Shown: positions 1 through 64,000 of the stretch, piece by piece
Position numbering within the stretch: the first letter of the stretch is position 1
Layout of the letters: every line of letters begins with the position of its first letter
Translations under genes and position numbers: made by a program
The notes under the pieces: model-generated
What the model was told of the DNA's origin: nothing
The model's input: the letters and a program-made list of their open reading frames with translations, nothing else
Databases searched by the model: none
Assembly: GCF_000787575.1 (NCBI RefSeq)
Contig: NW_012236516.1
Span: forward strand, 399,081 to 463,080
DNA: 64,000 bases
Reading direction: 5' to 3'
DNA from: Acytostelium subglobosum LB1
Taxonomy: Eukaryota > Evosea > Eumycetozoa > Acytosteliales > Acytosteliaceae

Positions 1-227
1 AGAGATACCAACCAATGCAACAGTGTACAGGAGGAAGAAATGACAAGGTTATACATTGTGAACGATGTGAACGTGACTACCTACTACTTCAACAACAAGA
101 TCGAAAGTGTATAGTGTGCGACACAGTCATGGATGAACTATCATATGTACGAGTAGTTGGAGGTCATCTCTATTGTCCACTATGCATTGGAAAGATTGTC
201 CGAGGTATTGATGATCTTGGATTTTGA
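1..227 (+). CDS. 3' end of a cysteine-pair (zinc-binding-like) protein, 5' truncated by the window
   Basis: The reading frame is open to the left edge (from base 3) and stops at 225-227, so this is the C-terminal part of a larger protein. An ATG at 15 is probably internal. About 75 residues are visible. They carry three CxxC pairs (CERC, CIVC, CPLC) and a His before the last pair (GGHLYC), which resembles half of a LIM domain or a zinc ribbon. No specific family can be assigned from this fragment. Metal binding is inferred from cysteine spacing only. Confidence 0.55.
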   Translation, partial: RYQPMQQCTGGRNDKVIHCERCERDYLLLQQQDRKCIVCDTVMDELSYVRVVGGHLYCPLCIGKIVRGIDDLGF

Positions 228-492
228 AATAATAATATATTCATTTATTTATTTATTCATTTATATTCCAATCATTTGTTCTGATCCTGGAGAAATCATT
301 AAGTACTGTTTCTTGCTTCCCAAGACTGAACTTTGTATATTGAAAGAAGACTTATATAAGATTGATAACCAACCTGGTCAGATTTAGAGGTGAGGAAATC
401 CTTCTAGAAGTCATCATCACCGGAAAGTCTTGTATCATCTCCAATTCTTACTCTAATATTGGAATGGAGATGGCAGTCCTCATTATTATTAT

Positions 493-2502
493 TTATTTAA
501 ATGAAATATTTGTAAACCTATAGTGATGGGATGGTATCTTATCCATTATAAATGAATTAAAGAATTGCCTCTTTCTCATTCGTAATACATTCAAATTAAT
601 GAATCCTCCAAAGATGTGTTTTGGAATTGATGTTGTGAGCATTAATATACATGTACTTGAAATCCTTCTAATTGAGAATGTAAAAGATCCTCGATGGTTT
701 GAAATGACCAAGTTGAATGATGATTGACAAATACTACCTCCTTGTCGGATAAACGATCGTAATAAATGCTTTTGATGATAGATTGTGATATCCAACTGAG
801 GTGGAGGTGTTCCTCGGATGTTTTGATAATGTCCACTTCCAACTTTGAGATTTCTCAATGAACTTGGAAGGGCGTCCAACCATAGATCATGTTGCTCATC
901 ATTGTTAAATCGTCGATGTATTCTGTTTGGACTACCAAAATCATTACTCGTACCGTCTTCGTACCATTCATAGAGTTTATCTTTTCTGTGTAGTGATCCA
1001 AGTTTCAAACTAACAAGTGTATCTGGTAGTGTTCCACGCCCTAATATTTGATTGAAGCAGTAACCTAGTTGAAGATGTGTCAATGACAATGGTAGTATAG
1101 ACACGCCATCTTCATAATAATCAAGTAGAGATTGATTGAAATGTACACCAAACTTGAGGAATTGAACCGATGAAGGAATGGTCCCAAATTCGAGAGGTTG
1201 ATCGAATTCACACCCAAATTGAAGGTGAATCAATGATGAGGGAAGATCACCAGGGTAAATAGATTGATTGAATTCCACACCAAACACCAAAAGTCTAACA
1301 GACCTTGGAATAGCACCATCATTCAAAGTTTGATTGAAGATATGTCCAAATGCCAAATGAGTGACTGAAGGAGGGATTGATCCATGCACCAGAGGCCCAT
1401 TGAACAAGTCGCCAAAGGTTAGGTGAGTGATTGAATGAGGGAGAATACCATCATCCAAAGGACTCAGAATGTTGTTGAGGTAAAGTTGTCTAACAGACCT
1501 TGGGATGGAACCTGGCTCCAAATATATGGGTGTAGGGCCATCTGCTCTTCTATCCCAATGATACTTATGAATACAACCATAATCCAAGTGTGTCAATGAT
1601 TCGGATTCGATACCGGGCCAGAGTGTCAATCCATCATATAGGCGAAGGTAGGTCAATGTAGATGGAACAGACCATATCTCCAGGTTTTCTTTCTCCTTAT
1701 TGCCTAGGGATAGCCAAGTGAGTGTGCGTGGGATGTCCAGTGTTTCGAGAACAGACGCCTTGATGTATTTAATGTTTAGATGCGTCAATGATTGAGGCAA
1801 GGCAACATGTTGGTGGAGTGTTGAATCACAAGTGAGATATCTCAACGTTGATGGCAATGAGCCTTCAGAAAGATGTTGATGAAAGGTACGACCAAATGTA
1901 AAGTCTGTCACTGATGCAGGTATGGCACCCGGTGGAAGAGGTTGATTGAACCCACTGCCTCCATATATCAGTTTAGTCACTGAGGATGGAATGATTGATC
2001 CTCCTCCTGAGGGATCAATCAGTGATTGATTGAAACCTCCCAAATCCAATGTGATCACAGATGATGGTATGACACCAGGTTGAAGTGATATAAGGAAATT
2101 CCTTCCAAAGGTGAGTGATGTCACTGACGATGGAATGACACCTGGATTAAATGATTGTTCGACACGGTTCCTAGAACTTTCGTAGAAATAACTTAAGTTG
2201 GTCACCGACATAGGAATCAATCCAGGTTGTTCAAATATAGACTTATTGTCATTATTATTATAATTATTATTATCACTATTATTATTAATACTAATTGTAA
2301 GTTGTGTAATGTAGGATGGTATTGAAATTTGTTCGTTGTTTGTAATAATACTCAAATGATTGATATAATGATGGTTTTGAGTTGTTAACAATACTTGTCT
2401 AATGTTAAAGTATCGTTTAGATACTAATGTAAGAGATATCAAATCGGGAGTAGATAGATATTCCAATATCTGTTTATATATATATATATTAACTGTATCC
2501 AT
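493..2502 (-). CDS. F-box/FNIP-repeat protein (669 aa)
   Basis: This is a single-exon protein of 669 residues. Residues 1-50 fit a divergent F-box: a hydrophobic start, then a leucine-rich segment and LVSKRYFN. After an Asn-rich linker (about 80-105) comes a long array of roughly 22-residue FNIP repeats with the pattern FNQ-L-G-IP-SVT-L-FG, reaching to about residue 590. The last ~70 residues are non-repetitive. FNIP proteins form a large dictyostelid family, and the F-box suggests a substrate adaptor for SCF ubiquitin ligases. The substrate is unknown. The start is the ATG at 2502, just upstream of the F-box. Three related genes lie at 32.7, 39.0 and 51.5 kb. Confidence 0.9.
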   Translation of the reverse strand: MDTVNIYIYKQILEYLSTPDLISLTLVSKRYFNIRQVLLTTQNHHYINHLSIITNNEQISIPSYITQLTISINNNSDNNNYNNNDNKSIFEQPGLIPMSVTNLSYFYESSRNRVEQSFNPGVIPSSVTSLTFGRNFLISLQPGVIPSSVITLDLGGFNQSLIDPSGGGSIIPSSVTKLIYGGSGFNQPLPPGAIPASVTDFTFGRTFHQHLSEGSLPSTLRYLTCDSTLHQHVALPQSLTHLNIKYIKASVLETLDIPRTLTWLSLGNKEKENLEIWSVPSTLTYLRLYDGLTLWPGIESESLTHLDYGCIHKYHWDRRADGPTPIYLEPGSIPRSVRQLYLNNILSPLDDGILPHSITHLTFGDLFNGPLVHGSIPPSVTHLAFGHIFNQTLNDGAIPRSVRLLVFGVEFNQSIYPGDLPSSLIHLQFGCEFDQPLEFGTIPSSVQFLKFGVHFNQSLLDYYEDGVSILPLSLTHLQLGYCFNQILGRGTLPDTLVSLKLGSLHRKDKLYEWYEDGTSNDFGSPNRIHRRFNNDEQHDLWLDALPSSLRNLKVGSGHYQNIRGTPPPQLDITIYHQKHLLRSFIRQGGSICQSSFNLVISNHRGSFTFSIRRISSTCILMLTTSIPKHIFGGFINLNVLRMRKRQFFNSFIMDKIPSHHYRFTNISFK

Positions 2503-3728
2503 CTTTAACAGTGTTTATTTGTTTCCCTCAAACATAAATTTGTGGTCCCACCCTTCAATTCTTTCATTCATTAATTATTTCATTCATTCGTTCGTTAATT
2601 TCAAACAGATACAACAACAGTTTTAGGTTCAACAAATGAATAGGTAAATATATTGATGTGACTTAAGGCAAATACCTCAAATAACTCGCTTCACTTTATT
2701 CGTACTTTAAAACTAACCCAGGATAGTAAGTTTTGGTATCATGGACCCAGGCCAATGACATATCTCATTCTGGAAGAACCAAAAAACCAACAACAACCTA
2801 AAAAACAGCCGTGTCAGTCTTTGTTGACAACAGACATGGGTGAGCTCACCGATCAAGTATCAATGACCAGGATTGGATTATCATCTTGATTTCCTTTTTT
2901 GGTCAATAAATCAGGTCTTGTGTTATTAGAATGATTTAACAACAACAACAACACACCACATTTGTTCTTATTCGAATGAATGCGGAAATGGTGTGTTGTT
3001 TCATTGACCTACCTACCTCTAGAGGTTACTCTTCACTATCTTTGTTCAACATTGTCTGTCCTCTAATGAGGTGTGTGTAGTGGTGTTTGAACCAACCATT
3101 ATTCTAATGACATGTTCAAACAAATATATAGTTTGTTATTATCATAATAGTAAAAAAGGTTACAGATATAGAGACATCAATAGAGTATCAACATCATAAT
3201 AATCCAACATCAGATATCAACATCATCCATCCATCAGATAGGCTAGTAAGCCCACACATCTTGTTTATTCAAGTTGTTTAACATTACCCTGTGCGCCTTT
3301 GTGAGTGTAGGTGCATGCTCATCTAGCCATTCATTGGTTATTTGTTTGTTGTTGTTGTTCAAGTGTGCGCTTTGATATGTCTTGTTAGGAAGGGCTACAG
3401 CTGTGAATAGACATCGTTTGTTTGTGTGTGTGTGTGTGCGTGTGTGAGAGGACACAGTCAACCATTAATCCTTTTAGTAGTCAGTCCGAAGAATAAGCTT
3501 AAGAACTAGTCAAGATAGAGGACTGACACCTCTCTATCATTAATCTTACATCAGTCAGCCGCCAACAACACCTCATCAACATCATCAGTCACTCTTTCAT
3601 TCTTTATTTCATTCATTGTCACTTCATTATTCAACTACAACATATATATATATATATATATAAATATCTATCTCTATCAATCAATCAATCAATCAATTAA
3701 TCACTAAATATCAATCTTATTATTTATT
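2503..3728. other. Intergenic region between divergent FNIP and trehalose-enzyme genes
   Basis: This 1.2-kb AT-rich spacer is shared by two divergent promoters. It holds a (TG)n run near 3420-3448, an (AT)n run at about 3641-3662 and a (TCAA)n run at about 3677-3696, just before the trehalose-gene ATG. A 72-codon minus frame at 3243-3461 is rich in repeat-derived Thr-His and is not taken as a gene. No tRNA or clear ncRNA was seen. Confidence 0.6.
3641..3696. repeat. (AT)n followed by (TCAA)n microsatellites
   Basis: An AT dinucleotide run is followed by tandem ATCA units directly upstream of the ATG at 3729. It probably lies in the 5' untranslated region or core promoter. Confidence 0.8.
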
Positions 3729-6350
3729 ATGGAAGCATTGGGAATGAGTAAACTACCAACTGGAAACAAAGTTATTATTGTTTACCAAGCACTTCCACTT
3801 TCATATCAAAAGAATAACGATGAATATGGTTAGTATCTCATCTACTCATACTTATAACTCATTACTCAATCAAATACTAACTATACCCTTACATCAACAA
3901 CAGTATGGTCATCAGTCGACAGGAACATCAATTGTCTAGTATCAAGTATCAAGTCATTAAAACAGAACAATCGTAAGTCGTACTTGTACTTGTTGTTCAT
4001 CACTCACTCGCTCACTCACTCACTCATTCATTCAATCAATCATATTAAAAAGATATCGAGGACTACTGCTGGGTAGGATGTCCAACTACAAGCAGATATA
4101 CAGGTCTGCTCAACCTTGAGGAGGATGAAGATGTATGCAATCAGATCAAGAACAATAGTATGGAACCGGTGATAGTATCTGAGAAGCTGTATGAGGATGC
4201 TTGCACCAAGTTCACGAACCAATTCCTCAAGCCAATGTTCCATTACGACATCTCAGACAGCACGTTCCCCGACGGCCACTGGAAGGCCTACAAACAGTTC
4301 AACCAAGAGTTTGCCAACAAGATAGCAGAGATATATAAGCCTGGCGACATTGTCTGGATACATGGCACCGAGTTGATGCTGGTGCCTAGATATTTGCGCA
4401 TGATGATACCGAACCAACCATTGATCGGCTTCTTCTTCTACTGCCCCTTCCCCGCCGTCGAGATCTTTAGGTGTCTGGCCAAGCGCAGAAAGATCCTCCA
4501 GGGTATACTTGGCGCCGACCTCGTCTCATTCCAATCCTACTCCTATCTACGATACTTTACTCAGTCCTGCACCAGGATACTCGGCGTCCATGGTGGCTTT
4601 GACGGTGTCAAGTACAGAGACGAGAAGTCCGGTCGCGAGCACTTGACCAAAGTGTCCGTCTGTGCACAAGGTATCGATCCAAACGAAACACAGAGAGCAA
4701 TGAACAGCTCTGAAGTACAGAAGAGGATAGTGGACCTCAAGGAGAGATTCAAGGACAAGCGTATATTACTCTCATGGTAAGTTGATTGATTGATCAGGTA
4801 CCTCCATCAAGTTGACTGACTCTATCTCTTTATTTAAACCAACTAGGGACAGAAGCGATATAAACGAAGCGACCAAGTTGAAGCTGCTGGCCTTTGAGAG
4901 ATTCTTTAGGGAGAATCCATCATTGATTGGAACTGTTGTGTTCTTTGTGATCAGTGAGCCAGGCGGCCAGAGCAAGGTGTCCTCAGAGGTGAACGAGACT
5001 GTTGCGAGGATCAATGGCGAGTTCAGCAAGGTCGGATTTATCCCCGTCGAGTACATCACCAGATATCTCGACTTTGAGGAGAAGTGTGCGCTCTTCTCCA
5101 TCGCCGATGTATTTATATCAACACCACTCCGACTAGGCATGAACCTCGACCCACATGTATACGTATCATGTCATCGCGACAATAACCCTGGCATCCTCAT
5201 CCTCAGTGAGTTTGACGGTGCCGCACGATGCTTTGGCGGAGCGATCTCGATCAATCCGTGGAGCAAATCACAACTCTCAAACTCCATATCAGAGGCACTG
5301 AAACTATCAAAGGAGGAGATTAGAACAAAGCACGACTACAATCTCAACTATGTACTTGTAAACACATGTGCCGTATGGGGCGAGGCGATACTCAATGACA
5401 TCATCGCATGCAAGGAGCTTCATTGTGAAATAGACCCTTCTCTTTTGGACATCAAGACACTCGAACGATCATACAGATCATCCAACAAGAGAGTAAGTTT
5501 GTTCGTTTGGTGGCATCTCCTGACTTTGACTTACTAACTCAATCAACCATTTAATCTGATCAATCAGTTCCTTGTGTTTGACTATGATGGACTATTCTCA
5601 AACTCAAGTGTACACACAAATACAAAGCTGTCAAACAAACTATCAGTTGCACTCAAACGATTGGCCAAAGATGCAAGGAACACCATCTATATCGTCACCA
5701 GCAGGAATGCCGAGACCCTAGACGTATTAGAGGATATTCCAGTCGGTTTGGGAGCAGAGCATGGCAACTTCCTAAAGTCATCCAGTGGCATACCTCAAGA
5801 CGGCTGGAAGAACATCTCTGCAGGTATAGACCTCTCATGGATTGAGATGGTGCAGCCAATCCTCGAGCACTTCACCGAGAGGATACCTGGCTCCCTACTG
5901 GACATCCGCAAGGCCACGATATCCTGGAGCTACATCGATAGCAACCTGGAATACGCAGGTGAGCAGGCCCTAGAGCTGCTCACCCAGCTGGTGGACGTCT
6001 CGTCCAAGGTACCCATTGAGATCATCCACACCAACAGAACCATTGAGATCAGACCCAGTGGCATGAGCAGCGGAACGCTCTTGAAGTCGATCGTCAACGA
6101 GGACAAAGAGATCGACTTCCTCCTCTGTCTCGGCAATGGCTCCACCGACCCCAAGCTCTACCAGTTGCTGGACAACGAGAACGACAACCACTTTGCTGTG
6201 TCCATTGGCAAGGTAGAGGCATACACCCGTTACTACGTCAACAGTCCCCATCAAGTGCTTCGTATACTCAACCACATCACATCGCCAGTCAAGCAGTCCA
6301 CAGGAAACCCGATACCATTTCTCCAGAGTCTACAAGTGGCCACTCATTGA
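3729..6350 (+). CDS. Trehalose-6-phosphate synthase/phosphatase-like fusion, probably catalytically degenerate (773 aa)
   Basis: Exons are 3729-3828, 3904-3972, 4053-4776, 4847-5492 and 5568-6350; all introns are GT-AG and the frame holds. Residues 1-513 align with the glycosyltransferase-20 (TPS) domain, for example GADLVSFQSYSYLRYF, LILSEFDGAA and the NPWS segment. Residues 514-773 align with the HAD-type phosphatase (TPP): FDYDGLF, GAEHGNF, EIRPSG. Many catalytic positions differ from active enzymes. The WVHDYHL motif reads WIHGTEL, HTPFP reads YCPFP, LRDGMNL reads LRLGMNL, the lysine after DRLDY is lost, and the phosphatase GDDxTD motif reads GNGSTD. Active TPS makes trehalose-6-phosphate from UDP-glucose and glucose-6-phosphate. 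This copy more likely regulates or scaffolds, as non-catalytic yeast and plant paralogues do. That role is inference. Confidence 0.9.
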
Positions 6351-6554
6351 TTGAGTGTGGAGATGTGATTGATTGATTGATCGACCGACCGACAGACCTC
6401 CATTCGAATGGGGTGGACACCAGCCAACATCCTCCGACATTGTCCAACCATCCAATCATATTCATTAGATAATTAATTTCATTTGATGGTAATATGATAA
6501 CAATCCATCGATACCCAACCATTGTGTTCGTACTTTACTTTACTTCTTGTTAGT

Positions 6555-8006
6555 TTATTTGATTGAAACATCGATAAGATCGTCGTCATCCATGTCCTCA
6601 TCCTCTGGCGTGCTCTTTAGATTGAGCGCCAAACCATCAAACTTCAATGTGATCTTCTTGCCAGCGGGAATAGTCACCTTCTTCTGGAATCCAGATAGTA
6701 ACTTCTCAAACGTATCACCCTGTTGTTGATGTTAGTGATTGGACCAGTGCATCAGGGTCGATCGAATACATACCTTGCCAATCTTAAACTTGTGTGATGT
6801 TCCTTCATGTCGCAGAATGAGTAACAGCTTGTTGGTGTCATCAGCGTTCGACTCTTGATAGGGCGTGTCTGACATGGGGAGTGTCGCCGAGGAGGTGAGG
6901 TCGAGCTCTGCTGGTACCTCCACCTCTTTGATCGTCACATCGATTGTGTCGCCATCGAAAAGGTCCAACTCCATTGGTGTCTTGCTGTGTTCCAGCGCGA
7001 ATCCATACATCTTCAACTGTATGTTCTCATAATCCAAATGCTTTGCTTTACAATACTTCTCAACAAGTTCCTTGATCGGTGAGTTCTAATGAGTGTCGTG
7101 TCGTGTTAGTTGATGTTGTCGCGCGACTCACAGCTTAGTTTGTGCACCTACGTTGTTGATGCTCATCGTTTGAGTTGGCTCACCAACGAGCTTTAGGTGT
7201 AGGTCAATGGGCTTGGAGATCTCTGCCCGTGCTTGTTGCTCTTGGTGCACCATCTGTGCCTGTTGTTGCAGTTGTTGCAGCTGTAGCAGTTGCTGTGATG
7301 ATGTGTTTTGTCGTTGCTTCTTGGATGAGTGTTTGGATCGTGAAGGCGTGGGGATGTAAGGGTCGTCTATTTGGTATACGTTCGAGATGGATGATGAAGA
7401 TGATGAAAGGCCCAGTGCCGACATCGATGGCATTGATGACAGGGATGATGTTATTGAAGGAGTCACAATGAGACAATCATCATCATCATCCAAATTTATG
7501 AACTGTCCATTGTTATTACTATTACTATTGTTATTGTTGTTGTTTATGTCGTTGCTTGATGTGGCGATCGTTGATTGATTGGATGTATGAATATCGGTTG
7601 ATTGTTGATCAAATGTACAAGAATCCATTATTGGTGATGATGAATCCTCCAGTGATTCACTGGTATATTGTTGTTGTGATTGTGATTGTGACTGCTGTGA
7701 CTGTGATTGCTGTGATTGTGATTGTGACGCTTGAGAGAAGGCGGGATGGTCAAAGTCAATGTCGTCGTAGTCTTCAGATGAATGTTTCCTCTTGCTACCA
7801 CTGCTGCTGGCCCTCTCTGAGGCTGTCCTGCGTGGTCTACCTCTGCCACGTTTATTCTTTGTCTCCTTTACAAAGCCTCTAACAAGCTGTTCTGCCTCTG
7901 CCTCTGCCTCCAACTCCATCTCCAACATTTTATCCACATCGGCTTCACTCAATGCGCCTCTGTAATGGAATACAGGTATATAATCATCCTTCTTTTCCTC
8001 GCTCAT
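6555..8006 (-). CDS. Rad60/NIP45/Esc2-type protein with tandem SUMO-like domains (443 aa)
   Basis: Exons are 8006-7152, 7085-6774 and 6719-6555, all phase 0 with GT-AG borders. Residues 1-265 are low-complexity: acidic and basic stretches, an AT-hook-like KRGRGRPRR near residue 53, Gln/Ser runs and an acidic IDLDDDDDCLIV segment that could be a SUMO-interacting motif. Residues ~265-345 form a first SUMO-like domain with the conserved TPMELDLFDGDTIDV segment. Residues ~362-443 form a second (LKFDGLALNLKSTPED) that ends in acidic residues and lacks a C-terminal Gly-Gly, so it is not expected to be conjugated. Family members link SUMO signalling to genome maintenance in the nucleus. The gene converges on the trehalose gene 3' end about 200 bp away. 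Confidence 0.8.
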
Positions 8007-8407
8007 TCCTTTTATCTATCTACTAAACATCCACTCTACTCTACTCTATGTATATGTATGTATATGTATATGTATGTGTTTGTATTTGTATTTGTTTGTG
8101 TGCGTCGCTTTGTTCATTCACTCAATTGTTTGTGTTCCATCAAACATTCAAATCATTTGAAGTCGCGAACCCGTTAAGCTCACGCCCACGCGTAACGGAA
8201 TGATGAGTTCAACTTGATTATGGGACAAGAAGACGAGGAAGGTGAATGATGGGTGTCGTCGGCGACAGTTGTATTGTATTGTTTGTGTCGTTCGGTGCGA
8301 ATATAATATATATCATGTTGCATATTGTGTATATATGCAACAATATGTATGATTACAGTGATTGATTGATTGAATGAGTTGATTGCGGATAGTGATTGAT
8401 TGATTAA
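8007..8407. other. Intergenic spacer
   Basis: This is 400 bp between the Rad60-like start and the 3' end of the next minus-strand gene. It holds TATG and TTTG runs (about 8045-8100) and an ATTGATTG run near 8361. No gene or structured RNA was recognised. Confidence 0.5.
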
Positions 8408-10256
8408 TTATGCACCAGTTGGAGTACTGCTAGTGCTCTTGTTGTCATCATCATCTACAGCGTGTAGACGAATAAAGTTATCTTTACCAGAACGGTTCTC
8501 GATTCTGATTGGCTTGATCATTACTGTGGCCATTGTGAACCAGAAGATCGTCATGGAGAAGACGACCGTGTAGGCGATCTGGTAGCTGTACTTGACATGC
8601 AATGAATCAATCACCATACCTGTAATGAATGGCGCCAGTACCGATGGGATTACAAAGGCCTGATGCCAGATGCCCATGTCCTTGGCCACGTCGGCGTTCT
8701 CTGGCAGCACGTCCAGTGCCAGCGCCCAGTCCACGGCTTGGTAGGCGCCGTAGCCCATGCCAAAGAAGGCGCCCATCACAAGAGTGATCGTGAGGCTTGG
8801 TCGGAAGCTGAGCAACATGAAGCCAAGTGTGCAGAGGGCCATCGCAGCGCTTGAGATGTACACGCATACCTTGCGGCCAAAGCGATCAGAGAGTGGGCCG
8901 GCCACAATACTTGTGGGCACACTGGTGACGACAATGATGCACAGGAGCACGGTGGTGTAGAACGTGGCGTTCTCCACCTTGATGACATCCTCGAGGTAGT
9001 ACTGGAAGAACTGCAAGATTGAATAGATGCCCATCTCTTGGAAGAATCTTGTGATGATCACCCAGTAGAAGTTGCGATACTGGGATGAGGGCAGGTAGAA
9101 CGACATGAAGAATCGTTTGAGTGTGAACTTGGGCACTTGGCCCGTCAATCGCTTCTCTGGCACGCCAATCAATGTGGGCACGGTGAACAACACCAGCACC
9201 ACGACCAGGAAGCTGTAGACCTGCGCAAAGGGTGGCTCGGCAGGTGTCTCGCCATCATTCTTTGTGTTCCAGAACATGATGCCAGTGCCAGACAGGCCCA
9301 GCAGGTTGCCAATAGCCATCGAAAATGCAAGGTATCCACTTGCCTTGCCGTATTGTTCCTTGGGGACGACGTCGGGCGTCAGGCCCGTGTAGGGACCGTC
9401 AGCCAGCTGGCCTCCAAGCTGCACGCCAACAGTACATAACATGAACCAATATATATGCTTGCCAGGGAAGATCGATAGAATGAGGAATCCACAACAAATG
9501 ATCACTCCAAAGAATATAAATATTCTACGTCTTCCAAACCGACTCTTACAATGATCAGACAGAGCGCCAGCCAATGGCGCCATCACAATCGATATTGCCG
9601 CTCCATAAATAGGTAACTGACCCAAATATCTCTCTTTCTCCTCATCTCCAACCATGTACTATATGATTGATTGATTGAGTGAGTGATCAGTCGGTATGGA
9701 ATCATTCCAGCACCCCTCCCCTCCTCGCCCAACCTTCATGAGATACATACCGCAATTTGTTTGGGATAGAGCACTGATGTCAATGAACTGTTGATGGCAG
9801 CATGCCCCAGCCAGAAGGATGATAGACATAGATAGAATAGAACTGATCTCCACTTGCCTGTTGGCACTGATTTGGTATTATCCTTGACTTCATCCTGTGT
9901 CTGTTGCTCCACCAGATAACTCTTCTCATTCATAAACTTAACCTCCTTGACCTCACCATTCCTTCTTGTACTTCCTGTTGGACTACTCCTATTACTTCCA
10001 GGAGTCTTTGGCGATGATACCAATGGTTCTTTATCTTTTTTGTTTGATTGATTGATTGAATGGGGTCTGTCAGTCATCATACTTGGGGATGGATGCTGGA
10101 TGCACGCTTACCTTTTGATTGATCATCATAGTTACTACTTGACAATATTGAAGAATGTATTGAACTGTCGGTACTTTGATTCAAGTCCTCCTCATGCATT
10201 AACAATGAATCTTGGTCACGATCCAACTTCTTTTCAAAGTCTTCGATACCAATCAT
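8408..10256 (-). CDS. MFS transporter, sugar/cation-symporter-like (559 aa)
   Basis: Exons are 10256-10112, 10034-9751 and 9658-8408, in frame throughout. A polar Ser-rich N-terminus of about 110 residues precedes roughly 12 hydrophobic segments. The first membrane hairpin is followed by the MFS signature loop LSDHCKSRFGRRR, and a second copy, GPLSDRFGRKVCVY, follows the central loop, as expected for the two six-helix halves. A QLADGPYTGLTPDVVPKEQYGKASG stretch (quoted here in two parts: QLADGPYTGLTP, DVVPKEQYGKASG) resembles sugar-symporter-like MFS proteins. Substrate is unknown; location is a membrane. It is transcribed away from another MFS gene at 11437, sharing a 1.2-kb upstream region. 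Confidence 0.85.
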
Positions 10257-11436
10257 CTTTTATATATATCTATTTATCTATTATATGTGTGTATAACAAG
10301 AAGATGATGGAAGTATGACCCTTTTAATAGTTAGTTTAGTAGAATAGTGTAGGGTAGGGTAGGTAGTGTAGGGTAAGGGTAAGGGTAAGTTTGGTGAATG
10401 GAATAGACATATTGACTGACAGGTTTGACTATGAACTTTCTTTAGCTATCTTTGAATGAATGAATGCCGGACGACGTCGTCTTGGGGGTGATTAGGGGTT
10501 CCCACCATTTGATTCAAGTTCATAGTATCCAAACACACTCACAAACACGCAACGGTTCATCACACCAACATACCCTACCCCCACCCACCCGATTCTTTAC
10601 AGTCGCTGACTTTGCAACATTCCAAATAGGATTCTTCCCTCTCTGTCTCTTTTTTGGCTAAGGTCCACAACCGATGCGTGGTCGAATCAAATCAACAACT
10701 TACTTACTAAAAAGTTCACCTCACAATAGGGCCTTACAACTTTAACCAATTTATTGGTGATCATCTTGGGAAGCCGAGTCTAGAATACTCTACATCTCAT
10801 TCTCTTTCCAACTTGTTAATATATGTTTGTAATAATTATTACAATGCATTGATGATTGAATGAATAAATCTAGAATAGAATATGTGTGTGTCTATCGTCA
10901 ACAACAATGGATTGATCCAAAAGGTTCGGACAACTTCACAGTTGTTCAAGTGTTGACTTCTGATGATCACGAACTACTAATTTGTACAGATTTGCGTCAA
11001 TTTGAACTTTCGACTGACACTTTGGATAGGTGTCTTTGAGACCCTAAATCGGCAACAAAACAACGAGATTGGGTTCAGAAATATCGGTGGGCCCCAATCA
11101 AAGTTAGTCAAGCAAACGCAAGATGTGATTGATTGATTCGATCAAGCCCAGTACTCTACGACCCACCACCGAAGGAGAGAGTGTTTAGCAAAGCAAAAGT
11201 TGATAGAGAAATTGAAACAAGGTGTCATCAACAACAAAGGTTGATTGACTATGGGGCCTAGTGAGATGAGAATGAGTGTGTTGTTGATGTTGATGTTATT
11301 GGTGTTATTGTTGATGATGTAGTTATTGTGGATATACTCATTCATTAGTTGGACAAACAATAACATAATCATACAGATACAGATACAGATACAGATATAT
11401 ATGATTGATTGATTGATTTGATTGATTGATTCAAGA
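10257..11436. other. Shared upstream region of two divergent MFS transporter genes
   Basis: This 1.2-kb spacer contains a G-rich GGGTA/GGGTAA cluster (10351-10386), CA-rich blocks near 10530-10590 and a hexamer run (CAGATA)n near 11375-11398, followed by ATTGATTG units. Short open frames (for example 10464-10661) have no recognisable similarity and are not annotated. No tRNA was found. Confidence 0.5.
10351..10386 (+). repeat. G-rich GGGTA/GGGTAA cluster (possible G-quadruplex)
   Basis: Five GGG tracts occur within 36 bases, separated mostly by 2-3 bases (TA, TAA) with one 11-base spacer. It lies about 95 bp upstream of the MFS start codon at 10256. The same units resemble telomere-type repeats but are too few to be a telomere. 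Confidence 0.6.
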
Positions 11437-12379
11437 ATGCTATCACCTGGATACCCGGATGAGGGCGAAGAGGACGATGATGTCGAACTCAACACATTTA
11501 GAAGGAATAACAATAACAACAACTTCAATCACAACCAACAATATAACTATAACAACACTGTAAAGAACAACAACAATGGCAGTGGCAATATCACTGGCAA
11601 TGGCACTGGCAATGGGAGTGGCAATGGGAGTGGCAATGGCAATGGCTATGGCAATAGTGGAGTAATACTTGGTAATAATAATAATAATAATACATCACGC
11701 AATAATAGTGGCGAACTTAGTGACAGGAGTGATAGAAGTCCTCTACTGCGGAGATCTGGATCAACTTCATCTTCAGGAGAGTTTGGTCCAACTAGATTCG
11801 GTTACAATGCTCACTACGCCACCTTTATCGCAGCCCAACAACAACAACAACAACAATATATGTATGGTAGTGACACTAGACAACTGACAATGTTTGAGAA
11901 GGTGTCGTATGGAGTGGGCGAGGGTGGCCTGGCCATCTATCAGGTGATCAAAGGCTTCTTCCTCAATGAGTTCCTGCTCAATGTGGCCAAAGTCAATCCA
12001 ATGTACACAGCACTGCTCCTATTCTCGGCCAAGGCGGTCGACGCCTTCTCCGACCTCTTTGTCGGATCGCTCAGCGACAAGACCGTGTCGCGATGGGGAC
12101 GTCGTCGCGTCTGGATCCTCTTTGGTGCGCTGCCACTGGCCATCTTCTATACTGCACTCTGGTACGTGCCACCAGTGTCCCAGATCAACAAAGTGCTCTA
12201 CTACCAGTTTGTCGTCATCCTACTAAGCATAGCATACTCATGCGTGACCATACCATACTCTGCGATGAATGCCGAGATCACTGAAGACTATGACGAAAGG
12301 ACATCATTGGCAGGAGTATGTTGTCCATGCTCTCCATCATTCATTCATTCAATCAATCATACTAACTACCAAACCAATC

Positions 12380-12436
<57 letters not shown>

Positions 12437-13529
12437 GATGCGAATGATATCCATGATGATTGGAGGCATACTGTCATCGTTCATTCACTCGTTATTGACA
12501 TCAGTGTTCACGACGACAATCGATGGAGTAAAGGTCACAAACTATGAGAAAGGATATCTACTCAGTGGTGGAGTATGGGGATTCATAATGATGATACCTC
12601 TGGCCATCACATTCTTTGGTACACGCAACATCCCCACAGCCACGCTCAAGGAGTCACGTGTACCCTTCTTCAAAGGCCTCATGCTCATGCTAAACAATCG
12701 TGCCTTCATCACAGTCACGCTACTATACTTCTTTTGCCAGGTATGCCCTTGTAGACTCCTGGGACCCTGGCCAGCCCTGCCACTCACTCACTCACTCGAT
12801 CGATCACTAACTCCCTCGCTCGTTCGCTCAATCAATCAATTAATAATCTAGATCGCAGTACAGTTTGTACAGAATAACTTATTGTTGTACTGCATCTACG
12901 TGGCCGACTGCGAGGAGGACTTCCCTTATATCTTGGCCACACTGCAGATATCGGTGTCACTGTTCATCATTGTTTGGGGCAAGATATCAGTGATAATTGG
13001 CAAGAAGTCGGTGTACTACCTCGGCTCGATATTCCTGCTCATCACCTTTGGCAGTCTCTACTTTGTGCCCGCTGGCAACCGAGCCATGCTATGGGGCATC
13101 GCTGCATTTGGTGGCATTGGCGTGTCGGTGGCCTTTCTCATCCCCATGTCGATGTTGCCCGATGTCATTGAGTTGGACGAGCTGCAGACTGGAGACAGAC
13201 GAGAGGGCATATTCTACTCGCTCTTCCTCTTCTTCCAGAAGCTTGGCCTGTCGATTGGCCTGGCCGTGTCCAACTTTGTGTTGGAGGCGGCACACTACCA
13301 GGCGCCAGTGGGTGTCGCCGGTGACAGTGCCGAGATCATCGACAACAACAAGGAGAATCCACAAGTTGTCCTGGCACTGCGCATACTCGTCAGTGTTGTG
13401 CCATCAGTCATCATTCTCTTCAGTCTGGTTGCAGTCTTCTTCTATCCCATCACCAAGGCATTGCACAACGAAGCCCGCGAAATCCTGAAACGCAAGCGAG
13501 AAGGTGCAACAGTCATTGTGGAGTCATAA
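11437..13529 (+). CDS. GPH/MFSD2-type cation symporter family transporter (619 aa)
   Basis: Exons are 11437-12315, 12438-12740 and 12852-13529, all phase 0. The ATG at 11437 opens an acidic, Asn- and Gly-rich N-terminus of about 145 residues (GNG and Asn runs, a polyQ). Twelve membrane segments follow. The family hallmarks are SLSDKTVSRWGRRR after the second helix, VTIPYSAMNAEITEDYDERT, and LPDVIELDELQTGDRREGIF in the second half, all typical of the melibiose-carrier/MFSD2 (MFS_2) branch. Bacterial members move sugars with cations and animal MFSD2A moves lysolipids, so the substrate cannot be told here. The first intron is mostly a TCAA tetranucleotide run. Confidence 0.88.
12379..12436. repeat. 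(TCAA)n tetranucleotide run within an intron
   Basis: About fourteen tandem ATCA units lead straight into the acceptor AG of the first intron of the MFSD2-like gene. The repeat replaces the pyrimidine tract normally found there. Confidence 0.9.
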
Positions 13530-13651
13530 TCCATCATCGTCAATCACTCATACATGTGTACAGTTTCCGATCATTGTAATTAACATTCAACCATGTCTCA
13601 TCATCATCCAGAGGCATGGACACTCAATCATAGACTTCACTTCACCTTTAT

Positions 13652-15136
13652 TTATATCTTTGACTTGGATGCTCTGGCATACTTGCCCATGCTCCGCAAG
13701 ATGCCCTCGATGATCAGGTCACCCTCCTCTTCGGTGATGGTGCCGCGTTGGTATGACATGCTGATGGAGTATCGGTCCAGTGTGTTGACACCGGCCATCG
13801 TGAAGAGTAGTGTGCCACAGCTTACGATGGCAGTCTGTGTGCTGGCGCAGTCCATGAGCGCCCAATCACCACCTTCGGGCACGTTGAATATGCCCGTGTC
13901 GCTAATGGTGAAGCTGGTGGCCTGGCCCATCGGATAGTTCTCAATGTTCTTGGTCCAGTAGTTGAGCAGACGATTGGGGAAGTCCTCGGCGATGTACTCC
14001 ATCATGTTGGCGTATCTTAGTGATTCCTTGGCGTTGCTGCGCAGGTAGTTCTTGTACTTGTTGCTCTCGTCCCAAAAGTTGTGAATGTCGTCAAGGGCAC
14101 GTGGCTCGATCACTGTGTCTCGCTTGATGGCGCCCAAGAATATGCCTGGGGCGTTATTGTCCAACTTGCACATCCTTCGCAGGTTGATGACGGTGGCGGT
14201 GCGCAACTTTATCGGTGCCTCACTGCCAAACGAGTTCGACAGTGATGCCAGGATACATGTGTACAGGCCTGCGTGCGGCGTCACCTTGTTCATTCGACAG
14301 GCTTCCATAAAGTCCATTGTGTCGCTCATTGGCATGCTAAAGATCCTTATGCGGCTATTGCACTTCTCCCATGACTGTGGCTTGCTGCCAGCCCAGAATG
14401 AGTTGAACTGTCTCTTGATGGCCGCGGGTACATAGTGGAGGTGGGCGAGGATACCCAGCCTCTTGATCGAGCCGATCCTCGTTGGGTTCTTCTCCTCGAG
14501 CGTGTCCATGATCTTGAAGTCCTTGTTCTCGGAGAGAGCGATGATGTTTGATTCGGGAATGTCGATTGGATGCGAGTCTGATTGATTAGCGTAGTAGACA
14601 TAGTCTTCGACGATGTATTTGAATGCCAATCCATCGCCTGCCAGGTGATCCAATGTGATGTCAACCATTATCTCGTGGGGACGGTCACGATGCCAGACTC
14701 CACGAACACGCACCATTGGTGTAGTCTCGTCAGGGACGATCAGTTGATGGCATGCCTCCTCAATCAGTCTCTCGCGGTCCTTTGGCTCCCAGAATCGATC
14801 TTCGACCACGCTCACCACTTTACTGAGGTCAAACTCGCGGAAACGAGTATAGCGAGGTAGTTGTGAATGTAGGTGGCTGACACCAATCTGAAGGAATGAG
14901 TTGCTATCGATAAGACGGTAGGTGGCATAACATAATTTGTTATATATATATTCGGGCGATAGTTTGATGTGTGGCGCCACCTTGATCACTTGATTGCTGC
15001 CAGGATGACAATATATTCCAGCCAAATACTTTGACAGTTGATACTTCTCCGAGTGTCCCATAGGTCTCAACACTTCATATGCCCTTCCAGTCTTGCTGGA
15101 AACATTATTTTCTTGGATTATAGACGTAGACGTCAT
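13652..15136 (-). CDS. Condensation-domain / acyltransferase-like protein (494 aa)
   Basis: This is an intron-less protein of 494 residues. Its overall plan fits the CoA-dependent acyltransferase fold shared by NRPS condensation domains, alcohol acetyltransferases and BAHD enzymes. The core motif, normally HHxxxDG, is DHLAGDG at about residue 180: the second His, which is the catalytic base in the family, and the DG pair are kept, while the first His is Asp. A second-half segment, ALMDCAS after NVPEGGDW, may match the structural DFGWG region. The protein stands alone, without carrier or adenylation domains, so it is probably a free acyltransferase. Donor and acceptor are unknown. Its 3' end converges on the MFSD2-like gene, 120 bp away. 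Confidence 0.75.
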   Translation of the reverse strand: MTSTSIIQENNVSSKTGRAYEVLRPMGHSEKYQLSKYLAGIYCHPGSNQVIKVAPHIKLSPEYIYNKLCYATYRLIDSNSFLQIGVSHLHSQLPRYTRFREFDLSKVVSVVEDRFWEPKDRERLIEEACHQLIVPDETTPMVRVRGVWHRDRPHEIMVDITLDHLAGDGLAFKYIVEDYVYYANQSDSHPIDIPESNIIALSENKDFKIMDTLEEKNPTRIGSIKRLGILAHLHYVPAAIKRQFNSFWAGSKPQSWEKCNSRIRIFSMPMSDTMDFMEACRMNKVTPHAGLYTCILASLSNSFGSEAPIKLRTATVINLRRMCKLDNNAPGIFLGAIKRDTVIEPRALDDIHNFWDESNKYKNYLRSNAKESLRYANMMEYIAEDFPNRLLNYWTKNIENYPMGQATSFTISDTGIFNVPEGGDWALMDCASTQTAIVSCGTLLFTMAGVNTLDRYSISMSYQRGTITEEEGDLIIEGILRSMGKYARASKSKI

Positions 15137-15865
15137 ATTATTTAATTGATTGAATGTTTGATTGAATTGATTGAATTGATTGATTGATTATTTGTAGGAT
15201 AGAAAGAGAGAGTGAATGAATGAGCGAGAGAGATAGTGATTGATCACATGTGGACAGCAAGTACTTGACTTTGGCCAATCCAGGATCTTGGCAATGTCAA
15301 TCAATCAATCAATCTATTAATAATCTGACTCTCTCTATCAGATATCATATTCGTGTGTGTGATTGATCACTTGTCACTTAATGATCACATCACACTACCA
15401 CTCCACTCCACTCACTCGTCAGAATGATTGATTGATTGATTGATGGGTGTGGTGTGTGTAAGTTTGTAGATGGTTGATGATTGGTAGAGATAGAGATGGA
15501 GTTGATGTAATGTCATGACATATCAGATATCTCCTGATGTCGTGTCGGTCCGTTCATACCATACCATACCATACAATGATGAATGCATTATTTACATTAT
15601 AATGTCATCACTGACTTGTGGCGCATCGCTGGTATACATATAAACAACAGAACTTAATCACTTATCCGGACGTTGTTTGTTTAGGACTTATCTTTCTACT
15701 TTTCCTTTATTATGATTAGGAATGTAGGGTAGTACGATTGTACTTGCTCGTTGTTGAGGAGGGAAGAAAGGAAGGAAGGTCTATATGAATGAATGAGTGA
15801 ATGAACTTGGAAACTTCAAACTAGTTCTTTTGAGAAGTGAAGTGGTATTCAGTGAACTTGAATGA
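15137..15865. other. Divergent promoter region
   Basis: This is 730 bp between two divergent genes. It holds several ATTGATTG/TCAATCAA runs (15160-15190, 15298-15315, 15424-15444), a CATAC run near 15558 and AAGG units near 15765. No gene or RNA was recognised. Confidence 0.5.
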
Positions 15866-18800
15866 ATGGATAACGAGACAAATACAATTGAACAACGACA
15901 ACGACAACAACAACGACAACAACAAATACATTTGAATCAACATCAACAACTATACAGAGAGAGAAAGATAGAGAAACGTCAATTGAGAGAAGCAGCAACC
16001 AAACAAAAGAGACATGAACAAGACCACAACATTATAACTTCGAACACACAACAACTACAACAACAACAACGAGAGCAACAGGATAATACTATCATGATAC
16101 AATACGATGATCGTCATGGTGGTGATGATGATACAATCAATCACAATAACACTCACAATGACAACGACAATGACAATGATAATGGCAATGAAGTAGAAGA
16201 AGAGGAAGAAGGTGATCAACTTGCACCAGAGAACACAATCACATTGTCATCAGAGGAAGAGTTGAGACGGAGACTGAAACAACGCTCATCAGGTCTGTTG
16301 AGTTTGGACAATCTGCAATATGAACGTACAGCTATTGATACACTCAAGACTAGCATTGTACAGACGACTGTGGACGTCACCAACAACAGCCTAGACATGT
16401 TCAATCTCGAGTTGGACCTATCGGCCAACAAGCATCGCATGAAGCTGCTGGCCACCAAGCTCAACGAGCTCAAGCAACAGATGGACGACTACGAGTCTGA
16501 CATTGAAGAGTTGACGGCAAAGAGTGCCAATCAACAGGCGACACACATCAGCCTTCAGATGAAGACCAAGATACTGAGGAAGAGTTATCAACACAAGGTT
16601 GACCTACTCAATGAGAAGAAGCGAATGATTGAGGAGGCTGAACTGGCTACACTGGACCCGCGAATCAGCAAAGTGCTAGAGATGATCAGTCTGCGGCGCG
16701 CCGTCAATCACTCACACATGTCTCAGGAAGAGGTACACTACATTGCACAGCCGGCACCCTCAAGAATGCCCTCGCACATTGAGCTCCTCACACCAGATCG
16801 CGATCAATCATTCGTTGGAGTTGGAATTGGAGTTGGAGTAGGAGCTGCACCACAATCATCATCAACTTCGTCGTCATCATCGACATCAGCACCAAATGGA
16901 AGATATCAATCACCCTTAGCATGTCTTAGATCATATCGTCACTCGCCCAACTATTCTCTTCTCTCTCCATTCACTCATTCATCCAGTACATACTCAACCA
17001 AACTCAATCCCAGACGCAAGCTATGCATGTACGAACTCGACGGAGTGTGTCGAGATCCCAATTGCAAGTTCCTTCATGTCAGGGACTTCAAGATGACGAG
17101 TAAGTTCGCGAGACTCTCAATCACGGCCCCTACCCGCGTATGCTAACCTTTGGCCACACAAACACATTAGACAAAGAGATCATTGAGGACTTGTTGACTT
17201 ACTCAAACTCGAATTTGGACAAGCAACAGAAGGATGTGATATTGACGACTTTGAATGAGGATGAATCCCAATCAACATTGACCAAGGCAGCAAAACTGGC
17301 CGAATCAATTGTCGGTCTTGATCATGTGATGCTCGAGCTCAACCCATCTCGCGAGAGGGCTATCAAGGATCGAAACATGCAATATCTGAACGAAATGGAA
17401 GAGGCTGCGACAAAGAGGCAGAATAGGTTGTTTGCTTCGATCACTGCTTTGACGAGACCCAAGACGACACGACCTGCGAAGCGTCCCCGCGAGGAGGACA
17501 CAACTAGTGTCGCACCCACCGTCACTGATGAATCAGAGGACTTCCTTCCATTGCTTGCGGATGATGTTGCGGAGCCAAGTACAACTGGACCATCAGCAGA
17601 CGACAGTGTGGACACTGATGGAGAGGATGAAGATGTCGCGGCCCTGTCGATCAATCAAGAAGTGGACTCAGTGCGACTAAGTGGAGCGAGTGGAGTATCA
17701 ACAGCCGACTACATGAAGGACCCAACAAGTGTTGCCAAATGCATTGGATACCTCTGTACATTGGTATGTCTGGCTCGCCAGCATCTTGACCACACTCTTG
17801 ACTTACACCTTCAAACGCTTCACACGACAGACAACATACAATGTCCTGGCTAATGAATCATGCCGAGAGGAGGTACTGATTAGACTTAGACGCATAGTTG
17901 AGAACAACTCAGCATCGCTAATGTACTGGAAGATATATATTGAGGTGTACTCGAGGAAGTATACAAACTCATCCAAAGAGATTGAAGCACTGATTGATGA
18001 GGCTGCCGAAGCCACTGGCGACACTATTCTTTTGCCCCTTATGAAGCTACGACTTCCCAGCTCACTGCCTCACAAGCTGTCCATATGCACACATACACTC
18101 ACTAGACTGATGGAGATGGACACACTCTCAGACTCTAGCGAGTCGACCACAACTCCCGCGATGTCTGAAGAGCGATCATTCTGGACACTCGAACTCCTCC
18201 TCATATACCTAAGATACGTCTGCGAGGCAGGCTGGCGCGACTTCCTTCTCTTGGAGTTCTTGGCGTTCTACAACTTGGAGAGCGCTGCTGCGCTGTTTGT
18301 TCGCTCAGACTACGACTCTTTCAAACACCTCGATCCACTCCTCTCTGTGCCACACAAAGCATCGACCATCAGATCAATCCTCGCACCACAAGAACAGCAA
18401 TCGCTCAAGCTAGTGTTCATCACACTCTTACTCTTTAACGTGATACCCGATACAACAGACCTATATATAAATGGTGCCAACAACAATAGCGTGGAGCCAA
18501 AGCAGTTCACATTCAACTGGGATGCATACTTTGGCAACAATGCATACCTACAACACAGTCCACAGAACGTGGATGCAATCAAGATCATAATGGAGACACT
18601 GGATACAACATCGACAGGCAACAACTCTTTCACACTCAATCATCTCTCATTCCTATCACGTGTACAACCACTACGTGATATAGCGTCCTACACAAACACA
18701 CTATTGGAGTCTCAACCAAACAACATTGATGCATGGCTATTCTTGGCAGATTGCTATTGCACCAAGGGTGGCAAGCACAAGGACATCATCATCCTACTTC

Positions 18801-20059
18801 AAGAGGCTTTACGATTGAATGCCAGCTCATTCAAGTTGATACATTACTACACACTCTATCTCATTGGCCATCATCAACACATTGAAGCCATCAAAGAAGT
18901 GGATCATTTCGTCAATGCTCTCTATTCAATCAATCAGAAACAAACAACATTGATCAACGACGAACGCATTGATACCACGTCCCTACTCAACATACTACTT
19001 GGAAGAAGTTCAAACATCAATCAATTTCTGTCTGTTGCTGCAGTGTCCATGACTCGTATGTATCAAACACATGTGCATCTATCCAGTTGATACATATTCA
19101 TACTCACTCAAACATATACCAGATTCCCAAATAGACGACAATGAGTTGGTAAACTGTTGGTTGACATTCTCCCTCTATGCCTACCTCAAGAGGGATTACA
19201 AAGAGGTGGTCTCAATCCTAAAGGATGCAACCAATAGTCATCTGAACTCAATGGAGGATAAGAAACAGATTTGGAAAGAGTATGTATCATGGTCCATAAA
19301 CTCACTCATTCATTCTCTCACACTCTCCCGTTCAATCAATCAGACTTCTACATGTTATAACAAACTCATCAACTGTATCTAATGAGATTGATAACCTTGT
19401 GGATCAATTCTTCCAAGAGGTACCAACAGAGTTCTATTATCCATTTGGACAGTACAACTCCATGGTCCCTAGCGATGCACCCCAAGTCCTACACTCTGCA
19501 CTCAAACCCCCATGTCTAAAGGTAGTTATCTCGCCCCAATCCTGGAATCATACCCTCATGCCTTCCTGACACCCATCATTCATTCAATCAATCAATCAAT
19601 CATTAGGACTACTCTGCACACAATCAGGTATTTGATCTTTATCGAAACATTAAGAACAATGCGATACCATTGCTAAAGAAGTGTGTATACCTCTTCCCAG
19701 ACAATGATCATATGTTCTCAATGTATGTCAAGATGCTCTCGGGTAACTCATTCGACACGGCAGTCAAGAGCATTTTGAAGACCATCACACCCAAGCGAGC
19801 CATCTCCTTGGCCATCTGGAAGCTTTCACTTCAAGCTGCCATCGATTCAAATTTACCCGAGCAACAGATAACCAAACTGTACAGGAATGTATTAAGTTAC
19901 TATCCTTACAATCAAGACCTCTGGATGGAGTACCTCTCATTCGAAGAGAAGACCAATCCGGCCCGCTTTGGCAAGACTCTCAAAGCCAACATCGACAAGG
20001 CAGAGCTATTTGGCGTCAATGTCTACGCGTTGTCTGTGGCTGATCGGCCAGAACAGTGA
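15866..20059 (+). CDS. ZFC3H1/Red1-like zinc-finger protein, putative nuclear RNA-exosome adaptor (1279 aa)
   Basis: Exons are 15866-17099, 17171-17763, 17831-19055, 19123-19279, 19344-19521 and 19607-20059; phases agree at every junction. Residues 1-125 are Gln- and acidic-rich. A predicted coiled coil lies around 180-260. The diagnostic part is near residue 390-412: LCMYELDGVCRDPNCKFLH, followed by RDF, the C-C-C-H zinc finger of ZFC3H1 and fission yeast Red1. The region after residue ~620 has helical repeats with W/Y patterns like half-a-TPR repeats (YWKIYIEVYSRKY, DAWLFLADCY, DLWMEYLSFEE), also as in ZFC3H1. Human ZFC3H1 with MTR4 forms the PAXT connection, which feeds polyadenylated nuclear RNA to the exosome. 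Exact splice choices between exons 2 and 3 are less certain. Confidence 0.82.
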
Positions 20060-20159
20060 GACCAATCAATCAATCAACCGAATACATTTACACTCTTTCC
20101 TGGATAGTTTGTCCAGGAATGCACGCACATTTGCCATGGCGCCATCTTTATATAATTGA

Positions 20160-22998
20160 TCAAGTTGGGATTGATGACCTGGATGACCTCCTTGATGATG
20201 ATGTGGATGATGCCAATGACGATGCTGAAGATGATGATGATGACAAGGAAGACGACAATGCCTTGACGTGCTGTTGCTGATCTTTTATACTCCTATCAAT
20301 GAATGGTCGCCAGTAGACTTGATCATAGTACATGGAAGTCTTGGTGCTGCATATACCTTGGAAAAGCGCCCTTCTCCAAGTGCGACACACCATACTACAT
20401 GACAACAATGATTGCAAGTCTCCAAGATTACGGAATATTGGTTCCATTGTTGATGCGCACATACAGTAGTGTATATCTACCATTGTTACCTTTGATGAGA
20501 TTGATCGTAATGCCATATATAGTGCTTGGAGTACGCCACGTGAGCTTGGTCTTCGCATTGGATCAGTGTGCCAACAAATATTGATTAGTTTGGCGATTGA
20601 TGATGGTACTGAATTTGGTATCTTTGGTCTTCCACCCTTTGAGACCAATTCCAATCGCTCAAAATCAGCCATACTAGCAAATGGCAACTGTCTTGTGAAC
20701 TATGATCGATTGAATGGATGATTAGTGATCAATGTACTTGAGTGGATGGTGGTCTGTGGACTTACAAGCTCGTAGAGTACAAATCCAAAAGAGTAGATGT
20801 CTGCTGATTGAGTGTAGCTCTCGCCATTGATGACTTCTTGTGCCATGTATATAGGTGTGCCAACAACGGTCATCTTGAGCTTGTGTGGCGCTACTTTGGT
20901 CGTGCCAAAGTCAATCAGTTTGACGCTGAAATCATCTTTGACCAAGAAGTTATCAGGTTTGATATCCCTGTGTATGAGGAACTTGGAGTGCAAGAAGTCC
21001 AGTGATTGTGCCGCCTCGATTGACATCCTGACCAACAACTCGATGGGAGGTGGCTGGCGATGCTCCTCGACATATGACTCGAGCGCGGCAACAATGCTAC
21101 CGCGACTGCAGTGCTCGGTGACGATGAATGGGTCCTTGCCAGTGCTGTTGCCAGTGTACGCGCCAAAGAATCGGATGACGCTTGGATGTTGTGATATACA
21201 GATGGTTGCCACCTCGCGATGGAACAGCTCCCAGTCGAATCCCAATCCATCTGTGGGCAATTGCTTGACGGCAACCTCTCGACCCTCAAACACGCCTCGA
21301 TACACCGTGCACAACATTGACTTATACAGCTGGCGAGTAAATGTGACGCTATCCAACAACAACTCTCTATGCAATTTGCATGATGTCCTGGATGAGTACT
21401 CCACGATCAATTCCAACCAACCTGGATGGCCCTCAATCAAAGTTCGATATGGCTCTAAAGTATGATTCGTTGATTGATTGAGTGAGTGATTGGAATGGTT
21501 CCTGTGATTGATCATGCAATTACCTCGCTTGAAACATGTGGATAGAAGCTCCATGACTCGATCACTTGCGCCCAGCTCTTCGCTATCCAGCTTGCCCCTT
21601 AGCAAGTCCCTGTCAGCGTACAGGTTGACCATGACTTCAATAAGTTTAGAGTTGAAATATACAGGTAGTAGTCGCTCTAATTGTGGTCACTATATTGTTA
21701 GTATCCATCCATCAATACATCCAAACATGGATGTGTCAAGGTACCGTACATACCATGTCCATTGATCAATTGTAAGAATATGGCGAATAACTTCAATGAC
21801 AATGCACTTATACTACTGATGGTTCGCTTGTCATCATTGGAAGATGATGATGATGAGATGATGATGGAGTTGGATGATGTGGATAGTGTTGATGGTATAG
21901 CCTTGAGTGTCTGGAGATAGAATGTATACAGGTTGCATAATGTGTTCAATGACTCGATGTTTAGAAAGTGTACAATGTTCTGTGGCGTGAATACCAGATG
22001 ATACAATATTGACAACATGATGAATTGGCCAGTGTCATTGCGTGATGCCAGACTAAAGTGCAATGACGATGAGATCACCATGCTCTTGAGGTCTGGCAAT
22101 GCCAACGTGAATGTTTGATTGAGTACTTGTCCATGGCTATGATTGCGACTATGACTAGTTTGGCTGTGACTGTGGTTGTGGCTGTGCGAGTGGTTGTGGC
22201 TATGATCAGGTGATGAGTGCGTTGGAACACTCCTTGGCGAATCACTTTGAAGAGAGAGAATATAAGCAAATGTTTGATCATTGACTACCAGATTACTTAT
22301 TGATTGAATGTGGAATGGTTCCACGGAAGAATAAGTTAGTTCCTGGAACCACTGGACTGATCAATCACAACCAAACATACTTGAACAATGCATAGTACTT
22401 CCGCTTGTAGATATGCTTTCCGTTGTCCTCTTGAGCAAACATCTGTATCCATGTCTTTATATGCTCGAATGAATAGTCTCCATTCTCCACCATCTGTTCT
22501 CCATACTTTTCAAATGTATCTAAATGTGTGGAGTGGATAATGATCAGTCGTCTGGGTGGACATGGACCATGGTCCAACTCACATTCACATACATTTGCTT
22601 GTGAACAACTTCAATAATGATGATGACTTGTTGTGTTGTTTATCCTTGCCATCTACTCCACGACATATCAGTGTACTGTTGTTGAGTTGTGGTATACATC
22701 TAGTATGTGCCAACTTGTTACACTCTATGGGATTGATTGATTGATTGATGTATGTTTGGTTAAAATGATGTGTTGTGATGTGATGTGATGATGGAGCATG
22801 CATACTTGTACATATGGAGAACTTGTCTGGCAATGAGAGACCTGTTACATTGTCGGCTATACAGATGAAGCACTCGGGTGGTTTGCCCAAGTTGTTTGGA
22901 TTGGTTTGGAACTTGTGATGTGGACTAACATCAGGAGTGTTCGCATCAGATACCATCGTCGACGAGCGTTGTTGTTGTTGTTGTTTATTGATACTCAT
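20160..22998 (-). CDS. Zinc-finger / TKL-type protein kinase / F-box fusion (795 aa)
   Basis: Exons are 22998-22806, 22724-22593, 22519-22381, 22295-21754, 21676-21524, 21454-20766 and 20699-20160, all in frame. Residues ~40-80 hold a PHD-like Cys/His set (CFIC, CTKC, H, C, C). The middle part has His/Ser-rich repeats and helices. Residues ~415-670 are a kinase domain: AVKQL lysine, HRDIKPDN catalytic loop, LIDFG metal site, and GTPIYMAQE in place of the usual APE. The glycine loop is unusual (LYKSMLCTVYRG, without the GxGxxG pattern). Residues ~690-730 look like an F-box (NLGDLQSLLSCSMVCRTWRR), followed by a Ser-rich tail. TKL kinases are greatly expanded in dictyostelids. A kinase joined to an F-box could link phosphorylation to SCF ubiquitination, which is inference. 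Confidence 0.82.
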
Positions 22999-24466
22999 CT
23001 CGATGTATGCCAACAATTACAACAAACCTACAAGACGTATATGATATGTGACTCTTTGATTTATGACTTTATTGAATGAAGAATGAGAGAATGAATCAAT
23101 GGTAGGGGTGGGACGAACCGGAATACTGACCATAGTCAGATGATCACTACTTTGGGGCTTGCCTGACATAATGACAGGCCACACACAATCAAGGTGGAAT
23201 AATTGATTGATTGGTGATGTGTTGTGTAGGGGTGTTGGCCCAAAACAACAAAGTGATCAACGGCCTGAAGCTTCCAAAAATGGGTTGGAATATCTGTTCA
23301 TTTAGAGTTGATTATGCTAAAGAGATTATGACATCGATAGAAAAAGTCATCATACAACTAATCTTATGTTTATGGTCCACATGTTGATTATACTTCCGAT
23401 TTCATTCATCCATTTTCAATTATCTCTCTCTCTCTATCTATCGCTAGGTCATTCATTCTATCGAAACAAACAAAAGTATGAAAGAAAGAAACTGGAAGTG
23501 AGATGTGATCGAACAAACTGTTCACCATTCATTTGGTAACCACATAAACTTTGTTACTTTTCATCTTGCAGCCCAAACCCAATCAGATAATAACTTAGCC
23601 TAAATTATTTATTTCTTATTATTTATTGTACCATTCACTCACTCACACACTAGCAACTCCTCACACTACTGATATGTAGTAGTTAGACATACATACTTAG
23701 TGTATTATTATTGAAGGACAACTGTGAAGTCTTGTTGACCAATACCTAGAACTTGTTGTTCGGAGAGACAAGTTTAATAACGTTACAAATAGTTCCGTTG
23801 AAGAATTATTTTTCATAATTTAAATTATGTGACTGTGAGTGTGTGTGGTGTGAATGAAAAATTAATTTAAATTGATTTTAGTCTAACACACTACCACCAC
23901 CCACAACTTGCGTGTGTGCTTTTCCCCTCACCAAGCCAACACTCACTCTCTATCACACCACCACCAAGTCATGCACACACTAATACTCCAAAGCCGGCTG
24001 TCACTCAAACAACAACAACAACATCACGCACAAAACTCAATAAACTTTCAACACTCAAACAACTCCCTTCTCTCCCTCACACATACATACATACACATAC
24101 ACATAATTATATTTACACATACATACTTGATTGACACAACATCATCAATATCATCATCACGAAGAGCATCAGCAGCATCAACATCAACTTCCAACATCAG
24201 GTATACAGACAGGACATAAAGCGAATATCAATCACTTCATATCAATTATTTCATATCAGCAATCAATCAATCAATCAATCAATCAATCACACACCAACAT
24301 ATTAGGACATATATCTAGCATGAATACATATCATTAGAAATATTAGACAACTAGTCGATTAATACGATAAATATATATATATATATACAATCAAATATAT
24401 AGTATAGGAGGAGAGAGTGAGAGAGAGAGAAGAACCAGGAGCATCTTATAGTCTGTGACGAGCAGT
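22999..24466. other. Intergenic region upstream of two divergent genes
   Basis: This 1.47-kb AT-rich stretch has CT runs near 23421-23440, CA-rich blocks at 23885-24125, a (TCAA)n run at 24261-24288 and an (AT)n run near 24371-24386. Overlapping open frames at 23908-24337 are His/Thr/Ser repeat translations and are not accepted as genes. No tRNA was seen. Confidence 0.5.
24261..24288. repeat. (TCAA)n tetranucleotide run
   Basis: Seven tandem ATCA-type units lie in the upstream region of the PHD-finger gene. Confidence 0.85.
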
Positions 24467-27236
24467 ATGGTGGTTCAGTACTCAACGCCCCAAAGCGAGT
24501 TTGTTCCAACATCCAAGAATCCATATGAGGGTATGTAGTTTCTCGAGGAGGACCGTTATAATCACGTGAATGTTAACTAACTAATTATTATTATATATAG
24601 ACATGAGCTACAATGATTGGTCCATCCTGATCGATGCAGCCATATCCACACAGGGCAAATTGGATGACGTGGACAACGGCAACAATAGCATCAGCTCCAA
24701 CAATAGCAATATCAATAGCAACAACAGCAACAATAGCAACAACAACAACAACAACGTCACCATCAGCAGCAACAGTGGCAACACAGAGGTGAAGGTTGAG
24801 ATCAATACAGAGGCGGACCAGCACCCTCCAAAGGAGTCCGCCAACAATGTCGCCACCACCAACAACAACAATATAGACGACAATACAAACCATACTCATC
24901 CGCTGTGTAGTGGCGACACAACAGTCAGTGACAACGGTAGTATCAGTCATACAAACATCACCAACATAGATAGCAACAGTTGTAGCACCGACATCAACAA
25001 CAACAACAACAATAATAGTAATAGTATCAACAACAACAACAATAATAACAACAATATCCTTCTGTGTCCTATCCTAAAGAAGAGTAACCCAAACAACTCA
25101 TTCGTAGGATATGAGATATCAAAGTTGCCACTGAGAAAGAGACACTTGGTGCCAGAGAGTGCTTACTACAACATTCACCAGTGTCTGGCTTCACCGCAGT
25201 CACCTCCAACACCTAAACAATCATCAACACATCTGTTTGGTGGTAGTGGTAGCGGCAACAGTTTGAACGAAGCCCAGGAGCAGCGAGTGCCCTCCCCCAA
25301 CACAAAGAAGGAGGTTGTCGTCCAACAGCAACAGCATCAACAGCAGCAACAACAGGTGACCGTCAAACCACCCGCCAAACCAACAGAGGAGGACGAGGTC
25401 GATGTCGAGGGTGTAGACGAAGAGTTCTTTGTAGACAAATCTCTAAGCTATGATACCCAACATAGGACTGTCGTTGAGTCCGTCACACCGCCACTGACGT
25501 CGTCCAACGGTGTCCAGCAGCAGCCCACTCCAATCAAAGTTGCCGAGAGCACGCTGGTCAAGGTGGAGAGTGACCAGGAGATGGAGGTGGACATTCTGGT
25601 AGACGACGAGGAGAGCAGCAACAGCAGCAGCAGTCACAGGAGCAAGGGAGAGAACACACCAGTCAAGAAGGAACACAGTCACCATCATCACAGCCACCAC
25701 GATGGCAGCCACAAGAAGAGGTCCAAGCACCAACGGTCCAGACACAGCCACAAGAAGGTCAGGCGGGAGAAGGAGCGTCCGGCCTCATCAGGGTCCGACA
25801 CCGCCATGTATGAATCCGAGTCCGATTCGGTTTCCGACGAGGAGGAGGAAGACTCTGGTGACAACAGACTGTACTGTGTCTGTCGCAAGAAGTACGATTC
25901 CAACTCATTCATGATTGCATGCGACAAGTGCGACGAGTGGTACCACGGCGAGTGTGTCAACATCTCGGAGAAGGACGCCAAGAAGATCGACCGATACGTG
26001 TGCATGAAGTGCAAGAAGAAGGACAAGCACAACAGTGGCAGTCACTCCTCGAATAATAATAATAGTAGTAGCAGCAACATCACCAGCAGCAACAACAACA
26101 TCAACAACAATAGTAACAATAGTAACAATAGCAACAACCACAATCACAACAATCACAACAGTCACAACAACAATAGCAACAACAGCAGCAACAATAGCAA
26201 CAACAGAGATAGTATACCTCCCGCCTCACCAAAGGTGACACCTTCACAGCCCAACTTGACAAACTCGCCACTTCTGCAGAGTAGCGATTACAAACATTAT
26301 TTATCAACAAGCAACAACACCTCACCAACACACAGTAGCAACAGCAACAACCCTTCACCGACATCGTCCTCCTCCTCTTTACCCTCTTCTAAACCTGACG
26401 TTCGAAGATGCTCTTACTCCAAGTGCTCAGGCTTCACCAGCGGCCCATCCAAGTACTGCTCCAAGGAGTGCGGCGTGGCCAACGCCAAGGAGATCATCAA
26501 CAAGAACCCATCGATTCAGCGTTCCGTTTTATCCGCACCCAACTCTCCACCCAACAGTACAGTCGCACCTGCACCCGCACCCGCGGCCGGCACTGCCACA
26601 GCCTCCACCACCAAGTCTTCTCCGCCCGTCTCTGACAGTAATCCACTGACCCAGAAGCTGATGTCGACGTCCAACTGCGACGACATTAGCAAGCTGAAGG
26701 AGATCTCGCAGAAACGATCCGAGATCGAGACCAAGCTGAAGAAGCTGGAGAAGAAGAGCTCAGAGTTTGAAAAGACCATCCAGAAGACCAAGTTCCGAGC
26801 AGAGTCTGCAGAATTGTATAATAATATCAGTACCAAAGGCAACATTGATGGCCCCAACTCGACACCGCCGACCCCCAAGCCCAACAACTCGCCGCCATCC
26901 ATCACGCCTTGTGTCTTTCCTCAGAAAGAGTCAGCCACTGGCATATGCGGCGTATTGAACTGTACAGAGCATCCCAACTGGGAGAAGAAAAAGAGAGAGT
27001 TCTTTACCAAGGAACAGTCATTATATGTATGTATTAGCCGTATACCTTCATCATCTCTATGTATGATCAACGTTCTAACTCATTCACTTCTTCCTCCCCT
27101 TTCTCTACAGACCAAGGCCCTCAGAGATATCGCTTTAGAAGAGAAACAAATCCATCAGAGGATAGCCAGGCGAAACAAGATTGCCAACATGTCCTTCCCC
27201 GTTGGTTGTGAGACTGGCTCCTCTTCAGACTACTGA
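24467..27236 (+). CDS. CFP1/Spp1-like PHD-finger protein, putative Set1/COMPASS subunit (871 aa)
   Basis: Exons are 24467-24530, 24601-27026 and 27111-27236. The N-terminal ~450 residues are Asn/Gln-rich and contain an acidic patch and a His/Lys/Arg-rich nuclear-type basic region. A complete PHD finger follows at about 465-515 (YCVCRKKYDSNSFMIACDKC, then WYHGECV and CMKC). After another Asn run comes a second cysteine cluster, CSYSKCSGF then KYCSKECG, which matches the C-terminal domain of CFP1, as does the NCTEHPNWEKKKREFF segment and the final SFPVGCETG. CFP1 and yeast Spp1 read H3K4 methylation and support Set1 methyltransferase. No CXXC CpG-binding domain is visible, as in yeast Spp1. The 84-nt second intron is a multiple of three and has no in-frame stop. 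Confidence 0.82.
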
Positions 27237-27363
27237 CTTATTATAAACTGATAAACATGTATCTATTGTCTTCCTATCCCCTTTATACCCCCTTTAACTA
27301 CCCTTGCCTGCTCTACTCTGCCTATTCCTTCTTGTTGTTGTGTCCAACCTGATATCATACTCG

Positions 27364-30300
27364 TTATGACACCAGTTTATTATAAAGCATTTGCATCTCT
27401 GATACCATACGCTCTGACACTTGTTTGTCTTGGACATCACCAGATGAACGTTGATGCACCAGCTTCACCAACTCCGTCACCTTGCTCTGCACCTTGTCAT
27501 CCATGAGTGTATCCTCCAATGTCTTTTGTTTGGATAGCTCGATAAAGATATGTGAGAGTGTAGTCAACTTGGTGTCGTTGGAGTTCAATCGGTCTATAAT
27601 GTTATTGGTTGTTCATTGTTAGTCGTCTTATGGCAACAATAAATGGATTGGATGAGATTGTCTTACCTTTCAGTAGTCTAAATATATGTAGTAGCAATGA
27701 GTTTGATTGATCCAAAAGAACAAACTGGACAACAAGATCCATTTCAATGATGGATGAGTTGGCGCTGTCGTAGAGGAAGTTGGCCAGGGTGATTGGCAGC
27801 TTGTTAAGGAGTTCCTCTGGCATTTGTGCCCACTCCTCATTGTCCTTGGCATCAAAGCATGCATATATCATCTCCAACAAACCCTTGGTCTCGACCATCG
27901 TCTTGGGTGTTGACTAAAGAAGGATGGAGGGCAATGATTAATAAATAATCCAAGTCTCCATAGAATGATCGAATGAAGGACGTACCAATTCATTGAGAAT
28001 TGACTCTGAGAGTGGAACCAGCAACTTGTCAATCGCGATTGATGTCCTCAGATTGTTAATGTCTCTGAATATTCTACTTGTAGCCTTCTCTCTTAGTCTA
28101 TCTCTCTGTTTGGCTTCCTCGCCTTCCTCATTATTCTCCATTGTCTTTCTCTTGTTGCTATTTGTCGCTTTACTCTTGTCCATATCAACGTCGACCATAG
28201 TCTGATCACCATCAAGGTCAACTGGTTCATCATTATTCTCTGTATCTTGTCCCTCCAATGACTTCAACTTCTTTTCGACTGGCTGTGACATTGACATTGT
28301 CACGGCGAAGCAGAATGCCAAGTAGTTGGTGAGTCCAAACTGTGATTGCTTGTGATAGAATATCTCCAACACTCTGTCAACGATATCATGGGATATGCCT
28401 GGGTCTACAAGTTCATTGATTGATTGTAAGTTGATTGATTGAATGATTGGATATGGTGGTTATAACATACATCTACATATTGCAATGAGTGACCTGATCA
28501 TAAGCATACTGATTGATGAGAAGTAGTAGATTAGGTTGAGTGCCTGAGTCTGGACGTTGAATGGTAGTTGGACGAATGGTCCATATATCTGTTTGCCATT
28601 AGGTTGCTGTTGAGTGCCCTTTGTGATTGTGAAGAAGAATGGAACAAACGCATTGTGGATCGAGTCATACTGTGCTCTCTTGGTCTGGTCCTTGCCCAGA
28701 GACAACAATATATGTATAATGATCTGTCAACAGATATAGTAACCGTTAGCAAAGGTAAATGTAAATGGAGAATGCGGGATACATACAAGTGATGTGTTGG
28801 GATCGGTAGTTCCAAGCTTCCAGAGGAGCTTGGGCAATGAAGCCAGGCCCCACTCAATAATCTTCTTGATTGTGCGGTCCTTTGCCTTGGAGTGAGTGTC
28901 AACCAACTCCTTGATGAAGAACACACATGACTTCTTTGCGGAGGAGTGAGGATGGCAATGCTCATCAAACTTGATGAAGGCCTGCAACAGACTCTGGCTG
29001 CTCTCTGGCTGCAGAACAGGGAGAATGCGAGGCACGATCCACAAAAGATCAGCGATGGACGAGCGCACAGCCTGACCAGATCGCTCAAGATTGCTCTCAA
29101 TCAGCTTGCCATCGAGTGCCTCCTCCAGGAACTCCAGCGCCGGTGTGAACCATTCCGGCAATGATGTCAAGGGCTTCTTGCATTGCAGGCCCATGAAGTG
29201 CGCCAAGGTCTGTGCCACGACAGAGTTGATTGCATTGCTTGTGATCCACTCCTTGGAGTCGGGGTTGGCAGCCGATCCTACAAAGAATGGGAAGTGCACA
29301 GCAAAGTACTTGATGTAGTCCTGTCGCAAACGATCAAAGTCCTTGGTGCCATGCATGTCAATCTTGAGGTTTTGGATCAACAAGTGGATGATCCTCAGTA
29401 TGAGCTCCATGTCCTCGAGGCTGGAGTGTGGGAGCGCTGGGTTGGACGGGGACAGTTCCAGCCAGCACTCAATCAGCACGGGCATCAGAGTCTTTGTGAA
29501 CAACATAACTTCTCCACTATTCTCCAAGATCATTGGTTTGAGTTGTACTGCGCCATCACCATCCTGTTGCTGTTGCTGTTGCTGTTTGTTCTTCTTTGTT
29601 GAGCCATTGTTGTCGATTGAGGTGGAGAGTGTCGATGAGGAGATGGATGCTGTGACTTGGTTCTTGGAGAACAGGTCATTGAACACGCGACGCTGATCAT
29701 ATGTGCGGAACTCGCCGCGAAGGCTGACGATTGGGGCCCAGGGAGTGTTGTCCTGGTTCATGGCCAGGACGCCGTTGAGCAGACTGGCAAAGGTGTTGTC
29801 GGGTGGCAACACGAGGAGCATCAGAAGCTTGTTCATACTGCGCAGGATCTGTATCCTCGTGGACAGTGCGCCAGTCTTTTGTGTGGCGGCTGAGGCCAGC
29901 GAGGCGGCGGTGGCCGAGGTCGACTGGAAGGACATTGTATGTGACGTGGACACGGACACACGTCTGAGCAGGTCCATGTAGTTGGGAATCATTTGGTGGC
30001 TATGTGCCGTGATCTGGCGTGGATACTGATCGAGCAGCAACTCAAAGATGCGCAGGGCGTCCATTCGAATGGAGGTCTTGAGGTGGGTCATTCCCGAGCT
30101 GACGTACACACTGAACAGTGGCACGAAAGGTGAGATCATCACGGGGTCGAGCAGCGGTAGCACTTGGGCCAGCAGCGAATAGGCAGCAGCACGCACATTC
30201 TTCTCGACGTCGTTCACCAACTCAACCGTTCCATTCATTATCGCTGATATATGCATATGAACTATCTTTGGATGCTGCTGTATCAAGTCGCGTACACCAT

Positions 30301-30643
30301 TCAAAGCATCCTTCTTCACCTGTTCACTATAATGTTTCATCTTTGACAACAAGTCCTTCAACGTCATATTCCTATGATTGACCATCTGATCCTCCTTCTC
30401 ACCTGATATCGACTGAGCTGGGATGAACAATGCTATTATATTCATTGTGGTTATGAGTATGAGTATGAGTATGAGACTATGGTGTAATAGTATGATGGAC
30501 ATGGTATTGATTGACATACTCTTTGATTTAAAGGTAGTGACGGTGGCATTGGGATTGGGTGGTGCCTTCTTTCCAAGCTTCTTCTTCTTGACTTGGAAGT
30601 CAAGTGATGGTTGACCTGTTTTCTTTGCTTTTGATCTTCCCAT
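27364..30643 (-). CDS. Ipi1/TEX10-like ribosome-biogenesis factor (967 aa)
   Basis: Exons are 30643-30520, 30417-28787, 28723-28471, 28404-27986, 27913-27667 and 27593-27364; all junctions keep frame. The N-terminus is basic (MGRSKAKKTGQ, then VKKKKLGKKAPP), followed by HEAT-like helices including LLSKMKHYSEQVKKDALNGV and NVRAAAYSLLAQVLPLLDP, the signature of the Ipi1/TEX10 family. These proteins belong to the Rix1 (PELP1-TEX10-WDR18) complex, which acts in late pre-60S maturation in the nucleus. The C-terminal third is helical with an acidic and basic linker near residues 735-765. The start at 30643 was chosen because it opens the conserved basic N-terminus, although the frame is open 25 codons further up. 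The 102-nt first intron is stop-free in frame. Confidence 0.88.
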
Positions 30644-31046
30644 TATATATATTATATGTATATGTATAAGTATATCTACAAGATCACAAATGTTAATGTA
30701 TTCGTTCAAAACAACCATTCGGTCGTTTTCTCAGACTCAAAAAGTCATCAAAAATCAAATTTGCCAAACCTTCTACCCTTGCCATTGCCCTTACCCTCGA
30801 CCCTTGGTCTAGAGAATAAATACTTCTGATTGTTTATTGATGTTGTTGTTACACTGTGTGCGAAGGAGGGAGATAGAGATAAAGATATATAGATTGGAAG
30901 AAAGAAAGAATGAATGAGTGGGATAGAGTAGAGTTGACAGAGGGGATAGTGGATAGAGGAGAGGGAAGAAGGTAGTAGGTAGGAAGATGATGGATGAATG
31001 AATGAATGATGAACAAACAAACATTACTTCAATCTCAGTTGGATGT
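30644..31046. other. Intergenic spacer with possible 3' UTR of the Arp3 gene
   Basis: This 400 bp lies between the Ipi1-like start and the Arp3 stop codon. It is rich in GATA/GAAT and GAGGGA units. Minus-strand open frames here are Ser/Leu-rich and are not credible genes. Confidence 0.5.
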
Positions 31047-32390
31047 TTAAGCAGTGCTAAAGACTGGGTTGTGTCTGCAGATGCTTGGTCCAATCTCATC
31101 GTACTTGGCCTTGGTGTGACAGAGGTTGTAGAAGTCTGGAGTGGATGCCAACATGGAACCACCGAACCAGACGGCATAACGCTGTCTGGAGTGAGACACG
31201 ACGTTGACCTCGAGTGGCACGGCCTTGATCTTGCCGCCACTGAGCTCCTCGGATCTCTTGATACGGTAGTCGACCGATCGCTTGATGTCACGTTGCAGAC
31301 GCTTGCCAAAGTCCTTGAACATGGTGCTGCCACCAGACAGCACGATGTTCTTGTAGAGACCACGACGGCAATCGATTGGACACGACTGGATGGTGTCGTC
31401 GACCACCTTGGGCAGTGGGGTCAAGAAGTCGGACGAGATGATCTCGGGGCTGAAGAAGATCTCTGGGCCGAGGAAACGCTCGTAGCCGACGTCGTACTGG
31501 AAGGGCTTCTGGGTGATGGCGTCGGCGGCCTGCACGGTCTTGATCCACTTGGTGGGGTCGCTGTCGAACTTGGCAAACTCCTTGACCAAGTCTGGGCACA
31601 CGTAGCTGAACTGCTCCTTCACACGCTTGGCAATCTCGAGAGACTCTGCTGGTGGGATCGATGGCTCGCGCTCCCTCATCAACTGTTGGACGAATCCAGT
31701 AATATCTCTTCCAGCAATTGGAATGTGTTTGATTGATGATCCAATAACATATCCTTCAGCCTATAAAATGTTTGTTTGATTGATTGATCATATGATCAGA
31801 TGGTCTGTCAGTGCACTGTTTGATCGATCGATCAATCAAACATATATACATACAACTGGAATGACGTGAGTAACTCCATCACCAGAGTCAATGACGGTAC
31901 CGGTGAGGGTACGATCGGCATTCTTGAGGGTCCAGGTGGCAGCAAGGGCAAGGACGGCTTGGACGGCAATGTAGAGACCTGGGACGTTGAAGGTCTCAAA
32001 CATGATCTCGGCGGTGAACTCACGGTTCTCTGGTGCGTTCAGGGGTGGCTCGGTGAGGAGGAAGTAGTGATCCTCGGGCTCACAGCGCATGTACTTGAAG
32101 ATGCACTGCTCCCAGTACTGCTCCATGTGCGTCCAGTTCTGGATCTGACCGTGACGGATGGGGTTGGTCAGGTCGTAGGTCTTGGCGTTGGCGACGGCTT
32201 CGTCTCCGATGAAGAAGTCGAGGTCCTCGACACCCTTCTTCATCGAGGCGGCAGTCTGCTTGCCCTTGGCAGTCTGTGTGGCGATCGATGATGGGATGAT
32301 GAAGCTGGGGTCATCATTGCCGGCGTATCCCATCTTTGTGTATCCTGTACCATTGTCAATGACCACTGCTGGTAATCCTGAAATGTTCAT
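31047..32390 (-). CDS. arpC: Actin-related protein 3, Arp2/3 complex subunit (416 aa)
   Basis: Exons are 32390-31854 and 31760-31047, phase 0. The protein is 416 residues, close to the usual Arp3 length of about 418. The N-terminus [20 protein letters not shown] is the actin-fold phosphate-1 loop of Arp3, [16 protein letters not shown] is phosphate-2, and [19 protein letters not shown] is the adenosine-binding segment. The Arp3-type insertions are present (for example [20 protein letters not shown]). Arp3 with Arp2 nucleates branched actin filaments at pseudopods and endocytic sites. Coding GC is higher than in its neighbours, consistent with a highly expressed gene. Confidence 0.97.
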
Positions 32391-32709
32391 CTTTCTTTCT
32401 TTCTTTAAATTATCTGTATCAAACTAAACTAAATATATATAATAATATGAATATGAACTAACAACAATCAATCACATCAACAACAACACAACAAACACTC
32501 AATGATTGAAAGGGATGTGTGTGAGAAATGGATGGCCTAAGTTTTTCACGTAATGCAGGTCCCCAGTGGGGGGCTTTTTTGGTCACTCACCCATCAGGTC
32601 CACCACCAAAAATTGATCAAATATCTTAAAAAAAATAGTTGATCATCTCCATTTCAATTCTATATCTGTACACAAGCATTATTATTATTACAATGTTGAT
32701 GTTATTTAT
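32391..32709. other. Upstream region of arpC with a C-rich palindrome
   Basis: This 320-bp spacer lies between arpC and the next minus-strand gene. It contains CCCCAGTGGGG at 32561-32571 followed by a T run, about 170 bp upstream of the arpC ATG, and CAACA repeats near 32460-32500. Confidence 0.5.
32561..32580 (-). promoter_or_regulatory. CCCCACTGGGG-type palindrome upstream of arpC
   Basis: A C4/G4 inverted repeat with a three-base centre sits in otherwise AT-rich DNA about 170 bp upstream of arpC, with a T6 tract next to it. It could be a protein-binding site or a hairpin beyond the 3' end of the neighbouring FNIP gene. Function is not known. Confidence 0.3.
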
Positions 32710-34136
32710 TTAATGGTGCATCTTTTTAATAACTTTGTTATTGAATAGTTGGTAACATGCCATTTTGAAGTCATTGTAATCATTCCATTTTAGAATCTTA
32801 CGGATTGGGATGTAGGTGATTCTTGGTTCACTTTCTCTAATGATCATACAATCCTTGTTGTCCAAACAAATGAATGAAAAGTATTCAAATTTTGATCCAG
32901 GTTTCTCAAACAATGGTGTAACGTCCATCTTGATCTTGAATCGTTTGTCATTGCGTAATGCATGCAGGTGAGGACCATTCGATGACATTCCTGTTATTGT
33001 TAAATCAATGATACTTCTGAGACGGAATATGTTTGGTAAATCTGGACATTTGAAATTTGAGTTTACCTTCAAACATGTCACTGATGTTGGTAAATGATAG
33101 TAGAGACCAGCTAGGTTGCAAAGGTCTCCATTACCTCGCAAGGTCAAGTAGGTGATTGAGGATGGCAGTGATCCTTCTGTCAGCTTTTGTCTCCAATGGG
33201 GCCAAAATGTTAGTTTAGTGATTGATAAGGGCAAGCTTCCAGGAGGCAATTCTTGTTTATACTCTGATCCAAGCTTCAAGGTTGTCAGTGATGTTGTGAT
33301 ACCCAACAATTCAAGAGGTTGGTTAAAGTGTTTGCCGACTTTCAAACTTCTGACATTGTCAGGTATCATTCCAGTTGTGAATGGATGTAAGAAATTGTCA
33401 TTGAAGGTCAAATCGGTAACAGTCTGACCAATGTATCCAAGAGATATAGGCTGGTTGGAAAACAATGACAAATATTTTAGGTTTGGTGGAAGATTGATTA
33501 TATCTTGAGGTTTCTCATAACGTATACCAATCTTCAAAGAGGTCACTGAATGTGGAATATATATATGTTGGGAATAAAATGTTTGTTCGTCAAGTATTTG
33601 ATCCAATCGATCCAATGATGATGTACGATATGCAAAGTTAAGATGGATGACTGATTCTGGTATACAATCTTTGAATATTGGATACTGGAATGTTGACTCA
33701 AAAGTCAGATGAGTGACACTATTTGGAATATCACCTTTGTTCAACTGTTGATTGAAAAGTCGTCCAAATGTCAAGTGAGTCACATTATTTGGAATCAAAC
33801 CTGGAATTAAAGGTTGTATGAAATGAGTACCAATCTTTAAACTCGTAACATAATCCGGGACATTACTAATTGTTTCGCCATCTTCAATCTCATAAATTAT
33901 ATTATTATTAGCTCCACTGAGATGAATATGTTAGTTAGATGGTTGTTTGATTGAGTAGAGTTGAGTTGAGATGGGTTGATTGAATACCTTTTAGAAGTTG
34001 GCATGAGTTCATGTATTATCTTACGATTACTACCAAAGAAGTACTTTGAAACTAAACAGAGAAATACTCTATCAGCAGTATCAGAAAGATATGATACAAT
34101 TAAATATAATACTATTCTTGGTATTTTAGTTAACAT
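32710..34136 (-). CDS. F-box/FNIP-repeat protein (451 aa)
   Basis: Exons are 34136-33988 and 33916-32710, in frame. The first exon encodes an F-box-like segment (IPRIVLYLIVSYLSDTADRV, then FLCLVSKYFF). The second encodes about ten FNIP repeats such as FNQQLNKGDIPNSVTHLTF, with some diverged units, and a C-terminal domain ending in IRKILKWNDYNDFKMACYQL. It is probably a substrate-binding subunit of an SCF ubiquitin ligase, by family analogy. Base composition is more AT-rich than the flanking arpC gene. The intron is 71 bp and separates the F-box from the repeats, an arrangement also seen in the FNIP gene at 39.0 kb. Confidence 0.88.
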
Positions 34137-34997
34137 GTTTTGTATTTATATATATTTATTGAAAATGTATACCATTGTTGTTTAACTTTATTTATATTCG
34201 TCGAGAACCCAAACTTAGAAAATAAAGTGTACAATCAAGATACTTTGATCTTGTAAGTTTTATGATTGTTTACACTTTAGATGAACTTCAGGAATTGGTT
34301 TGAATCTATCGTCTGACATGGCCTATTCCATTTGGAGAGATCACAAGATGACATCATACTTTATACTTTAGTAATCGAGATACTTCGGGTTATTCAACTT
34401 CATTCATTACTTTACATTATTTATTTACTCACCCCTTCGGCATGATTTATCTATGAATTGAGTATAATGAATAGACAGACAATCGTTTGAGTTAGTGTAG
34501 TAGACCCTATTGACTATGGCTTTGACCCTTGATAGATAGTCTAATACAAGTACAGCAACAAAGACGCCCATTCCGAGCAAAGACAAAGTGCCGAAGACCA
34601 TCGGATTTCACCACACTTTCACCAATCATGCAATGATACTAAGTAGAGTTGTGATCAAGTTTTTAAAAGTACAGGATTGAGGGCATGCCCTTGTCAACCC
34701 ATCTCTTGCCTATTCAGGCCCTTTGCAGTAGCATCACTTCACGATTCTGTACCATTTGTATCCAATAGCCGGTCGGGTATCTTTGTATGTCAGTTCCAAT
34801 CACAATACCGACAACAACTACAACTCTAGAGTGAGTGAGTGAGTGTGTTGTTTAATGTAACTGAGGATGCATGTGTCCAAACACCATCATCATCATCATC
34901 AGCTCAAACCATTCTTGACAACAACATCACCTCTATTTATTTGTATTAGTAGTAGTACACCTAACTCACTCAATCACTCAGCCTCACTCTCACAACA
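34137..34997. other. Intergenic region between divergent FNIP and SDR genes
   Basis: This is 860 bp of mostly unique AT-rich sequence with GAGT repeats near 34830 and CATCAT units near 34886. No open frame, tRNA or conserved structure was recognised. Confidence 0.5.
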
Positions 34998-36145
34998 ATG
35001 GACAGGATATACATCAATCAACTCACTGCCAAGTACTTGACATCACAGTGGAAGAACTTCTATATCACTGGTTTCCTCGTCTCCTTCTTGCTTAGCGTTC
35101 GAATCCTTCGTAGCATCTTCAGAACACGATTCAATGTCAAGGGTAAACTTGCTGTCGTCACTGGTGCATCAAGGTAAGTTTGGTTTGGATCGCTCATCAC
35201 TCACTCAATCACTCAATCATTGACACTTACTTACTTTGCAAACAGTGGAATTGGTCTTGCCATCGCAACAGAGTTGGCCAAGGCTGGCTGCTCGGTGTGC
35301 CTGGTAGCACGTACACAGAGCACTCTGGACACGATCGTTCAGGAGTTGCGTCAGAAGGGTCTCGACGCACATGCTGTCCCAGCCGATCTAAGCAAGCCAG
35401 AGGATGTAGCAAGATGCCACCAAGAGGTGATGAGAATCGCTGGCGATCGCTCCGTCGACATTCTCGTCAACAATGCCGGTGCCGGTAACTGGAAGTTCAT
35501 CGAAGAGACATCCATGGATGAGTGTTACAGCATGATGGCTTTGCCTTGTATGTGTCTCTCTCTCGTGATCGTTCACGTGATCCAACAAACACCGCGACTA
35601 ACCCGCCATGCACTCAATCAATCAAACCAACCAATCAATTAGACTTTGCCGCATTCAACATGACCAGAGAGTTCGTCCCAAGAATGATCGCTAATAACAG
35701 CGGATACATTATTAATGTTAACTCACCAGTGTCGTACCAGCCATGGCCTGGCTGCGTTGGATACGCTTGCTCTCGTTTCGCCATGAAGGGCTTCACTGAG
35801 GCCCTCAAGGCTGACTTCCGCGGCACCAACATCCGTGTGATGGAGGTGATTGCAGGCGAGACCAGCTCCAACTACTTTGCTGCCAATGGCATCGACGACA
35901 CGTTCCACATGCCATACGCCTCGCAGCTCATCCCCAAGATCACGCCCACCGACGTTGGCAAGGGCACCGTGCAGGCGCTCATCAACAACAGAGACAGAGC
36001 TGTCATTCCATACTCACTGGCCCTCATCATTGGCATTGGCGAGATGTTTCCATCGTTCATGAGAGCACTGCTCTGTCGCTCGCCACGTGGTGACGTTCGC
36101 ATCAAGAAGATCGAGAAGGAGGGTGTTGGATTCAACTCAAAGTAA
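34998..36145 (+). CDS. Membrane-anchored short-chain dehydrogenase/reductase (326 aa)
   Basis: Exons are 34998-35173, 35246-35547 and 35643-36145. An N-terminal hydrophobic helix (about residues 18-35, FYITGFLVSFLLSVRIL) probably anchors the protein in the ER or another membrane. The Rossmann core follows: VTGASSGIGLAIA for NAD(P) binding near residue 55, and NNAGAG. The catalytic serine lies in INVNSPVS. The YxxxK active site reads YACSR, so Lys is replaced by Arg, unusual for a working SDR. The family oxidises or reduces alcohol, sterol, retinoid or fatty-acyl carbonyl groups; the substrate here is unknown. Confidence 0.85.
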
Positions 36146-36372
36146 AGTAAAGTAAGCTCTCTCGCTCGCTCGTTCGCCTAAACGGTTGTTGTTATACGTC
36201 CATCCACGATAGATTGGATGGAATGTCTTCTATATGTTTATTGAAGTGAGTGAGGGTGGGCAGTTAGTAGTACATGATGTCTGTGTGGCTGTGGCGGCGA
36301 AGTGGCAAGTGGTGATCATACACGCCACATGATCGAGTTGTTTGATTGGGAGAATGTCCAGGACAACCTTGG

Positions 36373-38375
36373 TTAATTGGTTGGCTTGATCCTGACCCAA
36401 CCTAGCTGTGTTCCTGATCGTCTGTTGCTTGATGATGGTGTTACACCTGTGGTTGCTGTCGTGGTCGTGGTAGATGTTGGAGTTGGCGTGGTAGTGGCGA
36501 ATACTGGGACAGGCGTGCCAGTGGCCTTGGGCGAAGTTGGCTCGCTGTCAGTCTCCCCATCAGACTTGATGTTGATATCGTCGTCCAACACTAACTCCTC
36601 GACATCCTCCTCCATGATGGCATCGGACATGCTGACGGGCAGGTCCAAGAACTCCTTGTCGGCGTGAGGCAGCTTCTGGATGAGGTTCTCAACGAATGCC
36701 TTCTCGAGGTTGACGTTGTTGAGCATCACAGCCGGGTCACTCGAAGGACAGCGCAGAATGGTCGGAGCAAAGATCATGGCCATGTTGCTGCTGCCCATCT
36801 TGCTGTGCGCGACAAACTCCAGCTTGCAGAAGAGTTGGATAAAGTGCACCAGATAGGTGAGCACGCGCAGATGCAGCGGATTGGTAATGCGTTTGACAAT
36901 GTTGACGGCGTCTTGTGGTGTGTCAACGCAGTTCTGATACAGTGACGAAGGAATCAGTGGCTCGGGCGTGTCGCGCAGCCATTGTTTGAACAACGCGGCC
37001 GGTGTCCTGACGTCGTCGATGTGCGACAGGTCAAAGTTGCCCTTGTCCATCTCGAGCCTGATCTCCTTGATCGAGCTGACGATGCCCGGCACACGGAAGA
37101 TGCCCTCGTATACATGTCCCTTCAGCTTGGTGATGGTCACGGCCAACACATGCAGCACCTGCGGGATCTCAAGCGTGGGATGCGTGTCACGCTGTCTGGC
37201 CATCAGCTCCTCGATGGGCACACCAAACGAAGCAGTTGGCAACAGTGCCGATCTTGGCACAGGCTTGCCTGGCGACAGTGGCGCCATTGTGGCGGTTGAG
37301 CCACCTGATGTTGTGAGTGAGCCTTCATCCTTCTTGCCCGCCGACGACTTGGAGAACAAGCTGGACGTAAGATTCTTGGCGTTCCACATCGACTTTCTTG
37401 TGAGCCTGCCCTCGACGTAGGGCTCATAATGGAAGGGCGTGCCCAATATCTTGTTCATCTTGTTCTTCCTAATAAAGTCCTGCACGTCGCTCTGGTTATC
37501 GACCTGTTCGACCAGCCTCCTCACAGCATCATATGATGCGGCGTATATTGGTGGCTGGTCATTGATCACCTTGCTCCAATTGGACAAGTAAGTCTTTGTA
37601 AGATGTATATGAGTGATGATGAAGTGCTCAAAGTCCTATGTATGTCGATGAAAGGTTAGTCAGTGTGTGTTGCCGACATGTTGCCCTTGTTGCCAGTGGC
37701 GTGGCGCATGGAGCTACGCACATTCAATATCTTTGGCATCATCTCTACGTTGTAGAGGTTCTGGAAATCGTTGGTAGCCTTGATCTGCTCGCGATACTCC
37801 TCGTCGGCGGCAGCCTGCTCTCCCTCCAACCTCTCCTTGCGCTTCTCCAGCTTGGTGATTGAATCCACAGAGGTGTCGGGCGACTCGCGCGCATCCTTGA
37901 GCTCCAGTTTGGTGGACTCGAGCTCCTTTGACACCTTCTCGTACTTGGACTGCGACTTCCTGTGCGCATCCAACATCTCCTTGAGGTCGTTGCGCAGACG
38001 CGCACCCTCGTTGACAATCTTCTTGCGCTTGGCCTCCATGTCCTTGATCATGGCCGAGAATGGGCCGCACACCTTGGTCACGATGCTGGCGCTGAGTGCC
38101 ACGTGATGCTCCGACTCGTTGTGGCTGCAGTTGACGACCTTGCGCCAGGCGTTGTTACCTGTCGATGCCTCCAGCTGATCACTAACGGCGAACATCTTTG
38201 ATGAGAGCTTGTCCAACTTCTTTGCCAGCTTGTCCTCGACCTCTGCTCTCTTCTTAAAGTAGAGCAATATAATCTTTGACTGTGCTAGATCATTCTCTGT
38301 TCGCTTGCACAGCAAGTCGTAGCCATCCCATAAATGTTCAGAGAACTTTAGCTTTGTATTCGTCGCAGTCGTCAT
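36373..38375 (-). CDS. F-BAR and RhoGAP domain protein (638 aa)
   Basis: Exons are 38375-37722 and 37635-36373, phase 0. Residues ~1-260 are an F-BAR coiled-coil domain: LWDGYDLLCKRTENDL at the start, then long charged helices (KKRAEVEDKLAKKLDKL). After a Ser/Gly linker, residues ~350-540 are a RhoGAP domain: GVPIEELMARQ, then GIFRVPGIVSSIKEIR with the arginine finger in the FRVPG segment, and MAMIFAPTILR. The tail is acidic then Thr/Pro-rich; no SH3 domain is visible. Such proteins bind curved membranes and switch off Rho/Rac GTPases during endocytosis, cell motility or contractile-vacuole activity. The target GTPase is unknown. The 3' end converges on the SDR gene. Confidence 0.9.
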
Positions 38376-39033
38376 TGTTTATGTTGATAATGTTGATAAT
38401 AAAGTATGGTTGAATGATTGAATGAGTGAATGATTGAGCGACTCTCGTTGACCTGACTCTGCGTGTTCGTGTTCGTGTCGAGTGATGTTTGTTCACAAGG
38501 GACGCACTGATTAGCCAAGCACAAGGTGTTCGGGGTCGGGCTTGGTCTTGGTATTGGTGTGTTGGCTGGGTCTTGGGTATTCGCTTCGCTTCAAACTCGA
38601 GTTGCTTATGCTGCTACTTTAAGTAATAATAATAATAATAATAATAATAATACGTGTTGTGTAATAAGATAGAGAAAGGGAGAAAGAAGGATTATGTATT
38701 AATTTGATGAATACCACCACCACAACAACAACTACTTTGCAAAGATCTTCGTTTTGATTATAATAACCAAAAGGGCTGCATTAGGAATAATGGGTGAAAC
38801 CATGAATGAACGACCCATGACAACGACCTTGATCAAGAATGATGTTGGGTTTGTCAATTGCATGAATGAACACATAATAATAAATATCTTGATAGTTTTG
38901 TAGATCATCTTGAAACTACATGATACCAATACATATTAATGTTTAATGATTATTATCAGACATCGCTGATGTGCTTACTGGACCCATCACTGTAGTCACT
39001 CTCAGTGAGGTTATCTTGATGGTCATCCTCATC
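38376..39033. other. Intergenic region with (AAT)n microsatellite and an uncertain 65-codon frame
   Basis: This is 660 bp between the F-BAR-RhoGAP start and the 3' end of the next minus-strand FNIP gene. It has an (AAT)n run at 38624-38652. A minus frame at 38732-38929 (65 codons, hydrophobic and Ile/Val-rich) has no recognisable similarity, and its status is unclear. Confidence 0.4.
38624..38652. repeat. (AAT)n microsatellite
   Basis: About nine tandem AAT units lie upstream of the F-BAR-RhoGAP gene. Confidence 0.85.
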
Positions 39034-40795
39034 TTATTGATCGTCGTGCTCAGAAGAACTGCCACATAGTGATTTCACCTGTTGTTGACCAAAGGTTTCT
39101 GCCATGGTCCGATATTCTTCATCTCGATCGCCATCGGGGTCCTCTGGATTATCAATATGTTTGTAATGCCTGCCAAGCTTTAATCGATGCGTCAGCGAGG
39201 TGACTTCAAAATCATGTGCCATCAACTTTGACACTGGAATGAAGCCGCCAACAAGCGAGTCTGCCAAGAAAAGCGCCACATCGTTGTATAGGAATCTGAT
39301 GGCAAATCTGATCTGCGAGTGTACATTATAATAGTTGACCGTCACTCGTGAGGAAAGTGTGGCGAAGCGAAGGATGTTGAACGTTGTGTGACTGGTCGGG
39401 TCGAGAGGATGGTCAATCCCAAGAGATGGATGCGTGCGGTCAATGTTGTCGATGCGGACATCGCCGATACCCAAGTTGGTGAGATGAAGGAGATGTCTGC
39501 CCAGCACGGTCCCGCCATCGTACCGAAAGGTCTTGAGCGTTGATGGAAGATTGTCAATGTCATTAGTAAAGAACTTTCTTCCAATTGTCAAAGAGGTAAC
39601 AGTGGGAGGGATTGCATTGTGATCGAATGGCCTGTCGTAGAATCCACCAAGGACGAGCTCAGTGATGGAGGCAGGAATATTTCCCGGCGTGAGACGATGG
39701 TCACCAAGACAGAGATGAACCACCGATGGCGGGAGACAGGCGAGTGAGCGCGTGCAATGCCGGAACCGGTCGCCAAATCTGAGGTGTGACACCGACTCCG
39801 GGATTGCTCCAGGATACAGTTCTTGATCAAATTCTTTGCCAAACTCCAACCTTGTCACTGAGTGAGGGATTACTCCCTCTTCCAGAGGTCGATTAAAGTT
39901 GTTGGTAATGAGACACTCGACGCCATCTGGGATAGATCCAATTTCTAGCGAGTTGTTGTAAAAGTAAAGATTGAGATACTTGATCGATTGAGGGAGGTCG
40001 CCTGCCTGCAGGTCATAGTCGTATTCTCGCAGCGTGAGCTTGGTCACAGAGTCTGGAATGACCCCATAGCCAAGATAACAATAATATGCATGAAGGTCCA
40101 AAGTTGTGATGGAGTGAGGAAGCGAGAGCGGACTGAATTGGCTCGCGTAGACCGTCAGCGTTGAGACTGTTGAGGGTATCTCAAAGGTATCTGTAACGCC
40201 GGCACGGCAATTGCTGATATCGAGAGTTGTGATTGATGATGGAATATCGACTGGCAGTCCATCTCCAAAGACAATGAGCTCAGTCACTGATGATGATGAT
40301 GAAACATCACCAACAAAATCCAAGTGGCAGTTGAGCGATGTCACAGTTGGCGGTATGAGGGATGGTTGCTCACCAACGATCGTGAGCTTGCTGATGTTGT
40401 AATTGCCATTGGAGTGCGACTGCAGCCACTCTACATCGTCACTCGTGCGAACCTCAATGTTAACTTGGTCAATATATATACATGTATTAGTGATTCTCCT
40501 AGGACGAAGTGTTCAAATATATGATAGCTCACTCACTGTTAATGTTGCTCAGAGATCGATCAATTGAGTGGAGGAAGCTATTGAGACATGTTACATGTCT
40601 GATATCTTCGCTCTTGTTTGTGTAGCAACCTTCAATATACATTGAGCTGATGTCAAACCTCAGAAGACTATCTCTTTGAGCGTAGAGACATGAGCAGCTG
40701 AGCACAAGACATATTCCATCCAAGTTGTCCAAATAGTCAAAGAGCAATAGAATGACTCTATATGGAAGATCGAGCAATGAGAGGCAAGATGTCAT
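39034..40795 (-). CDS. F-box/FNIP-repeat protein (562 aa)
   Basis: Exons are 40795-40537 and 40463-39034, in frame. The first exon encodes a clear F-box-like start (LLDLPYRVILLLFDYLDNLD, then GICLVLSCSCLYAQ). The second encodes diverged FNIP/LRR-like repeats of about 20 residues (IPSSITTLDIS, IPESVSHLRFGDRF, IPPTVTSLTIGRKF) and a non-repeat C-terminal domain of about 130 residues that ends acidic. Its third positions are more GC-rich than in the other FNIP genes here, and its repeats keep the FN pair less often, so it looks like a separate sublineage. It is likely an SCF substrate adaptor by family; the target is unknown. Confidence 0.87.
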
Positions 40796-40977
40796 TGTTG
40801 TTGTTGTATTAGTTGTATTAGTTGTTGTCGTAGTTGAGTGGTGATATGACCTCGCGGCGAGTCATCTTTCGAAAGTCTTTTTCAAAAAGGCGCGTTATTT
40901 GAAGTTCTACAGATTGTTTCATTCCAATAAACATAACACTTATCTCTAAGTTAGTTAGTTAGAGATAAGAGATAATA

Positions 40978-41791
40978 ATGGATTCATATAGGAGTAGTAC
41001 AACATCAACATCAACTACATCAACATCAATTTCAACAACAACATATGATGGTGATGATGATGGAGGTGATCATTTTTTGGACAACAACTCAACATTTGCT
41101 CAGTTGAAACAGATGTGGATTAATGAGAAGTGTACATCAGATTTGTTACCATTCCAACAAGAGGTCGTAGATGAGGCAATGAAACAGATAACACTTAAGG
41201 AGGAGTTGTGCTCAAAGGATATCACAGACACCAATCAATTTACAGCATTCATCTATGAGATGGAGATCGAGCGACTCAAGTACCTGATACGATCGTACCT
41301 CAGATGTAGGCTTCAAAAGGTGGAGAGATATCACGCCTACATCACAAAGAAACAGTATATGAAGGGAAGGCTATCCACTGATGAGATGCACTATTGCAAC
41401 AAGTACGCTCTACTCGTCGAAAATCATTTCAATCAATCATTCCTACATGCTCTGGACCAAGGTCTTGATCGAATGGAGCCTGATAGCGGTATGTACTTTG
41501 GATCGTCCAAGTCCAGGAACTCACTTACTCACATCATTCAATCAATCAATAGTTCAAGCACCGAGCATGAACCAATATGTATTCTGTACACCAACGATGG
41601 ATATTGATGATGTCCAGATCGGTGATGAGTATGTTCAATGCCTTCCGCCAAACCATTCAATCACTTACTCACAACCTCTACCTCACATGTTTAGTGATCA
41701 ACCGGTGACATTGATGCAGGATGGAATCTACTTGTTAAAGTACAGTTCCATCCATTCTTTGGTGGAGACGAGGAAGGTAAACCTGATCTAA
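40978..41791 (+). CDS. sld5: GINS complex subunit Sld5 (249 aa)
   Basis: Exons are 40978-41488 and 41553-41791. After a Thr/Ser- and Asp-rich N-terminus of ~40 residues comes the Sld5 A-domain: LKQMWINEKCTSDLLPFQQE, then EMEIERLKYLIRSYLRCRLQ and the KVERYHAYI helix. The short C-terminal B-domain includes YVFCTPTMDID and ends ILVETRKVNLI-like (HSLVETRKVNLI), as Sld5 normally ends. Length is close to the family norm (~220-225) plus the N-terminal extension. GINS joins Cdc45 and Mcm2-7 in the CMG helicase at replication forks. It is divergent from the FNIP gene, with only 180 bp between the two ATGs. Confidence 0.85.
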
Positions 41792-41987
41792 AGAATATGC
41801 CACACTCAATGTACATCAAGTTTGTACTCTTACTTGCTTGCCCTTACTTGGCAAGATATGTGGATTGGTCTACACTCACGTGGACAATCGATTAATCAAT
41901 CAATACAACAACAGCAATGGTGTGGCGAAGGTCAGTCCATTGGATATAATCAATCATCATTTATTAAACAATCCAGTCCACAATACA

Positions 41988-44939
41988 TTATCCATGCACA
42001 TGTTTGGCAGCAACCAACTTATCAGTGGATGCCATGTTGACAACTGACGTCTTGGCCTCTTCAGATAGCTCATCAAAGTTGGGTAGTGTCTTGATGTTGT
42101 CTCGGTGTGTCTTGAGAATCCTGGCCTCACATAATACTGTGAGCACTCTAAGGTTAAAGTTGAGCGAGAACTGATAGATGTTTAGCAATGAGTCGTTGTC
42201 CACATGTTGTCGGAGCACGGCTGAGCACAGCTCCTTTGCGCGACTGATCTGATGGAAGTCGGCCAACTTGATCAGCTCGACACACTCGTTGGGGTCGTCT
42301 GGCACCTCGTTGGTGTAGAAATAGCGTAACAGGCTACGGAAGCCGGTTACGGATATCTCGTGCATGTCGATCGAGTCCATGCCAGTCTCCACGAACTGAC
42401 CCTTCAGCATCATGCTAAAGTATGGCGAGCGCAGACACAGTATCACCTTGAACGATGGGACAACCTGTGGCTCGACGGTGTCCTGTCCCTGTTGTTGGTC
42501 GTGCAGGTTGAACTTGACGTCATGGTAGTGTGAGGAAAAGTCAGAGTCTTTGAGCTTTGCCAGGTCGTCGACAAGGCTTGAGGATGGCATCAGCTCGAGT
42601 GACTTGGTCTTGCCAAGGTTACAGAGGTAGGCCAGGCGTTCAAGCCCCAGCCCGGACGACACCAAGCCCAACTCGTCCACGACGCTCGGGGACAGGTGAG
42701 CGTGATCAGTGTACATAAACTTGACCAGCAGTCGCAATGCGTCAAGTGAGGTGTCCGGGAAGTCGATGTAGATTATGTTGTCCACAGTGCTGGAGTAGAC
42801 GTGGCTGGTCATCGACAAGCTGATCTTGTGGCCACCGTTGGGGTTGCCCATCTCCATTACCATGAGTATGTGTAGCTTGTAGGCGCGACTGGCCAAGATG
42901 ATGCGGTGGCAATCGACTGGGTCGCCACGGTTGCCGCGACTCGTAAGTCGCAGGTCTACAAAGCTGGTGTCCGCTAACAGCGAGGACAGCTCCGTTCCAA
43001 ACAGGCTGTGGCCACTCGTAAGTGAGATGAGCGAGGAGTTGCTGCCTGCGGCGATCTTGAATACGGGGGAGTTTGTAGGGACGCGCACCTTGGTGAAGTT
43101 GCACACCTCTTTGATGGGCTCGCCATCGCCGCACTGTTGGTGGCTGTTACTGCCAAAGGTGATCACCTCGCCCGTGTCTGTCAGGACGACCACGTGCTCG
43201 TAGCCCACCTCGATCGTGTTGATGGGGTAGGGCAGCAGTGCGCGAACCAACTGTGGCATCCATGTGGACTTTTTATGGCCCTCGAGCAAGACGCCCAGCT
43301 GTGAGTTCTCGTTGCTACCCCATGTGAATACAAAGTTGCTGTGTTCGGAGAGAACGGCGTTGAAGTTGAGGCCTGCGCCAATCTTCTTGATGGACTTGTC
43401 GAGCTTGACGCGCTGGGGTATGTGTGTGCTGTCAGGTGAAGCTACACCCAGACGTCCATCTCGATTTGATCCAAATGTGTAGACCTCGCCTTCTTCAGAG
43501 AGTACCATCGTGTGCCAATTGCCACACGACACTTGTTTGGAGGGCGGCAGGTCCTTGACGAGACGTGGAGACTTTTGGAAGTTTAGGCCACCCTCGACTT
43601 TGTAGCCAAGGTTACCCATGGTGCCCTGACCCCATGAGTACAGACTGCCGCCGTTGCACAGCGCCATTGAGAACTCTTGTCCACAGCTGATTGAGGCTAC
43701 GCACTGGTCTTCAAAGAAAGGGATGATCGTTGGTGAAAAGATGAAGTCGCCCGTGGTGCCCAGACCTAGACGTCCACCTGTGTTGTTGCCCCATGAGTAT
43801 ACAACACCAATCTCGTCCAGTGCAAGTGAATGATCCTTGCCACAAGAGATTGAAATGATCTGTTTGTTACGGAATGCGCTTATCGGTGAGGGGATGGCAA
43901 TGTCGCGCTTTGTTGGATGTCCCAACTTGCCGTAGCTGCATAGACCCCAGCTGTAAACCTGTCCAGTGTCCGTCAGGAGCATTGCAAAGTTGTTGCCAAA
44001 CTTGATTGTGGTTGGTGCGTGTTCGACATGATTGAACAAGATGCTGCTGGCCACCGGCAGACTTGTGAGAGTGAGGCCACTAGTGAGCATCTGGCCCCAC
44101 TGATATATTGGTACAAATGGTTGTCCATTGTTGTTGCCAGTACTGTTGCCATTGTTGGCGTTGGTGGATTCATTGTACACAGTGAGTATTGATGACTTGA
44201 GCTTACGAAGTTGATCAATCAACTCAGCTGACTTGAGCCATGTTGCAATGTCAAGTGCAGTCAAGTTGCGACAATCCACCAATGATCCATCAGCCTCCAC
44301 CTGAACTAGGAATCGCAAGATGTTCTTATGTCCATGGATTGTTGCAACATGCAGTGGGGTCTAAATGATTGATTGATTGATTGATAGGTGAGTGGAATAG
44401 TTCCATGTGTGGGGGTGGTGGGGGTCAGTTACAACTCGAGGTCTTCGCATCCTTAGACTCACTCATTCAATCAATCAACAGTCATAACATACCTCCTCAG
44501 CCTCATTCTTCAAGTTGAGTAGGTCTGGAAACATCTTGTATATCTTTGATAGTTCTTGCTCGAGAATTGGCATCATGTCATAGGTTGCCGATCCTGCAGT
44601 ATGAAGTATGCTCTCACCATTCGAATCGAATCTTAAGAGGATCTCTTTGGCATCATCATACTTTTCCAGCTTGTACAGATTGGCCAGTTTACCAGGTAGA
44701 AGATATCTATTCTCTTGAAGGAATGTCTGCCAAGTGAATCGGGCCTGACGACTGTATATCTCCATGAAGGCTCTGTCCATCTCATCAGACCATTGACTCA
44801 ACTGTATTGTTGTGTTGTTGATGTTATAATAATATTGACCATTGTAATCGTATTCATTATCGCCATCATCATAATAATCATTATATTGATCATTTTCGTC
44901 ATAGTCTATATCTATATTTCCATCATATTGGTATTCCAT
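41988..44939 (-). CDS. Ankyrin - RCC1 repeat - tandem BTB protein (939 aa)
   Basis: Exons are 44939-44493 and 44360-41988, phase 0. Residues 1-50 are Asp/Tyr/Asn-rich. Two or three ankyrin repeats follow (TPLHVATIHGHKNILRFLVQ spans the splice junction). Then come about six RCC1 blades: YSWGLCSYGKLGH, YSWGNNTGGRLGLG, YSWGQGTMGNLGY, YTFGSNRDGRLGV, FTWGSNENSQLGV, ITFGSNSHQQCGDG. Two BTB domains follow (FVDLRLTSRG near 585 and HYHDVKFNL near 755). The order ankyrin-RCC1-BTB-BTB is that of IBtk, an adaptor for Cullin-3 ubiquitin ligases, and this is the best guess for its role. The C-terminus is a BACK-like helical region. Confidence 0.88.
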
Positions 44940-45237
44940 CTCATTGTATATTGGTATGTATGTACGTGTAATACAGATAGTAAGTATATGTAACTGTTTA
45001 AGATGTTAATGGATCAACTAAAGTAAACTGATCAACATTATAAATCTGGATCGAACTGATTTGTTTCCGTTTTTGGACCATCAACCGACTCTCTTTTTGA
45101 TCAACCACACACATCATTAAGAAACAGGACTTCCACGTTACACCATGAAGTTTATTAAGATCGGTCAATCAAATACAGGATAGTATATGTACAACAATGA
45201 ATAATGAATGAATGTTCATCCGGATGGTCAGGCTGGA
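44940..45237. other. Short intergenic region
   Basis: This is about 300 bp between the IBtk-like start and the heat-shock factor stop codon, both on the minus strand. It holds ordinary AT-rich sequence and nothing further was recognised. Confidence 0.5.
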
Positions 45238-47371
45238 TCAATAATACAGGCCGAATTCCATTGAACTTTGGTTGAGCTTGGTGAGGTCGGAGGATTGGAT
45301 GCCAGGGAAGTAGGAGTGGTGATGGTCGGAACCAGAGCCAGTGCCAGCAAGGATGGATGAGATGGAAAGGTTGGCGGTGTCCAGTGTCTTGTTTGTGGAT
45401 TGGTTCAATTGCATCAGGTCATGATCCAGCAGGAATCCATTCAGATCCTTGAGGTGATCGTCAACATGTAGTGGCTCCTCCTTGACACTGAATGATTGTT
45501 GTTGTTGCTGTTGTTGTTGGATGTTATTGTTGTAAAAGTGGTTTCCATTCGAGGATGCTGATGAGTCGTCTACCTCAATCGACAGGCGCAAGTTGGAGTT
45601 TTGTTGTTGTTGTTGCTGTTGTTGTTGTTGTTTNNNNNNNNNNNNNNNNNNNNNNNNNNNNNNNNNNNNNNNNNNNNNNNNNNNNNNNNNNNNNNNNNNN
45701 NNNNNNNNNNNNNNNNNNNNNNNNNNNNNNNNNGNTGTTGTTGTTGTTGTTGTTGTTGTTGTGGCATTTGAAGTTGATTGAGTGAAAGGTGTGTGTTTGA
45801 TTGTTGTTGTTGTTGTGGAGATGTCTGTTGGATGTTGGAGAGTAGCAGGTTATTTAAAAGGTTGACGGTACTTTGTTGTTGTTGCTGTTGCTGTTGTTGC
45901 TGCTGTTGGCTGATCAGCACTTGTAGAGCAAGCAACTGTTGTTGGGACAGGTTGGTGTTGGGCGCTGACTTGGTTGTGTCTTGTGGCTTTGTCATCAATT
46001 GCTTAACAAGTGAAAGCAGGTTGCTATTGTCTTGTGGAGATTGTTGTTGTTGTTGTTGTTGTGGTTGTTGTTGCTGTTGCTGTTGCTGCTGAGGTTGTTG
46101 TTGTTGCTGTGGCTGGTGCTGGATCGGTTGGGATGGGAGCGCAAAGTTGTTAAGCTGAGGCGTGACCTGGCCGGATGAAGGGGAGAGCACTGGCGATGGC
46201 ATCTGGAAATGGAATCCACCATTAGTTTGTTGTTGTTGTTGTTGTTGCTGTTGCTGCTGCTGTTGTTGTTGTTGCTGCTGCTGCTGACTGGCTTGTGGAG
46301 AAGGTGGAGTATGGATGGGTGGCTGGTATGATGTGTTGTTCTCATTGGCTGCAGGCTTGTTAATGGTGGTGGTTGGTTGGTTTGGTGTCGCGCCAGATGA
46401 TCCACCGAGGATGGCCTTGGTCAGCTTGAGCACACGCTCCATCAGACTCTGGTGAGACTGCTGCAGGTTCTGGAATGCATACTGCAACTGTGAGTGTGAC
46501 TCTTGCAGCTGACCATGCGAGAACTTGAGGTCGGAATACTCGGTATTCTGCTTGGTGTACTGGAACACCAACTGTTGCACCATTGGACTGTTGGGGTCAA
46601 AGTGTTCGGGCTTGATGTCGGCCAGAGTCGGTTGCCCAGGCGTTGGTATCGGTGAGCTTGAATCGGACTGGAACACAGTGAGGCCATTGGTATTGCCATT
46701 GCCGTTACCGTTGTTGGACATTGGCGATGCGTAGATGTTTGGATATGGGATATCTTGGTCGTCGTCGTCCTCCTCTTTGAAGCTGTGGCTGGCCGGTGTG
46801 CTGGCACCGGATGCCGATGACGATGACTGATTAACAGTCTTGTACTGATTGTTATTATTATGATTGACTGTTAGACCACGTCTAACACTCTTTCTACGCT
46901 TAATATTCAACAACAACTCTGGTTGATACTTCTTAAAGTTGTCATTGGCAAACTCAAACAATCTTGCTTGTGACTCTGACGACTCATGCTCTGGCTCACT
47001 CTGTGATGTCTTCTCATCATCAACCTTGTGGAATCCATATATATTCAATTGTCTTATGTATGATTGATTGATTGAATGTTAACATTGACAGATTGGAGAT
47101 TGATCGAGTTTGAATGAAATGCATACCTTATGAAACTACAGAACTTTCCAGTCTTGAAGTACTTTGGTAGCAACTTGGTCTCGAACTCACCGCAGTTGGT
47201 GATGACTATGCTCTCTCCAAGACGACCCCATCTTATCAAATGATTGTTCTCAGCAGTCTCCATCATCTGAATGAGACTCTTTATGAATGGTGCCACTCCA
47301 TCCCTTGCCAAAGACAATGTGGATGATAATGTAGGTATAGATGTTGCGCCAATAATATGAAGATTATTCAT
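45238..47371 (-). CDS. hsf: Heat shock transcription factor (interrupted by an assembly gap)
   Basis: Exons are 47371-47127 and 47052-45238. The DNA-binding domain spans residues ~27-120: PFIKSLIQMMETAENN, RWGRLGESIVITN, LLPKYFKTGKFCSFIR joined across the intron to QLNIYGFHKV. This is the HSF winged helix, including the recognition helix. A heptad-repeat region around 240-275 (LKFSHGQLQESHSQLQYAFQ) would form the trimer coiled coil. Most of the C-terminal half is polyGln with Pro and Asn, then an acidic/hydrophobic tail (VKEEPLHVDDHLKDLNGFLL) that could be the activation domain. Bases 45634-45735 are Ns apart from one G, in the middle of a CAA run, so the true length and the frame across the gap are unknown. 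It should activate heat-shock genes as a trimer. Confidence 0.9.
45634..45735. other. Assembly gap within a polyglutamine-coding repeat
   Basis: One hundred Ns, then G and one more N, interrupt CAA/CAG repeats of the heat-shock factor gene. The round size suggests a placeholder of unknown true length. The flanking coding parts are in different frames as written, consistent with that. Confidence 0.95.
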
Positions 47372-48158
47372 TGTTGTAAATATTAAATTATTAATAGATT
47401 ATTAAATGTTAAGTAAGTATATAAATAATTAGTTTCCCGAAGATTGACTTGAGAATGGATTGTGATTGATTGATGAAGGGGTGGAAGGTTGTAGAACAAA
47501 CAAACAAATATAACTTTGAATATGTGACTCTTTGTTTGAATGAATGAATGATATACAGAGAGACAATCAATTATTCGAAATGATTCTCTACGACTGCTTG
47601 CTATTTAACATGGAAGCCAAGAATGGATTAAAAATAAGTCGTCGGACAATTGATGGGCCGCATAGTACACAGTTACTTACTTCCAAACTAGAGATGTGCT
47701 CAAGGGCAGCCCACCCGACCACCTCATTGACTGATGTTGATGAATCAGAGATGTCAATCCACGCGCTCTCGACCATTGTTGTTGACATAAGCACACCACG
47801 CAACCCCGAGCTTGAACCTTTTCAGATGGCTTCCATCTGCAACCCCCATTTAGGGTGGTAAAGCTTCCATACACCTAATCGCGTTGTGGAATGTTGTAGA
47901 AGGCTGTTCCTGAAACCACACAACCACACCACACCCAGGTCAAACGTCGAAATTTCAACGGAACTTCCCCGGAGGTGGACTACAACTCTCTCTCTAGCAA
48001 TAGTGATTGACATTGTTGACAGAGTCTACTTCTTGGAAGACAAGGGCACGGCAATGAATACCTCACCCCAAATCCACCAAAAACCAACAAAAAAAACAAT
48101 AATTAATCTAAATAATCAACAAAAAACAAAAACAATATTCATTAAAAACCTGGGTGGG
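47372..48158. other. Intergenic region with a degraded coding-like block
   Basis: This 790-bp stretch lies between the heat-shock factor start and the left end of the CACTA element. Roughly 47590-48060 has a more even base composition than the surrounding AT-rich DNA and gives open minus-strand pieces (47588-47803 and 47822-48013) that look coding-like but are interrupted; no family was recognised. From 48060 to 48158 it is A- and CAA-rich. Confidence 0.4.
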
Positions 48159-48173
48159 CACTACAGTCGCACT
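48159..48173 (+). repeat. Left terminal inverted repeat of the CACTA-like element
   Basis: This 15-bp sequence starting CACTACAGTC is an exact reverse complement of 51428-51442. Beyond 15 bp the two ends diverge. Confidence 0.9.
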
Positions 48174-48496
48174 AGAGGTTCTTCTACCTTCGATTAATCA
48201 TGGATTCCTAGTTTTGATATAAATCCATGGTTGTTCCATTGAATTAACTAATATATAAATCATATAATATATTCGTTGATATATTTAAGTATATATCCAA
48301 GGATAAATAAAGGATTAATCTATTAAACGGTGGGGTGCCCATTAATATAATTGGTAGATGTTAGTAACAGTGGGTTTAAATCAAATTGATTGATTGATAG
48401 GTGTGTGTAGTGTTAGTGTGAATATATATGTTAACACTTAAACAACCCATTCATAGATACATATTACTCTTAATAGTATAACACACACCAATAATA

Positions 48497-50905
48497 ATGA
48501 ATAAAAGAGTATTCTGTTGTTATATAGGTTGTCAAGACAGTGTCAAACCACTTGAGACTTTGGATAAGTTCATCAATCATTTTTGTCAACACAAAAAGAA
48601 GTGTTTGGCTTGTGGAGCCAGTATCCAACCAAAATCTTTGAAGGGTCACCTCAAAACATCAGTCCATTTGAATTCATTATGTAAATACATATTTTTGAAA
48701 CATACATATACACACACATTGCATTCTCAATCTCTAAAATATCTCTAACTTTATTATTATATAACAACAGGCAGAGATGAGGTAACGATCAAGTCTAGAC
48801 TCGGAGAGATATGTGGAAGTGAAGGAGCGATCAATTATGGATACTCTCTGTACCAGATTCACTTGTACAGTTTGAATGTTCAAGCTGAGACCCAACTACC
48901 CGAGACACCAGTGACCAACAACTCAATTGTTAGACAATTGGAGAGTGAGACTGCTGCCTTCTTTGTCGATCACCAAGATGTCGAGGCATATGACAGCGCT
49001 GTAGATGACTGCGCCAACATGTTGGACAATATGGTCATTCAACCCAATCAACGTGATATAGGTAGGTTGCAATGTAGACAGACTGACTCAGTGATAACAG
49101 AGACTTTGGTAGATGGCTTACTAACACTGTTACTTTATTTGACAGACCTAGAAAAAGTGATTAAGGTACTCTATCGAAACAATATATCCATCAGCACCTA
49201 TATGAAGATCGACAAGGTTATCCGTCAGATCGATTCAAACAACATCAAAGACTTTAAGAGGAGAGAGGCTTGTATGTTGAAGAAGTTGTCACCAGTAAGT
49301 ACTTGACCAATCAATCAAACAAGACTCAATCACTCAACTAACACAATATAAACACATGCAGGAGGTCAAGATACTGGATATCAATCACAAGAGTGGTCCT
49401 ATCAAGTACAACCTCTATTACTTTGACCCAATAGACTACATTGGATTGTTCTTGGATAGGTTCTTTGATCACATGGTCTGGCGATACACTGAGCCTTCAG
49501 GGTAATTATTAAATAACCATTCAACAAACAATCAGATAACAATTACTAACTATTATGTATATATAATATATATATAGTGACAATAGCGTAATATACAGTA
49601 CCTTTATCAACTCTGGACTATTCAAAAAGTACAATCATATCGATGTCATTGCGATCGAACTCTTTATTGATGGTTGGGAGTCTGGAAACCACTCTACACT
49701 TGTTGGTAAGGATGCTTTCAATGCTGATCATATCGACGTTAACAATCTAACAGAGAGACCATCAATNATATTGCATGCAGGAGTGTATATGACTATACTC
49801 AACCTCCATCCTGCCATCGAGAAATACTTTGTAAAGAACAGAGTATTGGTGGCTTTGATACCCAAGGTAGTTGACAAGCACATGGCCATGCACATGATCC
49901 TCGAGAGCTTGAGAAACACACAACAAGTAAGTAGTGACATCAACTATCCCGCCATCGTATTCACTCACTAATATATATAATATAGACTGGCATCCAACAT
50001 AGTGGCAAGGTTCTTTATCCTCGTCTGATGAGGATAGTAGCAGACTCACCAGAGGCATACTCACTGTTGTGTTTCAACTCATACACCAGTTCCAGTCCTT
50101 GCCGATTTTGTGAATTACCTTTGGCAATGATAGTATCGACCGAACCATCTTACCACCCTCGTGAGTGGAGCAAGGTTATCGATTACCACAATGATTACTC
50201 TGATGCACTGCAGCATGGCACCCTCGATTCGAGAACACAAGAGTTCAAGACTCGTTGCGAGAAGCTTGCCATCCATTATCAACATCCTTGTAAGTATATG
50301 TATGATTGATTGATTGATTGATTGAATAGAGTGAGGTAGTGTGGACAAGCAAGCAACATCAATCATTAGAGACTAACACACAACCTTTAGCATTCCTTCT
50401 ATATTTAGATATCGACCCTGTCGTTCAAATACCCCTAGAGATGATGCATGTTGAAACACTGGGTAAGTCAACGATCAGACAATTACTATATTGCATGCAT
50501 ATGAACTAACATGTTAATATCTTGAATGACAGGCAATATGAAGCGTGAGCTCATCATGGTGTTTGGTGGACTAGACACGCAACAGTGGGTGAAAGTACAT
50601 CGGAGGTATAGCTTGCTCAAAGGATCACTACGTTTGGCCTATCTTGAAAGTTTCGTCGCCAGAGAGATCACTCAATTGTCCATGTGTAGTCTCTATCTCC
50701 TCCGTGATCTTATATCTGAAGAACAATACAACTGTTTAAAGACACACACAAGGTAATGTCTCAAGGAACACTGCTCTAGGTTATCAATGCTAACCAACTA
50801 TTTCTCATTATAATTAGATACTACTTCATGCTCCACCAGGATAGACTCGGTGACTACAAAGAATTTCTTGAACTCTGTCATCAAAAGGAAGATCTCCGAG
50901 TTTGA
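48497..50905 (+). CDS. Transposase-like protein of the CACTA-like element (598 aa)
   Basis: Exons are 48497-48680, 48771-49061, 49146-49294, 49362-49501, 49578-49926, 49986-50289, 50391-50462, 50533-50752 and 50818-50905. All are GT-AG and frame is kept at each junction. Residues 1-60 have paired Cys and His (FCCYIGC, HFCQHKKKCLACG, HLKTSVHL), probably a DNA-binding zinc region. The core has LFIDGWESGNHSTLVGKD with a candidate first catalytic Asp, then TILNLHPAIEKYF and VLVALIPK, positions where Tnp2/Plavaka-type transposases carry comparable segments. SSPCRFCEL is a CxxC insert. IPLEMMHVETLGNMKREL matches the P-x-D/E-x-M-H-x(3)-L-G motif common to this transposase group. It ends KEDLRV. A second open frame running to 51041 could give an alternative C-terminus. 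Base 49767 is N but leaves the frame intact. Confidence 0.78.
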
Positions 50906-51427
50906 GATGTATTATTTGTTGTACCAAATCCAATTCACCAAGAACAGAAGATCTCATCAACCTCGTCCAGTGTCTGAACCGACAATGAATGTACAAGTGG
51001 CAGATGGACGACAAATGCGATTTGTCTTAATAGATAGATAATAACAAGGTAGTAATGATCAAAGAATTAAATAATAATGTTTAGAACTATAGATATATGA
51101 TTCTTTAATAAGAGTAAACTATAAGTTTAATTATTATTTTAATAAAGAAAAATATTTAAATTTGAATTTTGGCACCTTTTAGAGCTGTTATTAGATGTGT
51201 TAATCACAATTGCCATTAACATCTCTGATGTTAATGACCAGGAGTGTGAATCAATCAATTTGTCATCGAGTTGATAACCATTGGCATTAACACTTTTAGT
51301 GGATATATCTTATAATTTATCTTTGAATATATATCTCCATATTATTTATTAGATAAATCTGACCTTCACATATCTAGTGATTAATCACCTGTAGGTACCT
51401 GGATTTATCCACGATAATATCCATCCA

Positions 51428-51442
51428 AGTGCGACTGTAGTG
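51428..51442 (-). repeat. Right terminal inverted repeat of the CACTA-like element
   Basis: This is the exact reverse complement of 48159-48173, ending in TAGTG. The 500 bp between the transposase stop and this end is AT-rich and noncoding, with short TTAAC/GTTAA and GATAAAT motifs that also occur near the left end. Confidence 0.9.
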
Positions 51443-51547
51443 GGTCAGGTCAGCCCAGCAACATTTTCGACATTGTCATCCTCCACACAACAAAACAACA
51501 AGCAACACTTCTGAATACACATTCAGTGGCGGTTGAAAGATAAGATC

Positions 51548-52978
51548 ATGAAGAGGACAGAGAATGACAACAACCAAAAGGAGGGTATTGGCCGTGTTGA
51601 CTACCTCTCATATTTACCGACATCCACTCTCAAAGCTATTACAAGATCCCTCGACAGCATTGATAAGATGTGTCTTATTCTTACCTCAAAATATTTCTAT
51701 GATAGGAGAGTAATCCTCAACCACACTTTGTTTGGGACTCAATCGCTGCCTGAAGCTGAGGGAGCTGCTACCAGTTATCACTGTCCCGATTCGTCAAGAA
51801 GGATAGCAACATTCACCATTTCAGATACAGATGATTTTAATCGACTTCCTCTTGGAATAACGACTCTCACACTCGGAGAGGGATTTAATCAACCTCTCCA
51901 GCCTGGTCAACTTCCTATGGGGCTGACCTCTCTCACATTCGGACTTCGCTATGATCAGCCACTCCAACCTGAAACTCTTCCCCCTGGAATCACAGCTCTC
52001 GAATTTGGAGACAGCTTCTCCCAGAAGCTCAAACATGGACATTTGCCAAGGGGGCTGAGAACTCTCGCTTTTTCCACTGGGCCATTTTATCCACTAAAAG
52101 CTGGTGTCCTACCGACAGGAATCACAAACCTCACATTTGGCATTGGATTCGATCAGAAACTTCAATGTGGACACCTCCCTGCAGGTATCAAAACTCTTAT
52201 GATGGGATATAGTTTCAATCAGCAACTTCGACATAGCCACCTCCCGTTTGGCATAAATACTCTCATATTTGGCTTTAACTTCAACAAGCCAATCAAACCT
52301 GGACATCTTCCTTCTAGTATAACATCTCTCACCTTTGGACACTACTTCAACCAGCCGTTGCGAGCAGGATGTCTGCCTTTTGGTACAATATTTCTCAAGT
52401 TTGGACAAAAATTCAACCAGCCTCTCCAACCAGGACTCCTTCCGTGCGGAATCACAGAGCTTAAGTTTGGTGATTGCTTTGATCAGACATTCTACATTGG
52501 GACATTACCGTCATCACTAATTTCTCTGGAGCTTGGGTCACTCTACAACCGGTTAATCTCCTTCGGTTGCATTCCACAATGTATTCTCGATTTGATACTC
52601 CATATGAAGACAGGAAAGCAATACTCATTGCTATTTCCTCAATCGGACTCTCTTCCCTTCACCATGCGTCACTTGATACTCAAGAAGCGATTTTCCTACA
52701 ATTCTGATGGAGTAGAGATATATCTTCCAACGCGATGCGTATCATTCGATATATCATCGGTCATCACATCTCGTATTCCAACAATAATCAATGCTCTCCA
52801 TCCATTTTGGTGCACCTTGAATGACCAAGACTATATCCTCGAGGTGACATGCAGGCTCACTGACCCTGGTAATCTGATCATGATCCTAGATAAAGGCGGA
52901 CCCAAACAATCTATAATATTTGTTCCCGTTCCTCAAGACAAACAAGAAACATTTCCATTTCCAATTTCCATTCCATAA
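51548..52978 (+). CDS. F-box/FNIP-repeat protein (476 aa)
   Basis: This is a single exon. The ATG at 51548 is taken as the start; the frame is open five codons further up but with no ATG. Residues ~20-60 fit an F-box (YLSYLPTSTLKAITRSLDSI, then LILTSKYFYDRR). About eleven very regular FNIP repeats follow from residue ~100 to 340, with units such as FNQPLQPGQLPMGLTSLTFG and FNKPIKPGHLPSSITSLTFG. The C-terminal 130 residues are non-repetitive. The repeats are more uniform than in the other three FNIP genes here, suggesting recent repeat duplication. The right end of the CACTA-like element is only 106 bp upstream, so the gene's promoter has probably been altered by the insertion. Confidence 0.9.
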   Translation: MKRTENDNNQKEGIGRVDYLSYLPTSTLKAITRSLDSIDKMCLILTSKYFYDRRVILNHTLFGTQSLPEAEGAATSYHCPDSSRRIATFTISDTDDFNRLPLGITTLTLGEGFNQPLQPGQLPMGLTSLTFGLRYDQPLQPETLPPGITALEFGDSFSQKLKHGHLPRGLRTLAFSTGPFYPLKAGVLPTGITNLTFGIGFDQKLQCGHLPAGIKTLMMGYSFNQQLRHSHLPFGINTLIFGFNFNKPIKPGHLPSSITSLTFGHYFNQPLRAGCLPFGTIFLKFGQKFNQPLQPGLLPCGITELKFGDCFDQTFYIGTLPSSLISLELGSLYNRLISFGCIPQCILDLILHMKTGKQYSLLFPQSDSLPFTMRHLILKKRFSYNSDGVEIYLPTRCVSFDISSVITSRIPTIINALHPFWCTLNDQDYILEVTCRLTDPGNLIMILDKGGPKQSIIFVPVPQDKQETFPFPISIP

Positions 52979-53563
52979 TAAAAAATAAAATTAGAGAATG
53001 AAGAGGGCACGAAATGCCATCGGTAAGATGACTGCTTATCATTATACTTGAGAGGTGGGTGCTCTTATATATAAGAGGTTTATTCATCAGCGCCCGTCTG
53101 TTCCGAATCAGTTCAATCAAGAGGATACTGTTTTGCAGATTTGTCAATGATTGGTGTGCACATTGTGCAATTATCCACGCCTACTTTTAAATTTATTCGG
53201 CTTCTTGGGTACAATCCTCGCTCTTGCTGCCTTTAGTCTATTTGTGAAACTGTTTCCAAAAAACCTTGTTTGGTCGTCGGTAATGGATCATTGACATTTA
53301 CATTCTAAGACAATGTTTTTGTTGTAGATTGTTATTTATAAATCCTCATTTATCTCTTCAATAGCTTTGTTCTATCTATTATTCTGACTTTGCTATTGAA
53401 TGTCATTCCCAGGGTAGTAGTATAATACGACATATTAACGATTTTCACCAAAATCAGGGGAATCGTCAATCGGAGTGTTCGGTCGGACCGAACATCTTGA
53501 GTAACCAGTGACCATTCCCTGATTTTGGTGAAAATCGTTCAAATGAACAATGTATTATTTATC
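52979..53563. other. Intergenic region containing a foldback element
   Basis: This is about 580 bp downstream of the FNIP gene, mostly unique AT-rich sequence. It contains the nested inverted repeat at 53437-53539, and no gene was recognised. Confidence 0.5.
53437..53539. repeat. Nested inverted repeat (foldback/MITE-like, 103 bp)
   Basis: Arms of 23 bp at 53437-53459 and 53517-53539 are perfect reverse complements (arm starts AACGATTTTCACC). With a one-base bulge they extend a further three bases inward. The 57-bp loop contains its own perfect palindrome at 53476-53494 (TGTTCGGTC G GACCGAACA), the most GC-rich spot in the area. As RNA it would form a long stem with an internal hairpin. It could be a miniature transposable element or a structured RNA; no target duplication is evident. 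Confidence 0.75.
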
Positions 53564-53803
53564 TTAATTATTATTATCTATTCTCTTTGACTGACCAATG
53601 AGTTGTGGATTGAGATCAAGACTGAACTGACTAGCTTTGCCAAACAACACCAAAACATCACGTTTTGCTAAACAAACACACAGAAAAGAGGCGTAATTGA
53701 AACGTGAATTGGATGTCATGTCAGTTGTGAAGATCTGGGGTCCAATCTTGGACGAAAAGAGGGATGGAAGGATGGACCTAACGACGACTGTTTGTTGACT
53801 CAT
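53564..53803 (-). CDS. Hypothetical small protein (79 aa), uncertain
   Basis: An ATG-initiated frame of 79 codons is divergent from the DegP-like gene (its ATG is 165 bp away). The codons look non-repetitive, unlike most spurious frames here. The product begins MSQQTVVVRSILPSLFSSK and has a Cys-containing hydrophobic middle (FLCVCLAKRDVLVLFG). No family was recognised. The frame ends in repeated AAT codons, so it may be chance or the first exon of something longer. Confidence 0.3.
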   Translation of the reverse strand: MSQQTVVVRSILPSLFSSKIGPQIFTTDMTSNSRFNYASFLCVCLAKRDVLVLFGKASQFSLDLNPQLIGQSKRIDNNN

Positions 53804-53967
53804 TCAATCAATAACCAACCTACAGACATTCATATGAATATACATATATATATAAATAACATTACACATTAACATTACATTAATTCTAACATTACACATT
53901 TGATTGGCACCTCAATCAAAATCAATCAAACAACTTCACTCGTTCATTCTTTCGTTCGTAATTACAC

Positions 53968-55863
53968 ATGATAAGTTCAATTGTATCAAAGCTACCTCGA
54001 CGTGTAGCTCAAACAGCGTCTACTACATTGAGGAGTTATATACATCATAATAATAATAAGAGTTTGAATGTTGTGAATAATAATAACATCATCAACTACA
54101 ACAAATATGGAGCGTCATCATCATTATCATTATTCAAGAGATTCTATTGCAATGTTACATCGGCAGCTGCGATCAATATAGATGATGGACAATTGGAGAT
54201 ACTGGCGAATAATATGAAGACACAGGAGGGCGACCTACAGCCAGTCACATTCGAGCAGCCACTCATTCATCCAAAGAAACAGCCACCCCAAGAGCATCAA
54301 CCACCCCTCGAGCCCAAGCCCGCATACTTTGAGATCAACCCAGGCGACTCTGGTACGTAGCCACGAATCCTTCGTCCATTCATTGTCTAACACACTCGTT
54401 CAAACAACCCAGATCCATTGCTGGACCCAATTGTAAAGGTGTTCTCAGTGTTGGCGTCACCCAATCATTATGTGCCATGGCAGATGAAGGTTCAGCGTGA
54501 GATCACTGGAAGTGGATTCGTCATTCAGGGAAGAAAGATCCTCACTAATGCTCATTGTGTCGCTGATCAGACCAGCATCATGTTGACCAAGTTTGGAAAT
54601 CCAACCAAGTTCTACGCGCGTCTGCTGGGCGTCGCACACGAGTATGATTTGGCGCTGCTCACTGTGGATGATGACGCCTTTTGGACAGGCATCACACCTC
54701 TTGAATTGGGCGATATTCCCGAGCTGCAGGACACGATCACTGTGGTGGGCTTCCCCACGGGAGGCTCCAACATCTGTGTCACACAGGGTGTTGTGTCGCG
54801 TATCGACTTGCAACAGTACGCTCACTCTGAGAGCCGTCTGCTCTCCATTCAGATCGACGCGGCTATCAACCCAGGAAACTCTGGCGGCCCCGCACTGATG
54901 GACGGCAAGGTGGTAGGCATTGCATTCCAGAATCTAACTGGCGCGTCATCCGTCGGCTTCATCATCCCCACACCAGTGGTACAGCGATTCCTCAACGACG
55001 TTGAGCGCAATGGAAAATTCACTGGCGAGCCCATGCTGGGAATCATGGCACAGAACCTCGACTCGATCCCCAAGTCATTCTACGGCGTGCCCAAGGACAT
55101 GACGGGCATTCTCATCAACGAGATCCACCCGCTGTCCGCCGCCAAGAACGTGCTCAAGAAGGAGGACATCGTCACACACGTCAACAAAGTACAGATTGCG
55201 AACGATGGCACCGTGGCCTTTAGACGTCGCGAGAGAATCAGCTATGAATACTTGCTGTCATCACATTTCATTGGAGACAAAGTGGACGTTACAGTGTTCC
55301 GTAAGGGTCAATCATTGGACGTCACCGTGCCATTGGTGCCACAGCATCGCGTGGTCCCCTATCAGATGTACGACAAGCGACCCAGCTACTTTGTCTATGC
55401 TGGCTTCATCTTTGTGCCAGTGACATACCCACTGCTTACAGAGGTGTCGGAGGACATGGCATCGACATTCCGCAAGGTGTTTGAGAAGGCGGAGAAGATC
55501 ACTGGACCTGATTCGCAGGTGGTCGTCATATCTCAGGTTCTCATCGATAAGATCAACTATGGATACAGCGCGTTTGGACTGTGCGAGGTCCGAAAGGTCA
55601 ATGGAGTGCCAGTGCGCAATCTGAAGCATCTAGTCGACCTGATCGAAAACACAACCGATCAACATATAGTTATTACGATCGAGCATGGTATGTAATCGAC
55701 TCAAACAACTACATGTAGACAATCGTTGTGTTACTAACTCAATCAATCATTAATATTAGACTACCTAGTGATCTTGGACAAGGATGAGGCAAAGGAGGCC
55801 ACTGCCAGGATTATGACACAGCATGCTATACCATCAGCAAAGTCTGTAGACTTGTTGAACTAA
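53968..55863 (+). CDS. DegP/HtrA-type serine protease, probably mitochondrial (587 aa)
   Basis: Exons are 53968-54352, 54413-55687 and 55760-55863. The N-terminus is basic, Ser-rich and without acids (MISSIVSKLPRRVAQTASTT), a likely mitochondrial targeting peptide, followed by an Asn-rich stretch and a Pro-rich linker. The trypsin-like domain has the full triad: His in ILTNAHCV (about residue 176), Asp in HEYDLALL (about 207) and Ser in NPGNSGGP (about 285). One PDZ-like region follows (MLGIMAQNL, GILINEIHPLSAA, LKKEDIVTHVN), and the C-terminal ~200 residues match the extended DegP form found in plants, fungi and protists (VPLVPQHRVVPYQMYDKRPS, YFVYAGFIFVPVT). It probably degrades damaged proteins in the organelle. 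Confidence 0.9.
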
Positions 55864-56059
55864 GTATATATAACCGTCGGGCGATGTCCTTTTACACGCT
55901 GGACTGGTGTCCAGTTAACAACAATAAACAGACAGACAGACCATTCTTTGTGGATCACTCCTCCTCCTGGAACAAGAGAGTGAGTGAGTGATTGCCAAAA
56001 GGATGTTGATGATGCGTTGCATTGCACTAGATTGGTGTTCAATGTGATTGATTTCCAGA

Positions 56060-56764
56060 CTAAAGATATATAAATTCAATGTGTACCATCATGCCATTCT
56101 TGTTGTCCAAGTCAAAGTGATACATGGAATAACCAATGTCAACTTGTTTGAGTGTCTCCTATATTACATTATATGTCATTTAATCAACTGTTGTTGGTCT
56201 TCTGTGTGAATGAATGTGCCGTGCGATTGATATCAACGATCGAACTGTTAAAGCCATCTAGAGTCTGTAATGATGTGTTCAACATGTTGATCCTTTAGTG
56301 ACACATGTAATCAAGTCAGTATTGCAATCAATCACCAACAACGAAAGGGTATCTTTGATATACATACTGATTCCCTAGTTCCTTTGAAAGAGCATTCATT
56401 TGGTTTATCATCTATTGGTAAGAGTAGAATACAATGTCAATATCCATCCTCAGTCCATCAATTAGTGTCTCGTCTCGATTGATAGTCTACATACTTCTTC
56501 TGTTTGTGATACATTGAGCTCGTGCTGCGCGAATACTTTACATATGGTGATCATGTTCTATCATTACATCAATGAGGTTAGAGTTGTGCTCGATCAATCA
56601 CTACATCAACAACAACTTACCTCATGAACGTTTGAATGTTTAATCAATGACTTTATAGACTTGCCTAGTTCTGTTACAATGATCTCACCATTCTCTGTTA
56701 GTTCCTTCTTGATGTTTATTGATGGATCCTCCAATGGTGCTGTAGATAAGTTGCTAGAGCTCAT
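56060..56764 (-). CDS. Small coiled-coil protein, five exons (123 aa)
   Basis: Proposed exons are 56764-56621, 56524-56495, 56411-56368, 56292-56238 and 56158-56060; phases agree throughout. The first four introns were placed on GTAWGT-type donors except the last, whose donor is GTTGAT and is less certain. The product is helical and charged (INIKKELTENGEIIVTELGK, MINQMNALSKELGNQINMLN) with heptad spacing, a little like small BLOC-1/BORC-type subunits, but no family can be claimed. One exon is only 30 nt. If the last intron is not removed, the protein would instead end 18 codons past exon 4, in the sequence TNNS. Confidence 0.5.
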
Positions 56765-56983
56765 CTTATATCTGTATCTTTATGTATCTGTATTTGAGAT
56801 CTTTCTGAAACCAACAATGAAGTGGAAGACGAAATTTCTGGACATATCATATGATTGTTGGAATCCAATCGTTGCGAACAAATAATAGTGATGACAATGA
56901 TGGTTGCTCTGGATTTATTAGATTATGAGCGATGATCGGGATGGAGGACAATGATAGAATAGATAGGTCTAGGTAAACACTTG

Positions 56984-59900
56984 TTAACGAGTCTCTTTTA
57001 GCCTCTTCTTTGGTGGCTTGGCTTCGGTCGATGATGATGTGGATGTTGTTGATGTTGTTGGTTTGGTGTTGATGGCAGGCGACTCATCCTCTGAATCGCT
57101 GTACTTTGAGTTCTTCACCATTGTCTTTGCAGCAGCAGTTGTTGTTGTTGTTGTTGTGGTCGTGGTTGAAGTGGACGATGATGACTTCTTGCTAGCCGCC
57201 AACTCATCTTCCTTCTTCCTCTTTGTCGATGTTGATGATTTACTACTGCTGCTGCTTCCACTACCATTGCTGCCACTGTTTGTTGCCTTTGATGACTTCT
57301 TAGAGTCATTGGATGTGCTGCTGGACTCTGTCTTTGATGTGGATGTTGAAGGAGATGATGCCTTTGAATCGATACTGCTGCTGCCAGACTTCTTCTTCTC
57401 ACGCTCAGACTTCCTCTCCAACTCGTCCTGCTCCTCCTTGATGATGTACTTGAGCAATTGGTCGCAGCGAGCCTTCAGCTCCTGGGTGGTCCTCGTCTGG
57501 ATCATCCAATCAAACTTGAACTGTGGCGCCTTGCGGATCTCCTCCTTGAGCTCGTCCCATGCACCATATCCAAGCTCCTGGGTCTTGCACACGAGGAAGA
57601 CATCCTCCTCTGTGTTGTAGGTCTTGTTCTTCTTCATGCCGTACTGGATCTTGAGATCCCTCCATGGGTTCTTGTACTGCGCAATCTTGCGATCGAGTGC
57701 CTCCACTGTCTCCTTGTACTTGATCAGACGCTCCTCACCCTTCTCGATACGCACGATCAGCTTTTCGTAGTCTGTCAGCTCCTTGTAGCGCTTCCAGAAC
57801 ACGGCGGCATACTCTTGTACCTGCTGGAGAGTCTTGCCCTCGACGGTCTCGGTGATGTTGTCGAACGCCTTGCGACCATAGAGCTCGCAGCCACGAATGA
57901 AGTTTCTAAAGTCCACACGGTTCCAGTCTGCAAAGCCCTCGAGCATCAGCTGATCCTTTTTGGTCACCTCCTCCTCGGTCAGGTCGCCAAAGTCTGGCTC
58001 GACCTCCTCCTCATCGGCGGTGGCATCCTTCTTCTCATAGTGCTCCAGCTTCTTGACATAGGCGTTGGTCTCCTTCTCAAACAGCGCGTTCAACTCCTCG
58101 GGGTAGAACTGGAAGTCATGGATAGTTGGCTGCTTAGGTGGCTTGATCTTCTTCTCCTTCCTCTCTTTCTTGGGCGCTGGCTTGCTGGGCAGCACACCAA
58201 TCGAGCGCATGTACTCTTCGTTGCCCTCGACGGGCTTCCTCTCACGCTTAAAGGTCACCGTGCCGCCCCAGAAGTTGTCGTGCTGGGGCCTATAGTTGAC
58301 GCCGTCAAACTCGTAGAGGTTGCCGTCCAGGTTGAGCTTGAGCGGGTTCTTGGCCAAGTCCTTCAGACGATCTGTGATTTGTTGTGTCTTCTCCTCACCC
58401 TTCTGCAGGATGGTGTCAATGTCCTCGTCAGTGATCGATGAGTCCTTGCACTTGAAGATGTCGTCAGCGCCGAACCTGATCATGGAGAGCAGCTCCTCGG
58501 GACTGGCCGACTTGTTCTGCTCGACCAGACGACCCTGTTGAATGACGACTGCATCCAGCTGCAGCTTCATCTCGGCCTTCTCCACCATCTTCTCCTCCAT
58601 CGAGTTCTCGGTGACGAAACGGTACACTGTGACGGGCTTGGTCTGGCCGATACGATGTGCACGATCCTGTGCCTGCAGGTCGACCTGTGGGTTCCAATCG
58701 CTGTCGAACAATACAACAATGTCGGCCGTGTTGAGCGTGATGCCCAGACCTCCGGCTCTTGTCGTCAGGAGGAAGACAAACAGCTTGGAGTCTGGCTCAT
58801 TGTAGGCCTCGATGTAGTTCTCTCTGCTCTGGCTGTCGGTGGAGCCATCGATCCTGCAGTAGTTGTACTCGCGATACAACATGTAGTCCTCGAGGATGTC
58901 GAGCATTCTGGCCATCTGCGAGAAGATGAGTACACGTGAGCCACGCGCCTTTAGCTTGGCCAGCAATTTGTCGAGAAGGATCATCTTGCCACTGTTGGTC
59001 ACAAGATGCTCGCCCGATGTGTAGGGTGGCTCCTCAGCGCCATCAAAGAGGTACGGGTGGTTGCATGCCTTTCGCAGCTGCATGCAGATGTTGAGCAGCT
59101 TGACGCGACCAGAGCCACCCTTGACGCCCATGCCGTGCAGCGCCTCGTAGTCCTTGCTGAGAAGACGCTTGTACCACTCGCGTTGCATGGATGACAGGCC
59201 GACAAACAGCTTCATCTCCTTCTTGGGTGGGAGCGACTTCTCCACCTCGGTCTTGAGACGTCGCAAGAGGAAGGGACGCAACACCTTGTGCAGCTTGTCA
59301 ATGACGTCCTGTTGATTCTCTGTCTTCTCCAGGTCGAACCATCTGTCAAAGTCATCGCTCGATGAGAATACGTCTGGAAGCAAGAAGTTGAGCAGCGCCC
59401 ACAGCTCATGCAGGTTGTTCTGCAATGGCGTACCGGTGATGAGAAGACGGAACTGGCTGTTAAAGAGACGCACGCCCTTGGACAGCACAGAGTTCTCATT
59501 CTTGATCCTGTGTGCTTCATCAATGATCACATATCGCCATGAGAACTTCTTGAACACGGCCTTGTCCTTGATGACCATCTCGTATGTAGTGATGCACACA
59601 TCGAACTTCTTGTACACCAATTGTTCATTCTTGATCGCAGCCTATAATGGAAGTGATTTGGGTCAGTGACACTGCTTTGGACCATGCTCTTGAATTATGG
59701 ATTGATCTTACTCTCTCTTCTTTGTTGCCGTGGAACTTGACGACTCGCAAGAAGGGACACCAACGTTTGAACTCCTTGGTCCAGCCAGACATTGTGGACT
59801 TTGGTGCGATGATAAGATGAGGGCCACGGATACCCTTGTACTCGGATAGATAGCCAAGTAGTGATATGGTCTGTAGTGTCTTTCCAAGACCCATCTCATC

Positions 59901-60708
59901 AGCCAGGATACCATTGATTCCACGCTCATACAACTGAATAAGCCAGTTAAGTCCATATATTTGATAGTCTCTCATTGTACCAGCCTTGATGTCTGATTGA
60001 ATGATTGAATGAGTGAGTGAGTGAGTGAGTGATCCATGTTAAGTTGAGTTGCCGAGGTGTACACTTACATGGTGGATTGGATGTGAAGAAGTTGAAGGAA
60101 TGAGGAGCCTCTTCGTCGATGGCCTCCTTCATGATCTCATCGTCTTCCTCTTTCTCGGTGAGGGCAGTGCCACGCTTGGTGGGTGTGGCGGCTACATCGC
60201 CACCCTTCTTCTTCTTCTTTGTGGGCGGATGGTTGTGTTGCGCCGAGCTGTTGGATACAAAGTGACTAAAGATCTCGGTACGCTCCAGCAGGAATTTGAG
60301 ACGGTCCTTCTGCGAGCGGTCCGAGTCGGCCATCAGCTGCTCACGTTGTTTCTTCTCGAGCTCGGCCAGTTGCTTGCGCTGCTCGTCCTTCATCTTCTTT
60401 AGTCGTTCCTTTTCCAGACGAGTGGCTTCGAGGCGCGCCAGACGCTCTTCCTCGGTCTCGTCGTCCTTCTCAGTCTGTGCCTGGTCGTCATCGTCATCGT
60501 TGAATGGCAGCGGGGCGTCCTCTCCATCGCCTTGTTCCTCTTGGTCGTCTTCCATTGCCACATCTTCCTCTGCTTCACTAATTATATCATCCTGCTGTCC
60601 TGCTCCTTCATCGGTCTCATCATTGGCACTTATTATACTACGTATCATAGGTGATGTAGTTAATGAACCATTATTATTATTATTATTATTTGTCTTGGAT
60701 CCGTTCAT
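56984..60708 (-). CDS. ISWI-type chromatin-remodelling ATPase (1192 aa)
   Basis: Exons are 60708-60069, 59992-59712 and 59641-56984, in frame. An acidic N-terminus with a charged helix (residues ~85-125) precedes the SNF2 ATPase: [13 protein letters not shown], the nucleotide-binding [15 protein letters not shown] box in [26 protein letters not shown], and motif VI in [11 protein letters not shown]. Downstream lie a HAND region, a SANT domain ([16 protein letters not shown], about residue 900) and a SLIDE domain ([19 protein letters not shown], about 1000), the combination that defines ISWI rather than SWI/SNF or CHD. The last ~120 residues are Ser/Thr- and Lys-rich low complexity. It slides nucleosomes using ATP in the nucleus. 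Confidence 0.95.
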
Positions 60709-61409
60709 CGTATATATAATAATATATAATGTAGAGATAAATGTATCTCTATCACAATCTTAATGAGTATGTTGTAGTGAATGAATGAATGAATATGAAT
60801 GAGTGTATAACTAAGTATCTATCTATCTATCTAACTAGTAGTAGTAGGTGTAATGGATGAGTGGGATAAGGTTCGTTAATGATGTTGTTGATGCGTGAGA
60901 GGGTGCGTGCGTGAATGATCTTGGTTCGTGGTAGAGCTCTCGAATGAATGAATGAATGAAAGAGTGAGCTCACAGAGTCTCATAACATGCTTGAGGGGAG
61001 ACGAAGCACCAAGTCTTGCCAGATCGCGCGAAGAAACAAAGAGATGGGAGGGAGGGAACAAAGGCAACAAAATAAAAAACAATGGATGGAGGGCAAGAAG
61101 ACAGTTGGTTGATAAGCAAGGTATGTTCAATGATGACATTCATGTAGCAAGGTACTAGGACGGCCATCCCGAGCTTGCTCATCAACTCTCTGTTCGACAG
61201 GCAGTTCGCCCCGCCACAAAGACTGAACATCACAGAGGACAAGACAATCTGACAACAATGTCATTGAGACCTTCATCGACGCACAGCTTAGGAAGGAGTG
61301 AGTAGTACAATGTTTGAATTGGTATCACTTTATTATTATATGGTCTGGTCCATGTGTATCATTACATGATATAGCTTGGCATTCATTCATACATGGCATG
61401 ACATGTCGC
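60709..61409. other. Intergenic region with a coding-like remnant
   Basis: This 700-bp stretch lies between the ISWI start and the UAP1 3' end. GAAT and GTGA repeats fill 60770-60960. At about 61150-61315 a GC-richer patch reads on the plus strand like the end of a protein (LLINSLFDRQFAPPQ, and NNVIETFIDAQLRKE before a stop) but is not a continuous frame. No family was recognised. Confidence 0.4.
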
Positions 61410-63025
61410 TCATTCAATATGATGTGGAAGAGTGAATTGATGTCCTTGGACACGAGACTCTAGTGACTCACCAGCGTAGGAAACGAGAGGTGATACCTCG
61501 ATAAGGTTTGAGTTGGAGTCGTCCAGCTTGCCACCGGCACGCTCGATATAGCGACGATGCAGTCGACAGATGTCTTGGAGACAGGTCTCTGGCGAGTCCT
61601 TGGGCACGGCCATTCCGGCGTTGTTCTTGAGTGGCGAGAACTCCTCGCTGCGGTCCACCTCTAGACAGACCATGTGCTTGGAGTAGGGGAACACGTCAAA
61701 GACAAACATCTCCATCTTCCAGCCATTGTTGGCGTCGGGATTGATGCGCTGGCCGGCGTCGTCGGCACATGGGATCTTCTTGAAGGCCACGTGGTAGGGC
61801 AGCTGCGTCGTGCGACCCTCCTTGCTCAGACGGTCCAGGAACTCAAAGCTGAACGCGTTGATGCAGATGTGAGCGTAGTTGAATGTCAGACGGCCGTTGG
61901 CCTCGCGCAGGTACTTGGACTCCTTGTCGATCTCACTGTACTCGAGCACGCATGGCTTGTTGTTCTCGAGCGCCATGACTCCCACGGGCTCCTCTGGGTC
62001 GATCTTGGCGACGACCTTGGCGGCGCAGTCGCTGCCGCTGTCGTGCATGAATCCGATGAACAGTGGGTCGACCATTTTGATCAGCACGTTGTCGACGCAG
62101 TACTGCGAGACGTACTGGACGCCCTTGGCACGCATGTCCTCGATGGCGCCACTCGTCACCAGTGAGTGATAGAGGCCACCATTGCCATTTGGCGACAGCG
62201 ACACCTTGCAGCAGCTCTCATTGATGATCTTGCCCTCTGGTGTCACACAGGGTATCATCGTCTGCTGGAAGAAAAAGAATGAATCCTTCTTCAGGCCAAA
62301 GTATGAGTTGTCCTCAAAGAACTTGATGGTTGGATCGTGAGTCGCTCTACTCGTCATGATGTACCACTGCACAGGCTTGATCGTCGCCAGCTTAAAGTGA
62401 TTCTTTACCAAAGTCTCAAGCTTCAACACTCTCTCAGCCTGAAGTTGGAACAATGATTTCTTTGATGGTAATCCAATATCTTGATTGATTCATTGAATGT
62501 GATTGATTGATTGATCGTCAATATCCAAGATGGCTAGCCGATGAATGAATGTAGAGTACATACCATATTGACCTTTGGGAACAAGTGTTCCAAGACGGGT
62601 GGCTTGACCACCGGCAAGCAACAGTACTCCGACTTTTCCTTCAGATACCAATTGGTATCCAATCGATTGCCAACGTGTCTTTTGTTCATCAGTCAATGAA
62701 TCCAATGTCTTTACATTCTCAAATCCATGATATGTAAGGTTTATCTTTTGTGTAACTTTGTTTGATTGATGTGATTGATGTGATTGATGTGATTGATTGA
62801 TACATAGTGAGTCAGTGATTGAATGATTGATTGATTGAATGTGATTGGAGTGTAGTGTATACCTTTATCCTCAAGTAACTTCTTATATATGTTGTTAATC
62901 TGATCTACATCAATCTCATTGATATCATCCTCCAACTGTTTCTTTTGATCACCGGTCAACTTATCAAACCATTTGAACACCTGACCCTGTCCAGCTTGTT
63001 CCCACCTCAATCTCTTGGCATCCAT
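61410..63025 (-). CDS. uap1: UDP-N-acetylglucosamine pyrophosphorylase (474 aa)
   Basis: Exons are 63025-62863, 62755-62564 and 62479-61410, in frame. The nucleotide-binding signature is VGVLLLAGGQATRLG then LVPKGQYDIGLPS (the join of exons 2 and 3), near residue 100. Other family blocks are WYIMTSRATHDPT, FFFFQQTMIPC, PNGNGGLYHSL, and the GlcNAc-1-phosphate-binding region around NAFSFEFLDRL. Length fits the eukaryotic UAP1 norm (about 480). The enzyme makes UDP-GlcNAc from UTP and GlcNAc-1-phosphate in the cytosol, the donor for N-glycans, GPI anchors and chitin-like or O-GlcNAc modification. The second acceptor was chosen at AACAAAG before TTACAC because the nearer AG breaks the frame. Confidence 0.95.
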
Positions 63026-63871
63026 TCTATCTCTTCACTGACTTAATAATGAAATAACTAACTATATATATATATATATAATATAGCTTTCTAGTCTTGA
63101 ATGTATGTATTGTATAAATATATTAATGATGAAGATGATGTTGATGATTCATCTATGCAAGGAGCCGAATGAATGAACACGAAGTTGATGAACACTCACC
63201 CCCACACTACTACTCCCCCCACAAACAACATTAGACGATGTTGCAGATGTGGTCACTCTTTGGCAAGAGTCACTCTCGCAACACACTCTCGGAACAACAA
63301 GACATTATGAATATCTTTCCCTCATTAGCCGAATACTTAAGTAGTATTATTAGTTATTAGTTATACTTATTACTATTACTATTAATAATTATCTTTTACA
63401 ACAAATAAGATTATAAAATGAAACGAAAGAATTCAATTGATCTAGGATGAAGTTCTATTATATAAATAATTACAGTAAAAATACCTATGTTGGTAATCCG
63501 AGAGATCTACAGGATACCCTATTCTATGACACTTTGACTTGAACATTGGGCTCCAGGGCAATCAATCGATTGGAATCATCATCATCTGATACTAGTACCC
63601 CATCATTAATTCCATTCTAAAAATATGTTGTGACGCTTCGCTCTAACCAACCCTTGTACAACTTTGAAATTGGGCTAGAGTGAGTCGATCGGACATTCTT
63701 CCAGCCAAGCACAAACAGATGCTAATGGAGAAAAAGAGAGGCCCTTGGAAAATTCATTGAGGTCTCTCATATCTAGACATTGAAGTATAAATATCCAACA
63801 TCGATGTTGATGAATCATTCATCAATCAATCAAACATCATATCATCATTACATTATAACTAAATAACAATC
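63026..63871. other. Intergenic region
   Basis: This is 850 bp of AT-rich sequence between divergent genes. It has an (AT)n run at 63064-63082 and a C-rich block at 63198-63227 that resembles the GT/CA-rich G-boxes of dictyostelid developmental promoters. No RNA gene or credible open frame was seen. Confidence 0.5.
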
Positions 63872-64000
63872 ATGGCTGATAAAGTTTGGTATGTGACTGG
63901 CTGCTCAAATGGTATTGGAAAGGCTTTGGTACAGTTGCTCTTGACATCTGGCGCAAGAGTGGCCGGAACATCTCGCAATAAGCAATCATTGGATGATGTG
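63872..64000 (+). CDS. Short-chain dehydrogenase/reductase, N-terminal part (cut by the window end)
   Basis: The ATG at 63872 opens MADKVWYVTGCSNGIGKALV, with the TGxxxGIG cofactor-binding motif of classical SDRs only 10 residues from the start, so there is no N-terminal anchor. It differs from the anchored SDR at 35 kb. The third segment, GARVAGTSRN, fits NADP preference (Arg after the second strand). The remainder lies outside the window. Confidence 0.85.
   Translation, partial: MADKVWYVTGCSNGIGKALVQLLLTSGARVAGTSRNKQSLDDV

Follow-up and report, generated by a model that had tools for sequence, protein, structure and literature searches.

Is the CACTA-bounded sequence that lies between two host genes of Acytostelium subglobosum LB1 a complete transposon with an unusually short transposase, or is it what is left of a longer one? 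The window (the whole stretch of DNA that was analyzed, 64 kb, C40:399081–463080 of the assembly) has a G+C content of 44.1%, and the genome that was searched for relatives of the element comprises 30.73 Mb in 56 contigs; 30.9 Mb, 106 supercontigs and an A+T content of 55% are given for this genome in PMC4334915. The element, which a preliminary description had taken to be an apparently whole CACTA-like DNA transposon, is 3,284 bp long (48159–51442) and intergenic, with an HSF-type gene (PF00447, E 8.5e-23, minus strand) on one side and a FNIP-repeat gene on the other, the ATG of the latter being located 106 bases past the right end of the element. Its ends and flanks are made up as follows:

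48157–48158, no strand: left flank GG, possible 2-bp target-site duplication
48159–48173, plus strand: left terminal inverted repeat (TIR), CACTACAGTCGCACT, 15 bp, perfect; homology to contig C48 begins on the same base
48192–48199, no strand: subterminal palindrome GATTAATC, repeated at 48313–48320 and 51379–51386 and absent from the gene core
51428–51442, minus strand: right TIR, reading AGTGCGACTGTAGTG on the plus strand, perfect; homology to contig C9 stops on the same base
51443–51444, no strand: right flank GG, possible 2-bp target-site duplication

As stand-alone evidence we rejected the 15-bp repeat: in 60 first-order Markov simulations of the 64-kb window, perfect inverted 15-mers at a spacing of 1–6 kb arose with a mean of 0.78 and a maximum of 6, so that one such pair is within chance expectation for 64 kb. 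(Another perfect inverted repeat in the window, 16 bp long [TACAACAATGAATAAT] and found at 45190 and 47364, is consistent with chance.) Places in the genome that matched the 15-mer with two or fewer mismatches numbered 47, versus 98 for a backward control, and an exact match on C44 was taken as chance, sitting as it does in CAGTCG-rich repetitive DNA devoid of element sequence. What makes the inverted repeat convincing is that the homology of other copies starts or stops exactly on its terminal base. Searching the genome with the element DNA yielded 13 matches, namely the window itself, C9, C48, C54, and nine short ones, the last all falling on query bases 2117–2186, in an intron rich in GATTGATT. 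The match on C48 (61684–61778) corresponds to element bases 1–94 at 92%, beginning on the first base of the TIR, and the match on C9 (8391–8995) corresponds to the right 605 bp at 99%, running to the last base of the TIR and then diverging, with outer flanks that differ from those in the window. The perfect 15-bp ends starting with CACTA, as originally described, are in this way backed by the copies on C9 and C48: the termini, CACTA..TAGTG, conform to the CAC..GTG of the CACTA/EnSpm type and are common to the right end on C9 and (with one mismatch) the left end on C48. The palindrome GATTAATC near both ends is suggestive only as a subterminal feature. On C54, element bases 5–47 are matched at 95%; this 43-bp left-end fragment (L004, 1501–1543) stands beside a terminus that is missing three bases of the inverted repeat and is possibly a small deletion remnant.

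We refer to the family of the window element as family A and to a related transposase gene elsewhere in the genome as family C. Between the ends of the window element, nine exons splice to exactly 598 residues when position 50391 is used as the acceptor of exon 7, which reproduces the gene model proposed earlier together with its motifs (DGW, CxxC, and P-x-E-x-M-H-x(3)-L-G). An alternative acceptor at 50409 gives 592 residues; we favor the 598-residue model because family C has AFLLSF at that place. One ambiguous base, at 49767, lies inside the gene, and the exons are these:

48497–48680, plus strand: exon 1, with the N-terminal Cys-rich motif KKCLACG (counterpart in family C, KKCLWCG)
48771–49061, plus strand: exon 2, from the splice model
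49146–49294, plus strand: exon 3, from the splice model
49362–49501, plus strand: exon 4, from the splice model
49578–49926, plus strand: exon 5, with the first candidate catalytic Asp in IDGWESG (49666–49686); DG..SGN is kept in family C
49986–50289, plus strand: exon 6, with the second candidate Asp in VADSPEA (50037–50057) and the CRFC knuckle (50100–50111), kept in family C
50391–50462, plus strand: exon 7, preferred acceptor 50391, alternative 50409; the PLEMMH..LG motif continues into exon 8
50533–50752, plus strand: exon 8, from the splice model
50818–50839, plus strand: native part of exon 9, ending ..YYFMLHQ, with residue 577 as the last native residue of the transposase

In residue numbering, IDGWESG occupies positions 285–291, CRFC positions 410–413, and PLEMMHVETLG positions 487–497; the two candidate Asp residues are D286 and D391. 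That residue 577 is the last native one became evident from the copy on C9. The 15 bp with which the native reading ends in the window (TTCATGCTCCACCAG) are also present at C9:5902–5916, where the gene continues: C9:5902–6771 encodes 235 residues, of which the 230 that follow the shared FMLHQ are the missing C-terminus of the transposase. Farther downstream, C9:7390–8596 is the coding region of a second protein, and in the window it is DNA of the last exon of this second gene that comes after the junction:

50838–50839, no strand: deletion junction, with a 2-bp microhomology (AG), at which the equivalent of C9:5916 is joined to C9:8393
50840–51041, plus strand: relic of the last exon of the second gene, corresponding to C9:8393–8596, which yields residues 578–598 and the stop codon at 50903–50905

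Relative to C9, then, the window is without 2,476 bp. The DNA that encodes the last 21 residues of the window protein (578–598, which are not native to the transposase) belongs on C9 to the last exon of the second gene, where the frame reaches a stop after 62 residues. The first six of these residues (DRLGDY) are in the reading frame of the second gene, after which a two-base difference from C9 shifts the frame and leads to the stop at 50903–50905; splicing to another acceptor, located at the junction, would instead yield a 630-residue fusion to the tail of the second protein. Both TIR-bounded ends are retained and internal coding DNA is lost in comparison with a longer copy, which is the structure of an internal-deletion derivative. 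Lost with that DNA is a conserved Y/F-E-S-K-N, the E of which (the E of ESKN) we infer to be a candidate third catalytic acid. The element had been called apparently whole, yet comparison with C9 shows that 2,476 bp are gone, and with them the C-terminal 230 residues of the transposase (candidate catalytic E included) and the greater part of the second gene.

The longer copy is visible in its right part only: C9:1–5114 reads N, and at C9:5901/5902 the family A sequence is interrupted by the adjoining end of a family B element (..ATTTGTAGTG), so that the size of a full-length element has to be inferred from a pair of incomplete copies. For exons 1–8, the window was the sole family A match among the matches listed (eight of nine were the window and the ninth was family C), and none of these matches, whose counts are lower bounds, revealed an intact family A element in the assembly. 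Over the 605-bp right end, the window and C9 differ by two substitutions and two two-base indels, and because they differ by no more than this, the two copies probably separated recently.

An independent gauge of what a full-length transposase looks like is provided by family C, a gene on the minus strand at C9:9954–13543 (L010, 54–3643) for which a hand-assisted splice model gives 956 amino acids. Residues 230–577 of the window protein align with family C at 22% identity, the alignment ending at residue 577 of the window protein and residue 689 of family C; the BLOSUM45 score was 264, as compared with a mean of 58 (s.d. 8, maximum 93) for 300 shuffles. The first 105 residues of the family A piece on C9 align from residue 685 of family C onward at 27% identity, with a score of 146 against a shuffled mean of 49 (s.d. 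6, maximum 71; 300 shuffles), and the rest of the C-terminus, with an LLFP shared near the end, was aligned by MAFFT only. The half in the window and the half on C9 therefore meet, collinearly, at one point of an uninterrupted family C protein. Kept in both families are DG..SGN, D.P, TS..PCR.C, H.E.LG, INFHL..HW, and ESKN, and INFHL..HW and ESKN lie wholly inside the part that the window has lost. We found no convincing TIRs around family C. Its genome matches numbered 15, the strong ones all on C9; those elsewhere were weak, among them the window at E 0.0033 and a short match on C52 at E 2.3e-4.

Direct observation covers both ends, another (partial) copy, the segment that was lost and the junction left in its place, and a full-length relative that is collinear. 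From these we conclude that the window element is very probably a non-autonomous, internally deleted form of a ~5.8-kb CACTA-like cut-and-paste transposon. The contrary idea, that it is a complete one-gene transposon with a naturally short 598-amino-acid transposase and that C9 is a composite carrying extra genes, can appeal to two intact ends and to a gene that splices to 598 residues without internal stops. It is nonetheless highly improbable: the protein breaks off partway through a region that runs on collinearly both on C9 and in the independent family C, and its last 21 residues are encoded by DNA that on C9 belongs to the last exon of another gene.

Might the junction at 50838 instead be an error of assembly, with the locus in reality holding a longer element? 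C9 is short and its first 5,114 bases are N, and repeats are prone to misassembly, but no N is found near the junction and a false join at a 2-bp identity is improbable. Moreover, the right ends in the window and on C9 differ by the substitutions and indels noted above and the outer flanks also differ, which marks them as separate copies. We regard such an error as very unlikely.

A third alternative is that the locus is a host gene, that is, a domesticated transposase or a truncated repressor that has been kept by selection. Exons 1–8 are at one place among the matches listed, the splice sites are GT-AG and the frame is open, the N-terminal Cys-rich region is kept, and the deletion fuses the two genes with the frame maintained over six residues, with the 630-residue fusion as a further potential product. 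Yet the gene lies exactly between intact TIRs, the copy looks young, so that its open frame requires no selection, and no relative was found in a protein collection that included other dictyostelids, as searched by exact five-residue words. A host function is accordingly very unlikely to account for the locus. On the reading that we prefer, that of a deletion copy of a transposon, the window copy's own protein should be inactive because the candidate third catalytic acid is missing, and it is possible that the truncated N-terminal protein has a candidate role as a repressor.

To what kind of transposon does the deletion copy belong? The sole Pfam match of the window protein was to Plavaka (PF18759; E 0.0047), which at 16.6 bits is below the cut-off of 26.3; it spans residues 356–468 of the 592-residue model, the part with the second D and the CxxC. 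PF02992 (EnSpm) gave no match at E values up to 10 with the window protein, family C, or the C9 piece, and family C had no relevant Pfam match, PF18759 included. The second protein matched nothing convincing in Pfam (Terminase_2, E 0.044). Scanning the genome by frame with PF18759 returned nothing, but the scan missed even the window gene and gave a below-cut-off signal in one of 14 control genomes; scanning with PF02992 also returned nothing, and none of the 14 control genomes matched it either, which makes both scans uninformative. When families A and C were compared with known proteins, in searches that reach only relatives having exact five-residue words in common with the query, there was no hit at E ≤ 0.01 (0 of 5,569 and 0 of 6,019 candidates, respectively). 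A control query, a FNIP protein encoded in the window, had 92 matches at E ≤ 0.001, with several dictyostelids among them and a best identity of 35%; the window's own FNIP protein was absent from these matches, and the absence of the transposase there is therefore uninformative as to annotation. Searches of PDB sequences returned nothing credible (best E 0.25 and 0.13), and a scan of viral contigs with the C-terminal piece from C9 returned no relative.

The candidate D..D..E assignment comes from two families and from motifs of known transposases: the D, D and CxxC are kept in both families, and the E is present on C9 and in family C and absent from the window copy; a strict H(3–4)H was not seen, only one conserved H. 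We place the element in or near CACTA/EnSpm-Plavaka because of its ends, the D..D..CxxC..H order, and the sub-threshold Plavaka match, and membership of EnSpm is likely, as far as protein and terminal sequence can tell. Of the original assignment, the CACTA ends and (by sequence only) the DDE-type transposase stand, and the wholeness does not. The supposition that a short transposase marks a Tnp2/Plavaka side branch was a wrong inference, the shortness being the result of truncation, even though a weak, sub-threshold Plavaka match does exist; profile placement, which had been proposed as a check, gave only this match and none to PF02992.

Known systems offer several points of comparison. The En/Spm element has dSpm deletion derivatives, and the internal-deletion form is ordinary for CACTA elements; TnpA is a DNA-binding accessory protein of En/Spm that acts beside TnpD. 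Like CACTA/EnSpm elements, family A has CACTA starts and CAC..GTG termini, two same-strand genes (in the C9 copy), the candidate order D, D, CxxC, H, E, and an internally deleted copy with both ends in the manner of dSpm; unlike them, the window element has neither a match to PF02992 nor a perfect 3-bp target duplication. According to PMC12730594, CAC..GTG ends with 3-bp duplications are consistent with EnSpm, Plavaka transposases resemble those of EnSpm (both with C(2)C and H(3–4)H between D2 and E), and Plavaka ends are TGT..ACA or CATCA..TGATG, with 2-bp duplications also occurring. The window element resembles the Plavaka elements of fungi in its sole, sub-threshold Pfam match and in a possible 2-bp duplication, whereas its termini are CACTA..TAGTG rather than either Plavaka form. 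Flanking duplications of 2–3 bp had been anticipated, and the flanks are perfect at 2 bp (GG/GG) and have one mismatch at 3 bp (GGG vs. GGT); at the window they fit a 2-bp duplication better than one of 3 bp. In SmTRC1, 2-bp direct repeats flank seven of the 14 copies analyzed (PMC1636069), and the GG/GG of the window is similar to the 2-bp repeats of SmTRC1 and related members of the CACTA superfamily, likened here by description only, which are elements of Schistosoma and other species. The search for further copies that had been suggested turned up a second, partial one on C9 and no empty site in this genome: a query made of the joined flanks matched the locus itself only (two of two matches).

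Family B also has CACTA-type ends. Its copy on C25 (L056, 492–5254) is 4,763 bp long, has 17-bp perfect inverted ends (CACTACAAATTATCCGC), and is apparently inserted in the open reading frame of a host gene. The flanks are perfect at 2 bp (AC/AC) and have one mismatch at 3 bp (AAC/ACC); of the removals tried (0, 2, and 3 bp), only 0 or 3 keeps the frame open across the joined host flanks. A copy on C47 has neither a 2-bp nor a 3-bp duplication. The internal frame on C25 encodes 704 amino acids with a weak, sub-threshold match to Agenet (E 0.012), and when compared with the genome it gave 21 rows at E ≤ 0.001, representing several copies and fragments: strong on C25, C34, C9, C35, C47, and C44, with one short match on C54, and weak (32–36% identity) on C19, C41, C48, C50, C7, and C36. 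The family B end on C9 (5115–5901) adjoins the transposase gene of family A directly, at a distance of 15 bp from the deletion point of the window copy, and was also matched on C25 (95%), on C47 (70%), and, over 94–95 bases, twice on C53 (75%). On C53 (L054, L055), two matching CACTACAAATAGTCTGCAC ends are ~19 kb apart and belong to elements that would extend away from each other, and there is a further end of the CACTACAAAT type. A tentative idea, which we consider possible and somewhat doubtful, is that families A and C, and perhaps B, whose ends are CACTACAAATT, establish a divergent lineage of amoebozoan elements that falls between EnSpm and Plavaka. Its marks would be termini in CACTA, duplications of 2 bp, a Cys-rich finger at the N-terminus, and, beyond the candidate catalytic E, a C-terminal domain that ends in the shared LLFP.

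Dictyostelids have other DNA transposons, of which Tdd-4/Tdd-5 and Sola2 differ from family A in the type of transposase and the length of the duplication, respectively. The transposase of Tdd-4 and Tdd-5 is described as similar to Gypsy integrase (PMC2836005), DDT-A and DDT-S are listed as putative DNA transposons (PMC4559204), and Sola2-Fanzor elements are reported from D. fasciculatum and P. pallidum, Sola2 having 4-bp AT-rich duplications (PMC3627910; CACTA and EnSpm go unmentioned in the passages of that paper drawn on here). For A. subglobosum itself, Table 1 of PMC4334915 counts one DNA transposon, and the features of the genome are described there as rather static. Among the papers listed by a literature survey, most of them judged by title and the opening of the abstract, none describes CACTA elements in dictyostelids.

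The history of the locus might be reconstructed as follows. The full element would be ~5.8 kb (3,284 + 2,476 bp, from the two partial copies) with CACTACAGTCGCACT ends and two same-strand genes, one for a transposase of ~807 residues and the other for a protein of ~340–350 residues that may be a DNA-binding accessory, comparable to TnpA beside TnpD. The transposase, acting on the ends, would mobilize the element, and interrupted repair or end joining would have removed the 2,476 bp, probably recently. Having both ends, the window copy could still be moved, in trans only.

Family A is a new family of a known kind of transposon, seen through a defective copy. The genome of A. subglobosum contains two or more families whose ends are of the CACTA type, one of which is represented by a young deletion copy, and in addition a transposase related to one of these families. 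Comparing the copies identifies the lost portion of the protein, and, if the classification is true, an amoebozoan sample would be added to the EnSpm-Plavaka group.
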